Source of the DNA: Clostridia bacterium
GTDB lineage: Bacteria; Bacillota; Clostridia; Christensenellales; Borkfalkiaceae
NCBI GenBank assembly: GCA_017407325.1
Contig: JAFQWV010000022.1
Location: forward strand, 62,001-126,000
DNA: 64,000 bases
Direction: 5' to 3'
The notes under the pieces were generated by a model. That model was not told where the DNA came from. It was given only the letters and a program-made list of their open reading frames with translations, and searched no databases. Both the position numbers and the translations under genes were made by a program. Positions 1-64,000 of this stretch are shown piece after piece; position 1 is the first letter of the stretch, and the number at the start of each line of letters is the position of its first letter.

Positions 1-2
1 TA

Positions 3-1313
3 ATTGCACTTATATCGCTTATCTTAGCGCTATTTGTCGGCAACGGCTTTTTGATAATCGCGTCGCTACTTTCGTGTGCTATTTTGTTTGTTTTTCCACT
101 TATTTTACTTGGCTCGATAACTCCGTCACTCGTAAAATATACGGTAAAGACCTTAGATGAAAGTGGAAAAACGGTAGGTATGCTTGAAGCGCTCAACACA
201 ATCGGTAGCATAATCGGAACGTTTTTACCGACCTTCGTGACAATTCCTACGGTTGGAACGAGTTGGACGTTTATAATATTCGCACTCGTTTTATTCGCGC
301 TTTCCGTAACGTATTTCATTTCTAATAAAATTCACCTGGTAAAAAGTGGCGTAAGTTTGTTGGTTATTATAGTATGTGCTGTTCTTTCTTCAATAAACGG
401 CTTTGCGTTTTGGGATAGCAGTTTAAAATACGAAGGTGAATCTATTTACAACTATCTTCAAGTTTACGAAACTGACACGAAAATCGTGCTATCGACCAAC
501 GTTTTATTTGGTCAGCAATCGGTAAAACCGAAAAGCGGAGCATTATCTGGCGGTTATTACGACTACGCACTCGCAGCACCTATAATGAGTGATTTATACG
601 AAAAAGAAGGTGGCGAGGTTTTAATTTTAGGATTGGGCGCAGGAACGTACGCTAACCAATGTATAAAATACTACGGCGCGCACGTTGAAGGCGTTGAGAT
701 TGACACAGATATCGTCAATCTTGCATATGAATATTTTGACTTAGACGAAAGAGTTGATGCACACGTTTTCGACGGTAGAGCCTATCTTACGGTAGGGCAA
801 GGCAAAAACAAAAAGTACGACGTAATAATGGTTGACGCGTATCAAGATATAACGATACCTTTTCAAATGTCAAGCGTAGAATTTTTTAAAGAAGTAAAAT
901 CCCACCTAACGGAAAACGGCGTTATGGTCGTTAATATGAATATGTATTCTGACGAGAAAAACTCGATAAACGCTTATTTAAGCGACACGATATCTTCTGT
1001 TTTTTCAGAGGTTTCGACCGTTAAATCGGGAACTAATCGCATACTTTTTGCAACGGATAGAACTAACTACTTAACTGTTTTTGATGAAAGAATTAACTCA
1101 ATTTCCGACAGTGACTTAAAGCGTTGTATGATTAACTGTTATAACGGTTTATCGACTTATAGCGCAGGTAACTCTATTTTAACCGACGATAAAGCACCTG
1201 TAGAGCTTTTGGGGCTTGACTTAATCGACAAAATGATAGCTGGCGAACTTAGCTACTATCAAAACTACCTAAAGGACCACTCAATTTTTGATTTGTTTAA
1301 TGAATTAACCTAA
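3..1313 (+). CDS. Membrane-fused spermidine synthase-like protein (5' partial)
   Basis: The reading frame is open to the left edge, so the true start lies outside; the TTG at 51 is probably internal. The N-terminal third is hydrophobic, with several transmembrane helices of the kind found in membrane-linked spermidine synthase-like proteins. It is followed by a Rossmann methyltransferase-type domain with the glycine-rich stretch LILGLGAGTYANQ, the acidic EGVEIDTDIV and YDVIMVDAY. These are the SAM/dcSAM-binding signatures of the SpeE fold. The family is related to polyamine aminopropyltransferases, but the substrate of this membrane form cannot be assigned. nagA follows 13 nt downstream, probably in the same transcript. 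Confidence 0.75.
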   Translation: MALISLILALFVGNGFLIIASLLSCAILFVFPLILLGSITPSLVKYTVKTLDESGKTVGMLEALNTIGSIIGTFLPTFVTIPTVGTSWTFIIFALVLFALSVTYFISNKIHLVKSGVSLLVIIVCAVLSSINGFAFWDSSLKYEGESIYNYLQVYETDTKIVLSTNVLFGQQSVKPKSGALSGGYYDYALAAPIMSDLYEKEGGEVLILGLGAGTYANQCIKYYGAHVEGVEIDTDIVNLAYEYFDLDERVDAHVFDGRAYLTVGQGKNKKYDVIMVDAYQDITIPFQMSSVEFFKEVKSHLTENGVMVVNMNMYSDEKNSINAYLSDTISSVFSEVSTVKSGTNRILFATDRTNYLTVFDERINSISDSDLKRCMINCYNGLSTYSAGNSILTDDKAPVELLGLDLIDKMIAGELSYYQNYLKDHSIFDLFNELT

Positions 1314-1326
1314 AAAGGATATATTT

Positions 1327-2472
1327 ATGAAAGGATTTTTAAACGCAAGCGTTCTAATTGGAAAAGATATAGTCGTAACTAACGTTGGAATAGAAAACGG
1401 CAAGATTGTTGCAATCGGAAGCGATATCGAAATTTCACAGCCTTTTGAAATTCCTAATAGTGCTATAGTTTTACCCGGTTTTATCGACCAACACGTTCAC
1501 GGCGCAGGGGGTAGCGATGCTATGGATAAAGATGTTTCGGCTATCGCTACTATTTCAAAGTCGCTTGCAATGGAAGGAACGACTTCGTTTTTAGCAACGA
1601 CTATGACTCAAAGCCCGGAAAATATTAAAGGTGCGCTTAGCGCGGTTAAGGATTATATTAATTTAAACGATAGTCAAGGCGCGCGCGTTTTGGGCGTTCA
1701 CTTAGAAGGTCCGTTCATCTCGCCAAAATTCGTTGGCGCACAGCCTTTAGAATACGTTCAAGCACCAAATGTAGAGACTTTTAAAGAATACGAAAAGGCA
1801 TCGGGGAACAACATTAAAATCGTTTCGCTTGCACCTGAGATTGACGGCGCAAAAGAACTTATCAAATATTTAAAAGAGAGAAATATCGTTCCGTCAATCG
1901 GGCATACGGGCGCAAAATATTCGGATATCGAAAAGGGTATCGAGTATGGTTTAAGTAACGTTACGCACACTTATAACGCACAAACCGCGCTTCATCACAG
2001 AGAAGTAGGCGTGGTAGGTAGCGCAATGCTTTTTGATGAACTAAACGCTGAAATTATTTGCGACACTATTCATGTTTGCCCACCTGCGATCCGTCTTTTG
2101 GTTAAGAATAAGCCACATACGAAAGTTACGCTCATAACTGACGCTATGCGTGCAAAAAATCTTCCTGACGGCGAAAGCGAGCTTGGCGGACAAAAAGTAT
2201 TTGTTAAAAACGGCGAAGCAAGGCTTTTGGACGGAACGCTTGCAGGAAGCGTGTTGAAAATGAATATTGCAATTAAAAATATGGTCGAAAAGGTAGGGGT
2301 AAATTTAGTTGACGCGGTTTCTTTTGCAACTATAAACCCAGCAAAAAATCTTGGCGTAGATAAAGAATACGGCTCTATTGAAGTTGGAAAACGCGCCGAC
2401 TTTGCAGTGCTTGACGACGACTATAACGTTCTTTTAACCGTTCGCGACGGAAATATTATTTACAAGGCGTAA
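1327..2472 (+). CDS. nagA: N-acetylglucosamine-6-phosphate deacetylase
   Basis: This cytoplasmic amidohydrolase converts GlcNAc-6-P to GlcN-6-P and acetate in amino-sugar and peptidoglycan recycling. The 381 residues match the family length. Visible motifs are PGFIDQHVHG (first metal histidines), LGVHLEGPFISP with the metal-ligand Glu, IGHTGAKY and THTYNAQTALHHRE (histidines), and the catalytic Asp in LITDAMRAK. Near the C terminus is GSIEVGKRADFAVLD, typical of amidohydrolases. An AAAGGAT ribosome site precedes the ATG. No nagB or PTS gene is visible in the window. Confidence 0.95.
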   Translation: MKGFLNASVLIGKDIVVTNVGIENGKIVAIGSDIEISQPFEIPNSAIVLPGFIDQHVHGAGGSDAMDKDVSAIATISKSLAMEGTTSFLATTMTQSPENIKGALSAVKDYINLNDSQGARVLGVHLEGPFISPKFVGAQPLEYVQAPNVETFKEYEKASGNNIKIVSLAPEIDGAKELIKYLKERNIVPSIGHTGAKYSDIEKGIEYGLSNVTHTYNAQTALHHREVGVVGSAMLFDELNAEIICDTIHVCPPAIRLLVKNKPHTKVTLITDAMRAKNLPDGESELGGQKVFVKNGEARLLDGTLAGSVLKMNIAIKNMVEKVGVNLVDAVSFATINPAKNLGVDKEYGSIEVGKRADFAVLDDDYNVLLTVRDGNIIYKA

Positions 2473-2475
2473 TTT

Positions 2476-2880
2476 ATGAAAAAACACCGTTTATTGACTT
2501 ATACGCTAGCTTTTTTAGGAGTGTTGGCGATTGTTTCTCTATTTTCAACCGAAGTAATTGCGTTTGCTGAAGGATTAGTTGCAGGTGGTGGCGAAGTCTC
2601 AACCGCTATCCCAGTACCCGACGGATATTTTTGGGCAATATTAATATTTTTCGTTCTTGATATAATCGCTATGGTGTTTCTAGTAAAGAATATTATAGTT
2701 TATATGAAGCTTACGAAAACTAATAAAGTGCTTTCAGTAATTCCATACGCTATCGCAACGGCGTTCTCGCTTAAGACGATAGAAATATTTTTAGCAATGG
2801 AAATTATACTGCTTTTAGCGCTTTATTTAACAAACAGAAGATTATCTAGAAAAATAAAAAACATCCGCACTAAAGAGTGA
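2476..2880 (+). CDS. Small membrane protein, unknown function
   Basis: This is a 134-residue protein with an N-terminal hydrophobic segment (about residues 7-30), a second at about 50-72, a third at about 85-115, and a basic C-terminal tail (RRLSRKIKNIRTKE). It starts 3 nt after the nagA stop, so it is translationally linked to that operon. I do not recognise the family. Its last codons form the 5' arm of the operon's terminator, and the TGA stop lies in the loop. Confidence 0.6.
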   Translation: MKKHRLLTYTLAFLGVLAIVSLFSTEVIAFAEGLVAGGGEVSTAIPVPDGYFWAILIFFVLDIIAMVFLVKNIIVYMKLTKTNKVLSVIPYAIATAFSLKTIEIFLAMEIILLLALYLTNRRLSRKIKNIRTKE

Positions 2881-2895
2881 GTGCGGATGTTTTTT
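2860..2895 (+). terminator. Intrinsic terminator overlapping the 3' end of the membrane protein gene
   Basis: An 11-bp perfect stem pairs AACATCCGCAC (2860-2870) with GTGCGGATGTT (2881-2891), with a 10-nt loop and a T tract. The left arm is coding sequence. Confidence 0.85.
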
Positions 2896-2896
2896 A

Positions 2897-3016
2897 ATGA
2901 AATGAAACTACTAGTTTCATGAAATGACGGAAAACCGTCATGTAATGACAAACTTGTTTGTCATGAAATGCAAAAATTTAATTTTTGCATTGTTGTCGCG
3001 AACTTTTCATTTCATT
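2897..3016 (+). repeat. Hairpin-linker cassette A (linker ATGAAAT)
   Basis: Four short hairpins lie in a row at 2904-2918, 2926-2939, 2947-2962 and 2970-2988. Each stem has a different sequence. Each hairpin is preceded by the same 7-nt linker: ATGAAAT at 2897, 2919 and 2963, ATGTAAT at 2940. The last hairpin is followed by ATTGTTGTCGCG (2989-3000), the end motif shared with cassettes B1, B2, C and D. An 18-bp perfect inverted repeat (2890-2907 and 3005-3022) encloses the block. It lies between two terminators of convergent genes. Function unknown. Confidence 0.8.
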
Positions 3017-3020
3017 AAAA

Positions 3021-3056
3021 AAACAGCGCAATAACACGGTTATTGCGCTGTTTTTT
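3021..3056. terminator. Bidirectional terminator with AACACGGTT core
   Basis: A perfect 15-bp stem (3021-3035 with 3039-3053) has an ACG loop and A/T runs on both sides. It separates the convergent genes ending at 2880 and 3059. The ATAACACGGTTAT apex is identical in two other terminators of this window. Confidence 0.85.
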
Positions 3057-3058
3057 GA

Positions 3059-4150
3059 TTATGCCGTTAAAATTATTGCGTAGATAAATATTTCTCCTTC
3101 GTTTAAGCTCAGGGTGTAATTACCAGCTTTTGGAAGGTTAAATTCTCTATAGTTGTTGTCGTCAGCATCTGGTAGCATTACTTTAGTTTCAACGATAGCA
3201 GTTCCGTCGTCGTGCGTGCAAGTTACCGTTCTATCGTTATTCGAGCAGTAAATTTTTAAATTTCCTGAAATGCTTGAATTAAACGTTATCGTTTCGCCAA
3301 AATTAAACCTTACGGTATTGCTTACGTATTTTCCGTCGACTGTAAACTTATCTTGACCTGTCGAGCCTGTTTCGGGGCTAGAGTTACTAAAGATAAAGAA
3401 GGTGCTTTGTGCGACCGACTGGTCGTCTGCAATAAAGGTAAATTGCATAAAGCCTTGCGATTTCAAGCTTTCGTAAGCAGATTCAATTTTTGATTTTTTG
3501 CTTGCAAAATCTGCAATTTCTGCCGTTTGCGCGCTGGTTAGCGTGTTTGCAGTTGATTTTAAACCTGCAACAAGTGCAACGTGCGATTTATCAAGTGAAG
3601 TAACCTTATCAAAAGTTTCATAATCTTCTAAAAATGCTTTTATCGTCGCTTGAGAAACAAGTTTGTTATACGCGTTTCTTGCAGAAACTAAATCGTTATA
3701 ATTAATAACTTGTTCTTTTTCACTCGGCGTTAAAGTGTTGTAAAAATCTTCAGCATCTTTTATGCTAAGTTCCATATAAAGATAGTTCGACGGTGTTATT
3801 TCAAGCGAAGTTATCTGCATTATAAGTAAAGCAACGTTTGAGCTTACACCGTCAGGCGCGGTTACGTTCGTAGAAGGGTAGAAACTGTCGCCGGAAATTT
3901 GACCTTCAGTGCTTTGAGAAGTGCCGATTTGGGTAGAAGTTTCGCTTATATCGGTAGACAAATCCGTTTCTGCACTTGCACTTGTACCACCTAAATTACG
4001 CGAAATTTTTCCACTTGACGAACTTTCTTCTATGCTTGACGACGATGCGTTTGCACTTGTTCCACCTTCGTCAGTTTTTCCGCACGCACTGACTAAAAAC
4101 ACGGATATAAGCATTGTCAAGCTTATTAATAATAAAACAAATTTTTTCAT
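3059..4150 (-). CDS. Surface lipoprotein of a lineage-specific repeat family (paralogue 3)
   Basis: The 363-residue protein has a lipoprotein signal peptide ending in LVSAC and a Ser/Glu/Gly-rich linker (about 25-95). A roughly 60-residue helical module follows (about 105-165: ITSLEITPSNY, TLTPSEKEQVINYNDLVSARNAY), then a second helical stretch. The C-terminal beta-rich domain starts around FFIFSNSSP and ends in NYTLSLNEGEIFIYAIILTA. The same modules occur in the two genes upstream and in those at 48.4 and 50.3 kb. The EF-hand-like loop found at the equivalent position of its two neighbours is missing here. It is probably anchored outside the membrane; ligand unknown. Confidence 0.75.
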   Translation of the reverse strand: MKKFVLLLISLTMLISVFLVSACGKTDEGGTSANASSSSIEESSSSGKISRNLGGTSASAETDLSTDISETSTQIGTSQSTEGQISGDSFYPSTNVTAPDGVSSNVALLIMQITSLEITPSNYLYMELSIKDAEDFYNTLTPSEKEQVINYNDLVSARNAYNKLVSQATIKAFLEDYETFDKVTSLDKSHVALVAGLKSTANTLTSAQTAEIADFASKKSKIESAYESLKSQGFMQFTFIADDQSVAQSTFFIFSNSSPETGSTGQDKFTVDGKYVSNTVRFNFGETITFNSSISGNLKIYCSNNDRTVTCTHDDGTAIVETKVMLPDADDNNYREFNLPKAGNYTLSLNEGEIFIYAIILTA

Positions 4151-4171
4151 AAAAAGTCCCTTATACGTCGA

Positions 4172-5395
4172 TTAACCTAAATTTGGATAACTAAACTTAA
4201 CAGCGTAAACATAGCCTTTATCAGTTGTTGGGCTGTCAGTAGAAAGAACAACTGTGCTTGACGAAGAAATTTCAACAACTCTCGTAACGTTTGCGTCAGG
4301 TTGAGCACCATCTTTAACAGATTGGAAGGTGTCTATTGTTTCTCCGTTTTGGGTTACCACATAAACTTTTTTGCTTTCTTTTCTGGTGTAATAAGTTAAC
4401 GTTCCAGCGCAAGGTGCGTTGAAAGTAATTGTGTTGAAGTTGAAATATTGCGAAAGAGCAACGTTTGTGTTAAGCTTGTCAGAATAACTTATACCCGGAT
4501 CACCATAACTTCCCGAAATACTGATTTTTCCGGGTTCATTATCAACAAGCAACGTAAAGAAATCGCTGCCCATAGGACGTTTCTTTTGTGCGAGTAATTC
4601 GTTGTAAGTTTTTCCACTATATAACGCTTCCGCTTCCATAACGCCGTCGCCGTCAAGGTCTTGGGCGATAAAAGTCATTTCAACGATAGCGGCAACTACC
4701 GTGTTGTAGCAAGAGTTAAGTTTAGATTCGTAACTTGCAAAATTTGCACAGTTTTCTTGGAAATACGTTTTGTGTGCATCGTAAAGCTCTTTTGCTTCAT
4801 ACACAGCGTCAACGTTTGCGTTCTTTAACCCGCTAGGTTCAGGAAGGGTGCTCATAAGCTGTTCAAATTTTGCTAAAGAGCCAGCTGCCTTAATTTTATT
4901 TAACGCTTCGCGTGCGGCGACAAGGTGTTGATAGTTGATAACTTCTGCTTTTTCGCTTGGCGTTAAAGTTGCGTAAAAATCTTCAGCTTCTTTTATGGTT
5001 ACTTCAATAGTTTCATAGTTAGACGGTGTAACTTCGATAAATCCAATTTGCATAATAAGCATTGCGGCGTTTGCGCTTGTTCCGTCAGGAACAGGTGTTT
5101 CAGGGGCGTAGAAACTATCACCGCTAAAAGATACTTCAGGAACGGAAGTGTTTCCATTTTCGCCAGAAGTAGTTGAAGTTGTAGGAAGAGTTCCGTTTCC
5201 GTTAGATTCAGTGTCTATGCTACTAGAGCCACCACCAAAGTTTCTTGAAGCCTTGCCAGACGAAGAGCTTTCTTCTTCGCTTGACGTTTCAGATGAAGAA
5301 GGGGCTTCGCCCGTATCTCCGCTTTCACACGCGCTCATTGCAAATACTGAAAATAATAGTATAATACTCATTAATAGAATAATAATTTTTTTCAT
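4172..5395 (-). CDS. Surface lipoprotein of a lineage-specific repeat family (paralogue 2)
   Basis: The 407-residue protein has lipobox AMSAC, a Ser-rich linker and the module MQIGFIEVTPSNY followed by LTPSEKAEVINYQHLVAARE. An EF-hand-like calcium loop, DLDGDGVMEAE, follows, then a beta-sandwich-like C-terminal domain ending in YVYAVKFSYPNLG. The N-terminal half is almost identical to the gene at 5465-6616 while the C-terminal half differs, as expected after tandem duplication with N-terminal gene conversion or C-terminal diversification. Only 21 nt separate it from the next paralogue, so these two are probably co-transcribed. Confidence 0.75.
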   Translation of the reverse strand: MKKIIILLMSIILLFSVFAMSACESGDTGEAPSSSETSSEEESSSSGKASRNFGGGSSSIDTESNGNGTLPTTSTTSGENGNTSVPEVSFSGDSFYAPETPVPDGTSANAAMLIMQIGFIEVTPSNYETIEVTIKEAEDFYATLTPSEKAEVINYQHLVAAREALNKIKAAGSLAKFEQLMSTLPEPSGLKNANVDAVYEAKELYDAHKTYFQENCANFASYESKLNSCYNTVVAAIVEMTFIAQDLDGDGVMEAEALYSGKTYNELLAQKKRPMGSDFFTLLVDNEPGKISISGSYGDPGISYSDKLNTNVALSQYFNFNTITFNAPCAGTLTYYTRKESKKVYVVTQNGETIDTFQSVKDGAQPDANVTRVVEISSSSTVVLSTDSPTTDKGYVYAVKFSYPNLG

Positions 5396-5424
5396 ATTCC
5401 ACCTAAATTTATGTTTGTTATTAA

Positions 5425-5448
5425 AAAGGCTCGAATCATCGAGCCTTT
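5425..5448 (-). terminator. Intrinsic terminator between paralogous lipoprotein genes
   Basis: A 10-bp perfect stem pairs AAAGGCTCGA (5425-5434) with TCGAGCCTTT (5439-5448). On the minus strand it is followed by T residues, so it lies downstream of the gene at 5465-6616. Confidence 0.75.
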
Positions 5449-5464
5449 AAGATTAGCCTAAATA

Positions 5465-6616
5465 TTATCCTAAGTTTGGATAGCTGAACTTAACTGCAAA
5501 GAATGCAGCATCTGAGTCGCCTTTTGTAGTAGTAACTTTAACAACGCCACCACTTGGAAGTTTTACGGCAACAGGGTCGCTACTTGTTGCCGTCCATTGT
5601 CCGTCAACTTGTGTTCCGTCTACGGTAACGATAAAGACTTTGCTTTGATTTCTTGGGTAGAAAGTAACTGTTCCTGAACATTCTGCAGTAAATTGAACGG
5701 CACCTTTAAAGATACGGGTTAAACTTAAACTTGCATTTTTTGTGTCACTATAAACACAAGCAGGTGATTGACTTGAGCCACCACTTGAGCCAACTACAGA
5801 GAAGAAACCGTCAGAAGTGCTTGTTCTGGTTTTGTTTTGAGAAAGTTCAGCGGCGTCAACTGTGCCGTTGCCGTCCATATCTTGAGAGATAAACGCTCTT
5901 TCAACTAAACTTGATTGAATTTTGTTATAACAATTTGTAACTTTTGTTTCTAATGCGCTAAAGCCTGCGTTTTGTGAAAGTGACGCTTTATTCTCTTCCA
6001 TCAAATCTTTCATTGCGTAAACCGCGTCAACGTTTGCATTTTTCAACGCCTCAGGTGCAGGAAGTGCGTTAACGCCTTGCTCAAACTCAGCCCAAACACC
6101 AGCAGCCTTGATTTTATTTAACGCCTCGCGTGCAGCGACAAGGTGTTGATAGTTAATAACTTCTGCTTTTTCGCTTGGTGTTAAAGTGTTGTAGAAGTCT
6201 TCAGCATCTTTTATAGTTGCTTCAACCGTTTTATAGTTAGACGGTGTAACTTCAATAAAACCGATTTGCATAATAAGCATTGATGCGTTTGCGCTTGTTC
6301 CGTCAGGAACAGGAGTTTCAGGCGCATAGAAGCTGTCGCCACTGAAAGATACTTCAGGAACAGAAGTAGATCCGTTTCCCCCCGGTTCGGTTGAAGTGAT
6401 AGGTAATCCGTTTCCATTTCCGTTAGATTCGGTATCTATGCTACTAGAGCCACCACCGAAGTTTCTTGAAACCTTGCCAGACGAAGAGCTTTCTTCTTCG
6501 CTAGACGTTTCAGATGAAGAAGTGACTTCGCCAGTATTTCCACTTTCGCATGCGCTCATTGCAAATACTGAAAATAGCAGCACAACGCTCATTAATAAAA
6601 TTATAAATTTTTTCAT
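5465..6616 (-). CDS. Surface lipoprotein of a lineage-specific repeat family (paralogue 1)
   Basis: The 383-residue protein is first of the tandem trio in transcription order. It has lipobox AMSAC, a Ser/Glu linker, the VTPSNY/LTPSEKAEVINYQHLVAARE module and an EF-hand-like loop, DMDGNGTVDAAE. Its C-terminal beta domain ends, like its neighbour's, in FFAVKFSYPNLG. A consensus promoter (6676-6704) lies upstream. The C-terminal domain resembles ancillary domains seen beside carbohydrate-active lipoproteins. A role in binding polysaccharide is inference only. Confidence 0.75.
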   Translation of the reverse strand: MKKFIILLMSVVLLFSVFAMSACESGNTGEVTSSSETSSEEESSSSGKVSRNFGGGSSSIDTESNGNGNGLPITSTEPGGNGSTSVPEVSFSGDSFYAPETPVPDGTSANASMLIMQIGFIEVTPSNYKTVEATIKDAEDFYNTLTPSEKAEVINYQHLVAAREALNKIKAAGVWAEFEQGVNALPAPEALKNANVDAVYAMKDLMEENKASLSQNAGFSALETKVTNCYNKIQSSLVERAFISQDMDGNGTVDAAELSQNKTRTSTSDGFFSVVGSSGGSSQSPACVYSDTKNASLSLTRIFKGAVQFTAECSGTVTFYPRNQSKVFIVTVDGTQVDGQWTATSSDPVAVKLPSGGVVKVTTTKGDSDAAFFAVKFSYPNLG

Positions 6617-6675
6617 AAAATTCCCCTATAATTTCAGGCTAGTGAAAAATTCGCATACGCCCTTATTGTAATAAT

Positions 6676-6704
6676 ATTATACCTTAAACGCGCGCGCAAG
6701 TCAA
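6676..6704 (-). promoter_or_regulatory. Sigma-A-type promoter for the lipoprotein cluster
   Basis: On the minus strand, TTGACT (6699-6704), a 17-nt spacer and TATAAT (6676-6681) lie about 60 nt upstream of the start codon at 6616. Confidence 0.8.
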
Positions 6705-6806
6705 ATTAATTCAAAAAAAAAGTCCGAAAAATCTATTTGACGGACTAAAAAGACTATATATTTTGCAAAATAAAGCAAAAATTGGCTAAAAAATATAAAA
6801 AAACTA

Positions 6807-6835
6807 TTGACAAGGTGCGTAAATTTTACTAACAT
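6807..6835 (+). promoter_or_regulatory. Sigma-A-type promoter for the PHP phosphatase gene
   Basis: TTGACA (6807-6812), a 17-nt spacer and TAACAT (6830-6835). The -35 is perfect and the -10 is weaker. The rest of the gap 6617-6872 holds the divergent promoter and AT-rich DNA. Confidence 0.65.
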
Positions 6836-6872
6836 TAAATTAAGCAAATATACTAAAATAAGGGGGTAAAAC

Positions 6873-7667
6873 ATGAAATACGGAAATCTTCATACGCACT
6901 CGACCTTTTGCGACGGTCGAGACACCCCCGAAACTTTAATTTTTAAAGCGCTTGAAATAGGGTTTGACGTAATCGGTTTTTCTTCGCACTCGCCACTTCA
7001 AGGTTGTGATAATTGGTGCATGTCTAACGAGCGCGTTGAGCTTTATTTTAACGAAATAAATCGTCTTAAGGAAAAGTATAAAGGCTGGATAACCGTGCTA
7101 TGTGGCGTCGAACAAGATTATTATTCTGAAGAACCTGCCGTCTTTTACGACTACGTAATAGGCTCGGTGCACTGCTTTAATATAGGTGGAAAACTTTTGC
7201 CGGTTGACGCTAGTCGCGATCTTTTGAAAAAGATTGTCGACGAATATTTTGGTGGGAAGTTCTTAAATATGGCAAAAGCTTACTACGAACTTGTATCTGA
7301 CGTTGTAAGAAAAACTAAGTGCGATATAATAGGTCACTTTGACTTGATTACCAAGTTCAATAAACTCGGTTACTTTTTTGACGAAGAGAGCGACGAATAT
7401 CTAAGCCTTGCTTTTAGTGCTGTTGACGAGCTTATAAAAACGGGAAGGCCTTTTGAGCTAAACACCGGCGCAATGGCTCGTGGTCACTTAGACAGGGCGT
7501 ATCCTGCGCCTAAAATTATTGAGTATATCAAGTCTAAAGGCGGTAAGTTGATTTTGACGAGCGATTGTCATAACATGCACTTTTTGGATTTTGGGTTTGA
7601 CGAATACGTAAGTATCGCAAACGGCTTTACGCTTGATGCGCTAAAGCGCAAAAAACGTAAAAAATAA
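6873..7667 (+). CDS. PHP-domain phosphatase, histidinol-phosphatase type
   Basis: The 264-residue protein is of the HisK/HisJ-like PHP family, which removes phosphate from histidinol phosphate in histidine synthesis using a multinuclear metal site. Metal-binding motifs appear in the expected order: NLHTHSTFCDG, GFSSHSPL, CGVEQDYY, GSVHCF, IGHFDLI and LTSDCHNM. The ATG follows a strong AAGGGGG ribosome site. No other his gene is nearby, so the substrate is inferred from the family. The shikimate operon begins 342 nt downstream with its own promoter. Confidence 0.8.
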   Translation: MKYGNLHTHSTFCDGRDTPETLIFKALEIGFDVIGFSSHSPLQGCDNWCMSNERVELYFNEINRLKEKYKGWITVLCGVEQDYYSEEPAVFYDYVIGSVHCFNIGGKLLPVDASRDLLKKIVDEYFGGKFLNMAKAYYELVSDVVRKTKCDIIGHFDLITKFNKLGYFFDEESDEYLSLAFSAVDELIKTGRPFELNTGAMARGHLDRAYPAPKIIEYIKSKGGKLILTSDCHNMHFLDFGFDEYVSIANGFTLDALKRKKRKK

Positions 7668-7770
7668 GCTATAAGTCGATAAACAACATATTTTTTGAAA
7701 AAAATAATAAAAAATCTTAAAAGCGCAAAAAACTTTTAAGAAAAAATTTTATAAAATTTACAAAAAATTC

Positions 7771-7799
7771 TTGACATTATAAAATTATGGGAATATAAT
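7771..7799 (+). promoter_or_regulatory. Consensus promoter of the shikimate operon
   Basis: A perfect TTGACA (7771-7776), a 17-nt spacer and a perfect TATAAT (7794-7799) predict transcription from about 7806, just ahead of the leader peptide. Confidence 0.9.
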
Positions 7800-7833
7800 T
7801 TCGGTAAGTTGTTCCTGACGGAGAATTTGAAAA

Positions 7834-7908
7834 ATGAAGATTTCAACAAGCAAATTCTATTTTTATACCTTTAACTACGGCTACTTTTTTAGAAAGCAGT
7901 CTATTTGA
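7834..7908 (+). CDS. Phe/Tyr-rich leader peptide of the shikimate operon
   Basis: This is a 24-codon ORF too short for routine gene calling. It has a GGAG ribosome site at 7820-7823 and a TGA stop at 7906-7908. It encodes MKISTSKFYFYTFNYGYF followed by FRKQSI. Residues 8-19 contain five Phe and four Tyr, a density found in amino-acid-sensing leader peptides. Its stop codon overlaps the first bases of the antiterminator arm (7907-7918), the geometry needed for ribosome-mediated attenuation. By analogy with the pheA, pheST and trp leaders, a ribosome pausing for Phe-tRNA or Tyr-tRNA would leave that arm free. Confidence 0.88.
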   Translation: MKISTSKFYFYTFNYGYFFRKQSI

Positions 7909-7985
7909 GTGTGGTATAAAAATTTTTTAATTAAAATTATTTGTATGTATACCGCACTCTAAAAATGGGTGCGGTTTTAATTTTT
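7907..7985 (+). promoter_or_regulatory. Transcription attenuator (antiterminator/terminator) of the aro operon
   Basis: Two mutually exclusive hairpins are visible. The antiterminator pairs GAGTGTGGTATA (7907-7918) with TATACCGCACTC (7948-7959), 12 bp including one G-T. The terminator pairs ACCGCAC (7951-7957) with GTGCGGT (7969-7975), extendable by two pairs, followed by T-rich sequence to 7985. The segment 7951-7959 is shared, so both cannot form. A ribosome reaching the leader stop covers 7907-7918 and favours termination. One stalled on the Phe/Tyr codons (7855-7890) leaves it exposed and favours read-through into aroF. Confidence 0.88.
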
Positions 7986-8009
7986 GAAAAAACAACAAGA
8001 GGTGTTTTT

Positions 8010-9023
8010 ATGATAGTAACTATAAAAAATAACGTTGAAACAAGCCAGATTGATAATTTGCTCGAGTGGATTAAGTCACTCGGACTTTCTACCCACGTAA
8101 GCCGTGGTGATACGGACATGATTATTGGTCTTATCGGCGACACTACTAAACTTGATATCGACCTTTTGCGTTCACTTGATATCGTTGATTCTGTAACACG
8201 CATTCAGGAAACGTATAAAAACGCTAACAGAAAATTCCACCCTGAAAACACTGTGGTAAACGTTGACGGTCACACTTTCGGAAATGAGAATTTCCCGATA
8301 ATCGCTGGACCTTGCTCGGTTGAAAGTTACGAACAAGTTTTAGAAACTGCTAAAGCTGTAAAAGCATCTGGTGCGACTATCTTGCGTGGTGGCGCGTTTA
8401 AACCGAGAACTTCTCCGTACTCTTTCCAAGGTCTTGGCTGTGACGGTCTTGAAATTTTGCGCGCCGTCAGAAAAGAAACGGGTATGCCAATTGTTACCGA
8501 AATTACTTCAGTTAGATATATTGAAGAGTTTGAAGACGTTGATATTATTCAAGTCGGTGCAAGAAATATGCAAAACTTTGAACTCCTAAAAGAGCTCGGA
8601 AGAACGGGAAAGAAGATTTTATTAAAACGTGGACTTTCTGCAACTATTGAAGAACTTTTAATGAGTGCCGAATACTTAATGGCAGGTGGTGCGACTGATA
8701 TTATTTTATGCGAACGTGGTATCAGAACTTTCGAGCCTATGACTAGAAACACGTTAGATTTATCTGCAATACCGTTAATTAAAGAGAAAACGCACCTTCC
8801 TGTAATCGTCGATCCAAGTCACGCATCAGGATTAAACAGACTCGTTCGCCCAATGTCGCTTGCTGCTGTTGGCGCAGGCTGCGACGGTCTTATTATTGAA
8901 GTTCACAACAATCCTGCTCGCGCGCTTTGCGACGGTGCGCAGAGCTTGCGCCCAGACCAGTTTGACGAGCTTGTCAAAGCTATTGACGTAATGCTTCCAC
9001 TTGTCGGTAAAAAACGCGGTTAA
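8010..9023 (+). CDS. aroF: 3-deoxy-7-phosphoheptulonate (DAHP) synthase
   Basis: This enzyme catalyses the first committed step, condensing PEP with erythrose-4-P. The 337 residues comprise an N-terminal ferredoxin-like regulatory domain (about 1-70, MIVTIKNNVETSQID) and a TIM barrel. The barrel carries IAGPCSVES, GGAFKPRTSPYSFQGLG, ILCERGIRTFEP and VDPSHASG. This is the beta-type DAHP synthase seen in Bacillus/Thermotoga-like bacteria. The ATG at 8010 is preferred over an upstream in-frame one because AAGAGGTG precedes it and homologues start there; the upstream start would lie inside the attenuator. Confidence 0.95.
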   Translation: MIVTIKNNVETSQIDNLLEWIKSLGLSTHVSRGDTDMIIGLIGDTTKLDIDLLRSLDIVDSVTRIQETYKNANRKFHPENTVVNVDGHTFGNENFPIIAGPCSVESYEQVLETAKAVKASGATILRGGAFKPRTSPYSFQGLGCDGLEILRAVRKETGMPIVTEITSVRYIEEFEDVDIIQVGARNMQNFELLKELGRTGKKILLKRGLSATIEELLMSAEYLMAGGATDIILCERGIRTFEPMTRNTLDLSAIPLIKEKTHLPVIVDPSHASGLNRLVRPMSLAAVGAGCDGLIIEVHNNPARALCDGAQSLRPDQFDELVKAIDVMLPLVGKKRG

Positions 9024-9067
9024 TCGTGCTATAAGTCGATTATTTGATATTTTTAGGTTAAAAAATT

Positions 9068-9934
9068 ATGAAAATTGCAATTTTTGGTTTAGGTCTTATC
9101 GGTGGCTCGATAGGAAGGGCTACGTTAAAAAAGACTTCTCACGAAGTGTTCGGTACGGACTTAGTTAAAGAAAATATAATAAAAGCAAAACTGTTAAACG
9201 CAATAAACGGTGAACTTACCGACGAGATTTTGTCAGATTGCGATCTTGTAATTTTATCTGCGTATCCCGACGCGTCAATTAAGATTATGCAAGATATTTT
9301 GCCAAAGTTAAAAAAAGGCGCAACGGTAATTGATACTTGTGGTACAAAACGAAAAATAGTTTCCGCTATGAAAGTGCTTAAAGATAAATACCCTGACGTT
9401 GATTTTTTGGGAGTTCACCCAATGGCTGGTAGAGAGTTTAGCGGTATCTCACACGCAACGCAAGGTCTTTTTGAAAATGCTTACGTTATCCTGACACCGT
9501 TTTATTCTGACATTAGACTTTTGACTAAAGTCAGAAACTTCTTTGTGGAATTAGGTGCTGCAGGCGTTGAGGTTGCAAGCGCAGAAAAACACGACACCAT
9601 GATTTCTTACACGTCGCAACTTGCGCACGTTTTGTCGTCGTGCTATATTAAAAACGAACTGTCGTCAAGTTACACAGGGTTCTCAGCTGGAAGTTTTCGC
9701 GATATGACGCGCGTTGCAAAACTTAATCCAACTATGTGGACTGAACTTTGCATTGAAAATCGCGATAACTTGTCAGAGCAAATTCAAGATTTAATAGACA
9801 ATCTTGAAAAGTTTAAAAGTGCACTTGACGATAACGATGAAGAAAGACTTTTTAGGCTTTTTGAAGAAGGAACGATTAAAAAAGCGCGCGCAGACGAACT
9901 TATGAAAGAGAGAAAGAAAAATGAAAGAAGTTAA
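9068..9934 (+). CDS. tyrA: Prephenate dehydrogenase
   Basis: The 288-residue NAD(P)-dependent enzyme oxidatively decarboxylates prephenate to 4-hydroxyphenylpyruvate, the precursor of tyrosine. The N-terminal Rossmann motif is IFGLGLIGGSIGRA. DTCGTKR, GVHPMAGREFSG and the helical dimerisation domain (SYTSQLAHVLSS, FSAGSFRDMTRVA) are typical of TyrA. There is no fused chorismate mutase or ACT domain. It overlaps aroB by 14 nt, and AG-rich sequence inside its end supplies the aroB ribosome site. Confidence 0.95.
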   Translation: MKIAIFGLGLIGGSIGRATLKKTSHEVFGTDLVKENIIKAKLLNAINGELTDEILSDCDLVILSAYPDASIKIMQDILPKLKKGATVIDTCGTKRKIVSAMKVLKDKYPDVDFLGVHPMAGREFSGISHATQGLFENAYVILTPFYSDIRLLTKVRNFFVELGAAGVEVASAEKHDTMISYTSQLAHVLSSCYIKNELSSSYTGFSAGSFRDMTRVAKLNPTMWTELCIENRDNLSEQIQDLIDNLEKFKSALDDNDEERLFRLFEEGTIKKARADELMKERKKNERS

Positions 9935-10973
9935 AGTTCTTGCATCAACTCCGTACTCTGTTTACATCGAAAATAACAGCATAGAAAAAGTTGGTGATTA
10001 TTTACAAACGGCTATAAAAAAGCCTATAAAAGTGCTAGTCGTAACTGACGAAAACGTATCTGCGCTTTATCTAAAAAAAGTCGTTGAAAGCTTGCAAAAG
10101 TCGGGCTATAAGACGTTTACTTGCATATTAAAAGCGGGCGAAGGCACGAAATCAATGGAAAATTTCTCTAAGCTATGCTCGGTTTCGGCAAGTTTAAACC
10201 TTACTCGAGACGACGCGCTACTTGCGCTCGGTGGTGGCGTTATAGGTGATTTGGTCGGCTTTACTGCATCGTGTTATATGCGTGGTATAAAGTTTATTCA
10301 AGTTCCTACTACGCTTCTAGCGGCTATCGACTCGTCGGTTGGTGGAAAGACTGCAATTAATATCGAAGAAGGTAAAAACTTAATTGGCTCGTTCTGGCAA
10401 CCTTGCCTAGTCGTTTACGATCCTGAAACTAGAAAAACACTCCCAAAAGAACAATTTCTTTGTGGTGTTGGAGAAGCAGTTAAATACGCAGTTTTAGCAG
10501 GTGGTAGAATTTACGATATTCTTTCAAGTGGAAAAATAGATGAAAATTTTGAAGAACTTGTTGAGCTTTGCGTAATAGAAAAAGCAAAAATCGTTCATCA
10601 AGACGAAAAGGAACACGGCGTTAGAAAACTTTTAAACTTAGGTCACACCGTAGGTCACGCTATTGAAAAGCTTTCTAATTTTACAGCACTTCACGGATTG
10701 TGCGTAGCAAAAGGCTTGTATTTACTTGCAAAAGCGCAAAGATTTGAAGGTAGCATATCTGAAGATTGTTTTAATAAAATAGAAAAAATGCTTAATACGT
10801 ATGCGTTCGACCTTGAGATTCCGTATAGCGTAGAAGATATAGTAAAAGAATTCGTTTACGATAAAAAGTCTGTAGACGGTGGGGTTTCATTAGTAAAAAT
10901 TAAAGATATTGGCGATTGCTTTGTAGAAAACACGGCAATCGACTGTTTAGGAGAATTTCTTTCATGCAAGTAG
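9921..10973 (+). CDS. aroB: 3-dehydroquinate synthase
   Basis: This enzyme cyclises DAHP to 3-dehydroquinate, using NAD and a divalent metal. The 350-residue length is normal. Motifs include VVTDENV, KAGEGTKSMEN, ALGGGVIGDLVGF, PTTLLAAIDSSVGGKTAIN, GEAVKYAVL and the metal-binding LNLGHTVGHAIE. Its start overlaps the tyrA end and its stop overlaps the aroA start, consistent with tight translational coupling. Confidence 0.96.
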   Translation: MKEVKVLASTPYSVYIENNSIEKVGDYLQTAIKKPIKVLVVTDENVSALYLKKVVESLQKSGYKTFTCILKAGEGTKSMENFSKLCSVSASLNLTRDDALLALGGGVIGDLVGFTASCYMRGIKFIQVPTTLLAAIDSSVGGKTAINIEEGKNLIGSFWQPCLVVYDPETRKTLPKEQFLCGVGEAVKYAVLAGGRIYDILSSGKIDENFEELVELCVIEKAKIVHQDEKEHGVRKLLNLGHTVGHAIEKLSNFTALHGLCVAKGLYLLAKAQRFEGSISEDCFNKIEKMLNTYAFDLEIPYSVEDIVKEFVYDKKSVDGGVSLVKIKDIGDCFVENTAIDCLGEFLSCK

Positions 10974-12208
10974 AAATTTTACCGTCTAAAATAAATGGTG
11001 AAGTTATTATTCCGTCATCAAAATCGGTAGCGCACCGCGCGTTTATTTCGGCGTATCTTAGTGGTCAGCCGTGCAAGGTTTTGGGTGATTTTTCTCAAGA
11101 CGACCTAAAGGCGACTTTAGGAGTTTTAGAAAACTTAGGGCTTAAGATTGAAAAGATTGACGGTGGTTTAAATTTAACTAGAGAAAGCATAGTGGCAGAT
11201 TGTAAGCTTGATGCTCGTGAAAGTGGTTCGACTTTACGTTTTATCCTTCCAATTCTTTCAGCGCTAGGTGTTAAGGCTGAAGTTTGTGGTTCTGAAAGGC
11301 TTTCTAATCGACCTATAGGCGAACTTTTGGACGTTTTAAAGAAAAATGGCGCAAGTTTTTCTCAAAATAAGTTACCACTGACTATAAGTGGAAAAATTAG
11401 CGCTGGCGTGTACGAGATTGATTCATCAATCAGTTCGCAGTATATAACCGGATTAATTCTAGCTTTATCTTATCTGGACGGGAAAAGTGAAATTAAGCTT
11501 CTTGGAAAGACAGTTTCTAAAGACTATATTAAAATTACTTTAGACGTTCTAAACGATTTTGGCGTAAACGTTAAAGAAATTGAAAACGGCTATGAAATAG
11601 ACGGTGGGAAATTTAACTCGCCTAGCGAATATCAAGTTGAAGGTGACTGGTCGAGTGCGTGCTTTTTTGCCTGCCTTGCAGCGCTTTCGGGCGAAGTTTT
11701 ATTAAAAGGATTAAAATTAGATTCTCGTCAAGGTGATAAAATAGTTTTAGAAGTTTTAAAAGAAATTGGCGCAAAAGTTGAAGCTTTACCTGACGGTATA
11801 AAGGTTTCTAAAAACGAGCTTAAGGCAATCGAATTTGATGCAGAAAATTATCCCGATTTCGTGCCTGTGCTTGCGGTAACGCTTGCGCTTTGTGACGGCG
11901 TTTCAAAAATTAAAAACGTTTCAAGACTAAAAGATAAGGAAAGCGACAGAGTTTTTGAAACGATAAACCTACTTAAAACCTTTTCAATAAATGCTTATGA
12001 AAAAGACGACTGTATTATAATAGAAGGTGGCAAGCCTATCGGTGCTATTTACAATTCGCCGAACGACCACCGACTTTCGATGAGTGCGAGCGTTTTAGCC
12101 ACTTGCTCAAGTGGAAAAAGTCAAATTTTAAACGCCGAGTGCGTAAATAAATCTTACCCGTCTTTCTTTGAACATTTAAAGGCGGTTGGGGGAAAAGTCA
12201 ATGTATAA
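10964..12208 (+). CDS. aroA: 5-enolpyruvylshikimate-3-phosphate synthase
   Basis: This enzyme transfers enolpyruvyl from PEP to shikimate-3-P. The 414-residue protein starts MQVEILPSKINGEVIIPSSK, with the usual KS substrate motif (SSKSVAHRAFI). It also has ESGSTLRFILPILSALG, SNRPIGELLDVLKKNGA, SSISSQYITGLILAL and RLKDKESDRV. The ATG at 10964 is chosen over an earlier in-frame one because GGAGAA precedes it and the protein then aligns with family N termini. The ESGSTLRF motif differs slightly from the common NAGTAxR form. Confidence 0.94.
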   Translation: MQVEILPSKINGEVIIPSSKSVAHRAFISAYLSGQPCKVLGDFSQDDLKATLGVLENLGLKIEKIDGGLNLTRESIVADCKLDARESGSTLRFILPILSALGVKAEVCGSERLSNRPIGELLDVLKKNGASFSQNKLPLTISGKISAGVYEIDSSISSQYITGLILALSYLDGKSEIKLLGKTVSKDYIKITLDVLNDFGVNVKEIENGYEIDGGKFNSPSEYQVEGDWSSACFFACLAALSGEVLLKGLKLDSRQGDKIVLEVLKEIGAKVEALPDGIKVSKNELKAIEFDAENYPDFVPVLAVTLALCDGVSKIKNVSRLKDKESDRVFETINLLKTFSINAYEKDDCIIIEGGKPIGAIYNSPNDHRLSMSASVLATCSSGKSQILNAECVNKSYPSFFEHLKAVGGKVNV

Positions 12209-13283
12209 TCCGTTTAACAACATAAAAGTTGAAATTTACGGCAAGTCGCACGCAGATAAAATTGGTGTTAAACTTTACGGAATTGAAAAAGGAACGCCAA
12301 TTTCTATCGAGAGCATTCAAGCGTTTGTCGATAGAAGAAAAAGCGGTAAAAACGCGTGGTCAACGCCGAGAAACGAGCCTGACGAAGTTATAATTTTAAG
12401 TGGTGTAGAAAACGGTTTTGCTAACGGTGAAATGATTGAAGGCGTAATTTATAACACTACCGTAAGAAAGGACGACTATGAAAATATAAAAACTGTTCCA
12501 CGCCCAAGCCACGCAGATTTTGCTTCGGCTATAAAAGACAAAACTATGCGATGCGAAAGTGGTGGGGGAAGATTTTCAGGAAGACTTACAGCACCTCTTT
12601 GTATTGCAGGTGGTATTGCAAAAGATATTTTGCTTTCGCGCGGTATTAAGGTTTTGTCGTACGTAAGAGAAATAGGTGACGTTTCAGGGGATAGTTATTT
12701 AACTAAAGAAGTCACGGCTGACGTTATAGAAAATATTCCGACCGAGCTTAAAGCACTCTCGAGCGCAGACGAAATGGAAAAAGCCGTTCTTGAGGCTAAA
12801 TCTGACGGCGACAGCGTTGGGGGTAGAGTTGACTTAATGGTGTTTGGCTTACCTATCGGGGTTGGAGACAATCTCTTTTTAGGGCTTGAAGGAAGAATTT
12901 CTACAGCTTTATTTGGAGTTCCTGCCGTTAAGGGTGTTGAGTTTGGTTTAGGTTTTGGCTTTTGTGGCGAAAAAGGAAGTTTTGCTAATGACGAGTTTGA
13001 CACTGACGGCAAAAAGATTTTTACAACAACTAATAATTCGGGAGGAATTAACGGTGGTATATCAAACGGTATGCCGATAACTGTAAGCGTTGCAATAAGA
13101 CCGACTCCGTCAATTTCAAAAACGCAAAACAGCGTAGATTTAAAAACAGGCGAGAAAGTTTTGCTTTCGGTTAAGGGTAGACACGACGCGTGCATAGTCC
13201 CACGTGCACAAGTTGCGCTTGAGGCGTCGCTTGCGCTTGCGATACTTGACGCTATTATAGATTTTGATAAGGAAAATATTTAA
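12201..13283 (+). CDS. aroC: Chorismate synthase (divergent)
   Basis: This FMN-dependent enzyme makes chorismate from EPSP. The 360-residue protein carries IYGKSHADKIG, RPSHADF, MRCESGGGRFSGRLTAP and TTTNNSGGINGGISNG. The two active-site histidine positions are kept, but surrounding residues differ from the common GESHG and RPGHAD forms. The ATG at 12201 follows GGGGGAAAAG and overlaps the aroA stop by 8 nt. Its place between aroA and pheA leaves little doubt about the function. Confidence 0.93.
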   Translation: MYNPFNNIKVEIYGKSHADKIGVKLYGIEKGTPISIESIQAFVDRRKSGKNAWSTPRNEPDEVIILSGVENGFANGEMIEGVIYNTTVRKDDYENIKTVPRPSHADFASAIKDKTMRCESGGGRFSGRLTAPLCIAGGIAKDILLSRGIKVLSYVREIGDVSGDSYLTKEVTADVIENIPTELKALSSADEMEKAVLEAKSDGDSVGGRVDLMVFGLPIGVGDNLFLGLEGRISTALFGVPAVKGVEFGLGFGFCGEKGSFANDEFDTDGKKIFTTTNNSGGINGGISNGMPITVSVAIRPTPSISKTQNSVDLKTGEKVLLSVKGRHDACIVPRAQVALEASLALAILDAIIDFDKENI

Positions 13284-13293
13284 GGTGATAATT

Positions 13294-14433
13294 ATGGAAT
13301 TAAAAGACGTGAGAGAAAAAATAGATCTTCTTGATGATAAGCTTACTGCTTTATTCGTAGAGCGTATGGAACTATCTAAGCAAGTTGCGTTAATTAAAGA
13401 AAAAGAAGGCTTGCCAATAAGCAACGTCAAGCGCGAGCGTGATATCATTATTGAAGAAACTTCAAAAATGCCAGAAGAAATTAAGTCGCTCGGAAAGCAG
13501 TTTTATGAAAACGTATTTTCGTTAAGTAAAGCGTATCAAACGAGAACGGTTGAAGAAAATTCGGAAATTTTGAATTTGATTAAAAAGGCAATTTCTGAAA
13601 CGGGGGAATTTCCACAAAGTGCAAGCGTTGCCTGTCAAGGCGTTTTCGGCGCGTATTCTCAAATTGCGGCTGACAAACTCGTGGACGTTTGCAATATAAC
13701 TTACTTTAAAGACTTTGACGGAGTTTTCTCTGCCGTTGAAAAAGGCTTTTGCCGTTACGGGGTGCTTCCTATCGAGAACAGTTCGGTCGGTAGCGTAAAC
13801 AACGTTTACGACTTGATGTTAAAGCATAAATTCTATATCGTAAAGGCGATAAAACTTAGAATTAATCATTGCCTATTAGCGAAAAAAGGCGTTGAACTTT
13901 CGCAGGTTAAAGAAGTTTTCTCGCACGAAAAAGCAATCGGTCAATGCAGTAAGCTTTTAAAAGAATTAGGCGTTAAAATTACCGTGTGTGAAAATACTGC
14001 GGTAGCTGCGAAAATGGTCGAAAAGAGCGATAGACTTGACGTTGCGTGCATTTCTTCTTTAGAGTGTGCTTCAATTTATAACTTGTCCGTCTTAAAGCAA
14101 AACGCTAACGATACGGATAATAACTATACTCGCTTTATTTTAATAAGCAAAAAGCCTGAAATTTACGACGAGGCTTCAAAAATAAGCGTAATGGTAAATC
14201 TTCCACACGAAGCAGGAAGTTTAAATAATATTTTAGGAAGATTTTCAACCTTAGGCCTAAACCTTACGAAGCTTGAATCTCGTCCAATACCTGAAAGCTC
14301 GTTCGAATTTGCGTTCTACTTCGATTTTGAAGGAAGGGCAAAAAAGCGCGAAGTTTCAGCGCTGCTTAGCGAGCTTGACAACACTTGCCAAAAATTCGTA
14401 TTCTTAGGTAACTATACGGAGATAACGGGCTGA
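13294..14433 (+). CDS. pheA: Bifunctional chorismate mutase / prephenate dehydratase (P-protein)
   Basis: The 379-residue protein has three parts. An AroQ-type chorismate mutase spans about 1-85 (MELKDVREKIDLLDDKLTAL, RERDII). A prephenate dehydratase follows (CQGVFGAYSQIAA, YGVLPIENSSVGSVNNVYDLM, and the DTDNNYTRFILISK stretch). A C-terminal ACT domain carries HEAGSLNNILGRF and the Phe-sensing ESRP motif. It makes phenylpyruvate and is expected to be allosterically inhibited by Phe through the ACT domain, in addition to operon attenuation. The ATG follows AAGGTGAT. Confidence 0.95.
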   Translation: MELKDVREKIDLLDDKLTALFVERMELSKQVALIKEKEGLPISNVKRERDIIIEETSKMPEEIKSLGKQFYENVFSLSKAYQTRTVEENSEILNLIKKAISETGEFPQSASVACQGVFGAYSQIAADKLVDVCNITYFKDFDGVFSAVEKGFCRYGVLPIENSSVGSVNNVYDLMLKHKFYIVKAIKLRINHCLLAKKGVELSQVKEVFSHEKAIGQCSKLLKELGVKITVCENTAVAAKMVEKSDRLDVACISSLECASIYNLSVLKQNANDTDNNYTRFILISKKPEIYDEASKISVMVNLPHEAGSLNNILGRFSTLGLNLTKLESRPIPESSFEFAFYFDFEGRAKKREVSALLSELDNTCQKFVFLGNYTEITG

Positions 14434-15656
14434 TGAATTATTTCGTTTTAGGTGAAAGCCTTCCTCACACTATGTCGCCCGAAATTCATAAAGAGCTTGG
14501 CTCGGATTACGGCGTAAAAGAAGTCGCGAAAGACGAGTTGAAAGACTTCGTTTTATCAAAAAAATATTGTGGTTTTAACGTAACCGTTCCTTATAAAGTT
14601 GCGATAATCGACTTAATTGACGACGTTTTAGGCGACGCTAAAGAAATTGGCGCAATAAACACGGTTGTCAATCGCGATGGAAAACTGTACGGCTATAATA
14701 CCGATATTGGCGGTATGGTTTACGCGCTTTATATGGCGGGAATTGACTGTAAAAATAAATCTGTTGCAATACTTGGAACAGGTGGAACGAGTAATACTGC
14801 TTTTTACGCTGCCAAAAAACTCGGCGCAAAAACAGTTTTCAAAGTAGGCAGAACTTCTCCTATAAACTATGAAAATATTTACGGCTTAGAAATCAACCTT
14901 ATAATTAATACTACTCCTGTCGGAACTTTTCCAGACAGCGATAAATGTCTGGTCGAAATTGAAAAGATTAAAGGGCTTGAAAGTGTTTTTGACGTCGTTT
15001 ACAATCCACTTGAAACCGAACTTATTCGTCGCGCCAAAAAATTAGGACTAAAAACGGGAAACGGTTTACGAATGCTCGTTGAACAAGCAAGGCTTGCGGA
15101 AAATTTATTTTTTGATAGAGAAATTCCACAAACAGAAACTGAACGAGTTTTGCAAAAGTTGTATAAAGAAAAGAAAAACATCGTCCTTATAGGTATGCCG
15201 TCATCAGGTAAAAGTTCGCTTGCAAAAATAATTGCAAAAACCTTAAATCGCGAGTTAATCGACTTAGATAGCGAAATTGTAAAAGAAGCTGGTATGGAAA
15301 TACCTGAGATTTTTGAAAAGTTTGGTGAAAAGTATTTTCGCGATTTAGAAGAGAAGATTGCCGTTAAATTTTCTTCAAAGTTCGGTGTTGTTATCGCAAC
15401 GGGTGGCGGAACGGTTATGAGAGAAAAATCTTTTAACGCGCTCACTCGAAACGGAACTTTGTTTTATATAAAAAGAGATTTACAAAGTTTAATAAGCGAC
15501 GGTAGGCCTGTGTCTAAGCTAAAAGGCGTTGAACAAATTTATCTTGAGAGAAAATCGACCTACGAAAAAGCGCATTATACTGTTCAAAACATAGGAAAGC
15601 TTGAAAGTGTTGCAAAGGAGATAATTGATATTTATGAAAAAAATACTCGTTATTAA
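14433..15656 (+). CDS. aroE-aroK: Fused shikimate dehydrogenase-shikimate kinase
   Basis: The 407-residue protein carries two successive pathway enzymes. The AroE part (about 1-240) has GESLPHTMSPEIHKEL, the catalytic Lys in NVTVPYK, GAINTVV, GYNTDIGG and the NADP loop ILGTGGTSNTA. The AroK part (about 248-405) has the Walker A motif GMPSSGKSS, LIDLDSEI, FRDLEEKIA, ATGGGTVMR and the lid arginine in DGRPVSKL. The start overlaps the pheA stop by one base (TGATG). Fusion of the two enzymes is uncommon but is consistent with stoichiometric channelling. Confidence 0.94.
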   Translation: MNYFVLGESLPHTMSPEIHKELGSDYGVKEVAKDELKDFVLSKKYCGFNVTVPYKVAIIDLIDDVLGDAKEIGAINTVVNRDGKLYGYNTDIGGMVYALYMAGIDCKNKSVAILGTGGTSNTAFYAAKKLGAKTVFKVGRTSPINYENIYGLEINLIINTTPVGTFPDSDKCLVEIEKIKGLESVFDVVYNPLETELIRRAKKLGLKTGNGLRMLVEQARLAENLFFDREIPQTETERVLQKLYKEKKNIVLIGMPSSGKSSLAKIIAKTLNRELIDLDSEIVKEAGMEIPEIFEKFGEKYFRDLEEKIAVKFSSKFGVVIATGGGTVMREKSFNALTRNGTLFYIKRDLQSLISDGRPVSKLKGVEQIYLERKSTYEKAHYTVQNIGKLESVAKEIIDIYEKNTRY

Positions 15657-16056
15657 CGGTGTAAACTTGAACATGCTCGGCATTCGCGAGCCAGAGCTTT
15701 ACGGAAAAGCTACGTTAAAAGATTTAGAAGAGTACGTAACGAAAGAAGCGGAAAGTCGTGGACTTGAAGTTAAGTGCGTTCAGTCTAACCACGAAGGCGA
15801 AATTGTGGAATTTATCCAAAAAGTGCTCGGCAATTACGACGGAATTATAATAAATGCTGGCGCTTATACACATACGTCGGTTGCAATACTTGACGCTTTA
15901 AAGGCAGTTTCTATCCCAACTGTTGAAGTGCATTTAACGGATATAAACGAGCGTGAAGAATTTAGAAAGTGGTCGTATATATCGCTTATCGCTAAAAAAA
16001 CTATATGTGGAAAAGGATTTTTAGGTTACGCGCTTGCGCTTGACGAGTTTATGTAA
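15634..16056 (+). CDS. aroQ: Type II 3-dehydroquinate dehydratase
   Basis: The 140-residue protein dehydrates 3-dehydroquinate to 3-dehydroshikimate. It has NGVNLNMLGIREPELYG (catalytic Tyr and lid Arg), QSNHEGEIVEF, INAGAYTHTSVAILDAL, and EVHLTDINEREEFRKWS ahead of the usual C terminus. An AAGGAG site at 15615-15620 supports the ATG at 15634 rather than the TTG at 15625. It is the last gene of the operon and is followed by a terminator, so all shikimate-pathway steps to prephenate-derived products are encoded together. Confidence 0.95.
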   Translation: MKKILVINGVNLNMLGIREPELYGKATLKDLEEYVTKEAESRGLEVKCVQSNHEGEIVEFIQKVLGNYDGIIINAGAYTHTSVAILDALKAVSIPTVEVHLTDINEREEFRKWSYISLIAKKTICGKGFLGYALALDEFM

Positions 16057-16070
16057 ATGAAATTTTAGTG

Positions 16071-16096
16071 ACAAAATCTGCTTATGCAGATTTTGT
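16071..16096 (+). terminator. Terminator of the shikimate operon
   Basis: An 11-bp perfect stem pairs ACAAAATCTGC (16071-16081) with GCAGATTTTGT (16086-16096), with a TTAT loop and a T-rich 3' flank. Confidence 0.85.
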
Positions 16097-16125
16097 TTTA
16101 CTTTTTACAGTTTTTATGCTATAAT
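16097..16125 (+). promoter_or_regulatory. Probable promoter for the phosphatase gene pair
   Basis: TTTACT (16097-16102), a 17-nt spacer and a perfect TATAAT (16120-16125) begin directly after the aro terminator. Confidence 0.6.
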
Positions 16126-16153
16126 ATTTTAAAAAATATAAGGGATTATTATC

Positions 16154-16609
16154 GTGATAGGCGTAATGTTTGTATGCTACGGAAATATTTGCCGTAGCCC
16201 TATGGCAGAATTTTTATTTTTACAAGAGATTAAAAAGCGTAAAATAGAAGGTGAGTTTTTCGTTTCGTCAAGTGCCACAAGCTACGAAGAGATTGGTAAC
16301 GGCGTTCATCACGGCACGAGAAAAATATTAGATAGGTTTGGCATTGATTATTCTAAAAAACGCGCTTGTCATTTAGAAAAATCAGATTACGAAAAATACG
16401 ATTACTTTTTGGTTATGGATGAAGCTAATCTTCATGATGCTAGGTGCATTTTAGGCGGGGATAGCGAGAAAAAGGTGCATAAGCTTTTAGATTTTACCGA
16501 TTTTTCGCGCGACGTTGCAGACCCTTGGTATACGAGAAACTTTGAAGTAACGTACGACGACATTATGCTTGGCATAGACGGTTTTTTAGACTATTTAAGG
16601 AGAAAATAA
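16154..16609 (+). CDS. Low-molecular-weight protein-tyrosine phosphatase
   Basis: The 151-residue protein has the P-loop VCYGNICRSPMAEF (C-X5-R-S) near the N terminus and the general-acid Asp in VADPWYT. Both are diagnostic of LMW-PTPs that dephosphorylate phosphotyrosine (or arsenate-reductase-like substrates). The GTG start at 16154 follows AAGGGA, and an upstream ATG is lacking. The next gene starts directly after its stop. No partner tyrosine kinase is seen in the window. Confidence 0.88.
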   Translation: MIGVMFVCYGNICRSPMAEFLFLQEIKKRKIEGEFFVSSSATSYEEIGNGVHHGTRKILDRFGIDYSKKRACHLEKSDYEKYDYFLVMDEANLHDARCILGGDSEKKVHKLLDFTDFSRDVADPWYTRNFEVTYDDIMLGIDGFLDYLRRK

Positions 16610-17314
16610 GTGAAGATTTTTGCAATAAGCGACTTGCATTTATCCACTACGGGCGAAAAGCCTATGGACGTGTTCGGCGGTGTCTGGACTAATTACGTTG
16701 AAAAAATCAAGCAAGATTGGTCGGATAAAGTGTCGGACGACGATATCGTGTTAATCAGCGGTGACATAAGCTGGGCTATGAAGCTTGAAGATGCGATTAT
16801 TGACCTTGACGAGATAAAGGACCTAAAAGGTAAAAAGGTTATGATTCGTGGAAATCACGATTATTGGTGGAAAAGCTTGTCAAAAATAAGAAGTGCGTTA
16901 CCTAGTGGCTTTTTCGTTTTGCAAAACGATGCGATTAAAATAGAAAAAACGGTAATTTGTGGAACGCGTGGATGGACGTGCGAAGGCTCGCCCGATTTTG
17001 GGAAAGAAGATAAAAAACTCTATCTTCGCGAAGCCGAAAGGTTGCGCCTTGCGCTAATAAATGCTCAAAAAGTGCGCGAATATGGCGATAAACTGATAGT
17101 TATGATACATTTTCCACCGTTTAACGTGCGTAGAGAGAATTCACTTTTTACCGAGTTATTTGAAAGCTTTAACGTAGACGCCGTGGTTTACGGACACCTT
17201 CACGGAAAAGACTCTCGCGCAGATAGAAAGCTTACTAAAAACGGAATTGATTATTATCTTACAAGCTGTGATCAAGTAGATTTTAAGCTTACGGAAATAG
17301 AATTAGGAGAATAA
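16610..17314 (+). CDS. Metallophosphoesterase (calcineurin-like)
   Basis: The 234-residue protein has the standard metallophosphatase series: ISDLHLS, SGDISWA, RGNHDYWW, MIHFPPF and YGHLHG. These bind two metal ions. The GTG start follows AAGGAGA and abuts the previous stop. The substrate is unknown; cytoplasmic relatives hydrolyse phosphomonoesters, diesters or nucleotides. Confidence 0.85.
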   Translation: MKIFAISDLHLSTTGEKPMDVFGGVWTNYVEKIKQDWSDKVSDDDIVLISGDISWAMKLEDAIIDLDEIKDLKGKKVMIRGNHDYWWKSLSKIRSALPSGFFVLQNDAIKIEKTVICGTRGWTCEGSPDFGKEDKKLYLREAERLRLALINAQKVREYGDKLIVMIHFPPFNVRRENSLFTELFESFNVDAVVYGHLHGKDSRADRKLTKNGIDYYLTSCDQVDFKLTEIELGE

Positions 17315-17315
17315 G

Positions 17316-18116
17316 ATGGAATTTTTTAAGGGTTTAGGCGATTGGTTTTCGCAAAACGGCTCAAGGCTAGGTTTTACTTTACTTTTAATCGTTTTGAGTT
17401 TGTTTTTAATGATGCTAATTTCAGCAATCATTAAAAAAATAATGCTTAGAAGCACGGTTGACAACGCAGTAATTTCTTTCGTGGTGTCGGTGTTTAAAAT
17501 TATTTATTTGATAGTAGTAATTTTTGTTTGTGCAAGCGTTTTAAAATTTGATACGGCATCTCTTGTAGTGGGACTATCTACTATAGCGCTTGCGGTAGGT
17601 CTTGCGCTTAAGGATTCTTTCTCGAACCTTGCAAACGGCGTTTTGATTTTGATAAACAAGCCTTTTAAAAGTGGTGACCACGTAAAGATTAACGGCGTTG
17701 AAGGAAAGGTTTGGATGGTGAAATTGTTTACTGTCGAGCTTGTGACTTTCGATAACGTAAAAATAGTAATGCCTAACAGCAACGTTCTTAACAACGAAGT
17801 AATCAACTATTCGGCGTTTCCTGTAAGGCGTATAGATTTAATATTCGACGTATCGTACGACAGCGATTTAGATAAGGTCGAAACCGTGCTTAATCGCGTT
17901 ATAGCCGAGCATCCACAAATATTACACGACCTTGAGAATAGTGTGACACTTACAAATCAAGCAGATAGCGCGATCGAGTATACCGTAAAAGCGTGGGTGG
18001 ATACTCAAGATTACGCTTTGGTAAAAAATCAACTTATAAAAAAGGTATATCAAGAGTTTGTAAAAGAAAATATTGAAGTGCCTTATCCACAGCTTGACGT
18101 TCACGTTAAAAAATAG
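17316..18116 (+). CDS. Small-conductance mechanosensitive channel (MscS family)
   Basis: The 266-residue membrane protein has about three N-terminal transmembrane helices. The pore-lining segment is rich in Gly/Ala (VVGLSTIALAVGLALKDSFSNLANGVLI). It is followed by the MscS beta domain (KPFKSGDHVKINGVEGKVWMV, IVMPNSNVLNNEVINYS). It would release solutes on hypo-osmotic shock. It begins one base after the phosphoesterase stop, so the three genes are probably co-transcribed. Confidence 0.92.
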   Translation: MEFFKGLGDWFSQNGSRLGFTLLLIVLSLFLMMLISAIIKKIMLRSTVDNAVISFVVSVFKIIYLIVVIFVCASVLKFDTASLVVGLSTIALAVGLALKDSFSNLANGVLILINKPFKSGDHVKINGVEGKVWMVKLFTVELVTFDNVKIVMPNSNVLNNEVINYSAFPVRRIDLIFDVSYDSDLDKVETVLNRVIAEHPQILHDLENSVTLTNQADSAIEYTVKAWVDTQDYALVKNQLIKKVYQEFVKENIEVPYPQLDVHVKK

Positions 18117-18123
18117 GTGCGCT

Positions 18124-19311
18124 ATGAAAAAGATTTCTGTTTTATTAATCGCTATTTTTGCGCTTTTCGTCGCTTGCGTTCCAAAAGCTGCAAAAGCAGA
18201 CGAAAATAATTTTTATATAGAATACGACACCGAAAAGGTAGCAATGCTTGGTGGTAAAGAATTTACTTTAGACCTTTTTGGCGCAACTAGCGAAGTTGAG
18301 TGGCAAGTCCATAACGGACTTTTATGCGATATCGTCGGGGATAACCAAAGTGTAACGGTTATGCCAAAATCAAGTGGTGTTGCTATAATTTCAGCTAGGT
18401 GTGGCGATTTAGTTTGCTATGCAGAGATTAATATTATTGATATAGCAAATTCGCAAGATGCGAAAATCGTAGTCGAAAGCTTCAACCGTGCTGGCGAAGC
18501 CTATTCGATAGGTTTTTCAGCATCTGGCTATGAGAAATTTTACAACTTCCAAGGCGAGTGGAGGGTGACCGACTCAAACGGTAAAGCCGTTCCGATTACC
18601 TTAAACGGCGAAAAAATTACCGTTGAAAAGGAATATTCGTTCGAAGGTGAATATAAAGTAAATTTAACGTCACCGGGGTTTTCTCCGTTTGAAGAAACTG
18701 TTACTGTAAGTCAGCTAAACGTAGATGAAATTTTGAATAAAGTTCTCCCGATTTTAGCAATCGCAGTAATGGTTATTTTAGTGCTTGTCATTTTGGGTAA
18801 ACGACTTAGTTCTAAGTTAAGCGCGGTCTATAAGTCGGTTAACGCATATATTTCAAATTATGAAAAAGTAAAAGTTAAAATTAATAAGGGCGTAAATAAA
18901 TTAATTTTTAACGATAAAGTTGCTAAACTATCGCTATCTTTAAAAAACGTAACGAGTAACGTTCAAATGCTAAATATGGATAGCTTTGGCTATTATCAAA
19001 GATTGCAAGATTTATTAATGAAAGCATGTAGCGTGCTTGACGCAGCGCTTGTTTACAAAAATTATGACGAAACTTTTTCTAAAGACTTTTTTGATAAGTT
19101 TGAACAAATATATCTTATTCCTTGTAAAACTTTAACAGAGCAACTTTTAGCGATAGAGAAAAAGCCTGTAAAGCAACCGCTTACAGACGTTGAAAAAATT
19201 AACATGGATTCTCAGGAAAGAAAAAAACAGTTTGGCGTAAAAAAATACAACTGTATAGAAGACGTATTAAACGCAGGTAATTCTTGTGAAGACGACGAAG
19301 ATGATGATTAA
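18124..19311 (+). CDS. Single-pass membrane protein with Ig-like ectodomain
   Basis: The 395-residue protein starts MKKISVLLIAIFALFVACV, either a lipoprotein-like signal or a signal peptide cleaved after AKA. An extracellular beta-rich region (about 30-210) contains bacterial Ig-like strands. A transmembrane helix lies at about 215-238 (VLPILAIAVMVILVLVILG). A cytoplasmic helical region follows, with an acidic tail (EDDEDDD). The start at 18124 is set by the signal peptide; a longer in-frame version would overlap the MscS gene. No family recognised. Confidence 0.65.
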   Translation: MKKISVLLIAIFALFVACVPKAAKADENNFYIEYDTEKVAMLGGKEFTLDLFGATSEVEWQVHNGLLCDIVGDNQSVTVMPKSSGVAIISARCGDLVCYAEINIIDIANSQDAKIVVESFNRAGEAYSIGFSASGYEKFYNFQGEWRVTDSNGKAVPITLNGEKITVEKEYSFEGEYKVNLTSPGFSPFEETVTVSQLNVDEILNKVLPILAIAVMVILVLVILGKRLSSKLSAVYKSVNAYISNYEKVKVKINKGVNKLIFNDKVAKLSLSLKNVTSNVQMLNMDSFGYYQRLQDLLMKACSVLDAALVYKNYDETFSKDFFDKFEQIYLIPCKTLTEQLLAIEKKPVKQPLTDVEKINMDSQERKKQFGVKKYNCIEDVLNAGNSCEDDEDDD

Positions 19312-19314
19312 TAA

Positions 19315-19346
19315 AACGGCTTGCAAACCACAATTTGCAAGCCGTT
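19315..19346 (+). terminator. Terminator-like hairpin
   Basis: A 13-bp perfect stem (19315-19327 with 19334-19346) has a 6-nt loop. Only a weak T tract follows. Cassette B1 begins 7 nt later. Confidence 0.6.
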
Positions 19347-19353
19347 ATATTTG

Positions 19354-19475
19354 ATGATTTGCAAGCGTTGCTTGCATGATTTGCTAACTGTAGTTAGCAT
19401 GATTTGCACTCTGCAAGCAGATTGCATGATTTGAAAAAACAAGTTTTTTCATTTTGGTCGAAAGCGCTTTGCGCT
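19354..19475 (+). repeat. Hairpin-linker cassette B1 (linker ATGATTT)
   Basis: Four hairpins lie at 19361-19375, 19383-19398, 19406-19425 (one mismatch) and 19433-19450. Each is preceded by an identical ATGATTT linker (19354, 19376, 19399, 19426). The end motif ATTTTGGTCGAA (19451-19462) is followed by a last hairpin, AGCGC-ttt-GCGCT. It meets cassette B2 tail to tail. Confidence 0.8.
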
Positions 19476-19499
19476 CCGTTAAAAATATATAATAATACG

Positions 19500-19691
19500 G
19501 CAATTTTTTAAAATTGCGCGACAATAATGCAAATCAAACTGATTTGCAAATCATGAAAGTTTGTAAAACTTTCAAATCACGAATAACGCAAGTTATTCAA
19601 ATCATGAAGATTTATCTTCAAATCATTTTTAAACGACAGTTTCGCATATCAAGCAAAACTTTGTTTTGCATATCGCGTAGCCATAGGCTAC
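19500..19691 (-). repeat. Hairpin-linker cassette B2 (linkers TCGATAT-like then ATGATTT)
   Basis: Read on the minus strand from 19691, hairpins at 19677-19691 and 19653-19669 are followed by GCGATAT and TTGATAT linkers. After an irregular unit come hairpins at 19606-19619, 19581-19598, 19555-19573 and 19529-19547, joined by ATGATTT or GTGATTT. The end motif ATTATTGTCGC (19518-19528) is followed by a last hairpin at 19500-19517. So two linker families are joined in one cassette, which converges on B1. The 450-nt gap 19312-19761 holds only these structures and the next promoter. Confidence 0.8.
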
Positions 19692-19699
19692 TATTTAGG

Positions 19700-19728
19700 T
19701 TGCTTTTCTCTTTTTTCTATGGTACAAT
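19700..19728 (+). promoter_or_regulatory. Promoter of the pectate lyase gene
   Basis: TTGCTT (19700-19705), a 17-nt spacer and TACAAT (19723-19728) lie 33 nt upstream of the start codon. Confidence 0.7.
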
Positions 19729-19761
19729 ACTATTAAGATGATATAGCAATAAGGGGTAATA

Positions 19762-21627
19762 ATGAGAAAAATATTATTAGTATGCTTATGTTTAATGCTA
19801 GTTGTTGCAATTTCTGCTTGTGGCTCGCAACCTAGTACGAGTGAAAGTAACTCTTCGACAAATCAAGGTCAAAATAGCGTTGTGACTTCAAGCACATCTC
19901 AAAACACAAACGGTTCAACGCAAGGAACGGCTAATTCTACACAAAATCCTATAACTTCTAACGGAACAAATTCCGTTCAAGGTGAAACAAGCTCACCAAG
20001 TACACCAAGTACACCAAGCGTGCCAAGTGTACCAAGTGCGCCAAGTGCGCCGGTAGAGCTTCCGTCAAACGGCGAAACGACAAAGACGGGGGATATAAAA
20101 ATTTTATCATCCTACGGTGGTTTAGAAACGGCGTACCTAACCTGGGAAAGCGCAAATTGTGACAGCTATAACGTTTATTACAAAAAGACCGGTGTTTCAG
20201 ATTGGACAAAAATTGATAAACAGCTTATAAGAAAATATCCTGACTGTTACCGTGCTGACGTTTTGGGGCTTAGTAAAGGCGATTACGATATTAAAGTCGT
20301 ACCTGTAAACGGAAGTAGCGAAAAAGACAGCGCGTCATCTCAAGTTAAAGTATCGGTAAGCGCGCACGCACGTGAAGGCTTTGCTTTTTCTAATGAGTCA
20401 CCAAACAAAACGGCGTCGGGCGCGTATAACGACGACGGAACTTTAAAGGCAGGCACACAAGTTTTATATATCACAAAAGATAATTTTAACACCGTTTCTT
20501 TAGACGTTATAAAAGACAGTAAGGGAACGAAAGTTACGGCAACGAGTCTTATTGAGATTTTGTATTACCGTCAAAAGGGATATGATAAAACGCCACTTTC
20601 TATCCGTATGATAGGAACTATAACTGAAAACGATATTACTTGGGCAACTTCCAACGTTCAAGCAAGCGAATTTAATTACGTTGAACTTAAAAAATGTTCA
20701 AACGTAACTTTTGAAGGGGTTGGAAGTGACGCAACCTGCTACGGCTGGTCGTTAAAAATTCGTGCTGTCAACAACGTTGAAGTTAGGAACATAGGCTTTA
20801 TGCTATTTAAAGACGACGGCGTTACTATTGATACAGACAACAATAACGTCTGGATTCATAACAACGACTTTTTCTACGGTGGAACGGGAAGTGATAGCGA
20901 CCAAGCAAAGGGCGACGGCTCGTGCGATAATAAGAAATCTGACTATTTAACCGTCTCATATAACCACTTCTGGGATAGTGGTAAAGCAATTTTATGCGGT
21001 ATGGGCGACACTGCTAACTACTATGCAACCTTCCATCATAATTGGTTTGACCACTCAGACTCGCGCCATCCAAGAATCAGAGTTGGAACGATTCACGTTT
21101 ACAACAACTACTACGACGGCGTTTCTAAATACGGAATTGGTGTAACGACAGGCTCGTCTTGTTTTAGCGAATCAAACTATTTCTTAAACACTAAAAAACC
21201 TATGCTTTCATCAAAGCAAGGAACTGACGCACTTGGCGAAGGAACCTTCTCAGGTGAAACAGGAGGTATTATTAAAGCGTATGGAAATATTTTCGATAAA
21301 ACTTCTATGCCGATAGATTACGCAACTAATAACACAAGTTTCGACTGCTATACAGTAACGGATAAATCAGCTCAAATTCCGTCAAGCGTTAAAACGCTTT
21401 TAGGTGGAACAACATACAACAATTTTGATACTAAAAGCACTATGTACAGTTACGTTCCACATCAAGCAAGCGACGTGCCAAGCGTTGTAAAATCGTATGC
21501 AGGAAGAATCGGTGGTGGTGATTTTAAGTGGTCGTTTACCGATAGTGATAACACAAACTACGACGTAAACACTGCACTCAAAAACGCAATTATGGCTTAT
21601 AAAACAAGTTTAGTAAGCGTTGGCTAA
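19762..21627 (+). CDS. Pectate lyase lipoprotein (PL1-like)
   Basis: The 621-residue protein is predicted to be anchored outside the cell by a lipobox (VAISAC). A Ser/Thr/Pro linker to about 107 includes a TPSTPSVPSVPSAPSAP repeat. A fibronectin-III-like domain follows (about 110-200), then a right-handed beta helix. Motifs such as VWIHNNDFFYGG, AKGDGSCDNKKSDYLTVSYN, HHNWFDHSDSRHPRIR (catalytic-type Arg) and VYNNYYDGV are those of PL1 pectate lyases. These cut polygalacturonate by calcium-dependent beta-elimination. Carbohydrate uptake genes are not adjacent. Confidence 0.88.
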   Translation: MRKILLVCLCLMLVVAISACGSQPSTSESNSSTNQGQNSVVTSSTSQNTNGSTQGTANSTQNPITSNGTNSVQGETSSPSTPSTPSVPSVPSAPSAPVELPSNGETTKTGDIKILSSYGGLETAYLTWESANCDSYNVYYKKTGVSDWTKIDKQLIRKYPDCYRADVLGLSKGDYDIKVVPVNGSSEKDSASSQVKVSVSAHAREGFAFSNESPNKTASGAYNDDGTLKAGTQVLYITKDNFNTVSLDVIKDSKGTKVTATSLIEILYYRQKGYDKTPLSIRMIGTITENDITWATSNVQASEFNYVELKKCSNVTFEGVGSDATCYGWSLKIRAVNNVEVRNIGFMLFKDDGVTIDTDNNNVWIHNNDFFYGGTGSDSDQAKGDGSCDNKKSDYLTVSYNHFWDSGKAILCGMGDTANYYATFHHNWFDHSDSRHPRIRVGTIHVYNNYYDGVSKYGIGVTTGSSCFSESNYFLNTKKPMLSSKQGTDALGEGTFSGETGGIIKAYGNIFDKTSMPIDYATNNTSFDCYTVTDKSAQIPSSVKTLLGGTTYNNFDTKSTMYSYVPHQASDVPSVVKSYAGRIGGGDFKWSFTDSDNTNYDVNTALKNAIMAYKTSLVSVG

Positions 21628-21651
21628 AATATGCTTTCATATTATATATAT

Positions 21652-21681
21652 AAAAGTCGCAAGGTGTCCCTTGCGACTTTT
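21652..21681 (+). terminator. Terminator of the pectate lyase gene
   Basis: A 13-bp stem (A4 plus GTCGCAAGG with CCTTGCGAC plus T4) has a TGTC loop. Confidence 0.85.
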
Positions 21682-21697
21682 ATGCGCTTTGCTATAT

Positions 21698-21838
21698 GCA
21701 AAACGATAGTTTTGCTCGATATGTTGCTTTACGCAACTCGATATGCGAAATAAATTTCGCTCGATATGTTGCCTTACGCAACTCGATAGCAATTTGAAAG
21801 CAAATTGCGTAAAGGTCGAGCAGTTTTTTAAAAACTGC
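21698..21838 (+). repeat. Hairpin-linker cassette C (linker TCGATAT)
   Basis: Five hairpins lie at 21698-21715, 21723-21737, 21745-21760, 21768-21782 and 21789-21808. They are separated by TCGATAT (21716, 21738, 21761) and TCGATA (21783). The end motif GTAAAGGTCGAG (21809-21820) leads into a last hairpin at 21820-21838. It fills the space between convergent genes. Cassette D has the same linker and nearly the same end motif on the opposite strand. Confidence 0.8.
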
Positions 21839-21882
21839 CGTCTATTTTTTATTAAAAACTTAGAAACCCATTATTGCGACGC

Positions 21883-22368
21883 TTATAAATATTTTCTGAA
21901 TTCGCTTATAAACATTTGTCGGTTGATGCCGTCTTTAGTCCAAAACGTCACTAGTGGTAAGCGCGCTTTTTTGCAGATTTTTCTAACGCTTTCGTCGCGC
22001 TCGATTCTATCTTCTCGGTTGTGTGACGGGTCGTTAATTTCTATAAGAAGCAGGGGTGTTAAATTTTTATCAAACACGCCAAAATCAATATTTCTAAAAA
22101 GCTCCGACCTAAACCCAGGCGTTTCCTTGTTGATAACGGTTGCAAGATTTATTTGTGGTAAAACGATATAACGAGAACCTAATATTTCAGTAAACTCTTT
22201 ATAATATCTCTTTTCAAGCTCGGTCAAAAGGCAGTCTTTTTTCGAGTAGCGAATCCTGTTTTGTGACAATAATTTCGCGCCTAAAACTATTGCGACGGTA
22301 ATTAAAAGGGCAATACCCACAGCCACAAGAAGTGGTACGTATTCAGTTTGCATAAGTAGTAAATTCAT
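21883..22368 (-). CDS. DUF2726 nuclease-fold membrane protein
   Basis: The 161-residue protein has one N-terminal transmembrane helix (about 10-33). A cytoplasmic domain follows with LTELEKRYYKEFTEIL, VLPQINLATVI, NIDFGVFDKNLTPLLLIEINDPSH and RDESVRKICKKARLPLV. These match DUF2726, a restriction-endonuclease-like fold. The D/E-x-N pattern around FGVFD and IEIND could be a nuclease centre, but activity is not established. It is convergent with the pectate lyase gene. Confidence 0.75.
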   Translation of the reverse strand: MNLLLMQTEYVPLLVAVGIALLITVAIVLGAKLLSQNRIRYSKKDCLLTELEKRYYKEFTEILGSRYIVLPQINLATVINKETPGFRSELFRNIDFGVFDKNLTPLLLIEINDPSHNREDRIERDESVRKICKKARLPLVTFWTKDGINRQMFISEFRKYL

Positions 22369-22642
22369 ATATCCATTTTACTACAATTTATTGCTTGCGA
22401 CAAGTTTTTTGCACCTATATTTTGTGTTATATGTGGATAAATGAGCCAAATTTAACCAAAAACTAAAATTTGTATATAAAAATTATTAATTTTTTGTAAA
22501 AATTTTAGATAATCGACTTATACGCGAACTTTTATTTCGTCACACGCTGTAAAAGATAATAAATAAAGATATTCGTATACACAAAACGGATATTTCGACG
22601 GTTTTGATTGATGAAAAATTTAATAAAAATTGCGAAAAACTG

Positions 22643-22671
22643 TTGTAAAAGCGCATAAAGTATGATAAAAT
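22643..22671 (+). promoter_or_regulatory. Promoter of the 875-residue membrane protein gene
   Basis: TTGTAA (22643-22648), a 17-nt spacer and TAAAAT (22666-22671). The 362-nt gap upstream (22369-22730) otherwise holds AT-rich DNA, one perfect DnaA-box-like TGTGGATAA and one copy of the TATAAGTCGATTA motif (22510-22522, minus strand). Confidence 0.7.
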
Positions 22672-22730
22672 ATATAGCAAGTTAGACTATATAAGCGCGC
22701 GTGGGCGCAAATTCGAAAAAGGAGAAGAAT

Positions 22731-25358
22731 ATGGGCGTAAAAGCGAACAAAAAAATAGCCATTTTTATACTAGCGACTATTTTTATGCTTACTTTGTCAG
22801 TCGGCATTTTGGGTAGAACGGCTACGGCAAAAGCAGACGTGGTTACCCTTCAAACGGTTACCGATTTTTACGATGAGTACAAAGATTTAGAGTCGCTTAA
22901 AACTATCGATCCGTACGATAACTTCTTCTCGTTTTACGAGCAATATACTTTGATGGAAGACGCGTCTTTCTATCAAAAAATGCAAGATTTACTTGCCGTT
23001 GCGTTAAGCTACGATTCGCTTAGAAACGATTTTTCAAAAGACAATTACGACGTTGGCGATTGGTTGAAAATTGAAAAAATCATTCAAAACGCAGGAAAAG
23101 ACGTAATGGTTACTGACGGCACTTTTGATAAAGACGAGCTTTTAGGTATAATTTCTAAGGCTAACTCGTCTATCGTTTCTAACTATCAAACAAAAGAGCA
23201 AAAGTTTAACGCGTTAAAGGCTGAAGCAATCGACGAGATTGAAAAGGTTAAACATTCACTTTTAGAAGTAAACGAAAAGAATCCTGACGGCTCGGTTGAA
23301 ACAACCGTTGGCTTTTACGATAAGACTGCAAAAACTGACGTTGAAGAAACGGCAGAGGCAAGAATTTTAGATATCGAACAAATAGCTTTCGAAACGGAAA
23401 ATTCAAGCGATTTAGTTAAGCAGTACAAAACGGATGCAATTAATGCGTTAAAGGCAATTGAGCCAAACGATATAGTTCGTGCGTCAAACATGATTATGGA
23501 CTATTACGCAATAGACGCAGATATTGAAGCGACTGAAGAAAACAAAAATCTTTTGAAAAACTCTGCAAGAGAGTTCTGTTCAAAGGTTAAAGAAAATTTA
23601 TTGCCACTACTTAGCACTGAAGTAAGAAAAGATTTAAGCGCGAAAATCAGTATGATTGAAGCGTTCCCAAGTGAAGACTTTATTCCAAGCGATTTTGAAG
23701 AAAATCTTGGCGAAGTTATTCAGACCGAAGACGGTGCAGTAGTTATAAGGGCAGTTTTGTTAGGCGAAGAAAAGCCAGAGCCTATCAAGGTTTTTCCAAG
23801 TAACGCAATCGTAAAGGTTTACGACAGCGCAAACGGTGCAGGTAAACAAAACGCTAATAAGAGTATTCAAGATAAAAACAAAGAGCTCTCCGTTGCGTAC
23901 TTTACCTATATTGATATCTGGGCAGGATCTTCTGAGTGGACGCCTATTACTCAAACAGCTGAAGGTGCAAAAGTTAGTTACCAAGTGGAAATTGACTTAA
24001 ATAAATATTACGCTAATTACGTAAACGTAACAGGCGACGGACTTTTAGAAAACTTATTTAAAAACGTAAGCTTTATTCAGTCGAAAGTCAAAAGCTCTGA
24101 CAAGGTAGAAGAAATTTTTGCAACTGAAAATTATATTAAAAATTTAGCGGATAAAACCGGTAGTTCGCTTATGTACTATTACAGTAAAGGCGAAACGACG
24201 GCACTAAATTACACGCTTAACGACGGAGGTATTTTAATGTTTGAAACCAGCAACTTTGGAACTTTCGCAAGCTCATCAAACGCAGGCGGAATCCTAACCA
24301 ATCCAATCTTATGGATCGCCATTGCTCTTGTTATCGTTCTATTAGCAATCATTATCTTAGTTTTAATCTTGAGAAACTTAAAATATACGTTCAAGTTTGA
24401 AACTTTCGGTGGAACTAAGATTAAACCTGTAAAGGCTAAACTTGGCGACGTATTCCCAATGCCTGACGATCCGACTAAAGAAGGCTTTATCTTCGGTGGT
24501 TGGTATTTAGATGCTGATTGCACTAAGAGATTTATCGACACAAGCGTTAAAAAGAGAAAAGGTCAAAAGGTTTTCGCTAAATGGCACGAAGAAAATCTTC
24601 CTGAAAAGATCGTTAAGTACTACGAAGCATTAAGAAACGAAATTTTATGCTACGGTAAAGTTGGCGCACTTGCTAATACAGGCTTACAAGAAAAAGAAGT
24701 TTTAGCTAAACTCTTTGCTGAAAACGAAGGCGTTTCTTTAAACGTTGCTCTTCCTGTTAAGCGTTTAACTAACGCTGGCTACGACGTTGAAGTTGACGAC
24801 GAAAATCCACAAACTCCAGCTTTATTTATCGTTAACGATAAGCAAAGCTTAAAAGAAGGTAAAGAAATTATCGCTATGCTTATGGGCGTTAAGGGCTTAC
24901 AAAATATCGGTCCTAACGAAGAACCTGAACCTATGAGCCTTGAAGAAAGACAAAAAGGTTTCGTATTCGCTATCGAAAACGACAGAGTTGTAGTAAGTCT
25001 TTCTGACTACTTTGAATACCTACGCGTTTACGCTAACAGTTTCGCAGTATTTAGTCCTGCTCCTGGCTTAGAAGACGGCGCTATGCTTACCAGAATGTAT
25101 CTCGATAAAGATTGCATCAATCTTTACCTTGCATTATCACCACGCGGAAGCTTGGTTGACGCAAGCGAAAAATTCGAAGATACTCCAGCACTCTTCCAAG
25201 TTAGAGATAATATGGAAGACGTACAACGCGCATGCGATTATATCGACAAGGTTATGTCTTCTAACGGCTTAGAAAGAAGAAACGAAAACTCTAACGGTAT
25301 GTCACTCAAAGCACCAAAGAGAGGTTGCGGCTGCGGTTACCAAGTAACTTTAAAGTAA
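22731..25358 (+). CDS. Large membrane protein with InlB-like repeat and duplicated C-terminal domain
   Basis: The 875-residue protein starts MGVKANKKIAIFILATIFM after AAGGAGAAG; an in-frame GTG 30 nt upstream lacks such a site. A signal peptide ends near AKADV. A long helical, probably extracytoplasmic region reaches about residue 515, and one transmembrane helix lies at about 520-545. An InlB B-repeat-like module follows (about 552-617, FETFGGTKIKPVKAK, FGGWYLDADCTKRF). Two copies of a roughly 100-residue domain come next (about 623-725 and 743-847). The tail is KRGCGCGYQVTLK. The repeat and both domain copies lie on the opposite side of the membrane from the N-terminal region. Function unknown. 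Confidence 0.7.
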   Translation: MGVKANKKIAIFILATIFMLTLSVGILGRTATAKADVVTLQTVTDFYDEYKDLESLKTIDPYDNFFSFYEQYTLMEDASFYQKMQDLLAVALSYDSLRNDFSKDNYDVGDWLKIEKIIQNAGKDVMVTDGTFDKDELLGIISKANSSIVSNYQTKEQKFNALKAEAIDEIEKVKHSLLEVNEKNPDGSVETTVGFYDKTAKTDVEETAEARILDIEQIAFETENSSDLVKQYKTDAINALKAIEPNDIVRASNMIMDYYAIDADIEATEENKNLLKNSAREFCSKVKENLLPLLSTEVRKDLSAKISMIEAFPSEDFIPSDFEENLGEVIQTEDGAVVIRAVLLGEEKPEPIKVFPSNAIVKVYDSANGAGKQNANKSIQDKNKELSVAYFTYIDIWAGSSEWTPITQTAEGAKVSYQVEIDLNKYYANYVNVTGDGLLENLFKNVSFIQSKVKSSDKVEEIFATENYIKNLADKTGSSLMYYYSKGETTALNYTLNDGGILMFETSNFGTFASSSNAGGILTNPILWIAIALVIVLLAIIILVLILRNLKYTFKFETFGGTKIKPVKAKLGDVFPMPDDPTKEGFIFGGWYLDADCTKRFIDTSVKKRKGQKVFAKWHEENLPEKIVKYYEALRNEILCYGKVGALANTGLQEKEVLAKLFAENEGVSLNVALPVKRLTNAGYDVEVDDENPQTPALFIVNDKQSLKEGKEIIAMLMGVKGLQNIGPNEEPEPMSLEERQKGFVFAIENDRVVVSLSDYFEYLRVYANSFAVFSPAPGLEDGAMLTRMYLDKDCINLYLALSPRGSLVDASEKFEDTPALFQVRDNMEDVQRACDYIDKVMSSNGLERRNENSNGMSLKAPKRGCGCGYQVTLK

Positions 25359-25373
25359 TTTAAATAAAACGAT

Positions 25374-25407
25374 AAAGCGCAATTCCAAATTTTGGGATTG
25401 CGCTTTT
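25374..25407 (+). terminator. Intrinsic terminator
   Basis: A 13-pair stem, AAAGCGCAATTCC with GGGATTGCGCTTT (one T-G pair), followed by T residues, lies 16 nt after the stop codon. Confidence 0.8.
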
Positions 25408-25431
25408 AAAATAGTTTAAAGGGGGCAATAA

Positions 25432-26115
25432 ATGAGATTTAATTTCTTAAAAAAGGGACTTATTTATTACTGCAATATTTTGGTTTATAGTTTTTTATTG
25501 CTCATTGTTTTTTTTAGTTTATTTGTTTTTATTTATGATAAGTCAATTTTAGGCATTATTATTAGTTCCGTCTTTTTGTTAATTTTAATAATTGCGTTAT
25601 GTTTTTTCTTTTTAAAATATAAAAGAAATTTTGAAATAACCGAAGGAAAACTTAAATTTTTCAAAAAGGCAAATTTATATACTAACGTTATTAACGCCTT
25701 CCCAAGAATTGACAGTGAAGAAAAAAACGTCTCAATATCTTCAATTCCGTTTATATTTATCACGACTTTCGAATATTCAAGGGGGCGTGGCATTATAAGA
25801 GAGAAGGAAAAAATTGACGGTAAAAAGCAGGTTTGCGGGTATATGTTTTTGCTTGATAAATTTATCTATAACGAAGAAAGATGCAAAGACTCGTACACTT
25901 TTGAAAGCCTTAATCGTCGAGAAGATTTTATAAGTCAATCTTATAACGCAATATGTTCTATGTGCTATCAAAAAGAAGTTCTTAACGAACTATTTTTAAA
26001 CGGCTTTAATGGGGAAATTTATATAAAGAGAGAAATTTACGAACCGCGAAAAGCAGATTTTGATAATTTGTTTTTTAAGCACAATTATCAAATAAACAAC
26101 TTACATATAATCTAA
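25432..26115 (+). CDS. Hypothetical membrane protein
   Basis: The 227-residue protein has two adjacent N-terminal transmembrane helices (about 13-35 and 40-62). A soluble region follows, rich in basic and aromatic residues. A GGGGGC ribosome site precedes the ATG. It has no recognised motif. It is markedly AT-richer than its neighbours and stands alone between two terminators. Confidence 0.55.
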   Translation: MRFNFLKKGLIYYCNILVYSFLLLIVFFSLFVFIYDKSILGIIISSVFLLILIIALCFFFLKYKRNFEITEGKLKFFKKANLYTNVINAFPRIDSEEKNVSISSIPFIFITTFEYSRGRGIIREKEKIDGKKQVCGYMFLLDKFIYNEERCKDSYTFESLNRREDFISQSYNAICSMCYQKEVLNELFLNGFNGEIYIKREIYEPRKADFDNLFFKHNYQINNLHII

Positions 26116-26120
26116 TAAAA

Positions 26121-26156
26121 AAATCGCAAAGCGAAAGAAGTTTCGCTTTGCGATTT
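26121..26156. terminator. Bidirectional terminator
   Basis: A 16-bp perfect stem (26121-26136 with 26141-26156) has a GAAG loop, between convergent genes. Confidence 0.85.
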
Positions 26157-26169
26157 ACTATTTAATTAA

Positions 26170-27171
26170 TTAAGCCTTAAAGCCTTTTTCTACTGCAACT
26201 GCAACTGCAACCGATGCGCCTACCATTGGGTTGTTACCCATACCGATAAGTCCCATCATTTCAACGTGCGCAGGAACTGAAGAAGATCCTGCAAATTGAG
26301 CGTCACTATGCATTCTTCCCATAGTATCTGTCATACCGTAAGAAGATGGACCAGCAGCCATATTGTCTGGGTGGAGCGTTCTACCTGTACCGCCACCAGA
26401 AGCTACTGAGAAGTACTTAACGCCGTTTTCGTTACACCACTTTTTGTAAGTACCGGCAACAGGGTGTTGGAAACGGGTAGGGTTAGTAGAGTTACCAGTG
26501 ATAGAAACGCCAACGTTTTCAAGCTTCATAATAGCAACGCCTTCTGGAACGTTATCTGCGCCGTAGCATTTAACTTTAGCACGTGGGCCGTCAGAATATG
26601 CTTTTTCGTATTCAACTTTTACAGTTTCAGAATATGGATCGAAGCTTGTTTCAACGTAAGTAAAGCCGTTGATTCTTGAGATAATCATAGCAGCGTCTTT
26701 ACCTAAGCCGTTAAGGATAACGCGAAGTTCTTTACCGCGAACGGTGTTAGCGTTCATAGCGATAGAGATAGCGCCTTCAGCAGCAGCGAAAGATTCGTGA
26801 CCTGCAAGGAAGCAGAAGCAGTCAGTTTCGTCAGATAAAAGCATAGACGCTAAATTTCCGTGACCGAGACCAACCTTTCTGTTTTCAGCAACAGAGCCGT
26901 CGATGCAGAACGCTTGTAAGCCGATACCAATAGCGGCGGCAGCGTCGCTTGCCTTTTTGCAACCTTTCTTGATAGCGATTGCTGCGCCTACGGTGTAAGC
27001 CCAAACTGCGTTTTCAAAGCAGATAGGTTGAGTTCCACGAACGATTTTGTCGCAGTCAACGCCGTGGTTAAGGCAAATTTCTTTACATTCTTCAATAGAA
27101 GAAATGCCGTATTCTTTAATTACGCTATTGATTTTACCAATTCTTCTTTCATAACTTTCAAATAATGCCAT
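26170..27171 (-). CDS. GGGtGRT-family protein
   Basis: The 333-residue cytoplasmic protein carries the family signature ASGGGTGRTLHPDNMAAGPSSYG. It also has conserved cysteines (ICLNHGVDCDKIV, DCFCFLAGHE) and a glycine-rich C terminus (GLIGMGNNPMVGASVAVAVAV). The family is named for its motif and has no assigned biochemical function. The NifU-like gene lies 14 nt upstream in the same transcript. Regular, choice codons suggest strong expression. An Fe-S-related role is inferred from the partner only. Confidence 0.85.
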   Translation of the reverse strand: MALFESYERRIGKINSVIKEYGISSIEECKEICLNHGVDCDKIVRGTQPICFENAVWAYTVGAAIAIKKGCKKASDAAAAIGIGLQAFCIDGSVAENRKVGLGHGNLASMLLSDETDCFCFLAGHESFAAAEGAISIAMNANTVRGKELRVILNGLGKDAAMIISRINGFTYVETSFDPYSETVKVEYEKAYSDGPRAKVKCYGADNVPEGVAIMKLENVGVSITGNSTNPTRFQHPVAGTYKKWCNENGVKYFSVASGGGTGRTLHPDNMAAGPSSYGMTDTMGRMHSDAQFAGSSSVPAHVEMMGLIGMGNNPMVGASVAVAVAVEKGFKA

Positions 27172-27185
27172 GTCTATATCCCTCC

Positions 27186-27878
27186 TTACTCTTTGCGTGG
27201 ATCGATATACTTAAACGCATTATCGAATCTGCCGTAGTGGCCCATAGCCTTTTCGTACGCTTCGTTAGGTGAAAGACCTTTCTTGATAAAATCAGTCATT
27301 TTGCCGAGCGAAACGAATTCGTAACCGATAACTTGCATATCTTCGTCAAGGGCAAGGCGAGTAACGTAGCCTTCAGCCATTTCGAGATATCTAACGCCTT
27401 TAGCGCGAGTACCGTACATAGTACCGACTTGAGAGCGTAAACCTTTACCAAGGTCTTCAAGCCCTGCGCCGATAACCAAACCGTCGTCAGAGAAAGCAGA
27501 TTGTGATCTTCCGTAAACGATTTGAAGGAAAAGTTCGCGCATAGCAGTGTTAATAGCATCGCAAACAAGGTCGGTGTTAAGAGCTTCAAGTAAAGTCTTA
27601 CCCGGTAAAATTTCGCTTGCCATTGCGGCAGAGTGAGTCATACCCGAGCAACCGATTGTTTCAACGAGTGCTTCTTCTATGATACCGTTTTTAACGTTTA
27701 ATGAAAGTTTGCAAGCGCCTTGTTGTGGAGCGCACCAACCGACACCGTGAGTAAACGCGGAAATATCGGTGATTTCTTTTGCTTGAACCCATTTTCCTTC
27801 TTCAGGAATTGGAGCAGGACCGTGTTTAGGACCTTTAGCAACGCAAACCATTTCTTCAACTTCTGGTGAATATTGCAT
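27186..27878 (-). CDS. NifU/IscU-like iron-sulfur scaffold protein
   Basis: The 230-residue protein has GWCAPQQGACKLSLNV and VETIGCSGMTHSAAMASEIL. These resemble the U-type Fe-S scaffold fold and carry cysteines placed like the scaffold ligands, though the C-terminal half is not IscU-like. It leads a two-gene operon with the GGGtGRT gene. No cysteine desulfurase (NifS/IscS) is adjacent. It has a strong GGAGGAA ribosome site and its own promoter. Confidence 0.82.
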   Translation of the reverse strand: MQYSPEVEEMVCVAKGPKHGPAPIPEEGKWVQAKEITDISAFTHGVGWCAPQQGACKLSLNVKNGIIEEALVETIGCSGMTHSAAMASEILPGKTLLEALNTDLVCDAINTAMRELFLQIVYGRSQSAFSDDGLVIGAGLEDLGKGLRSQVGTMYGTRAKGVRYLEMAEGYVTRLALDEDMQVIGYEFVSLGKMTDFIKKGLSPNEAYEKAMGHYGRFDNAFKYIDPRKE

Positions 27879-27911
27879 TTAAAAATTCCTCCGAAAATTT
27901 ATATTACTGAG

Positions 27912-27940
27912 ATTATACCATAAAACTAAGTAATTTACAA
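27912..27940 (-). promoter_or_regulatory. Promoter of the NifU-like/GGGtGRT operon
   Basis: On the minus strand, TTGTAA (27935-27940), a 17-nt spacer and a perfect TATAAT (27912-27917). Confidence 0.8.
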
Positions 27941-27988
27941 TATTTTCAACGGCAAAATTTTTAATTTTAGTTTGCAAGGCGTAATTTC

Positions 27989-28017
27989 TTTACAATTTCG
28001 TTATTCTATGCTAAACT
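27989..28017 (+). promoter_or_regulatory. Promoter of the tyrS operon
   Basis: TTTACA (27989-27994), a 17-nt spacer and TAAACT (28012-28017). The leader is only about 30 nt, so there is no room for a T-box. Confidence 0.65.
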
Positions 28018-28052
28018 TTATTAAAAATATTCATTTTTAAAGGTAAAGTATT

Positions 28053-29264
28053 ATGTCTAACGTTTTAAACACACTAAAAGAACGCGGTTTTATAAAGCAA
28101 ATCATTGACGAAGAAAACTTAGCAAAGCTATTAGAAACTGAAAGCGTTGCTTTTTATATCGGTTTTGACCCGACTGCAGATTCACTTCATATCGGTCACT
28201 ATATTCCTGTAATGGCAATGGCGCACATGCAACGCGCAGGTCACAAGCCAATCTGTCTTTTTGGTGGCGGTACTGCTATGATAGGCGATCCGAGCGGTAG
28301 AAGCGATATGCGCTCTATGCTATCAAAAGAACAAATCAAGCACAACGTCGATTGTTTCAGAAAGCAAATGGCTCGTTTTATCGACTTTGACGGTGAAAAT
28401 CCTGCTATTATGGTTGATAACGCAGACTGGCTTTGGAACTTGAACTATATCGACTTTTTACGCGATATCGGTGCGCATTTCTCAGTAAACAGAATGCTTT
28501 CAGCGGAGTGCTTTAAAACTCGTATGGAAAAGGGTTTAACCTTCTTAGAGTTTAACTATATGCTTATGCAAGGCTACGACTTTTTAAAACTTTGTCAAGA
28601 CTACGGTTGCGTTTTGCAGCTTGGTGGTGACGACCAATGGTCGAATATGATTGCAGGCGCAAACCTTATTCGCAAAAAAGAAGGAAAAGACGCCTACGCA
28701 TTAACTTGCGCACTACTATTAAACAGCGAAGGCAAGAAAATGGGAAAAACCGCAAAGGGTGCTTTGTGGCTTGACGAAAATAAGACTACTCCATACGAAT
28801 TCTATCAATACTTCAGAAACGTTGAAGACGTTAAAGTTGCAGAGTGTATGCGTCTTTTAACTTTTATGGAACTTGATGAAATAGAAGAACTTACCAAGTA
28901 TCAAGACGAGCGCATCAACCTTGCTAAGGAAAGACTTGCGTTTGAAGTTACAAAGCTTGTACACGGCGAAGAAAAGGCAATCTCAGCACAAAAGCAAGCG
29001 CGTTCTGCGTTCGGTGGAAATCAAGAGGACTTGCCAACCTGTGAAGTTGAAAAGTCAGATTTTGTTCCTGATATTATGGTTTCTTGTGGCGTTTGCAAGT
29101 CTAAAGGCGAGGCAAGAAAACTTATCGAAGGTGGCGGTGTTGCAATTAATGATAGAAAACTTGCTAAAGGCGATTTAGTGTTGACAAGCGAAGAACTTTC
29201 TAAAGGTGAATTAATTCTTCACAAGGGCAAAAAAGTCCACGTAAAAGTTATATTTAAAGGTTAA
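28053..29264 (+). CDS. tyrS: Tyrosyl-tRNA synthetase
   Basis: The 403-residue class I synthetase has the HIGH-type motif in [11 protein letters not shown], tyrosine-pocket segments ([21 protein letters not shown]) and the KMSKS equivalent [12 protein letters not shown]-terminal S4 RNA-binding domain carries [25 protein letters not shown]. It is first in a run with yigZ, recX, birA and an ATP-grasp gene. Confidence 0.96.
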
Positions 29265-29266
29265 TA

Positions 29267-29896
29267 ATGGAAAAATATTTTTCAGTAGAGCGTGATGCCG
29301 AAAACGAAATAGTTATCGAGCGGTCACGCTTTATAACTTACGTTCGATACGTAGAAACTGAAGAAGGTGCGCGCGCGTTTATCGAAGAAATACGAAAAAA
29401 ACACTCGCTCGCAACCCACAACTGCTATGCGTTCGTGGTTAATAAGGGGGCTATAAAGCGATTTTCCGACGATGGCGAGCCGTCTGGAACTGCTGGTGTT
29501 CCAATACTCGACGCGATAGTTCAAGCGAACCTAGTTGATACTTGCGTCGTTGTAACACGCTATTTTGGCGGTGTGAAACTCGGTGCGGGTGGGCTCGTAA
29601 GGGCGTATTCTAAAAGCGCGTCGGAAGGGATAAAGGTTTCGGGCATCGTAGAACACGCGCTTTCTGCGATTTTTAAGTTAAAAGTATCTTACGACAGATT
29701 TTCCAAGATTTTATCGGTTATTCAAAACGACTATTCGAAAACTTTAAAAACGGAGTATTTCGAGCAAGTCGAAATTACCTTCGCTTGCCTAAAAGCGTAT
29801 GAAAAAACGGTACTTGAAAACTTGTCTGAAAGTTTGTCAGGATCAGTCGATATTGAAAAGCTTGGCTACGAATACGTTAAATTAACCGACTTATAG
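29267..29896 (+). CDS. yigZ: YigZ/IMPACT (UPF0029) family protein
   Basis: The 209-residue protein shows the family motifs SRFITYVRYVETEEGARAFI, THNCYAF, RFSDDGEPSGTAG and VVTRYFGGVKLGAGGLVRAY, plus the C-terminal DUF1949-like domain. Members are implicated in translation-associated stress, but their bacterial role is unsettled. It starts 3 nt after tyrS. Its last codons and TAG stop form one copy of the dispersed 13-bp motif. Confidence 0.87.
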   Translation: MEKYFSVERDAENEIVIERSRFITYVRYVETEEGARAFIEEIRKKHSLATHNCYAFVVNKGAIKRFSDDGEPSGTAGVPILDAIVQANLVDTCVVVTRYFGGVKLGAGGLVRAYSKSASEGIKVSGIVEHALSAIFKLKVSYDRFSKILSVIQNDYSKTLKTEYFEQVEITFACLKAYEKTVLENLSESLSGSVDIEKLGYEYVKLTDL

Positions 29897-29906
29897 GGCG
29901 ATATTT

Positions 29907-30521
29907 ATGAAAACCATAACGGAAATTTCAACTCAAAAGAAAAACCCGAAACGCTGTAATTTGTACCTTGACGGCGAGTTTTTCTGTGGAGTTGAGCTTA
30001 TTACCGTTATGCAAGCAAGACTTAAAGTCGGGACTAAAATTTCTGAACAAAAGCTTAACGAAATCGTACTTTCAAGCGAGCGTGAAAAGGCTATGCAACT
30101 TGCGCTAAATTACGTTTCAAGAAGTCTGCACACTAAAGTGCAAATCGAAAAATACCTAAAAGGTAAAGGCTTTTTACCTGAGATTGTTACAGAAGTTTTA
30201 AACAAATTGAAAGAGTACGGCTACGTCAACGACAACGGCTATGCTAAAGCGTATATAAACGAAAAAAAAGGCTCGAAAGGGAAACGTCTTATAAAGTACG
30301 AGCTAAAACTTAAAGGCGTTGACGAAAAGATTATAGATAAAGAACTTGACGGTGACTTTTCCGAAGAAGAAGGGGCTATGCGCGTTGCTTTAAAATTTTT
30401 TAAAGGCAAAGAAAAAACGTATGAAAACACCGTAAAATGTTATCGCAGACTTTTATCAAAAGGATTTGACTACGACGTTGCAAAATCCGTCGTCGAGAAA
30501 ATTAAAGACGAAGATTTATGA
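29907..30521 (+). CDS. recX: RecX, regulator of RecA
   Basis: The 204-residue helical protein consists of three-helix repeats. It includes AMQLALNYVSRSLHTKVQIEKYLKGKGF, LKEYGYVNDNGYAKAYINEK and YELKLKGVDEKIIDKEL, the pattern of RecX proteins that bind the RecA filament groove. recA is not in the window. The stop overlaps the birA start by 4 nt (ATGA type). Confidence 0.87.
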   Translation: MKTITEISTQKKNPKRCNLYLDGEFFCGVELITVMQARLKVGTKISEQKLNEIVLSSEREKAMQLALNYVSRSLHTKVQIEKYLKGKGFLPEIVTEVLNKLKEYGYVNDNGYAKAYINEKKGSKGKRLIKYELKLKGVDEKIIDKELDGDFSEEEGAMRVALKFFKGKEKTYENTVKCYRRLLSKGFDYDVAKSVVEKIKDEDL

Positions 30522-31189
30522 AAATAATTAGATTAGAAAAAACTACGTCAACGAACGACTATATTAAAAAATTTATAAAAAAAGGTCAAGATACTTTAGT
30601 TTTAGCAAAATACCAAACTGAAGGTCGTGGAACTAAAGGAAGGTCTTTTTCGTCTGACGTTGGCGGTATATATTTAACGCGCTTAAAATTTTACGAAAAT
30701 CTTTCTGCAAGCGACGCCTTTTCTATCGTTATAGACGTTTCAATGGCTGTTGTAAAAACTTTACTTGCGTTCGGATTAAAGCCGAAAATCAAGTGGCCTA
30801 ACGATATCTTGGTTGGGGATAAAAAGATTTGCGGAATACTTACCGAAAACAAAATTGATAACGGGCAAATTTCTTATAGCATCGTGGGGATTGGCTTAAA
30901 CGTAACGAATAAACTCGACGACGAGCTTCAATCCATCGCGACGACAATGACAGAAATTTTAGGTAAAGTTGACTTTGAAGCCGTTCTTATGACACTTTTG
31001 TTCAATCTATCTGGAAAGTCAAATATGGCTGAATATGCTCGTTATTCGTGTGTTTTGGGTAAAGACGTCACTATTTTAGAAGGTGGCACAGAATATAAAG
31101 ATAGGGTAGAAGAAGTTTTACCAGACGGCAGAATAAAACTTGCAAACGGCAAAATTTTATCTAGTGCAGAAATAAAACTTAAAGTGTAA
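30518..31189 (+). CDS. birA: Biotin-protein ligase (monofunctional)
   Basis: The 223-residue protein begins directly with the catalytic domain (TTSTNDYIKKF). It has the biotinyl-AMP loop GRGTKGRSFSS, IKWPNDILVGDKKICGIL and a short C-terminal SH3-like domain. There is no N-terminal helix-turn-helix, so it should biotinylate carrier proteins without acting as repressor. Overlap with recX indicates translational coupling. Confidence 0.92.
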   Translation: MKIIRLEKTTSTNDYIKKFIKKGQDTLVLAKYQTEGRGTKGRSFSSDVGGIYLTRLKFYENLSASDAFSIVIDVSMAVVKTLLAFGLKPKIKWPNDILVGDKKICGILTENKIDNGQISYSIVGIGLNVTNKLDDELQSIATTMTEILGKVDFEAVLMTLLFNLSGKSNMAEYARYSCVLGKDVTILEGGTEYKDRVEEVLPDGRIKLANGKILSSAEIKLKV

Positions 31190-31192
31190 AAT

Positions 31193-32068
31193 ATGAAGAA
31201 AGTATTGATTTTAAACAACGCCTATTACGAATTAGAAAGTTATCTTTACCAATCGAAAAGGTTAAAAGAAGAACTCGAACTTTTGGGTGCGCAAGTAACC
31301 GTTAGAAAAAACAACTTTTTTCCTTGCATAACTGACGGAAAAGATATCGTCAATAATTGTGAAGGTTATGATTTTTGTATTTATTTAGATAAGGATAAAT
31401 ATATCTCGGAAATGCTTGAAAAGTCGGGGCTTAGGGTAATCAATTCACATAAAGCAATGGTAACTTGCGACGATAAAATGACAACCTATATCGCACTGTC
31501 AGGTAGTGGGATAAAGACACCGAAAACTATGCCAGGACTATTGTGTTATACGAAAGATGCTGAAATAAAGCAGTCGACAATAGATGAAATCGAGAAGAAT
31601 TTAGGCTATCCGATTATAGTTAAAAAGAGCTTTGGCTCGCTTGGGAAAGGCGTCTATAAGGCGGATAATCGACAAGAACTCGAACTTATATCTCGTAGCG
31701 TTATGTTTGAACCGCACCACTATCAAGAGTATATTTCAGAAAGTGCGGGGCGCGATTTACGCGTTATCGTTATTGGAGGAAAATTCGTTTGCGCTATGCA
31801 AAGGAAGTCGGAAACGGACTTTCGCTCGAACGTAGAGCTTGGTGGCGAAGGTAAAATAGTAGACGTTCCTAAAGAGTTTATCGAAGTAGCTGAAAACACT
31901 GCTAAAGTTTTAAACCTTGACTATTGTGGAATAGACCTTTTATACGGAAAAGATTGCGAGCCTATCGTTTGCGAAGTTAATTCTAATGCGTTTTTCGGTG
32001 GTATCGAGCGCGTGACGGGTAAAAACGTAGCAAAAGCATACGCTGAATATCTTCTTTCAAAATATTAA
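31193..32068 (+). CDS. ATP-grasp ligase, RimK-like
   Basis: The 291-residue protein has an N-terminal preATP-grasp domain, then ATP-grasp features: YPIIVKKSFGSLGKGVYKA, YISESAGRDLRVIVIGGKFV and the metal-binding CGIDLLYGKDCEPIVCEVNSNAFF. It belongs with RimK/LysX-type ligases that join an amino acid or peptide to a carboxylate. The substrate cannot be inferred from the neighbours. It is last in the tyrS operon and followed by a strong terminator. Confidence 0.8.
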   Translation: MKKVLILNNAYYELESYLYQSKRLKEELELLGAQVTVRKNNFFPCITDGKDIVNNCEGYDFCIYLDKDKYISEMLEKSGLRVINSHKAMVTCDDKMTTYIALSGSGIKTPKTMPGLLCYTKDAEIKQSTIDEIEKNLGYPIIVKKSFGSLGKGVYKADNRQELELISRSVMFEPHHYQEYISESAGRDLRVIVIGGKFVCAMQRKSETDFRSNVELGGEGKIVDVPKEFIEVAENTAKVLNLDYCGIDLLYGKDCEPIVCEVNSNAFFGGIERVTGKNVAKAYAEYLLSKY

Positions 32069-32085
32069 AATATAAAAAACAATTT

Positions 32086-32118
32086 TCGCCACGCCGAAAA
32101 ATCGGCGTGGCGATTTTT
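32086..32118 (+). terminator. Terminator of the tyrS operon
   Basis: A 12-bp perfect GC-rich stem, TCGCCACGCCGA with TCGGCGTGGCGA, is followed by five T. Confidence 0.9.
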
Positions 32119-32190
32119 GGCGTAAATTAAGGAAGTTTAGCTTTAAATTATTAAATTTACAAAATTTAGGTGAAAATTTTAAATTGCCTA

Positions 32191-32219
32191 TTGAAAATAG
32201 TAAAAACATATAGTATAAT
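32191..32219 (+). promoter_or_regulatory. Promoter of the EF-G-like gene
   Basis: TTGAAA (32191-32196), a 17-nt spacer and a perfect TATAAT (32214-32219). A small GAAGT-cac-GACTTC-type hairpin follows in the leader. Confidence 0.8.
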
Positions 32220-32268
32220 GTAAGAGAAGTCACGACTTCGAACTAAACAATAAGGAACAGAAACTATT

Positions 32269-34320
32269 ATGGCTATTGACATCTCAAAAATTAGAAACGT
32301 AGCATTTATCGGTCACTCAGGCGAAGGAAAAACCACATTAAGCGAAGCATTTTTATTCAATGCAAAAGTTATCGACCGTCAAGGTCGTGTTGACGACGGA
32401 AATACCGTTATGGACTTTACACCTGAAGAAATCGCTAAAAAGAGTTCTATCAGTTTAGCAGTTGCAAGCGCAACCTTTTCTGACGGTTATAAATTTAATA
32501 TTATTGACGTTCCGGGCTTTTTCGATTTTGAAGGCGAAATGTATCAAGCGTTATCTGCGTGCGATGCAGCCGTTATCGTAACTAGCGCAAGCGGTAACTT
32601 GTCAGTCGGTACTGAAAACGCAATCGACTGCTGTATCGAACTGCAAAAACCGTGTATGATTTTTATCTCTGGACTTGACAAGGAAAACTCAACTTTCCAC
32701 AGAACTTGCGAAGCTATCAGGGCGAAATATCCAAAACTCGTTGCATCTTTCTTCATTCCAAGCGTCGTAAACGAAAAAATTATCGGCTTTGTCAGCGTAT
32801 CAAGTGGTAAATACTATAGCTTATCGGGCGAGAACTTAGGTGAAATGCCAGAACATATCAAGCCTAAGTACGAAAGAGAATTTAACGAACTTTCTGAAGT
32901 TGCCGCTGAAAACGACGAAGTTTTACTCGACACGTACATCGAACGCGCTTTAACGATGGAAGAACTCGAAAAGGGTATCAATATCGGTATGAAAACCTGC
33001 GGCTGTATTCCTGTCGTTGGTGGAAGCGGTTTGCAAAACCAATGCGTAATGTATCTTCGCGATAAAATGATTGCTCTTTTCCCAAGTCCTAAGGACGCTA
33101 GAAAACCCGTTGCGTTAAGTGGTGACGACTACGTTGAAATTGATTGTGATCCAAATGGTCCTGTAGTTTTACACGTGTTTAAGACTATCGTCGATCCGTT
33201 CTTTGGTAAGCTTTCTGTGTTTAAAGTTTTATCAGGTACTTTAAAAGCTGGTATGACGCTTCACAATATGGGTAACGACCAAGACGAAAAAATTTCTGCA
33301 ATCTATTCCGTTCGCGGTAAAAAGCAAGATCCTGTATCCGAGCTTTGTGCTGGTGATATCGGTGCCGTCAATAAGCTTGACGACATAAGAACAGGAGATA
33401 CGCTTTGTGGTGATGGTATTAGAGTTAAGCTTGACCCGATTAAGAAACCTTCGTTTGTTTACTCAATGGCAGTTTACGCTGAAAAACGTGGCGAAGAAGA
33501 TAAGATTTTCCAAGGTCTTAGAAAGCTTCGCGAAGAAGATACTTGCTTTAGCGTAACTAAGAACGAAGAAACAGGTGAAATGATTTTGTCGGGCGTTGGC
33601 GAAACTCAACTCGACCTATTATGTAAAAAACTTAAATCTAAATATGGCTGTAGCGCCGTGCTTAAAGAGCCTAAGATTGCATACAGAGAAACTATCAAGC
33701 GTCGCGCTGAAGCCGAAGGTAAGCATAAAAAGCAAGGTGGCGGTGCTGGTCAATACGGTGTTTGCTCCGTTCGTTTCGAGCCTGGCGCAGAAGATGGCAT
33801 TTACGAATTCGTTGACGCAGTTGTCGGTGGTGCAGTTCCTAAGCAATTTATCCCAGCAGTAGATAAAGGCTTAAGAGAAGCAATTTTGCACGGTGTACTT
33901 GCCGGCTATCCAATGGTAAACCTTAAGTGTACGCTTTTCGACGGTAAATCTCACCCTGTTGACAGTAAAGAAGTAGCGTTCGTATCCGCTGCAAAGCTTG
34001 CCTACGCAGACGGTATTCCAAAAGCAAGTCCTGTAATCTTAGAGCCTATTATGGCTATTGAAATTATAGTTCCACAAGAATATTTGGGCGACGTTATGGG
34101 AGATATGAACAAGCGCCGTGGTAGAATTTTAGGAACTAGCGTAAGCGGTAACAAGCAGATTATTGAAGCTGAAGTTCCACACTCTGAAATTTTGAGATAC
34201 GCAACGGATTTACGCAGTATGACTCAAGGTCGCGGTAAGTATTCAACCCGTTTTGAAAGATATGAAGAAGTTCCGCAAATGTACGTTGCAAAAATCGTAG
34301 AAGATAGCAAAAAAGACTAA
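32269..34320 (+). CDS. Elongation factor G-like GTPase (FusA2 type)
   Basis: The 683-residue protein has the EF-G domain order and the P loop GHSGEGKTTLSEAF. G3 reads DVPGFFDF, so the catalytic His of the usual DTPGHVDF is Phe. The G4 position reads SGLDKEN instead of NKxD. These changes mark the EF-G-like paralogue class rather than the main translocase. The C-terminal domains III-V are intact (GKHKKQGGGAGQYG, GDVMGDMNKRRGRILG). It is a single transcription unit with good codons; the exact role in translation or recycling is unknown. Confidence 0.87.
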   Translation: MAIDISKIRNVAFIGHSGEGKTTLSEAFLFNAKVIDRQGRVDDGNTVMDFTPEEIAKKSSISLAVASATFSDGYKFNIIDVPGFFDFEGEMYQALSACDAAVIVTSASGNLSVGTENAIDCCIELQKPCMIFISGLDKENSTFHRTCEAIRAKYPKLVASFFIPSVVNEKIIGFVSVSSGKYYSLSGENLGEMPEHIKPKYEREFNELSEVAAENDEVLLDTYIERALTMEELEKGINIGMKTCGCIPVVGGSGLQNQCVMYLRDKMIALFPSPKDARKPVALSGDDYVEIDCDPNGPVVLHVFKTIVDPFFGKLSVFKVLSGTLKAGMTLHNMGNDQDEKISAIYSVRGKKQDPVSELCAGDIGAVNKLDDIRTGDTLCGDGIRVKLDPIKKPSFVYSMAVYAEKRGEEDKIFQGLRKLREEDTCFSVTKNEETGEMILSGVGETQLDLLCKKLKSKYGCSAVLKEPKIAYRETIKRRAEAEGKHKKQGGGAGQYGVCSVRFEPGAEDGIYEFVDAVVGGAVPKQFIPAVDKGLREAILHGVLAGYPMVNLKCTLFDGKSHPVDSKEVAFVSAAKLAYADGIPKASPVILEPIMAIEIIVPQEYLGDVMGDMNKRRGRILGTSVSGNKQIIEAEVPHSEILRYATDLRSMTQGRGKYSTRFERYEEVPQMYVAKIVEDSKKD

Positions 34321-34339
34321 TAAATCGACTTATAGACAG

Positions 34340-34378
34340 CCTAAAAGGATTGGTAAATCCAATCCTTTAAGGTTTTTT
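34340..34378 (+). terminator. Intrinsic terminator
   Basis: A long stem around AAAGGATTGG and CCAATCCTTT is followed by six T. Its T run touches the ribosome site of the next gene, so PfkB expression may depend on read-through. Confidence 0.8.
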
Positions 34379-34389
34379 GGGGGATAATT

Positions 34390-35313
34390 ATGATACTTAC
34401 GGTATGCCCGAATCCGTGCATTGACTGTACGCTGGAACTTGAAAAGTTTAACGTGGGCAGACTTAACAGAATAGAAAATAAAATTGAACGCTGGGCAGGT
34501 AAAGCGTTAAACACAGCCGTCGGCGTTGCTCGACTTGGTGGCAAGGTTCAAACCACAGGATTTATGTTTGAAACGGGTGGTAGAAGATGCGTTCAATACC
34601 TGGCTAACGAAGGCGTTTCGTCAAAATTCGTTTGGTCGCGTGGTAGACTTAGGGTAAATTACAAAATAATCGACTCGCGCTCGATGATGACCGAAATAAA
34701 CGACCGTGGCGAACACGTCTCGACCGAAAAACTAAACCAACTTTTAAAAACCGTTGCCGAGCTTTCTGAAAATTCAGAAATAACTGTAATTTCAGGCTCG
34801 CTCCCGGGTGGTGCTCCTGACGAATATTACGAAAAACTCGTTCGCTCGGTAAATAAAAACTCTAAAGTCATAGTTGACTGTGAAAAAGGAAAGCTTCTTT
34901 ATGCTATAAGCGCAGGTGTTTACCTTGTAAAACCAAACCTTTCAGAGCTTGAAGCGGTAAACGAAGAAAGTTATACCAATTTAAAAGACATGGTAAAAGG
35001 TTGCAATAAACTGATAGACCGTGGTGCAGGGGCAGTTTTACTTTCTTTAGGTAAAGACGGGGCTATTTTATCAACGGGAAGTGAAACTTACTATTGTAAA
35101 AGTGGCAACGTCGCGGTTAACTCAACCGTTGGCGCAGGTGACAGTATGCTTGCAGCTGTTTCTTTAGCTCTATCTGAAGGTAAAGACTTAAAAGAAGTTT
35201 TACGATGTGGCGTTGCTGCAGGCACGGCGTCTGTTACAACAAGTGGTACTAATCTTTTCTATAAAGATAAATACGAAGAAATTTACGAAAAAATTTCTGC
35301 AATCGAACTTTAA
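34390..35313 (+). CDS. PfkB-family sugar kinase, 1-phosphofructokinase type
   Basis: The 307-residue protein has the start TVCPNPCIDCTLEL, ISGSLPGGAPDEYY and the C-terminal catalytic motif NSTVGAGDSMLAAVSLALSEG, as in FruK/LacC phosphosugar kinases. The N-terminal motif usually read as GGKGxN is WAGKALNTAVG here. It probably phosphorylates fructose-1-P or tagatose-6-P. There is no PTS gene nearby to decide. The ribosome site is GGGGG just after a terminator, and no separate promoter is obvious. Confidence 0.82.
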   Translation: MILTVCPNPCIDCTLELEKFNVGRLNRIENKIERWAGKALNTAVGVARLGGKVQTTGFMFETGGRRCVQYLANEGVSSKFVWSRGRLRVNYKIIDSRSMMTEINDRGEHVSTEKLNQLLKTVAELSENSEITVISGSLPGGAPDEYYEKLVRSVNKNSKVIVDCEKGKLLYAISAGVYLVKPNLSELEAVNEESYTNLKDMVKGCNKLIDRGAGAVLLSLGKDGAILSTGSETYYCKSGNVAVNSTVGAGDSMLAAVSLALSEGKDLKEVLRCGVAAGTASVTTSGTNLFYKDKYEEIYEKISAIEL

Positions 35314-35319
35314 TAAAAA

Positions 35320-35352
35320 CGGTCTATAGTGCGTTTATCGCGCTATAGACCG
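35320..35352 (+). terminator. Terminator-like hairpin
   Basis: A 14-pair stem (CGGTCTATAGTGCG with CGCGCTATAGACCG, one T-G) has a 5-nt loop. The T tract is poor (ATATTTTA). Confidence 0.65.
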
Positions 35353-35368
35353 ATATTTTAGGTGGATT

Positions 35369-38236
35369 ATGGGTAAAAAATTTATTGGGTTATTAATGGG
35401 TATTATTCTTATTTTTTCTTTTAGTGCGTGTAACGATAAAACGGTTGATACAGGCAATAGCATAAGCGCTACAAATTCAAGAACTTATCCAAGCGCGACA
35501 AATTCAAAAGAAAATTCAACAAATAAATCTGTCGAAAATAATAATACAAGCAGTGTAAAAAGTAATGATAGTGAAATTAAGAGTCAAGCAAATAGTAGCA
35601 AAATAAATAGTAGCGAAACAAGTAAAGATGCTTCAGCTTCTAAAGACGATAAAGAAGAAATTGAAACGCCTGTTCAAAATTTAAATACTATTTATCACAG
35701 TCCACAAAACTCAAATGCTAATTATAAACTTGTCGAAACGGTCTATGAAACATACGATACGGTCGTTGTCGATGCGGTAGTAACTGATTACGGGGCAGAT
35801 CCAACGGGGGTAAACGATTCGACAAACGCAATTAAGTCTGCAATTTCGTACATTCAAAGTCTTGGTGGTGGTACGGTTTATTTACCTGTTGGAAAATATC
35901 TTGTAACTGACACTATAAGCGTTCCACAGTACGTGGCTTTGCGTGGTGATTGGCAGTGTCCTGACGTTGAAAACCCTGCCTATGGCACGGTTATCGTGGC
36001 AAAACCGTCGGAGCTTGGCTCGTCAAAGCCACAAGATAAACCACTTATTGTGCTTTCAGGACATTCTGGAATTGACGGTTTGACTTTCTATTATCCAAAT
36101 CAAAATTTAAACAAAAAATACGGCTATACAGTTTACGCTGATGCACCTGTTACGACGACTATTAAAAACGTAACTATGATAAATAGCTCCTACGGTATCG
36201 GCGTATCTTTAAATTCTCAATACAACGAACTTGTCAATATTGAAAACTTATACGGAACGTTTTTGTATAACGCAATAAGTCATAATGCAACTACCGACGT
36301 AGGCTTTTACAATAATATAAATATTAAAAACGATTATTTTCTTCAAAACACTCTAGGTGAAAAACCTAACGAATCAACCTTAAAAACGTTCACTCGACAA
36401 AACTTATCTGCGCTAGTTTTAGGAGATCTTGACGACCAATTAATTTCAAACGTTACGGTAAATGATGCAAAATACGGCTTTTATTTTACAACAGGTATTC
36501 GTCAAGACGCAGGTTTTTGGGGGCTTGTAAATAATGCCGTGCTCGATTGCGAAACAGGCGTGTTTGCAGATTATTTAAACAGCCGTAGCGGGGTAGTGTT
36601 TACGTCATCTAACTTAGGAAAGGTTATAAATAACTCACCCGTCGGCGCTGTCAAAATCGCTGGCACTCAAGCAACTTTATCTGGCAGTGGTATTAACATA
36701 ACCGAAAGTGGCTCGGTCGATTTATCTAAATATAACTTAAATATCAATCCAACCTTTAATAAAATGACAAAACTCTACGTTGCTGAAGGTCTATCGTCGG
36801 GTGGACAAACTGATAACTCTCAAAAACTTAACGAGATTTTGTCAAGTCTTCCAAGTGACGGTTGCGTGCTTTTAATTCCTAACGGAATTTATAGACTAAA
36901 CGGTGCGATAACTATCCCGAAAAACGTAGAGATAAGGTCAACTCAAGGCGTTTTCTCAAGAACGAATCAATCGCAAAACGGTAAAAACGGAGTTGTGTTC
37001 GTTACTTACGTTAGTGGTGCAACCTTCAAGCTTAACCAAAATGCAGGCGTCAGGGGAGTGAGAATTTGGCACGCTAAAAACGACTTTAAAACTGCGGAGT
37101 CTCAACTTAAAAACTCGACCTATAGCACGGATATCTCAGTAAAAGCTGACGGTGACGGCGCGTATGCGTTCCTTAATGAAACGGTCGGGGCTTTCGTTGG
37201 ATTCGATTTTTCTGACTGTGATAATCATATTTTAAAAAGCAATTATGGCATAAGCTATAAAAACTTTATTGTTGCAGGTGGCAATAACGGAAAAATCGTT
37301 TCGTGTCTTTCTAATCCTAACTTTATGACAAGGTCTAATCTTTACGATTACTTCGACAAGACAAGTTGTTTAGTTGATAATTGGAAACTTATTCGTAACA
37401 GTGGCGAGTCAAACGAAGATTTTGCGACATTGCGCGACGGTATTGGCAGAACTTATACTACTATGGTTAAGCTTGTTAATGCTGACGGCGAACGCTGTCA
37501 AAACGTTTTCTGTTACGGCGAAGCAGGGCTTTTCGATATTCAAAATTCTAACGACGTTTTGCTTGTTAATACGTCTTTAGACTATATCCCTAACGATAAA
37601 TGCGTATATACGCTAAACGGTGGCTCGTGCGTAATCGTCGGCTCGCTAAGAGTTTACGGCACGTCAATCGGTTACAAATCGGGCAGTTTAAAAGCGTATG
37701 GGCGAATTGCTTTCGGTGTTATAAAAGAAGTGGCGTTTGACAGCACCGTTTCAACCGAAGATAAAATTGAATACGTAACTGAAAATGCAAGGTCTATGTC
37801 GCTATTTGACTGTGACACTAAGCCGTCTGGCTTTAATTTAACTCTTAACACAAACAAAACTTACGTATCAAGTGGCTCGGCAAGTTGGAAGTTTAACGGT
37901 AGCGACACGAAAACGATAAGCGGAACTTTCACTGCCAAAAACGTCAGCGAATACTCAAAAGGCTATCTACATTTAAAAATTTACGCAACTACCAGTAACA
38001 TAGGCATTGGACAGATAGAAATTTCGTCAAGTGGTGGTTGCGACGTAAACGAAATGAATTGGTCGTTTGACCAAGCCGTTACTAAACAAGGCTGGAATGA
38101 TATCTATCTTGCCATTCCATCTGGTGGAAGTACAGGTGGCTCAATAGATTTAACTAAGGTCAACTATATAAGAATTTACGTTCAAAACGGAACTAGCGAT
38201 TATTACGTTGACGACATCTCCTTTATAACAGATTAA
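35369..38236 (+). CDS. Beta-helix lipoprotein (pectate-lyase-3/GH55-like) with C-terminal carbohydrate-binding-like domain
   Basis: The 955-residue protein has lipobox FSAC and an Asn/Ser/Lys-rich linker (about 25-100). The first beta-helix region opens with VTDYGADPTGVNDSTNAIKSAI and GGGTVYLPVGKYLVT, the hallmark of the Pectate_lyase_3 superfamily. A second, shorter helix region repeats that opening (about 470-520, SGGQTDNSQKLNEIL, GCVLLIPNGIYRLNGAI). The last 150 residues form a jelly-roll-like domain. It is probably a surface polysaccharide lyase or hydrolase; exact substrate unknown. It complements the PL1 protein at 19.8 kb. Confidence 0.78.
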   Translation: MGKKFIGLLMGIILIFSFSACNDKTVDTGNSISATNSRTYPSATNSKENSTNKSVENNNTSSVKSNDSEIKSQANSSKINSSETSKDASASKDDKEEIETPVQNLNTIYHSPQNSNANYKLVETVYETYDTVVVDAVVTDYGADPTGVNDSTNAIKSAISYIQSLGGGTVYLPVGKYLVTDTISVPQYVALRGDWQCPDVENPAYGTVIVAKPSELGSSKPQDKPLIVLSGHSGIDGLTFYYPNQNLNKKYGYTVYADAPVTTTIKNVTMINSSYGIGVSLNSQYNELVNIENLYGTFLYNAISHNATTDVGFYNNINIKNDYFLQNTLGEKPNESTLKTFTRQNLSALVLGDLDDQLISNVTVNDAKYGFYFTTGIRQDAGFWGLVNNAVLDCETGVFADYLNSRSGVVFTSSNLGKVINNSPVGAVKIAGTQATLSGSGINITESGSVDLSKYNLNINPTFNKMTKLYVAEGLSSGGQTDNSQKLNEILSSLPSDGCVLLIPNGIYRLNGAITIPKNVEIRSTQGVFSRTNQSQNGKNGVVFVTYVSGATFKLNQNAGVRGVRIWHAKNDFKTAESQLKNSTYSTDISVKADGDGAYAFLNETVGAFVGFDFSDCDNHILKSNYGISYKNFIVAGGNNGKIVSCLSNPNFMTRSNLYDYFDKTSCLVDNWKLIRNSGESNEDFATLRDGIGRTYTTMVKLVNADGERCQNVFCYGEAGLFDIQNSNDVLLVNTSLDYIPNDKCVYTLNGGSCVIVGSLRVYGTSIGYKSGSLKAYGRIAFGVIKEVAFDSTVSTEDKIEYVTENARSMSLFDCDTKPSGFNLTLNTNKTYVSSGSASWKFNGSDTKTISGTFTAKNVSEYSKGYLHLKIYATTSNIGIGQIEISSSGGCDVNEMNWSFDQAVTKQGWNDIYLAIPSGGSTGGSIDLTKVNYIRIYVQNGTSDYYVDDISFITD

Positions 38237-38305
38237 AAGCCTTATAAACTTCGTTATGCGTCGTTTCTGAAAAAGCCTTATAAACGGCGCATTTCTGCGT
38301 TTCTT

Positions 38306-38361
38306 AAAAAAGCGTTTGACTTAGATGACCGACAAGGTCTATCTAATCCAAACGCTTTTTT
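38306..38361 (+). terminator. Long terminator hairpin
   Basis: A 13-bp outer stem (38306-38318 with 38349-38361) ends in six T. Inner pairs TTAGAT/ATCTAA and ACC/GGT extend it. It lies 70 nt after the beta-helix lipoprotein gene. Confidence 0.75.
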
Positions 38362-38561
38362 AGAGCCTTGAACTGCTTGTTTCTAATGCTTTTTAATATA
38401 TATCAATATAAGTGTGTGTAAAAGCAATACATAACAGTCGAGTTGCTCGACCGAGCCTAGCCTAACTTGTTTCTAAGACTTTTAAACATATTATAAACAA
38501 TCTATCTAATCCAAACGCTTTTTTAGAGCCTTGTCTTGCTTGTTTCTAAGTCTTTTAATAT
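38338..38561. repeat. Two direct copies of a ~61-bp non-coding repeat
   Basis: Copy 1 (38338-38399) and copy 2 (38501-38561) share TCTATCTAATCCAAACGC, then TTTTTTAGAGCCTTG, GCTTGTTTCTAA and CTTTTTAATAT-like sequence. A third partial match, CTTGTTTCTAAGACTTTT, lies at about 38466. Copy 1 includes the right arm of the terminator; copy 2 lacks a matching left arm. The gap 38237-38821 holds only this, cassette D and AT-rich DNA. Confidence 0.75.
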
Positions 38562-38629
38562 TGTTAAACAAGGACGGACTGTCCTAATAATTAATTAAAA
38601 TCCTTACAAAAAACTATACGTTAATCGCG

Positions 38630-38763
38630 GAACGCGGAAGCGTTCACGACCTTAACGCAAGTTGAAAACTTGCATATCGAGTGGCGTTAGCAACATATCG
38701 AGCGAAACTTGTTTCGCATATCGCGCAAAGCAACGCTTTGCATATCGAGTAGCCAAAGGCTAC
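38630..38763 (-). repeat. Hairpin-linker cassette D (linker TCGATAT)
   Basis: Read on the minus strand, hairpins lie at 38749-38763, 38725-38741, 38702-38717, 38681-38694 (one mismatch) and 38657-38673. They are joined by TCGATAT or GCGATAT. The end motif GTTAAGGTCGTG (38645-38656) and a last hairpin GAACGC-ttcc-GCGTTC (38630-38645) follow. It is the mirror orientation of cassette C, with the same linker and almost the same end. Confidence 0.8.
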
Positions 38764-38821
38764 AAAAATAGAGTGTTTTTTCCATCTACTAAGTCTAAAT
38801 AATAAAAAGGGGGTGGCGTTT

Positions 38822-39253
38822 ATGAAAAAAACAATGGCAATAATTTTCGTAATCTTTTTGGTTTTTTGTACTGCGTGCAGTAAAAAATTTAGTTCCGACG
38901 AGAATATTAAAGGATTTATTGGAAGTTACAGTTTTAAAGAAAACGTTTTACAAAATAAAACGACTGAAATTCAAATTCTTAGATTGAACGAACCATTTAA
39001 AACGTTTACTTCTCAAGATATAGAATTTACTGAAATTTTAGATGAAGTTGATAATTTAAAATTTAAACCTATACAGCCGATTGACGGTACGTGTTATTGG
39101 AAATTGCAAATTTTTATAGACAATGGGACTACTTATACAATTGACCAATGTTCAATTAGAAAGATTTATAGCGATGGAAAATTTTATTATCAAAACGTAG
39201 AATACGTTTTTGGAAGTGTTGATGAAATTTTATCTAAACATATAGAAATTTAA
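38822..39253 (+). CDS. Small lipoprotein, unknown function
   Basis: The 143-residue protein starts MKKTMAIIFVIFLVFCTAC, a lipoprotein signal with lipobox FCTAC, after a strong GGGGGTGG site. The ATG at 38822 is preferred to one 9 nt upstream because of spacing and signal-peptide shape. The remainder is a small beta-rich domain without recognised motif. It is isolated between cassette D and a bidirectional terminator. Confidence 0.6.
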   Translation: MKKTMAIIFVIFLVFCTACSKKFSSDENIKGFIGSYSFKENVLQNKTTEIQILRLNEPFKTFTSQDIEFTEILDEVDNLKFKPIQPIDGTCYWKLQIFIDNGTTYTIDQCSIRKIYSDGKFYYQNVEYVFGSVDEILSKHIEI

Positions 39254-39254
39254 G

Positions 39255-39291
39255 AAAAGTCGTGCAATAACACGGTTATTGCACGACTTTT
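39255..39291. terminator. Bidirectional terminator with AACACGGTT core
   Basis: A 17-bp perfect stem (39255-39271 with 39275-39291) has an ACG loop, between the convergent small lipoprotein gene and mnmG. Confidence 0.9.
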
Positions 39292-39298
39292 TTATTTG

Positions 39299-41155
39299 TT
39301 ACTTTGATAAATACACCATTAAAACTGCAATGTCGGCTGGGTTTACGCCTGAAATTCTTTCGGCTTGACCTAATGAGTTAGGACGAATTTTGTTAAGCTT
39401 TTCTCTTGCTTCTAATCTAAGTCCTTCAATCTTTGAATAGTCAATATCGCTTGGAAGCAGTTTGTTTTCTAAGCGCTTTGCTTTTTCAATTTGTTCTAAG
39501 CCTTTTTTGAGATAGCCTTCGTATTTAGCATCAGTCTCAAGTGTTTCCAAAATATCGAAAGGTGCGCCAGAAAACGCGCCAAATTCTTTTATTATATCTT
39601 CAAGTGGAATACCGCGCTTAATCATTTCTTTATACGATATACCACCAGAGAGCTTACCACCGTACTTTTCAACGAACTCGCGCGCTTTTAACGGAGAGTG
39701 GTTTTCTTCCATTTCTTTGCGATATTTTTCAAGCATTTCTTTTTTCTTTAAAAAGACTTTATAACGCTTATCGTTTACAAGCCCGACTTTTCTTCCAATT
39801 TCAGTAAGGCGTAAGTCAGCGTTGTCTTGGCGAAGAAAAATTCTATATTCTGCGCGAGAAGTCATCATACGGTACGGTTCAAGAGTGCCTTTTGTAACTA
39901 AGTCGTCAACAAGCACGCCGATGTACGAGCTGTCGCGAGTAAGATAGAGTGGTTTTTCATTTCTTAAATATAAAGATGCGTTAATACCAGCAACCAAGCC
40001 TTGCGCCGCAGCTTCTTCATAACCACTGCTTCCGTTTATTTGACCAGCAGTAAAAAGACCTTTAACTTTTTTGAACATAAGACTAGGGGTTAGGTCTAAA
40101 CTGTCAATGCAGTCGTACTCAATAGCGTACGCATAGCGCATTATTTTACAGTTTTCCAAACCTTTTATCGAGCGATACATCTTTATTTGAACGTCGTGTG
40201 GTAGCGAAGTTGACATACCTTGAACGTAGATTTCACCGCTGTCCTTTCCTTCAGGCTCTAAAAAAATTTGATGGCGTTCTTTGTCTGGGAAACGGTCTAC
40301 CTTTGTTTCAATCGACGGACAGTACCTTGGTCCCGTTCCTGAAATACTTCCGTTGTAAAGTGGGGAACGGTGAAGGTTATCGCGTATAATTTTATGTGTT
40401 TCTTCGTTAGTGTAAGTAAGATAACAAGGCGATTGTTTTTGTGGAACGCGCTTTGTTAAAAATGAGAAAGGATAAACGTTTGTTTCGCCTTCTTGAATTT
40501 CGCACTTTGAAAAATCTATCGAGCGAACGTCAAGCCTTGCGGGAGTTCCCGTTTTGAAACGAAAGATAGTAAAACCTAAGTTTTGTAAACTTTCGGTAAG
40601 TTTGTTAGCAGGTTCAAAACCGTTAGGCCCGGTTTCTTTAATCCACTCGCCAGCGATAAGTCTTGATTTAAGATAAACGCCCGTTGCAATTACGACGACT
40701 TTTGCTTTAATATATTCTGAAAACGCTGTCAAAACCCCTGAAACCTCACCGTTTTCCTCTAAAATTTCAGTAACTTCGCTTTGAATGATGGTCAGATTTT
40801 TGGTCTTTTCAAGCGTTTTTTTCATATTTTGATGGTATCTAGCCTTGTCCGCTTGCGCCCTTAAACTTTGAACGGCTGCGCCTTTACCGCGATTTAGCAT
40901 GCGAATTTGAAGTGTGGTTTTGTCAATGTTTACACCCATTTCACCACCGAGCGCGTCAATCTCGCGAACAAGGTGACCTTTTGCCGTTCCACCGATTGAC
41001 GGATTGCACGCCATAAAGGAAATGCTGTCAAGATTTAAGGTAAGCAGGGCAGTATTATGACCTAAGCGCGCTAAAGCGAGCGCTGCTTCAACACCTGCGT
41101 GTCCTGCGCCGACAACTACTGCATCATATTCAGTTTTTGTAATAAAAGTTGCCAT
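39299..41155 (-). CDS. mnmG: tRNA uridine-5-carboxymethylaminomethyl modification enzyme MnmG
   Basis: The 618-residue flavoprotein, with MnmE, modifies U34 of certain tRNAs. It has the FAD motif VVGAGHAGVEAALALARLG, NPSIGGTAKGHLVREIDALGGEMG, RLIAGEWIKETGPNGFEPA, MTSRAEYRIFLRQDNADLRLT and the C-terminal helical domain (GVNPADIAVLMVYL). It lies 18 nt after dnaA in the same direction. mnmE is not in the window. Confidence 0.96.
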   Translation of the reverse strand: MATFITKTEYDAVVVGAGHAGVEAALALARLGHNTALLTLNLDSISFMACNPSIGGTAKGHLVREIDALGGEMGVNIDKTTLQIRMLNRGKGAAVQSLRAQADKARYHQNMKKTLEKTKNLTIIQSEVTEILEENGEVSGVLTAFSEYIKAKVVVIATGVYLKSRLIAGEWIKETGPNGFEPANKLTESLQNLGFTIFRFKTGTPARLDVRSIDFSKCEIQEGETNVYPFSFLTKRVPQKQSPCYLTYTNEETHKIIRDNLHRSPLYNGSISGTGPRYCPSIETKVDRFPDKERHQIFLEPEGKDSGEIYVQGMSTSLPHDVQIKMYRSIKGLENCKIMRYAYAIEYDCIDSLDLTPSLMFKKVKGLFTAGQINGSSGYEEAAAQGLVAGINASLYLRNEKPLYLTRDSSYIGVLVDDLVTKGTLEPYRMMTSRAEYRIFLRQDNADLRLTEIGRKVGLVNDKRYKVFLKKKEMLEKYRKEMEENHSPLKAREFVEKYGGKLSGGISYKEMIKRGIPLEDIIKEFGAFSGAPFDILETLETDAKYEGYLKKGLEQIEKAKRLENKLLPSDIDYSKIEGLRLEAREKLNKIRPNSLGQAERISGVNPADIAVLMVYLSK

Positions 41156-41173
41156 ATAAGTCGGTTAATAGTA

Positions 41174-42496
41174 TTATTTTTTTCTGATTAAGTTCTTTAA
41201 ATCTTGAACTTGGGTTGCAATTCTTTCGTTGGTTTTAATAAGCTCGCTTATTTTATCGCGAGTGTAAATTACTGTAGTGTGGTCTCTTCTACCCATTGCT
41301 GAGGCAATACTCATAAGTGGAATACTTAATAATTCAGTCATAAGGTAGGTGCAAATTTGACGAGGTTCAACGAGTTCTTTCGTCTTTCTTTTTCCAAGAA
41401 GGTCGGATTTGCTAATTTTATAAAAAGAGCAAACGGAAGAAATAATATGGTCGGCAGTAATAACTTCTGCCTCGTCGTCTTGTTTAGAGAGTGCAAGTGC
41501 TTCTTTTGCTAGGTCGATAGTAATATTAGAGCCTTTTAAAAGTGAAGCAAAAATTACTTTATTAAGTATTCCTTCAAGCGAACGAACGTCGTCTTCGCCT
41601 TGCTCGGCTAAAAAGGTAGCAACTTCAAGGTTAAGAATATATTTTTTTTCCTCAGCCTTCTTTTGCAAGATAGCAATTTTCGTTTCTAAGTCAGGTGGAA
41701 GAACTTCTGCCATCAAACCACTTGAAAAACGGGTCTTTAGACGGTCTTCTAAAAGCTCGATTTCACGTGGGTGACAGTCGCTTGATAGAATGATTTGCTT
41801 GTTTTTTGAATAGAGTTCGTTAAAAGTGTGGAAGAACTCTTCTTGAGTCGATTGTTTTTTAGCTAAAAACTGCACGTCGTCGATGATAAGAACGTCAACC
41901 GTGCGATAGCGATTGCGAAAATCTTGACCGCTTGCATGGCCTTTACCTTGACGGATAGAATTAATTAAATCGTTAGTAAATTTCTCGCAAGTTGCATAAA
42001 TTACGTTAAGCTTAGGTTTTTTATGTTTAATTTCGTTTGCGATAGCGTGCATAATGTGCGTTTTACCCAAACCACTTGAACCGTAAATAAAGAGTGGGTT
42101 ATAACTATTCCCCGGATCTTCAGAAACAGCCTTAGACGCTGCGTAAAGGTAACGGTTAGAGCTTCCGACAACGAAAGAGTCGAACGTGTATTTAGGGTCG
42201 ATAGGCGTAGAAATATCTTCTTCGTCTTTATGCGAAGAAATAAACGGTTTTTCCGAGCCTTGAACGTAAATTTTATATTCTAAAACGCCAGCCGCTTTTT
42301 CAAGCGCGTCGCTAATTTTGTCGCTGAGCTTAGACAAAAAGCTTGCGTACATACGCGTTGGTGCTTGTAAAATTAAAACGCCCCCGTCAAGGTCAATAGC
42401 TTGTAAACTTTGAACGTATGTAGAAAATGCTATACTTGAAACTGTCTTTTCAAGCTCAATAAGCGCTTTGTTCCATAAAATTTCGTAACTTTCCAT
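41174..42496 (-). CDS. dnaA: Chromosomal replication initiator DnaA
   Basis: The 440-residue AAA+ initiator has an N-terminal DnaB-interacting domain, Walker A YGSSGLGKTHIMHAI, Walker B VLIIDDVQFLA, sensor I ILSSDCHPREI and the C-terminal DNA-binding signature MGRRDHTTVIYTRDKI. It diverges from recF across a 332-nt gap without recognisable DnaA-box clusters, and dnaN is not beside it. The start follows an AGGGGT-type site. Two genes, dnaA and mnmG, seem to form one transcript. Confidence 0.97.
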   Translation of the reverse strand: MESYEILWNKALIELEKTVSSIAFSTYVQSLQAIDLDGGVLILQAPTRMYASFLSKLSDKISDALEKAAGVLEYKIYVQGSEKPFISSHKDEEDISTPIDPKYTFDSFVVGSSNRYLYAASKAVSEDPGNSYNPLFIYGSSGLGKTHIMHAIANEIKHKKPKLNVIYATCEKFTNDLINSIRQGKGHASGQDFRNRYRTVDVLIIDDVQFLAKKQSTQEEFFHTFNELYSKNKQIILSSDCHPREIELLEDRLKTRFSSGLMAEVLPPDLETKIAILQKKAEEKKYILNLEVATFLAEQGEDDVRSLEGILNKVIFASLLKGSNITIDLAKEALALSKQDDEAEVITADHIISSVCSFYKISKSDLLGKRKTKELVEPRQICTYLMTELLSIPLMSIASAMGRRDHTTVIYTRDKISELIKTNERIATQVQDLKNLIRKK

Positions 42497-42550
42497 ACCC
42501 GTACCCCTGTGTTTTATCCTGTTTATTGTGAGTGCTATATTAAAAATTTA

Positions 42551-42579
42551 TTGACATATTTTGTGAGAGTATATATAAT
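42551..42579 (+). promoter_or_regulatory. Consensus promoter reading toward recF
   Basis: A perfect TTGACA (42551-42556), a 17-nt spacer and a perfect TATAAT (42574-42579). The transcript would carry a leader of about 240 nt that includes the inverted-repeat element. Confidence 0.75.
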
Positions 42580-42642
42580 TGTAGTATAAACTTTAAAAAA
42601 AAGCAAGGCTTTTTTGATAAAAAAATTTACTGCGCCAATTCT

Positions 42643-42765
42643 GTCATTCTGAGCGACGCGAAGAATCTCTAAAGCACCTTGTACGGTTATTCTAGTCAAG
42701 AAGTAAAAAGTGCACGGCAAGTTCTTTAGAGATTGCCACGAGCAACAAATTGCGCTCGCAATGAC
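42643..42765. repeat. Short MITE/REP-like inverted-repeat element
   Basis: A 123-bp element begins GTCATTCTGAGC and ends GCTCGCAATGAC, imperfect inverted ends. An internal perfect 11-bp inverted repeat pairs AATCTCTAAAG (42664-42674) with CTTTAGAGATT (42724-42734). Sequences of the GTCATT(C/G)(T/C)GAG type followed by GAATCTC are widespread non-autonomous repeats in bacterial genomes. It has no coding capacity. Confidence 0.7.
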
Positions 42766-42828
42766 GAGTGGGAATATCCAAGTTGCGTTTTAACGAAAAT
42801 AAATAAGATATTACATACCAGATCTTTT

Positions 42829-43914
42829 ATGAAAGTAAAAAATTTGCATCTTAAAAATTACAGAAATTATATAGACGAAACTTTCACCTACGGTGACGGT
42901 TTAAATATCGTTTGCGGAAAAAACGCGCAGGGAAAAACCAACTCGGCAGAAGCAATTTTTATGCTTTGCACGGGCTATTCGCCACGCGTAAAAAAGGATA
43001 AGCAGGTAATTCGGTACGGCGAAGAATCTGCCCAAATTGTGGCAGAAGCTGAGTCTAATTACGGCTTGGTAAAGGTCGAGATGCGTTTTTACCAAAGCGC
43101 GAGAAAGAAAATTTTGATAAACGAAGTCCCTATTGCTAAAATTGGCGAGCTTATGGGTAATATCAATTCGGTATTTTTCAATCCTAACGAACTTAAGCTT
43201 ATTCAAGAAAGCCCTGAAGATAGGCGCAGATTTATGGACGTATCTCTCTCGCAAATGAATAAGCGCTATTTTTACGCTTTAAAAACTTACAACGAAGTTT
43301 TGTCTCACCGAAACAGTTTACTAAAGAGCGAAGATAGAAATTTGATAATAGATACCATAAGGCTTTGGGACGAGCAGCTTATCGAAAGTGCAATAACGAT
43401 AATTACCGAGCGCAATAATTTTATATCAAAACTTGCGCCGTATGCAAAGGCTTCTCACGCAGAATTATCTGACGGTGAAATCCTTACAGTAGAGCCGATT
43501 AAAGAGTATGGAACAACGCGTGACGAGATACGCGAATTTTTAAAAAGGTCGCTTATAGAGCGATTAGAGCGCGATATTATACTCGGCTACACTACTATCG
43601 GACCGCATAGAGACGATTTAAAAATCACCTTAAACGGTGAAGATATAAAGGTTTACGCATCACAAGGTCAACAGCGCACGGCAGCGCTATCTTTAAAGCT
43701 TAGCGAGCTTGAAATTTTTAAAGACAGATTTTCAGAATACCCACTTTTAATTTTAGACGATGCACTAAGCGAGCTTGATATAACCCGACAAAGACGACTT
43801 TTAAAAAAGGTTGAAGGTATTCAAACCATCGTAACTTGCACGAATACTCCAAGCGAAGTCTTCGGTGGGTTTGACTATAAGAAAATATTAGTAGAAGGCG
43901 GTAAAATCATATGA
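42829..43914 (+). CDS. recF: DNA replication/repair ATPase RecF
   Basis: The 361-residue SMC-like ATPase loads RecA at gaps. It has Walker A VCGKNAQGKTNSAEAI, the ABC signature ASQGQQRTAALSLKLSE and Walker B LLILDDALSELD. The start MKVKNLHLKNYRNY matches family N termini. No clear Shine-Dalgarno precedes it (AGATCTTTT). The stop overlaps tcdA by 4 nt. Confidence 0.94.
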   Translation: MKVKNLHLKNYRNYIDETFTYGDGLNIVCGKNAQGKTNSAEAIFMLCTGYSPRVKKDKQVIRYGEESAQIVAEAESNYGLVKVEMRFYQSARKKILINEVPIAKIGELMGNINSVFFNPNELKLIQESPEDRRRFMDVSLSQMNKRYFYALKTYNEVLSHRNSLLKSEDRNLIIDTIRLWDEQLIESAITIITERNNFISKLAPYAKASHAELSDGEILTVEPIKEYGTTRDEIREFLKRSLIERLERDIILGYTTIGPHRDDLKITLNGEDIKVYASQGQQRTAALSLKLSELEIFKDRFSEYPLLILDDALSELDITRQRRLLKKVEGIQTIVTCTNTPSEVFGGFDYKKILVEGGKII

Positions 43915-44609
43915 CGGCTTGGCAGGATAGAACTATAGCGCTTATAGGCGAGAATGCGATGACTAGGATAAAGTCAAGCTCTGTTTGCGTGTTCGGGCTT
44001 GGTGGAGTTGGATCTTACGTGGTTGAAGCACTCGCTAGGTGTGGCGTTGGAAAAATTATCGTAGTTGATAACGATAAAGTTGCTAAAAGTAATATAAACC
44101 GTCAGCTTTACGCCCTACATTCAACCGTTGGCTCTCTAAAAGTAGACGTTTGTGAAAAGAGAGTAAAAGACATCAATCCTGAAATTTCAGTCGTGAAATA
44201 TCCACTTTTTTTTGACGGTGAAACGGCTTCAAAAATCGACCTTTGGGGCGTTGATTATATAGTCGATGCAATCGACAGTATAAAGAGTAAGGTTTTGCTT
44301 TGTCAACTAGCAAAATCGCTCAATAAGCCGATTATCAGCTCTTTTGGAACGGGAAATAAGCTTGATAATACCGGTTTTAAGGTCGCAGACGTTTACGAAA
44401 CTAAGGTTTGCCCACTTGCAAAAGTTATGCGAAAAGAACTAAAGGCAGTGGGGATTGAAAGCTTGAAGGTGGTATACTCTGAAGAAGAGCCTAAAACGAA
44501 GGTTAGTGATAGAATTATTCCAAGTATTTCCTTTGTTCCAAGCACGGCAGGGTTGATTATAGCAGGCGAAGTTATTAAGGATTTAATAGGTATCAAAAAT
44601 GCAAAATAA
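43911..44609 (+). CDS. tcdA: tRNA threonylcarbamoyladenosine dehydratase (TcdA/CsdL)
   Basis: The 232-residue E1-like enzyme of the ThiF/MoeB fold has the nucleotide motif VFGLGGVGSYVVEALARCGVG, DNDKVAKSNINRQLYA and DAIDSIKSKVLL. Family members cyclise t6A37 of tRNA using ATP. It is translationally coupled to recF (ATGA overlap) and overlaps the next gene by 11 nt. Confidence 0.9.
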   Translation: MTAWQDRTIALIGENAMTRIKSSSVCVFGLGGVGSYVVEALARCGVGKIIVVDNDKVAKSNINRQLYALHSTVGSLKVDVCEKRVKDINPEISVVKYPLFFDGETASKIDLWGVDYIVDAIDSIKSKVLLCQLAKSLNKPIISSFGTGNKLDNTGFKVADVYETKVCPLAKVMRKELKAVGIESLKVVYSEEEPKTKVSDRIIPSISFVPSTAGLIIAGEVIKDLIGIKNAK

Positions 44610-45102
44610 TTTCAATATTGAAGAATTTTGCGCGGGCGAAAATTTACTCGCCTGCGAAAATAAAAAATCGGTTACAAGAATTTACGTTGAAATGGGAATA
44701 CTGATTGTAGTAAGTCTAATTTCTTTAGTGTGCGACGGTTTTTTAATAGGCTCTGAAGTTATGAGTGGAATAATAAACGGAAGCAAGCTTAGTCTAGCGC
44801 TTATTTTTGTGTTAGCTTTTATTATTCACGTAATTCCTGAAGGAGTTTGGGCGTTTAGTATTATGAAACGTTTTGAAAAGAAAAACAACTGTTTTATTCT
44901 AACCGAAGATAGGGCGCTCGAATTAAACTATACGAATACGTCGATTCAAACTCGCGAAGTAATGCTTGATAGCGTTTACAAGTTTTCGTATAAAAGTGGC
45001 GTAATTAAGTTTTATATTGGCGAAGACGTCGAAGCCTTTTACGGATTTACGTTATCGAAGGAGTGCGTTGAATTTTTATCCAAAAAATTTAAAAAATCTT
45101 AA
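44599..45102 (+). CDS. Two-helix membrane protein with PH-like domain, unknown
   Basis: The 167-residue protein has two transmembrane helices (about 28-50 and 65-88). A soluble C-terminal domain of short strands follows (ILTEDRALELNYTN, FSYKSGVIKFYIGEDVEAFYGF), like bacterial PH/YcxB-like folds. This is a shape-based guess. It is the last gene of the recF transcript; the next structure is a terminator that runs into the VanW gene start. Confidence 0.55.
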   Translation: MQNNFNIEEFCAGENLLACENKKSVTRIYVEMGILIVVSLISLVCDGFLIGSEVMSGIINGSKLSLALIFVLAFIIHVIPEGVWAFSIMKRFEKKNNCFILTEDRALELNYTNTSIQTREVMLDSVYKFSYKSGVIKFYIGEDVEAFYGFTLSKECVEFLSKKFKKS

Positions 45103-45143
45103 AATGTCCTTAAATAGCATGGTTAAATTACATATTTAGACAT

Positions 45144-45180
45144 AATTTCCGCAAAATAATCATATGCGGAAATTTTTTTT
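45144..45180 (+). terminator. Terminator hairpin overlapping the VanW start codon
   Basis: A 10-bp perfect stem pairs AATTTCCGCA (45144-45153) with TGCGGAAATT (45165-45174), with an 11-nt loop, followed by a run of T to 45180. The VanW ATG (45164-45166) sits at the loop/stem junction. Confidence 0.8.
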
Positions 45181-46261
45181 GCCATTAATTTTAATACTTT
45201 TTATACTTTGTAATCCTAAATTTGCGCGCGCGCAAGCTGAGGTGATTTTAAGGGGTAGAAATGGCGTTTACACTATAAATGTTTGTTCAGATTTTTATGG
45301 AAGAAATTATATTAAAAACGAAAAAAAAGTTGTTGAAGATATTCTAAAAAAAGAAAAAGTTTTACCGAAAAATCCTAAACTTTTGTTAGAAAATTTTACT
45401 GATATAAAAATTGAAGCAGGTGAAAACGGGTGGGAAGTCGATAGGAGGTTGCTTATTAGAGATTTAAAAAGTGCTGTCGATCTATCCGGTGGTGTGATAA
45501 CTTTAAAATATAACGATATTTTACCAAAATACGAAAATAAAGATATTGAAAAATGTTCGTATTTACGCGGTGCTTTTCGGACAGAATACGCATTTAATAG
45601 CGATCGGGTACAAAATATTATGCTTGCAACAAGTTCGATAAACGGATATATGTTAGATGCTGGCGAAACCTTTTCGTTTAATAAAGTAGTTGGTAAAAGA
45701 ACGGAGTCGCGTGGATATAAGATGGCAAAAATTATTGTAAGTGGCGAGTTTGTTGAAGGTGTTGGTGGTGGTGTTTGTCAAGCGTCGACCACTTTATATA
45801 ACAGCGCACTAATTTCCGGTCTTGAAATTATAGAAGCACACCGTCATAGCTTATTGGTTAATTATATCGAGCCAAGCTTCGATGCTATGGTCAATTCGGA
45901 ATCCTGTGATTTAAAGTTTAAAAATACTACTAATATGCCCGTATTTTTGTTTGGAAAGGTAGATAGCCGTGGTGTAACCTTTAAAGTTTTCGGAGAACGA
46001 AAGAATTATGATATAGTGCGTGAAAGTGTAGTGCTAACAGAAATTATACCAAAGACTAATACGGTAATAAACAGCGAGTTAGAGCTTGGCGAAACTAAAG
46101 TTTTAATAACTCCAAAAAAGGGATATAAGTCGGAAGGGTATATTAAAAAGGTTATTAATGGTGAAGTGGTAAATCGAACGCTTATAAGAAAAGACAGCTA
46201 CTTAGCAGTTGACGGCGTTACTGAAATTGGTGACGGGGAAGTTGAAAAAGAAAATGAATAA
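45164..46261 (+). CDS. VanW-family exported protein
   Basis: The 365-residue protein has a signal peptide ending near ARAQA and a central VanW domain. That domain carries GYMLDAGETFSFNKVVGKRT, EGVGGGVCQASTTLYNSALISGLEI and EAHRHS. A G5-like beta region follows (about 290-355). VanW proteins occur in cell-envelope contexts, but their chemistry is not settled. The start codon lies inside a terminator hairpin and lacks a Shine-Dalgarno; a TTG at codon 6 is an alternative. It overlaps the cls gene by 8 nt. Confidence 0.85.
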   Translation: MRKFFLPLILILFILCNPKFARAQAEVILRGRNGVYTINVCSDFYGRNYIKNEKKVVEDILKKEKVLPKNPKLLLENFTDIKIEAGENGWEVDRRLLIRDLKSAVDLSGGVITLKYNDILPKYENKDIEKCSYLRGAFRTEYAFNSDRVQNIMLATSSINGYMLDAGETFSFNKVVGKRTESRGYKMAKIIVSGEFVEGVGGGVCQASTTLYNSALISGLEIIEAHRHSLLVNYIEPSFDAMVNSESCDLKFKNTTNMPVFLFGKVDSRGVTFKVFGERKNYDIVRESVVLTEIIPKTNTVINSELELGETKVLITPKKGYKSEGYIKKVINGEVVNRTLIRKDSYLAVDGVTEIGDGEVEKENE

Positions 46262-47687
46262 GTTTTACTTAAAGATTGTTTTTTCGCTACTATTAGATTT
46301 AATAGTGATTACGCTAATTTCTCTTTTAATTTATTTTATCGCAGGATTTTTTGACCGAGTTTTCGTTTATTTTATAATTTTAGGATTTATCGCCGCACTT
46401 ATTTTAATTTTTGAAAAAAGTGCAAGGTTTAAACTTCTAATTATCACTCAAATGGCAGTTTTTCCTTATTTTGGTTTTGGAGTTTGTTTATTTTTATATC
46501 TTGAAAAATTTATAATTAAGCTTAAAGAAAGAAGCGTTCGTTCTCCTTTAACTAATTATAAAAAAGCTTTAAAAAGCTTATCAAAAGAAAAGAAAGATTT
46601 TGCAAAAGTCGCCGAATATATCGATTATCGCACTAATTTTCCGTTGCTTTACGCGAATGAATTAAAATATTTTTCAACCTCCTCAGGCTTTTTAGACGAA
46701 ATTATAGAAGAAATAAAAAACGCAAAAAATTTTGTGTATCTTCAGTTTTATATACTAGATAACGGAGAGCATTATTTTAAGCTTATTTCTGAAATTATTA
46801 ATGCTACAAAAAGAAACGTTAAGGTTGAGCTTACCGTTGACTATTTTGGTTCGAAAGGTTTTTCTACGTCACGGTGTGGACTCACCCTTAAAAGCCTAGG
46901 TGTAAAAATTACCGAGTACCGTCCACTAAGTCTTTTTATGGGGCTATCGTTTAATAAAAGGTGTCACCAAAAGCTTGCCGTAATTGATGGGAAAGTTGCT
47001 TTTTTGGGTGGAGTTAATTTTAACGACGAAAATAAACGACCGAGCAAGGATTGTGGTTTAAAGCTGTATGGTGACGCGGTGAAATCGGTGCAAAATATGT
47101 TTTTGCGCACTAAAAAAGAATATATTGAGTTTGAGTTTTTTGATGAAAACGAAAAATTAGGTTATGTTCAGCCCTTTTCAATAAACGGCAAGAATACGCT
47201 TGAAAGTGTCATACAAAAGCTTATAAGCCTTGCAAAAAGTGAAATTATAATTACAACACCATACCTATCAATTTCAGACGATATATTGCGAGCGATTGAG
47301 TTTGCTATATATCAAGGCGTAAGCGTTAAAATTATTTTACCTAGAAAAGTATCTCGAATAATTTTAACGTTAAATTCAACGTACGCAGAAAAACTTAAAA
47401 GGGTTGGCGCTGAAGTTTATTTTTATAAACCAAAATTTTTACACCAAAAGCTTATTGCTATCGATGGGGAAGTTGCACTTTGTGGTTCGCAAAATTTTGA
47501 TATAAGGTCTATGAACTATCAGCTTGAGGATAGTGTGTTTATAGTGAATAATCGCGTTATAAACGAACTTTTGTTTGATTTTAATATGATGTTATCCGAG
47601 TCTTTCGAGTTTTCGTTAAAAAAGCGCAACAGTTTTTCGATTATATTTAGTAACGTGCTATCTCGCCTTTTTGCATACTTTATTTGA
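46254..47687 (+). CDS. cls: Cardiolipin synthase
   Basis: The 477-residue protein has two or three N-terminal membrane helices and two phospholipase-D motifs: HQKLAVIDGKVAFLGGVNFND and HQKLIAIDGEVALCGSQNFD. It transfers phosphatidyl between phosphatidylglycerol molecules at the membrane. The ATG at 46254 overlaps the VanW stop and gives the correct N-terminal helix; an earlier in-frame start would bury it. Confidence 0.92.
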   Translation: MNKFYLKIVFSLLLDLIVITLISLLIYFIAGFFDRVFVYFIILGFIAALILIFEKSARFKLLIITQMAVFPYFGFGVCLFLYLEKFIIKLKERSVRSPLTNYKKALKSLSKEKKDFAKVAEYIDYRTNFPLLYANELKYFSTSSGFLDEIIEEIKNAKNFVYLQFYILDNGEHYFKLISEIINATKRNVKVELTVDYFGSKGFSTSRCGLTLKSLGVKITEYRPLSLFMGLSFNKRCHQKLAVIDGKVAFLGGVNFNDENKRPSKDCGLKLYGDAVKSVQNMFLRTKKEYIEFEFFDENEKLGYVQPFSINGKNTLESVIQKLISLAKSEIIITTPYLSISDDILRAIEFAIYQGVSVKIILPRKVSRIILTLNSTYAEKLKRVGAEVYFYKPKFLHQKLIAIDGEVALCGSQNFDIRSMNYQLEDSVFIVNNRVINELLFDFNMMLSESFEFSLKKRNSFSIIFSNVLSRLFAYFI

Positions 47688-47693
47688 ATTTTC

Positions 47694-47722
47694 TTGACAA
47701 ATTTGATAAAATAGTTTAAACT
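47694..47722 (+). promoter_or_regulatory. Promoter
   Basis: A perfect TTGACA (47694-47699), a 17-nt spacer and TAAACT (47717-47722), ahead of the gene at 47754. Confidence 0.65.
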
Positions 47723-47753
47723 TTCTTTAATTGTTAGATTAAAGGAGTTAGTT

Positions 47754-48392
47754 ATGCAAAAGGAATTTTTTCCAGATATAGAATTTAACCGTAAAAGACG
47801 TACAAAACTAGTTACGTTTTACGTTTTATTAGCGTTTTTACCGGGTGGATTTGCAGTTTGGCTTTTCACGACGGGAAACAGTATGATGGGTATTTTAATG
47901 GCAGGTATGCTAGTTCTACTTGTTACAATGATACCGAGCTCGCTTGCGCAATACCCGATAAAGCGCAAACCACTTATAACTTTTGAAGGTAAAAGCGTAA
48001 AGTTTGGCGCAAACGAATACGTAAAGGTGGCAGACATTTTAGCTGTAAGCATTTGTATAGAAGTTCCACAGGTAAGTAAGGTCAACCAAGAGAATAAAGA
48101 TTTTTTATTACAGGTTGCATCAACTAAACCGACCGAGCCTGTTTTGGGTGCTTGCGACGTAACCATAAGAAACGAAAAAGGCAAAGAAGTTATAAAATAC
48201 GCAATTATCGAAGATTGTATCGGTGCTTTAGAAGAATTTTTAGAAATAGGCGTAAAGAAATATAGAATTTTATATTCGCAAAAAAAACTTACTGAAGAAG
48301 CAAAATATAAAATGGTTGCACCAAACGGCGCAAGTCAGCAAGTGACTTTAGAAGATTTAAGCGAAAAAGAAAAAATGGATCAGTTATACTAA
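47754..48392 (+). CDS. Two-helix membrane protein with PH-like domain, unknown
   Basis: The 212-residue protein has two transmembrane helices (about 22-40 and 45-63). A strand-rich soluble domain follows (PLITFEGKSVKFGANEYVKV, VTIRNEKGKEVIKYAI) and a charged tail. It resembles the protein at 44599-45102 in layout. An AAGGAG site precedes the ATG. It stands alone between a promoter and a bidirectional terminator. Confidence 0.55.
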   Translation: MQKEFFPDIEFNRKRRTKLVTFYVLLAFLPGGFAVWLFTTGNSMMGILMAGMLVLLVTMIPSSLAQYPIKRKPLITFEGKSVKFGANEYVKVADILAVSICIEVPQVSKVNQENKDFLLQVASTKPTEPVLGACDVTIRNEKGKEVIKYAIIEDCIGALEEFLEIGVKKYRILYSQKKLTEEAKYKMVAPNGASQQVTLEDLSEKEKMDQLY

Positions 48393-48394
48393 TA

Positions 48395-48429
48395 AAAACT
48401 CGCAGATAACACGGTTATCTGCGAGTTTT
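48395..48429. terminator. Bidirectional terminator with AACACGGTT core
   Basis: A 16-bp perfect stem (48395-48410 with 48414-48429) has an ACG loop, between convergent genes. Confidence 0.9.
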
Positions 48430-48442
48430 GTTTTTTATATTT

Positions 48443-49600
48443 TTATTTGAACGCTATTGCATAAACTGTTGTCTGACCTGTTCCTTCAAAAGTTATCGAA
48501 TAGTTACCAAGTTCAACTAAAGATATATTGACAATGCTATTATCAGCGCACGATACTTTAGCAATTTGGTTAGAGCCTTTAGACACGACAAGATTAATTT
48601 TTTCGCTTGAATTTGCAAGATAAATTGATAAATTTCCGCCGTAAGGTGAGGTTAACGCAATGCTAGAGTCATTTGTGCAAATCGCCGCTTTTTCGGTGCT
48701 TACGTTTTCAAAACTAAAGTTTCCGGAAACAATTTTTGCGTTGTTTACGCTAAACATTTCATTTAAACTATCAAACGTAAAAAGATATTCGGTTGAATAT
48801 TTTTCGTCAATTACTTCGCTAAATTCGATTATTTTTAAAATATCACTGGTTTTTATAAGTGTTTTTTGATATTCGGTTAAACTATCGTATTCAGAGATTG
48901 CATACTTAAACCTTCCAACGTTAAGGTCGTTAATTTCAGAAGGTAAGCTTTCAATAAGCTCCGTAACAGTGTTTGCTAAGTCGTGGTCGTTATACTTTTC
49001 ATAGTATCCGTCAAGCACGGTTTTTTCATTTTCAACAACTTCTAAATAGAACTCGTGAATAGTAGAATAAACTTCGCTCGCATCGTCTAATTTTTGTTTA
49101 AATTCGTCAGAATATTCAAAGCTATCGATAGAGTCAACTAAACTGATAAAATTATCAACGATAGGCGCCATATCCATAAACAAATACGCGTCAAACGTGT
49201 TCGCCGCTTCAAGTAAAACTTGTAAGTTGTAAACTTTTAATTGTTCTTCTTGAGATAGGTCTGCAAGTTTTTCGGTGATATATAAAATAAGCTCTTCTTT
49301 CTCAAGATAATTCTCTTTAGTAACTTCGCCTATATTAACTATAAGATAAGCAACGCCAAGCCCTGTGTCAATAGGTGGTGCGGAAACTTCTTCTTCTGAA
49401 CTCGTTCCAGCAAACGGTCTAGAAACCGACGATGAGCTTCCCGTCGAATCGGTTAAATACGGAAAAGAATACCCCGAGCTTTTTTGATAGGACGAAGACG
49501 ACCTTTGTCCTTGTCGTACAGGTTCTTTTTCACACGCGCAAAGCGCGACAGTCATAAGCGATAAAGCGATGCATAAAACGCATAAAATAATCTTTTTCAC
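48443..49600 (-). CDS. Surface lipoprotein of the repeat family (distant paralogue)
   Basis: The 385-residue protein has lipobox VALCAC and a Ser-rich linker. It carries the helical module seen at 3-6.6 kb in diverged form (VNIGEVTKENYLEKEELI, LSQEEQLKVYNLQVLLEAANTF), a second copy (SLPSEINDLN to TEYQKTLIKTSDILKI), and a C-terminal beta domain ending YSITFEGTGQTTVYAIAFK. The shared architecture supports common ancestry despite low identity. It has its own consensus promoter. Confidence 0.7.
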   Translation of the reverse strand: MKKIILCVLCIALSLMTVALCACEKEPVRQGQRSSSSYQKSSGYSFPYLTDSTGSSSSVSRPFAGTSSEEEVSAPPIDTGLGVAYLIVNIGEVTKENYLEKEELILYITEKLADLSQEEQLKVYNLQVLLEAANTFDAYLFMDMAPIVDNFISLVDSIDSFEYSDEFKQKLDDASEVYSTIHEFYLEVVENEKTVLDGYYEKYNDHDLANTVTELIESLPSEINDLNVGRFKYAISEYDSLTEYQKTLIKTSDILKIIEFSEVIDEKYSTEYLFTFDSLNEMFSVNNAKIVSGNFSFENVSTEKAAICTNDSSIALTSPYGGNLSIYLANSSEKINLVVSKGSNQIAKVSCADNSIVNISLVELGNYSITFEGTGQTTVYAIAFK

Positions 49601-49634
49601 TTTTCATAAGTCCTTATATAAGTTAATTAATTAT

Positions 49635-49663
49635 ATTATATCTTGTTTTATGATATAAGTCAA
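49635..49663 (-). promoter_or_regulatory. Promoter of the 48.4-kb lipoprotein gene
   Basis: On the minus strand, TTGACT (49658-49663), a 17-nt spacer and a perfect TATAAT (49635-49640). Confidence 0.8.
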
Positions 49664-49692
49664 TAAAAATTGAATACTCACATTTACTAAGT

Positions 49693-49762
49693 TTGCCATA
49701 GGGCAAGCTTAACTTCACTGTGCATAGTACAACTTCACTTTTGCGATAGCAAAAATTTCACT
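49693..49762 (-). repeat. Hairpin-linker cassette E (linker AGTGAAGTT)
   Basis: Three short hairpins lie at 49693-49706, 49720-49730 and 49740-49753. They are separated by a 9-nt linker that reads AACTTCACT on the plus strand (49711, 49731, and AATTTCACT at 49754). The layout matches cassettes A-D, but the linker family is different and I see no GTCG end motif. Confidence 0.65.
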
Positions 49763-49768
49763 AAAAAA

Positions 49769-50203
49769 CTATATCTTATTTAAAATTAAAGATAGTTCTT
49801 CTAACGCCCAATTTTGCATTTCTGAGAACATTTTCCCTTTCAACTTTTCATATTCTATCCAGCATAGAGTATGGTCTTTTTCTATTGCGGAAGCTTCTTT
49901 TTTTAGCAATTTCCCAAGGTAATACGTTTGAATTGGGTGAAAGTGTCCAATTTTCGGATGCGTGGTGTACGTCTCGGCAGAACAAAGTTTATCTTCTATT
50001 AGAACAGAATATCCAACTTCTTCAAGACACTCTCTTTTTATACAGTCTAAATGGCTTTCTCCATTTTGTAGACCACCACCTAAGAAAAAATAACCTTTTG
50101 GTGTTAAAGCAACGGCAATTTTATTATCGTTGTAAGCGATAAGGTAGGCGCCTTCTCTATCAAAATATTCAGCATTTTCTTTTATACCAAAAACTTTATG
50201 CAT
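49769..50203 (-). CDS. Nudix hydrolase
   Basis: The 144-residue protein has a complete Nudix box, GGGLQNGESHLDCIKRECLEEVGY (G-x5-E-x7-RE-x2-EE-x-G). It hydrolyses a nucleoside diphosphate linked to some group; the substrate is not predictable. A weak ribosome site (CGGAGTA) precedes the ATG. Confidence 0.87.
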   Translation of the reverse strand: MHKVFGIKENAEYFDREGAYLIAYNDNKIAVALTPKGYFFLGGGLQNGESHLDCIKRECLEEVGYSVLIEDKLCSAETYTTHPKIGHFHPIQTYYLGKLLKKEASAIEKDHTLCWIEYEKLKGKMFSEMQNWALEELSLILNKI

Positions 50204-50240
50204 ATTACTCCGAAATTTTTGTTGTGTTTGAAGATAAAAG

Positions 50241-50316
50241 CAAACTCGACTTTGAAAAGTCGAGTTTGTCAGTTTTTTTAAGTTTCCCTTATGGGAAGGG
50301 CGGTAAATCCGCCCTT
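50241..50316 (-). terminator. Stacked hairpins after the repeat lipoprotein gene
   Basis: Three hairpins lie in a row: AAGGGCGG-taaat-CCGCCCTT (50296-50316), TTCCC-ttat-GGGAA (50284-50297, sharing two bases) and a 12-bp stem around AAACTCGACTT (50241-50268). On the minus strand the last is followed by T residues. Confidence 0.6.
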
Positions 50317-50329
50317 TTTTGTGTTGTTA

Positions 50330-52834
50330 TTAGTTTGCTGGAGTGTGGGTGAATACTAATTCGTCAATACCTGCGCCACGACTACTTGAGCCTGTAACTG
50401 CTTCAATCTTAATTTGACCAGATAAACCAGTGCCAGAATAAGTAATCTTTCTTGTATTATCGAATCCAGATGAAGACGTTTTATAACTACCGGCAAGAGT
50501 AGAGCCAATATATAGATTAAATTGAACACCACCGCCACCAGAACTCATTACATAAACTGAAAGACTTGTTATATTATTATAACTTGCGTCTGTAGTAAAT
50601 GTAATAGTAGTATTCTTGTAGTTTGTACTTGTTTGCCAGCCCTTTCCGTTTTTGCTACTTCCGAATTTCATTGCAACGCTAGACGTAATACCTTCGTTAG
50701 TGTTTTCAAAACTCATTGTAGTTGTTACAGGTTCAGCAGGTTTTAATGCTTCGCATGCTGCTTTCCAAGTAGCAATATTAGTTGCGACTGTAGCGTCGGT
50801 AATAAGCGCTTTTTGATCGGTTGTCAATGCTTCGTAAGCAGCGATAGTTGCTTCGAAAGACGCTCTGTTTGTTTCAGATACGGTTCCAAGAGCAACGCAA
50901 GCATTGTATTGAGTCATAAATGCGCTAACTGCTTGTTGGTCAGCGGCAAGTTTAACTGCTGCTTCGTATTGAGTCTTATATCCGTCGAGTGTTGCTTTAG
51001 CAGTTGCTGCGTTAGCAGTATGAGTTGCAGGGATAGCGTTGTATGCTGTGTATGCAGCGTCGATTGCTGTTTTACTGTCAACCGTGATAGGTGTTGCAAT
51101 TGCTGATACTGCGTTTTCAAATGCAGTTACGTAAGAAACTGCAACGAGTTCGTCGTATTGAGCCTTAGCGCTATCTAAAGTAGCCTTTTCAGTAGCAACT
51201 TGTGAGTTATGAGTTGCAGGGATAGCGTCGTATGCTACGTATGCTGCGTCGATTGCATCTTTGCAAGTTTGAGTGTATTCAACAGTTCCGATTGCTGTTA
51301 CTGCATTTCTAAATTCAGTAATCTTTTCTTGAGCAGCGGCTTCTGCAGCCTTGAATTCTTCAACTTTTGCTTTTGCAGAAGTTAATACTGCATAGTTAGA
51401 AACGAGTGCTTGATTTTCAGGGCTTAATGCAGAGTAATTTGTTTCGATACCGTTAATTTCAGTTTCTTTAGCAAGATAGTTATCTACTGTGATTTCACCG
51501 ATAGCGTTAATTGACGTCATAACGTCTTGAACTTCTTGCGGTAAAGTTGCAAGTTCAGCATCTAAATAAGCTTGTTTTTTAGCCTCAAGTTCAGCTTTTT
51601 CAGTAGCAACTTGAGATTGGTGAGTTGTAGGAACTAAAGCATAAGCAGCGTCTGCAGCGTCAAGTAATGCTTTGCATTCAGGGGTGAAAGAAACTTCGCC
51701 GATAGCGGTTACTGCGTTTTTAAATGCAGTAACTTTTTCTTGAGCAGCGGCTTCAGCTTCAGCAGCTGCCTTAAATTCGTTAATAGCAGCTCTTGCAGAA
51801 GTTAACTTAGCATAGTTAGTTACAAGTGCTTGGTTGCCTGCGCCAAGTGCTGTGTATGCACTTTCAGCTGCAGCAACTTCTGTTTCTTTTGCTACGTAGT
51901 TGTCAACCGTAATAGTTCCGATTGCGTCGATTTGTGCAATTAAAGCAGTAACTTCAGCAGGAACGGTAGGTTCTGGATTAACAGGAGAAGATTCGCCTTT
52001 AATAATATCTACTTGACGACCGTCGCCACCACATACCCACCAAACTTTAACGTCAGCAGCGTCGGTGGTGGTGAATTCGATTGCGTTAGTCATAACGCCT
52101 GAAACAGCTTGAGTTTTTCCACCGAAGTTAATTCTTTTCGTTCCACTAAAACCGTCGCTAAAAGTTTTTGCACTTGCGTCAATTTTTGTTTTTCCTGAAG
52201 AACACAAAAGTGAGAAGTAGTTATTCGTTCCACAAGCAATTTTTTCGCCGTTTTGTTTAGTTGGCGTAGTGCCGTCTGCTTCAAACGGATCAAAAGCAGT
52301 CATATCACTTGCGTTTAAAACGTAAGTAGTTGAACCTTGAGTAACTTCTACTTTGAAGATGTAGTTGCTTCCAGAATTGCTACCTAAATAGTATAAACCT
52401 GCGCTACCAACTCTTAAAGACGAAACGTATAAAGAGTTTTTAACTGAAGTTTCGGTGGTAGACAAAATTTCTCCAGAAGGTGTAGGAGTTGGGTTTTCTG
52501 GTGTAGGATCTTGAGAGCTTGTAGGTTCTTGTGTAGAGCTTGTAGGCTCTTGTGTAGAGCTTGTAGGTTCTTGTGAAGAACTTGTAGGCTCTTGTGTAGA
52601 ACTTGTAGGCTCTTGTGTAGAACTTGTAGGCTCTTGAACAGAATTTTCAGGTTTTTCAGTTGAAGGTGCAGAACTTGAATTTTCTATAGTTGAAGAATTC
52701 GTGTTCTTAGAACTTCTTTGAATTAAGCTTTGAGGCGGTGTTACTGTTGAGCTGGGTTCTTTACCGCATGCGGTTAACGCAAGAACGGATATGGAAAGAA
52801 CGGCAAACATTAACAATGCAATAATTTTTTTCAT
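50330..52834 (-). CDS. Large repeat surface lipoprotein
   Basis: The 834-residue protein has lipobox LALTAC and a Ser/Thr/Pro/Glu stalk with six QEPTSS units. A beta domain (about 135-285) is like the C-terminal domain of the 3-6.6 kb lipoproteins. About six helical repeats of two alternating kinds follow (TITVDNYVAKETEVAAAESAY with NQALVTNYAKLTSA, and FTPECKALLDAADAAYALVP). A C-terminal beta domain begins at about 710 (TMSFENTNEGITSSVAMKFG). The ATG at 52834 follows AAAGGAG; an upstream in-frame ATG adds nine residues without a signal-peptide fit. Probable surface stalk/adhesin or carbohydrate-binding protein. Confidence 0.72.
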   Translation of the reverse strand: MKKIIALLMFAVLSISVLALTACGKEPSSTVTPPQSLIQRSSKNTNSSTIENSSSAPSTEKPENSVQEPTSSTQEPTSSTQEPTSSSQEPTSSTQEPTSSTQEPTSSQDPTPENPTPTPSGEILSTTETSVKNSLYVSSLRVGSAGLYYLGSNSGSNYIFKVEVTQGSTTYVLNASDMTAFDPFEADGTTPTKQNGEKIACGTNNYFSLLCSSGKTKIDASAKTFSDGFSGTKRINFGGKTQAVSGVMTNAIEFTTTDAADVKVWWVCGGDGRQVDIIKGESSPVNPEPTVPAEVTALIAQIDAIGTITVDNYVAKETEVAAAESAYTALGAGNQALVTNYAKLTSARAAINEFKAAAEAEAAAQEKVTAFKNAVTAIGEVSFTPECKALLDAADAAYALVPTTHQSQVATEKAELEAKKQAYLDAELATLPQEVQDVMTSINAIGEITVDNYLAKETEINGIETNYSALSPENQALVSNYAVLTSAKAKVEEFKAAEAAAQEKITEFRNAVTAIGTVEYTQTCKDAIDAAYVAYDAIPATHNSQVATEKATLDSAKAQYDELVAVSYVTAFENAVSAIATPITVDSKTAIDAAYTAYNAIPATHTANAATAKATLDGYKTQYEAAVKLAADQQAVSAFMTQYNACVALGTVSETNRASFEATIAAYEALTTDQKALITDATVATNIATWKAACEALKPAEPVTTTMSFENTNEGITSSVAMKFGSSKNGKGWQTSTNYKNTTITFTTDASYNNITSLSVYVMSSGGGGVQFNLYIGSTLAGSYKTSSSGFDNTRKITYSGTGLSGQIKIEAVTGSSSRGAGIDELVFTHTPAN
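52514..52635. repeat. 21-bp tandem repeat inside the lipoprotein stalk
   Basis: Nearly six copies of a 21-bp unit encode QEPTSST/S. Units differ by single bases (GGCTCT/GGTTCT, GTAGAG/GAAGAA), so copy number could change by slippage without losing frame. Confidence 0.8.
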
Positions 52835-52935
52835 TCTTTTCTCCTTTTTTAATAAATGCACTGAAGTTCGGGTTCAATGCAAAAACGTTACCTTTTATTA
52901 TATATTGCATTTCGCGTTTTTTCAGCAAAATACGC

Positions 52936-52976
52936 ATTATATAAATTATTATATATTTGTCAACGCGCGTTGTCAA
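52936..52976 (-). promoter_or_regulatory. Overlapping tandem promoters for the repeat lipoprotein
   Basis: On the minus strand, two TTGACA boxes (52971-52976 and 52958-52963) each have a TATAAT, at 52948-52953 (17-nt spacer) and 52936-52941 (16-nt spacer). The leader to the ATG is about 95 nt with no other structure noted. Confidence 0.75.
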
Positions 52977-53045
52977 TACTTTCTCTAAATTGTGCCGAAT
53001 AATTAAAAAATAAACTAAATAATATATCCGTAATTTATATATTAA

Positions 53046-53558
53046 CTACATTATTTTACATAAAAAACAGGCAAAAACGCTTGAAAGGAAGGTGCAAAAC
53101 AGTGAAATTGCAATAGGTTTTGCAAGTTTTTTTGTTTTACAAAGTGAAAAATAAACACCTGCTATGTAAAAAGTTGTTTCGCTTGAACCAAAAACGACTG
53201 ATGCGCAGCGTGATATAAAGCTATCAACCCCGTAATCGGTGTAAATTTTATCAAGAAGCGCTAAACTTCCACTTCCTGAAAATGGCTTTAAAATGATAAG
53301 TGGCATAATCTCGCTAGGTACGCCTAAAAAGGATAAAACAGGCGATAATACGTTAATTAACCGTTCTATAAGCCCACTTTCTTCTAATAAGTTGACTATT
53401 ATGAGTATTGCGCAGATATACGGAAATATATCAAAAATAAGCTTAAACGCTTTTTTTGCACCAAGAGTAAAGGTTTCGTAAACGCTAATTTTTTTTACTG
53501 ATGCAAAAATAAAAAGTGCTATTATTAGTATGGGAATAATTATTGCAAATATTTTCAT
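53046..53558 (-). CDS. spmB: Spore maturation protein B (nucleoside-recognition/Gate domain)
   Basis: The 170-residue integral membrane protein has about four helices and family motifs GAKKAFKLIFDIFPYI, LKPFSGSGSLALLDKIY and VFGSSETTFYIAGVYF. In Bacillus and Clostridium, SpmA/SpmB affect spore core dehydration; some related proteins occur in non-sporulating bacteria. It overlaps spmA by 4 nt. Confidence 0.9.
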   Translation of the reverse strand: MKIFAIIIPILIIALFIFASVKKISVYETFTLGAKKAFKLIFDIFPYICAILIIVNLLEESGLIERLINVLSPVLSFLGVPSEIMPLIILKPFSGSGSLALLDKIYTDYGVDSFISRCASVVFGSSETTFYIAGVYFSLCKTKKLAKPIAISLFCTFLSSVFACFLCKIM

Positions 53559-54097
53559 TTCTTTATAAAAATTTTAACTAAAACAATTCCGAGCACGGTC
53601 GAAAACAGGGTTGAAATAAGCGACGGTAAAATTATTGACGACGGGAAAGCCGAGCCGTGAGATGCTCTAAGTGCAATAACAGACGTAGGTAAAAGCTGTA
53701 TTGAAGTTGCAGATAGCACGAAAAGCATAGATTTTGCGTATTCGTTTTTATCGTTATCAAACGCAGTGCACGCGCTTATTGCTAGTGGTGTTGCAACTCC
53801 GCTTAATCCTAGAAAGTTTGCCGTAACGCTTACGCAAGTTGCGGTTTCTGCGCTTTTCATATCACCAAATAATGCTTTTAACGGTTTTTTTAAAAACCTT
53901 GACAGTTTTTCGGTTATTCCACTTTTTTCCATAATTTCAAAAATACCAAGCCACACCGCGTATAGTGCTAAAAGCGAAATTGATAGTTCTACTGCGCTCG
54001 TTGCGCCGTTTTGCATTGCTAAAACAAGTTTGTCCGCATCTTTAACCGTTAAAATTAGCGCGGAAATACAAAATGAAAAGATAAAAATTGCATTCAT
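53555..54097 (-). CDS. spmA: Spore maturation protein A
   Basis: The 180-residue membrane protein carries the SpmA motifs LLALYAVWLGIFEIMEKSGI, VSVTANFLGLSGVATPLAI and LSATSIQLLPTSVIALRA. It forms a two-gene unit with spmB, the usual order. This pair is the clearest hint of sporulation ancestry in the window, since no other known spore gene is certain. Confidence 0.9.
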   Translation of the reverse strand: MNAIFIFSFCISALILTVKDADKLVLAMQNGATSAVELSISLLALYAVWLGIFEIMEKSGITEKLSRFLKKPLKALFGDMKSAETATCVSVTANFLGLSGVATPLAISACTAFDNDKNEYAKSMLFVLSATSIQLLPTSVIALRASHGSAFPSSIILPSLISTLFSTVLGIVLVKIFIKK

Positions 54098-54131
54098 ACG
54101 ATAAATGTATGATTTTTAGTCGGTTATTATG

Positions 54132-54160
54132 TTTACAATTTGTTAATTTTGTTTTATAAT
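54132..54160 (+). promoter_or_regulatory. Promoter of the metG operon
   Basis: TTTACA (54132-54137), a 17-nt spacer and a perfect TATAAT (54155-54160). The short leader excludes a T-box or S-box. Confidence 0.8.
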
Positions 54161-54195
54161 ATACGTATTATTTATCACTATCATAGAGGTGAAAT

Positions 54196-56175
54196 ATGGA
54201 AAAGAAGAATTTTTATATTACTACACCAATCTACTATCCGAGCGGAAATTGGCATATCGGAACTTGCTATACGACCGTAGTATGTGACGCTATAGCTCGA
54301 TTTAAACGCATGTCTGGATACGACGTATTCTTTTTGACAGGTACTGACGAGCACGGTCAAAAGATAGAAGAAAAGGCAAAAGAACAAGGGAAAACGCCTA
54401 TCGAATTTATCGATCCTATCGTTGACGGTTTAAAAGCAATTTGGGCAAAACTCGGCATTTCTTACGACCGTTTTATAAGAACTACCGACGCTGATCATAT
54501 TAAATGCGTTCAAAAAATCTTTAAAACTCTTTACGAAAAGGGCGATATTTATAAATCTGAATACGAAGGCTGGTACTGCACGCCTTGCGAATCTTTCTGG
54601 ACTGAAGGTCAATTAAAAGACGGAAAATGTCCAGACTGCGGTAGAGAAGTTCATCTTGAAAAAGAAGAAAGCTATTTCTTCCGTCTTTCTAAATACGCTG
54701 ATAGACTTAGAAAGTTGTTTAACGACAACCCTGAGTTTTTGCAACCAAAGTCAAGAGTTAACGAAATGATTAACAACTTTATCGACGCAGGTCTTCAAGA
54801 CTTGTGCGTTTCAAGAACGTCGATAAAGTGGGGCATCCCGGTTGATTTTGATCCAAATCACGTCGTTTACGTTTGGGTGGACGCTCTCCCGAACTATATA
54901 TCTGCACTCGGTTACGGTGCAGAAGACAGTTCGCTTTTTGATAAATTCTGGCCATGTGACTTGCATATGACGGGTAAAGAAATCGTTCGTTTCCACACTT
55001 TAATTTGGCCTGCAATCTTAATGGCGCTCGACCTTCCTGTTCCTAAACGCGTTTACGGTCACGGATGGCTACTTATCGGTGGAGATAAACTTTCGAAGAG
55101 TAAAGGTGACAAAATTTCAACCGAACTTACCGACCCTAACGAGATTATCGAACGTTACGGTAGCGATGCGTTAAGATATTTCTTGCTTCGCGAAATTCCG
55201 TTTGGCAACGACGGTATTTATACTAACGAAATACTCCTTCACAGAATTAACAGCGACCTGGCAAACGACTTAGGTAACCTGGTTTCAAGAACTACCGCAA
55301 TGATTAATCAATATTTTGGTGGAATTTTACCAAGCCCAATCGAAGCTGGCGAATTTGACGACGACTTAATTAATATTGCAAAAAATGCGTATAAAAATGC
55401 AAGTTTGGCAATAGACGAAATAAACGTTCCTAAAGCGCTTGGCGAGATATTCAAGCTTATCGGAAGGGCAAATAAATACATTGACGAAACCACGCCTTGG
55501 ATATTAGCAAAAGACGAATCTAAAAAAGCAAGACTTGGAACGGTTTTATACAACCTAGCAGAGTCAATCAGAATTTCTGCAACGCTACTTCTTCCGTTTA
55601 TTCCAAACGCACCTGTTAAAATTTTAAAGTGTTTTGGTATTGACGCAGAAAAACTTTTAAACTTTGATTCGGTTGAAACCTTCGGCGTGTTAAAAGCTGG
55701 TATAAGCGTTGAAAAATGCGCGCCAATTTTCCCAAGAATTGACGTTAAAAAAGAGCTTAAAGAAATTGACGATATGATGATTAAACGTCACAAAGAAAAA
55801 GAAAAGGAATTAAAGAAAATGGCAAATAACACGGTTATTGAAGAAAAAGCACCAGAAATTACTATTGACGACTTTGCAAAAGTTGAATTAAAGGTCGCAA
55901 AAGTTTTAACCTGCGAGGAAGTTAAAGGCTCTAAAAAATTATTAAAGCTAACGCTAAGTTTAGGCGACGAAGAAAGAACTGTTGCTAGTGGTATTAAAGA
56001 ATATTATAAGTGTGAAGATTTGGTCGGTAAAAAGGTTGTTCTAGTTTCAAACCTTAAAAAGGCAAAGCTTTGCGGAGTGGAAAGTCAAGGTATGATTTTA
56101 TGCGCTGAAAAAGACGGTAAAGTCGTTATCGTTTCACCGTCTCAAGATATGCCTGAAGGCTCTATCGTAAGATAA
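54196..56175 (+). CDS. metG: Methionyl-tRNA synthetase
   Basis: The 659-residue class I synthetase has the HIGH equivalent in SGNWHIGTCYTT, zinc cysteines in YCTPCESFW and CPDCGREV, KMSKS-like LSKSKGDKIS and an anticodon-binding helical domain. A C-terminal OB-fold tRNA-binding domain (about 555-659, VELKVAKVLTCEEVKGSKKL) supports dimerisation. The linker before that domain contains the same AATAACACGGTTATT palindrome found in three terminators (55825-55839, coding NNTVI). A one-base overlap joins tatD. Confidence 0.96.
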   Translation: MEKKNFYITTPIYYPSGNWHIGTCYTTVVCDAIARFKRMSGYDVFFLTGTDEHGQKIEEKAKEQGKTPIEFIDPIVDGLKAIWAKLGISYDRFIRTTDADHIKCVQKIFKTLYEKGDIYKSEYEGWYCTPCESFWTEGQLKDGKCPDCGREVHLEKEESYFFRLSKYADRLRKLFNDNPEFLQPKSRVNEMINNFIDAGLQDLCVSRTSIKWGIPVDFDPNHVVYVWVDALPNYISALGYGAEDSSLFDKFWPCDLHMTGKEIVRFHTLIWPAILMALDLPVPKRVYGHGWLLIGGDKLSKSKGDKISTELTDPNEIIERYGSDALRYFLLREIPFGNDGIYTNEILLHRINSDLANDLGNLVSRTTAMINQYFGGILPSPIEAGEFDDDLINIAKNAYKNASLAIDEINVPKALGEIFKLIGRANKYIDETTPWILAKDESKKARLGTVLYNLAESIRISATLLLPFIPNAPVKILKCFGIDAEKLLNFDSVETFGVLKAGISVEKCAPIFPRIDVKKELKEIDDMMIKRHKEKEKELKKMANNTVIEEKAPEITIDDFAKVELKVAKVLTCEEVKGSKKLLKLTLSLGDEERTVASGIKEYYKCEDLVGKKVVLVSNLKKAKLCGVESQGMILCAEKDGKVVIVSPSQDMPEGSIVR

Positions 56176-56945
56176 TGCTTATTGATATTCACGCGCACCT
56201 TACGGATAAACGTTACGGTGGTGACACTCAAAAACTTGTGAATAATTTTTCACAAAAAAGGGTGGGGCTCGTTGTTGATGCTGGGTACGATTTGCGCTCG
56301 TCGTCGCTGGCGTATGAAAATGCGAAAAAGTATACTCAAATTTACGCAACGCTCGGCGTTCATCCTGAAAAGCCGTACGAGTACGACGGTAGTTTTGAAA
56401 AATTCTTGATTGAAAAGTCGGAAAGTGAAAAAGTTATCGCGATAGGCGAAATCGGGCTTGATTACCACTACGATGGATACGACAAGAATTTGCAAAGAGA
56501 AGTGTTCGAAAAGCAAATTACTCTTGCAGATAAATTGAAACTGCCGATAGTCGTGCACTCTCGCGATTGCTCTAGCGATATGCTGAGCGTTTTGACGGAT
56601 AATAAAAAATATCTCAATAACGGCTTTTTAATGCACTGCTACTCCGAAAGCAAAGAAACTGCCAAAAAATATTTAGACCTTGGTGCGTACTTTTCGTTTG
56701 GTGGAGTTATTACTTTTAAAAATTCTAAAAAGGATGAGATTGTAAAATCTATTCCGCTTGATAGGATATTGACAGAAACTGATTGTCCGTATCTAACACC
56801 GCATCCACATAGGGGCGAGACGAACTATCCTGAAATGGTTGAGCTTGTTTACGCTAAACTTTGTGATATTTTTAATATTGATTTAGAAAGTTTAGAAAAG
56901 GTTATTGAAAGTAACGCAAAAACGTTGTTTAAAAAGTTAAAATAA
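56175..56945 (+). CDS. tatD: TatD-family metal-dependent DNase/hydrolase
   Basis: The 256-residue TIM-barrel hydrolase has LIDIHAHLTDKRY, LGVHPEKPYEY, AIGEIGLDYHY, VHSRDC, MHCYSES and TETDCPYLTPHP, the full TatD metal site. The metG-tatD-rsmA order is a common Firmicute arrangement. Start TAATG overlaps the metG stop. Confidence 0.92.
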   Translation: MLIDIHAHLTDKRYGGDTQKLVNNFSQKRVGLVVDAGYDLRSSSLAYENAKKYTQIYATLGVHPEKPYEYDGSFEKFLIEKSESEKVIAIGEIGLDYHYDGYDKNLQREVFEKQITLADKLKLPIVVHSRDCSSDMLSVLTDNKKYLNNGFLMHCYSESKETAKKYLDLGAYFSFGGVITFKNSKKDEIVKSIPLDRILTETDCPYLTPHPHRGETNYPEMVELVYAKLCDIFNIDLESLEKVIESNAKTLFKKLK

Positions 56946-56950
56946 AGCAA

Positions 56951-56984
56951 GCGGTCGCAATTTTGCGACCGCAAGCCTTCTTTT
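56951..56984 (+). terminator. Terminator after tatD
   Basis: A 9-bp GC-rich stem, GCGGTCGCA with TGCGACCGC, is followed by AAGCC and a T-rich tail. It separates metG-tatD from rsmA. Confidence 0.7.
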
Positions 56985-56985
56985 G

Positions 56986-57131
56986 TTACCTAATCCTAAG
57001 TTTGAAAAATATAAGAAAAAACTTAAAACTAAATTTTAAATCTATTCTTAAAAAAGTGTAAATTCTTTAAATGAAACTTGGCTAGGTAATAGTATTATGT
57101 GCCTATATAGCGCGATTATTCGCGTTTTTTT
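56986..57131 (+). promoter_or_regulatory. Structured leader of rsmA (inverted repeat plus terminator-like hairpin)
   Basis: A distant inverted repeat pairs TTACCTA/AAGTTT (56986-57003) with AAACTT/TAGGTAA (57074-57089). A short CGCGA-ttat-TCGCG hairpin with seven T (57112-57131) ends nine bases before the rsmA ATG. The right arm contains AGGT, the only ribosome-site-like bases ahead of the mini-ORF at 57097. The layout resembles an attenuator but the trigger is unknown. Confidence 0.45.
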
Positions 57132-57144
57132 AAAATTATTATGA
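57097..57144 (+). CDS. Possible 15-codon leader ORF coupled to rsmA
   Basis: An ATG at 57097 opens MCLYSAIIRVFLKLL and stops with TGA at 57142-57144, which overlaps the rsmA ATG as ATGA. rsmA itself has no Shine-Dalgarno, so coupling through this mini-ORF would explain its initiation. No amino-acid bias points to a sensed signal. It may be chance. Confidence 0.35.
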   Translation: MCLYSAIIRVFLKLL

Positions 57145-57977
57145 GTTTAAAAGAAATTATTATCAAAAACAATTTCAAATTTCAAAAGCGGTTTGGTCAA
57201 AACTTTATTTCTGATAAAAACCTGCTTTCTGCTATCGTTGAAAAATCTGACTTAAAAGAAACGGATACCGTTATTGAAATAGGTGTCGGTGGTGCAACGC
57301 TTACTCGCGCAATCGCAGAGAAGGTCAAAAAGGTTTACGGCTATGAGATTGATAAAAACTTAGTAGGCGTTATAAGCGAAAGCCTTGCAGGGGTAGAAAA
57401 CGCCGAAGTCATTTTCAAAGATTTTATGAAAGAGAAAATTTCCGATATCGAAAAGATGGTCGGGGGAAATTTCTCGGTCGTTGCTAATTTGCCATACTAT
57501 ATCACCACGCCGATAATTATGAAACTCATTGAAGAGTCTACTTTGTGCGAAAAGATTGTGGTAATGGTTCAAGAAGAAGTCGCGCTCAGACTTTGCGCAA
57601 AGGAAAATACTCCTGACTACGGAAGTATAACGGCGTCTATTGACGCTGTCGCAAATTCAAAAATAATAATGCGCGTGTCGCGCGATATGTTCTATCCTAA
57701 ACCGAACGTTGACTCGGCGGTGGTCAGAATTGATATTGACAAGAATAAATATCAAATAGACGATATAAACGCATATAGAAAGGCGGTCAAGCTCGCGTTC
57801 TCGTCAAGGCGCAAAACGCTTGCTAACAACCTTATAAACGGACTAAAGATAACAAGGGTGCAGGCAGAAGATGCTTTAACTAAAGCGGGGATTGACGTCG
57901 CTTGCCGTGGCGAAACGTTATCTACTCAAAGCTTTATAGATTTAACTAGTGCGTTAAAAGAAATGAATTTAATTTAA
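57141..57977 (+). CDS. rsmA: 16S rRNA dimethyladenosine transferase
   Basis: The 278-residue enzyme dimethylates A1518/A1519 of 16S rRNA. It has KRFGQNFISDKNLLSAIV, SAM motif EIGVGGATLTRAIAEK, acidic GYEIDKN, catalytic NLPYYITTPIIM and the C-terminal RNA-binding domain (SSRRKTLANNLI). No ribosome site is visible before the ATG; see the mini-ORF and leader structure upstream. Confidence 0.95.
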   Translation: MSLKEIIIKNNFKFQKRFGQNFISDKNLLSAIVEKSDLKETDTVIEIGVGGATLTRAIAEKVKKVYGYEIDKNLVGVISESLAGVENAEVIFKDFMKEKISDIEKMVGGNFSVVANLPYYITTPIIMKLIEESTLCEKIVVMVQEEVALRLCAKENTPDYGSITASIDAVANSKIIMRVSRDMFYPKPNVDSAVVRIDIDKNKYQIDDINAYRKAVKLAFSSRRKTLANNLINGLKITRVQAEDALTKAGIDVACRGETLSTQSFIDLTSALKEMNLI

Positions 57978-57982
57978 TAAAG

Positions 57983-58016
57983 GTCGCAACCAAAATTTGT
58001 CGGGTTGCGACTTTTT
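57983..58016 (+). terminator. Terminator of rsmA
   Basis: A 9-bp stem, GTCGCAACC with GGTTGCGAC, an 11-nt loop and five T. Confidence 0.85.
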
Positions 58017-58082
58017 ATGTATCAAACTAGAAGGCGGTAGCATATATTATAGCGTAGACGAAAATCTGAAAAGGAGATAATT

Positions 58083-58730
58083 ATGTCATTTTTTACAAAT
58101 TTCAATCAAGACAGATGCCCGTGCAAAATCAGCGGAAATCCGCTTAACGGCATGACTGAAAAAGTGTGTGTAGAAGTGAATAAAGTTTTTGATGCGTGCA
58201 TAAAACAAACACAGGAAGAAGGCGTTATTTTACCGCTTACTAATAATAACCCCGTAGCGCCAGCGTTCCCATTAACCTTTATAAGCGCAAAAAGTTCTAC
58301 TACACGCGGAATAATCCAAGCCGTTCAAGTCGATAGATTAAGCGATAGGCCTAATATGGCGCGCGTGCAGGCTACGATAGCAATTCCTGTCGAAGTGTTG
58401 TATACCGACGCTAACGGCGTGCAAGGAATTGCTCAAAGCTCGGTAACGGTTTCACAAGACGTTATTTTATTCGTGCCAGAGCCTAGCGTAATTCCGTACG
58501 AAGTTGAAGCGGTAGTTTCGCTTATTTCAACCGAAGGCACGTACACTGACGTGAATACTTTTACGGTTACAAGCTGTATTACGGTAATACTTAAAATTGT
58601 AATGGAAGTGCAACTTTTAATTCCGAGTTACGGATATTGTAATATTCCACCGTGTCAGGAATATTCGCAAGAAGTGTGTGCAGGCTTTTTCGAACTGCCA
58701 CTGTTTCCAAACAATAACGACGATATCTAA
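58083..58730 (+). CDS. Cysteine-containing structural protein, possibly spore-coat-related; unknown
   Basis: The 215-residue soluble protein has no signal peptide. It has an N-terminal RCPCKISG motif, VCVEVNKVFDACIKQ, a beta-rich middle (VQATIAIPVEVLYTDANG, GIAQSSVTVSQDVILFVP) and a Cys-containing C terminus (GYCNIPPCQEYSQEVC). The layout recalls self-assembling coat-type proteins of Clostridia, but I cannot name a family. It has an AAAAGGAG site. A CATATATTA element at about 58041 loosely resembles a mother-cell sigma -10; that is weak evidence. Confidence 0.5.
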   Translation: MSFFTNFNQDRCPCKISGNPLNGMTEKVCVEVNKVFDACIKQTQEEGVILPLTNNNPVAPAFPLTFISAKSSTTRGIIQAVQVDRLSDRPNMARVQATIAIPVEVLYTDANGVQGIAQSSVTVSQDVILFVPEPSVIPYEVEAVVSLISTEGTYTDVNTFTVTSCITVILKIVMEVQLLIPSYGYCNIPPCQEYSQEVCAGFFELPLFPNNNDDI

Positions 58731-58747
58731 TGCTATACATAATTTAA

Positions 58748-58787
58748 CGCAATAATCGCGCTATAGCGCGATTATTGCGATTTTTTT
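58748..58787 (+). terminator. Strong intrinsic terminator
   Basis: A 14-bp perfect stem, CGCAATAATCGCGC with GCGCGATTATTGCG, a TATA loop and seven T. Its right half is nearly repeated in front of rsmA (57106-57131). Confidence 0.9.
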
Positions 58788-58885
58788 GTGTCGAAAAAGG
58801 GGAAGGTTTTATAAAAATCGAGTAAAAATTATGCAATTTTGGATACAATTATACAGTTTTCTTTTATTTATTTCATAAATAACCC

Positions 58886-58914
58886 TTGCCAAACCCTATT
58901 TTTTGTGATAGAAT
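58886..58914 (+). promoter_or_regulatory. Promoter of the exopolysaccharide operon
   Basis: TTGCCA (58886-58891), a 17-nt spacer and TAGAAT (58909-58914), 38 nt before the first gene. Confidence 0.65.
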
Positions 58915-58951
58915 ATATTAAGTTAATTGGGAGAAAAAACTTAGGAGAACT

Positions 58952-59704
58952 ATGGAAACGACAGAAAAGAACTCAACTGCAAAATTTAAGGTTGATGAAA
59001 AAAGAATATATTGCGGTGAAGATTACAAACTTAAATTCTCGCAAAAATTTTATAGAATGCTAAAGTGTTGGGCAGACTTCCTAATTGCGCTACTTGCTGT
59101 TATTATTTTATCGCCAATTTTTATCATAACGGCTATTGCAATCAAAATAGATTCTAAAGGCCCTGTGTTCTTTAAACAAAAACGCATTGGTAAGAACAAT
59201 AAAGAATTTACTTGCATTAAATTTAGAAGCATGTCGGTTGACGCTCGTCACGACGTTGCTGGTTACGAGTACGGCGAAGTTAACGCCTATATCACAAAGG
59301 TTGGAAAGTTTATAAGAAAAACTTCTATTGACGAGTTACCGCAATTTTTCTGTGTTTTAGCAGGTAAAATGAGTTTAATTGGATATAGACCGTCGCAACG
59401 CTCGGAAACAACTTTGAACGATGCAAGAGAAAAATATAACGTTTATCAAGTTAGACCTGGAATAAGTGGCTGGGCGCAAGTAAACGGCAGAGACGTTTTA
59501 GCTGCTCACCCTGAGCAAAAAGCAATGTACGATGCTTACTATTTGAAGCGTTTTTCGCTTTGGTTAGATATTAAAATTTTCTTTATGACTATTGTTAAAG
59601 TATTCAAAAGCGATAGTGTTCAAGAAGGCGTAATCGAAGATAAGAAAGAAAATCAAGAATCCGAAAAAGCAGAAAAAGTTGAAGAAAAAAAGGAAAATGA
59701 ATAA
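58952..59704 (+). CDS. Undecaprenyl-phosphate sugar-phosphate transferase (initiating transferase)
   Basis: The 250-residue membrane enzyme has one N-terminal helix hairpin (about 33-58). The bacterial sugar transferase domain follows: GPVFFKQKRIGKNNKEFTCIKFRSM, KVGKFIRKTSIDELPQFF, GKMSLIGYRPSQ and VRPGISGWAQVNGRD. It would start repeat-unit synthesis by moving a sugar-1-phosphate to undecaprenyl phosphate. The tail is highly charged (Glu/Lys-rich). An AGGAG site precedes the ATG. Confidence 0.92.
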   Translation: METTEKNSTAKFKVDEKRIYCGEDYKLKFSQKFYRMLKCWADFLIALLAVIILSPIFIITAIAIKIDSKGPVFFKQKRIGKNNKEFTCIKFRSMSVDARHDVAGYEYGEVNAYITKVGKFIRKTSIDELPQFFCVLAGKMSLIGYRPSQRSETTLNDAREKYNVYQVRPGISGWAQVNGRDVLAAHPEQKAMYDAYYLKRFSLWLDIKIFFMTIVKVFKSDSVQEGVIEDKKENQESEKAEKVEEKKENE

Positions 59705-60783
59705 TGAAAATAGCTTTGATAGGTAATACTGGGTTAAGTATTTATGTTTATAGATTTGAACTTTGTGAAAGATTACTAAAAGAAGGGCACGAAGTTTACG
59801 TTATTTGTCCTAATGATAATTACGTGACTGAAATGGTTGAAAGGGGTTGTAAGCATTATGAAGTTGCTGTAGATAGACATGGGACTAACCCTATAAAAGA
59901 TTTAAAACTTTTAAAAGCGTACAAAAAAGCATTAAAAGAAATAAAGCCCGATATCGTATTCACGTACACGATTAAACCCAATATATACGGCGCTATGGCA
60001 TGCAAAAAACTAAAAATTCCATGCTCGATAAACGTAACGGGTTTAGGAACTGCCGTTGAAAAAGGCGGAATTTTGCAAATTGTAACCACAATGCTTTATA
60101 AAATTGCATTAAAGAAAGTCAAAACGGTATTTTTTCAAAACCAAGACAATATGCAGTTTTTTATTGATAAAAAAATCGCGCTTGGAAAACACTATTTGTT
60201 GCCGGGTAGTGGCGTTAATTTAGAAAAGTTTGCGCTAATGGACTTGCCTAGTGAAGATAATATCGGGTTTGTATTTATTTCACGCATAATGAAAGAAAAA
60301 GGCATCGACAATTATTTGGACTCGGCTAAGAATATAAAAGAAAAATATCCAAACACAACTTTCCACGTCTGCGGTTTTTGTGAAGAAAATTACGAGCAAA
60401 AGTTAAAAGAATACCATGATAACGGTATTATAGTTTACCATGGTATGGTGCGCGATATTAGAACTGTTTTAAAAGACGTTCATTGCACGGTGCATCCGTC
60501 TTATTACCCAGAAGGTCTTGCAAACGTTTTGCTCGAAAGTGGTGCAACAGGTAGGGCAATTATTACAACTGACAGGGCAGGTTGTCGCGAAGTATTGGTT
60601 GACGGCGTAAATGGTTATTTAGTAAAACAAGACGATACCGAAGATTTAATAAAGCAGATAGAAAAATATTTAGCGCTTTCTTATCAAGAAAAAGTTCAAA
60701 TGGGCTTAAACGGTCGTGAAAAAGTAGAAAAAGAATTCGACCGTCAAATCGTTATCGAAAGATATCTAAAAGAATTGGAGTAA
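59704..60783 (+). CDS. Glycosyltransferase family 4
   Basis: The 359-residue cytoplasmic enzyme has an N-terminal GT-B domain (EGHEVYVICPNDNYVTEMVE, DIVFTYTIKPNIYGAMACK). The C-terminal donor domain carries FVFISRIMKEKGIDNYL and YYPEGLANVLLESGATGRAII with the E-x7-E motif. It probably adds the second sugar to the lipid carrier. One-base overlap (ATAATG) with the preceding stop. Confidence 0.88.
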   Translation: MKIALIGNTGLSIYVYRFELCERLLKEGHEVYVICPNDNYVTEMVERGCKHYEVAVDRHGTNPIKDLKLLKAYKKALKEIKPDIVFTYTIKPNIYGAMACKKLKIPCSINVTGLGTAVEKGGILQIVTTMLYKIALKKVKTVFFQNQDNMQFFIDKKIALGKHYLLPGSGVNLEKFALMDLPSEDNIGFVFISRIMKEKGIDNYLDSAKNIKEKYPNTTFHVCGFCEENYEQKLKEYHDNGIIVYHGMVRDIRTVLKDVHCTVHPSYYPEGLANVLLESGATGRAIITTDRAGCREVLVDGVNGYLVKQDDTEDLIKQIEKYLALSYQEKVQMGLNGREKVEKEFDRQIVIERYLKELE

Positions 60784-60788
60784 TTTTC

Positions 60789-61340
60789 ATGAGAAGACTA
60801 ATTGCTAATATAATTAGCATTATTTACACTTTTTTCAAATTTATCTTCATAAAAATATTTCATATAAAAGGGTTTTCGTTTAAAATTATCGAACGATTTT
60901 CCCCAAATGTTGTAATCGAGATGGGAAGAAAATCGGTATTACAACTAGGAAAAAAAGTTCGCGCTCATAGTGGTTGTATATTTAAAATTAGAAAAAAGGC
61001 GCAGTTAAAAATTGGAAATGATGTCTCATTTAATTATGGATGTAAGGTTTTCTGCCATAATTCGATCACGATTGAAAAGGGTGTTGAATTTGGTCCTGAT
61101 GTAAAAATATATGATCACGACCACGATTTTAGAGCAGAAGGTGGACTTAAAGCAGGAAAGTTTAACTATGCCGATGTATATATTGGCGAAAATGCATGGA
61201 TAGGTGCAAATGTTATAATATTAAAAGGTGCAAATATTGGTAAAAACGCTGTTATAGCAGCTGGTTCAATAGTGAAAGGAAATGTGCCCGAAAATACCGT
61301 TTATATTCAAAAAAGAACGACTGAGATCAAAGAATATTAA
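60789..61340 (+). CDS. Hexapeptide-repeat acyltransferase
   Basis: The 183-residue protein has an N-terminal hydrophobic helix and left-handed beta-helix repeats: IGNDVSFNYGCKVFCHNSITIEKGVEFG and IGENAWIGANVIILKGANIGKNAVIAAGSIV. The catalytic His lies in YDHDHDF. It probably O-acetylates a sugar of the polymer. It sits 5 nt after the GT gene. Confidence 0.87.
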   Translation: MRRLIANIISIIYTFFKFIFIKIFHIKGFSFKIIERFSPNVVIEMGRKSVLQLGKKVRAHSGCIFKIRKKAQLKIGNDVSFNYGCKVFCHNSITIEKGVEFGPDVKIYDHDHDFRAEGGLKAGKFNYADVYIGENAWIGANVIILKGANIGKNAVIAAGSIVKGNVPENTVYIQKRTTEIKEY

Positions 61341-61356
61341 AAAGAAGGGTTGATAA

Positions 61357-62499
61357 ATGAAAATACTTATTGCGACCGATATACGATTAGTAAAATTTGA
61401 TAATAAATATTATGCATCTTCACAATATTTCAGTATTTTAAAAAGATATTATGATGCTTTTGGCAATATAACAATTATTTCTCGTTGTGAAAATGTGGCA
61501 GAATTAAGCACTTCTTGTATTGAGATAACAAATTTTATAGATGAAATAATAGTTGTTAGTTCTTTAGCTAAAGTAGTTTTAGGAAGATATAATAAATTGA
61601 TTAATAATGCTATAAAATCGTGTGATATGCTTGTTGCTCGTATTCCATCATTTATTGCGTATACGGCTTATCATTTTGCGAGAAAGTATAATAAAAAAAT
61701 TTACGCTGAATTAATGGGGTGCGCATGGGATGCTTTTTGGAATCATAGTTTAGCAGGTAAATTGTTGGCGCCATATGCGTTTTTTAAAATGAAAAAAGTT
61801 GCAAAAAATTCTAATTATACACTTTACGTTACTAAAAATTATTTGCAAAAAAAATATCCTTGTAAAGGAAAAACTATCGGTGTGTCAAACGTAAAAATAA
61901 GCGATATTTCACAAGAAATATTAGAAAAAAGAATTAATAAAATAGAAAATTTAGATTTTTCAAAAGAACTAATCTTGACAACGACTGCTGCTGTAAACGT
62001 TAGATATAAAGGACAGCAATTCGTTATAAGGGCAATACCTGCGTTAAATAAACTTGGTATAAAAGTTAAGTATAGACTTATCGGTGGTGGAGATAATACA
62101 TACTTATTAAATCTTGCAAAAAAACTTAGTGTAGAAAATCAAGTAGAATTTGTTGGGAGAAAACCGTTAGATGAGGTTTTTAAGCTGCTTGACGAAACTG
62201 ATATTTATATTCAACCAAGTTTGCAAGAAGGTTTGCCACGTTCTGTCGTAGAAGCGATGAGTAGGGGCTGTCCTGCATTAGGGGCAAGAACTGCAGGCAT
62301 TCCAGAACTTATTGCTAATGAATGCGTATTTAAGCGGAAATCACCGAACGCTATTGTTGAAGCTATTCAAAAAATCGCAAACAAAGAAAAGTTTATTGAA
62401 CTTGCAACACAAAACTTTAAAGAGTCAAAAAATTATGTTGAAACAGTTTTAGATAAAAAACGTATTGGGTTTTATGAAAAGGTAAAAAGTAACGATTAA
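61357..62499 (+). CDS. Glycosyltransferase family 4
   Basis: The 380-residue GT-B enzyme has VKYRLIGGGDNTYLLNLAKKL, VEFVGRKPLDEVFKLLDETDIYIQPSLQEGLPRSVVEAMSRG and ARTAGIPEL. The donor-binding E-x7-E equivalent is in EGLPRSVVEA. From this gene onward the DNA is visibly AT-richer, with GAT/AAT/TAT codons dominating. Confidence 0.86.
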   Translation: MKILIATDIRLVKFDNKYYASSQYFSILKRYYDAFGNITIISRCENVAELSTSCIEITNFIDEIIVVSSLAKVVLGRYNKLINNAIKSCDMLVARIPSFIAYTAYHFARKYNKKIYAELMGCAWDAFWNHSLAGKLLAPYAFFKMKKVAKNSNYTLYVTKNYLQKKYPCKGKTIGVSNVKISDISQEILEKRINKIENLDFSKELILTTTAAVNVRYKGQQFVIRAIPALNKLGIKVKYRLIGGGDNTYLLNLAKKLSVENQVEFVGRKPLDEVFKLLDETDIYIQPSLQEGLPRSVVEAMSRGCPALGARTAGIPELIANECVFKRKSPNAIVEAIQKIANKEKFIELATQNFKESKNYVETVLDKKRIGFYEKVKSND

Positions 62500-62510
62500 A
62501 AAAGGTAGAG

Positions 62511-63845
62511 ATGATTCCAGTTAATATTGCAATTAAAAATAATGAACAAAATAAATTAAAAAGAATAGTTCGTTCAAATCTTCTTAGTTTAACACTTGCA
62601 AGTGTTACTATTTTAGTATATTTATTAAGTCTCAACAAACTATTTTGTTACGCTCTTAGTATATGTTTTATTATATACCTTTTAACCACTGACACATCTA
62701 CTATTTTTTATGCTTTTTGTTATATATTTGTTGCGAATGAATTGCTCATTATTGAGACTTCTTCAATATCGATTATTATTCTCCTTTTGTTTAGTTTTAA
62801 AACTCTAACAAGAGTTTTGACGCGTAGGCATGTATCGATAAATCTAGTTTTGTTTTTTACAAGTTTAATTTTTGTTGTGTATTGTGTTTTGTGCATAGTT
62901 ATTGTAAGCAAGGAGCAATTTGTTAATGCGTTAAAAATGTTGCTTTATTTGCTTTTCGCGGTGGAATTATTTAAAGACAATAAACAAAATCTTATTAATT
63001 TATACAAGTATGGATATATATTTATTGCTTTAGGAATTGCGTTTACAGGACTTTTATCTTTTTTTATTAATGGTTTTCCTGATTTGGATGTAAGATATAC
63101 TTTTTCTGATAAGATTACAATTAATCAAATAGCGATTATTTCTTCATTATGTGTCGTAAATTTGACTTATTGTTTAATAAAATTTAATGATTTTAAAATG
63201 TCTTTATGGGCAGTTTTAGTCAGTTTCTGTATTTTTTTTGGATTACTTACTCAATCAAGAAGTTTTATTTTAGGAACTGGGTTAGGCATAGCTTTATTAA
63301 TAATTTTTACTGGTAGTAAAAAAAGAAACTTTTATTTGTGTTCTTTTATTTTATTTGCTGTGGTGGTTGTTTTAGTTGTCAGTTATATTTTTCCTAATGC
63401 TTTTGATAGAGTTGTGGTTGCATGGGAAAGAATAATAAATTCTTCTAATGGCGATATTTCTAATGGGCGTTATATATTATGGGATCAAACAATACAGTCA
63501 ATGAATACGAATGTGATTTATAAATTTTTTGGAGCGGGTGATTTTAAATTGGTTCAGGCAGTGTTTGACGATCAAGTATTAATGGCCCATAATATGTTTA
63601 TAGAAACTTGGGTGTTATTCGGTTATATAGGTAGCGGATTAGTGCTAGTGATTTATTTAATATGTATAAAAGATTACATATTTATTGGCAAAATTAACTC
63701 TTTTTCAATAACCGCAATGGTTCCAATTATAGTTCTTGTTTGTCTATTGTTTTTCTCACATCATTTTATAGGAAAGACTATGAGTTTATTCTTCTTGATT
63801 AATTTTATTCCTTTGGCTAATAGTAAAAAGGAGAGTGTATTATGA
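62511..63845 (+). CDS. O-antigen/exopolysaccharide polymerase (Wzy-like)
   Basis: The 444-residue protein has about ten to twelve transmembrane helices and a Wzy_C-type loop region (FGLLTQSRSFILGTGLGIALLI, WERIINSSNGDISNGRYILWDQ). It would polymerise repeat units outside the membrane. Sequence similarity in this class is low, so the call rests on topology, motif and neighbours. The stop overlaps the next start by 4 nt. Confidence 0.75.
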   Translation: MIPVNIAIKNNEQNKLKRIVRSNLLSLTLASVTILVYLLSLNKLFCYALSICFIIYLLTTDTSTIFYAFCYIFVANELLIIETSSISIIILLLFSFKTLTRVLTRRHVSINLVLFFTSLIFVVYCVLCIVIVSKEQFVNALKMLLYLLFAVELFKDNKQNLINLYKYGYIFIALGIAFTGLLSFFINGFPDLDVRYTFSDKITINQIAIISSLCVVNLTYCLIKFNDFKMSLWAVLVSFCIFFGLLTQSRSFILGTGLGIALLIIFTGSKKRNFYLCSFILFAVVVVLVVSYIFPNAFDRVVVAWERIINSSNGDISNGRYILWDQTIQSMNTNVIYKFFGAGDFKLVQAVFDDQVLMAHNMFIETWVLFGYIGSGLVLVIYLICIKDYIFIGKINSFSITAMVPIIVLVCLLFFSHHFIGKTMSLFFLINFIPLANSKKESVL

Positions 63846-64000
63846 AAATGCTTTTTACAATTCCAAGGTTAGTATATAGTGGTGCACCTAAAATATTAGC
63901 TTGGATTGCAAACAATATGGCAAAAAAAGGCCATGAAGTAACGATTTTAACTTTTTTTAAATCGAATATAGAAAAAGAAATTAGCGAAAATGTAACTGTT
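63842..64000 (+). CDS. Glycosyltransferase N terminus (3' partial)
   Basis: 53 codons are visible before the window ends. MKMLFTIPRLVYSGAPKILA followed by NNMAKKGHEVTILTFF is the N-terminal GT-B start of family 4 enzymes. It overlaps the polymerase gene by 4 nt, so the operon continues beyond the window. Confidence 0.72.
   Translation, partial: MKMLFTIPRLVYSGAPKILAWIANNMAKKGHEVTILTFFKSNIEKEISENVTV

Follow-up and report, generated by a model that had tools for sequence, protein, structure and literature searches.

To our knowledge, the heptamer repeats of bacteria have been noted for decades without a partner and the intervening sequences (IVSs) of rRNA genes without a mechanism, and the S23-type proteins, whose pentamer structure has been solved, have been assigned no function.

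In the 23S rRNA IVS of Coxiella, whose terminal stem measures 28 bp, tandem heptamers (GACAGAT) stand before the S23 ORF (PMC4990558). Xcc0516 forms a pentamer whose subunits are four-helix bundles (PMC3936711, PMC4990558), and 23S_rRNA_IVP genes have been noted in cas loci (PMC3936711). The same fold family includes Avd of diversity-generating retroelements, an accessory protein in a system that handles nucleic acids (PMC10053308). REP, BIME and REPIN elements are dispersed intergenic palindromes that form tail-to-tail dimers and have a conserved unpaired tetranucleotide beside the hairpin; the REP repeats linked to RAYT transposases carry GTAG or CGTC tags (PMC3733652), placed at one end of a single palindrome of 20-40 bp. 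Published heptanucleotide repeats (cyanobacterial STRR; TAACTGA, PMC4679880; GGGAATC of Xanthomonas, PMC4692102) are intergenic, occur in few to many copies and are sometimes inverted. In the accessible parts of these sources, no partner of the four-helix-bundle (4HB) family is named; in the elements described here, the units are spaced by hairpins.

Hairpin-linker blocks of the window

The window, a 64,000-nt stretch of DNA, is part of contig C14 of genome G000 (1.59 Mb, 28 contigs, 95% complete). An earlier note had described five blocks in it, each a series of short hairpins connected by constant 7-nt linkers. A de novo search for chains, defined as a 7-mer that recurs with at most one mismatch on both sides of a hairpin, returned exactly these five blocks, with the linkers the note had given: ATGAAAT in A, ATGATTT in B1 and B2, and TCGATAT in C, D and the outer part of B2. 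All five likewise contained the GTCG motif. The note had proposed a test for chance occurrence; since 20 dinucleotide-shuffled windows contained no chain and covariation was strong (see below), the blocks are not chance structures. The features are listed below with their matches to R1, a covariance model built from an alignment (A1) of 23 cassettes.

2858..2895, + strand: terminator-like hairpin with T-tract, immediately 5' of block A (read from the sequence)
2897..3015, + strand: block A, single arm; ATGAAAT three times and ATGTAAT, four hairpins, ATTGTTGTCGC, a short hairpin and closing ATTTCAT (R1 match at 2919-3014, E 4.8e-06)
19354..19691, no strand: B1 and B2 together, one two-armed, tail-to-tail element (from a fold with DNA parameters)
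19354..19478, + strand: block B1, left arm; ATGATTT four times, four hairpins, ATTTTGGTCGAA, a bulged terminal hairpin and CCG (R1 match at 19376-19478)
19479..19497, no strand: AT-rich centre separating the B1 and B2 arms, TTAAAAATATATAATAATA
19498..19691, − strand: block B2, right arm; ATGATTT/GTGATTT, ATTATTGTCGC and a terminal hairpin, with TCGATAT-type linkers in the outer part (R1 match at 19498-19605, E 3.1e-14)
21652..21681, + strand: terminator-like hairpin shortly 5' of block C (read from the sequence)
21698..21840, + strand: block C, single arm; TCGATAT three times (and TCGATA), five hairpins, GTAAAGGTCGAG, a terminal hairpin and CCG (R1, E 3.1e-16)
38628..38763, − strand: block D, single arm; TCGATAT/GCGATAT, five hairpins, GTTAAGGTCGTG, a terminal hairpin and CCG (R1, E 3.8e-16)

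All five copies are intergenic and have no 4HB ORF, and C and D each consist of one arm that lacks a counterpart. The ATTTCAT that closes block A (3009-3015) is the reverse complement of its linker and is thus a closing half-arm. Folded as single-stranded DNA, B1 and B2 together gave z = −7.15 and block C gave z = −7.04, values that no shuffled sequence equalled. In the minimum-energy DNA fold of B1 and B2, the left linkers at 19354, 19376, 19399 and 19426 paired in order with the right linkers at 19620, 19599, 19574 and 19548; however, the ensemble probability of each of these linker-linker pairs was only about 0.4, which counts against the reading that we favour below. A scan of the window with Rfam gave no match at the gathering thresholds, and a tRNA scan of it was likewise empty.

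A family of intergenic cassettes in the genome

The pattern TCGATATGN{6,24}CTCGATATG matched 71 times in G000, and the reversed pattern used as a control did not match there. R1 gave 102 matches at E ≤ 1. Among the best 99 of these 102, the linker families were TCGATAT (45), ATGATTT (28), ATAAATT (10) and ATGAAAT (9), with 7 copies unassigned. A constant motif, RTWNNKGTCG, precedes the bulged terminal hairpin (CG-N-G...C-CG, one bulged base), and GTCG itself was present in 83 of the 99 copies. Nearly all cassettes were intergenic: the midpoint lay inside an ORF (≥120 aa) in 4 of 99 cases, compared with 286 of 431 random points. The hairpin stems are drawn from a recurring repertoire whose order changes between cassettes.

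The cassettes form 18 tail-to-tail pairs (B1/B2 among them), in most of which the spacer is 15-20 or about 48-50 nt long; no pair is head-to-head. Both arms carried the same linker family in 11 of the 14 pairs with both arms assigned; the unmatched families in the other 3 speak against our main reading. Two further observations concern the cassettes and their surroundings. At C24:62387-62729, a TCGATAT cassette occurs in tandem copies with a 138-nt period, and the GTCG end is absent. Other dispersed repeats (GTCATTCTGAGCGAAAGCGTAAGAATC..., ACACCTCATCCGTCGC..., TAAAAGACTTAGAAACAAGCAAGACAAGG...) adjoin many cassettes on their 3' side.

High copy number, intergenic location, tail-to-tail dimers and a tag (GTCG) beside a bulged hairpin would also be expected of REP/BIME elements that a Y1 (RAYT) transposase mobilizes. 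In contrast to these elements, each arm here has 4-6 hairpins on a constant heptamer, and neither GTAG nor CGTC is found at the published tag position. Furthermore, a search for Y1_Tnp (PF01797) gave no match in the 95%-complete genome, whereas the control matched in 5 genomes, so that we regard mobilization by a RAYT as very unlikely. Reverse transcriptase (PF00078) also had no match in G000; therefore, mobilization by a group IIC intron or retroelement was rejected, and no Avd-type retroelement is present there. TIGR arrays were rejected since the units here are palindromic and lack guide-like spacers. The elements behave like REP/BIME or MITE elements but without the RAYT and its tags, and differ from IVSs in their location and in having no ORF. 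A literature search, which covered few subscription papers, turned up no named element built in this way, as the earlier note had supposed.

Stem pairing and covariation

The variation of stems with pairing kept, already remarked from the window alone, was borne out by the 23-cassette model: 84 alignment cells were changed on both sides and 1 of 453 on one side only. The covariation score of A1 was 0.394, versus 0.124 for shuffled and at most 0.106 for slid alignments; the structure was derived from the same sequences, which gives it an advantage over the slid alignments, yet the difference is large. The 230 hairpins of G000 contained 1367 Watson-Crick, 21 G-T and 23 mismatched pairs, and 421 hairpins from other Clostridia contained 2200, 29 and 51, respectively. 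This corresponds to a G-T share of 1.3-1.5% of stem pairs. Such scarcity would be expected if the stems were maintained as DNA, and it points to a stem structure that is probably kept as DNA.

The arrays could instead act as RNA, as hairpins in 3' UTRs or read-through transcripts that stabilize the transcript, terminate it or titrate a protein. Their strong folding and the many copies just 3' of terminators, tRNA or tmRNA genes would fit such a role. However, we consider it unlikely, because the low G-T share and the one-sided change in a single cell are unlike typical structural RNA, because arrays use both strands, and because a sigma70-like promoter lies 3' of the array in the copies linked to a 4HB gene. 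Of the two possibilities raised earlier, an RNA with several hairpins and a DNA-hairpin substrate, the latter is thus the better fit.

Arrays in other genomes and their association with a 4HB gene

R1, a linker-biased model applied with strict filters, gave no match in 60 relatives including six congeners, which within these limits counts against the reading that we favour below. In a linker-pattern scan of GTDB genomes, three TCGATAT-linked hairpins occurred in at least 113 stretches, nearly all of them in metagenome-assembled genomes of gut or rumen Clostridia. Among the matches listed, the few from Pontibacillus, Rhizobium and Planctomycetaceae had non-palindromic spacers and look unrelated. 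The same neighbourhoods contained arrays with other linkers (ATGAATT, GTGAATT, GTGAAAT, GTGAAGT, GCTAAAT, GTGATAT and GTGATGT). A pattern scan of viral contigs gave 219 matches, 4 of them with palindromic spacers (three contigs: L126, L146, L147); the remaining matches look like chance. Neither block C against phages nor block D against plasmids gave a BLAST match. An RlmD-like methyltransferase gene adjoins arrays in 10 loci, which is probably a neighbourhood common to related genomes.

The earlier note had also asked for a co-occurring protein gene. Clustering of the ORFs at TCGATAT-array loci identified a 117-aa 4HB protein (TIGR02436; PF05635) whose gene begins beside an array arm. The family is the S23/23S-rRNA-IVP and Avd-like family, and its closest solved structure, 2RLD, was deposited with five chains. 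At least 11 of the array-selected loci had a 4HB gene, nearly always within 150 nt of the array, against about 0.24 expected from gene density. When the 4HB genes of relatives were fetched regardless of arrays, most had a two-armed array upstream, which as a rule followed a hairpin and its T-tract; in at least 16 loci the upstream sequence also included a tRNA or tmRNA gene. Heptamer or hairpin-heptamer chains lay upstream of 29 of 47 4HB genes compared with 33 of 682 background windows, and complementary 6-mers were shared between the arms in 17 of 25 cases for real arms and in 74 of 600 for swapped arms (0 of 2000 permutations as good); these 4HB counts include near-identical loci (L425/L442, L419/L441, L431/L434) and are therefore somewhat inflated and not fully independent. 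In an independent phylum-wide set, chains were found upstream of 13 of 30 4HB genes and of none of 30 ParE-toxin control genes.

G000 itself has three 4HB genes, all with arrays (inverted linkers) directly upstream. Two points here count against our main reading: the linkers of these arrays are GTGAAAT, ATGAAGT and ATGTAAT, not TCGATAT or ATGATTT, and the link between TCGATAT and 4HB genes was seen only in genomes other than G000. Overall, the 4HB/S23 family is a concrete candidate for the linker-specific protein that had been envisaged, and would bind the heptamers.

The array stands immediately 5' of the 4HB promoter or start codon, as an operator in cis would if the gene were autoregulated; the dispersed copies would then be binding sites recruited by the host, not mobile DNA. 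We judge this improbable in view of the approximately 99 copies in a single genome that have no 4HB gene, the inversion of the arms and of the heptamers on either side of the ORF, and the insertions within 23S rRNA and RNase P RNA described next.

Heptamer repeats and insertions in structured RNA genes

4HB genes without hairpins had contiguous 7-nt repeats upstream instead, often inverted behind the ORF; examples are ATTAGTG (about 15 times) in Bernardetia, GTGAAAG/TGGAAAG in Treponema saccharophilum and GGAAGTC in Nostoc. Since these contiguous heptamers take the place of the array, the linker can be equated with the heptamer repeat unit. The earlier note had missed this, as well as the arrangement of arms in inverted pairs. 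Self-match of at least 0.8 at lag 7 was found for 11 of 47 4HB genes and for none at lags 4-6 or 8-12; in the phylum-wide set, 10 of 30 passed at lag 7 compared with 1-3 at other lags. By eye, nearly all 4HB genes had heptamer repeats, but only the counted figures are reliable. Complementary heptamers lie 3' of the 4HB ORF in, e.g., L497, L500, L510 and L521, and flank complementarity exceeded the 95% level of swapped flanks for 23 of 30 4HB genes versus 3 of 30 ParE genes.

Three 4HB loci with inverted heptamers are insertions, two within 23S rRNA (L510, L518) and one within RNase P RNA. In the latter (L521:1229-2003, − strand), a class A RNase P RNA gene is split by a 4HB ORF flanked by inverted heptamers, an arrangement analogous to the 23S rRNA IVSs. 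Like those IVSs, the elements studied here are connected with protein family PF05635, terminal inverted repeats and heptamers before the ORF, the last also seen in our two 23S insertions. Inverted heptamers able to form a stem occur in B1/B2, in the other pairs and at the 4HB loci. Unlike IVSs, the window copies lie outside 23S rRNA, in intergenic DNA, are ORF-less, have their heptamers separated by hairpins and belong to a set of about 100 copies in one genome.

Several bacteria have an excess of heptamer repeats, for which slippage has been proposed (PMC4679880). The whole pattern might accordingly be a neutral by-product, in which slippage makes the repeats and template switching keeps the palindromes perfect. 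It would leave unexplained the tie to one gene family and the inverted arms, the constant terminal GTCG hairpin and the presence or absence at orthologous sites, and we give it very little credence.

Presence, absence and plasmid contexts

An orthologous site at the 3' end of tRNA-Tyr differed among congeners, i.e., between species and not between strains of one species: G004 has an array and a 4HB gene, in G006 the array has a different linker and is not directly followed by a 4HB gene, and G002 has the terminator only. In L428, L453 and L454, part of the tRNA-Tyr 3' end is repeated downstream of the gene; these partial duplicates are possibly remnants of attachment sites. The 4HB gene is also found on plasmids. 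It lies between cas2 and cas1 in Anabaena and Nostoc (L486, L490), which fits the cas-locus genes cited above. In L483, L487 and L489 it is inside plasmid operons of a restriction-type context; its neighbours are a helicase-related or DUF1156 gene and a gene for a methylase or a HEPN-domain protein, and the junction carries short heptamer repeats.

The variation at tRNA-Tyr, the species-specific expansion and the plasmid contexts of 4HB genes argue for a putatively mobile element. The earlier suggestion that the cassettes are perhaps mobile therefore fits the copy number, the expansion and the difference at this one site, within a comparison that is between congeners only.

Discussion

We favour, with moderate confidence, the reading that the blocks are non-autonomous, MITE-like copies, some of them single-arm, of an element whose autonomous form would be a heptamer array with a gene for a pentameric 4HB protein. 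Because the arms are inverted, any linker of one arm can pair with every linker of the other, which explains the constancy of the linker within an element, its variation from one element to another and its length of 7 nt. The arms would fold as single-stranded DNA during replication or transcription, and the 4HB pentamer would bind the heptamers, possibly one per subunit; we hypothesize that one pentamer may bind about five. Host enzymes would then copy or move the element in trans into intergenic sites, putatively favouring terminator ends and the ends of structured-RNA genes.

A broader proposal is put forward tentatively, as possible rather than probable: 4HB (S23/IVP) proteins would define a new kind of mobile DNA, in which the pentamer reads heptamers and spreads an element that encodes neither a transposase nor an HUH enzyme or reverse transcriptase. 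Its forms would be the 23S rRNA IVSs, the heptamer repeats of bacteria and the hairpin cassettes.

The strong statistical link between 4HB genes and heptamer arrays joins heptamer repeats, rRNA IVSs and S23-type proteins. Within this set, the hairpin-spaced form is an unusual case, with a structure apparently conserved as DNA and not as RNA, and with linkers that covary between arms. The related elements before 4HB genes suggest that this family of mobile DNA has been little recognized, and they point to a candidate partner of the seven-base repeats of bacteria.
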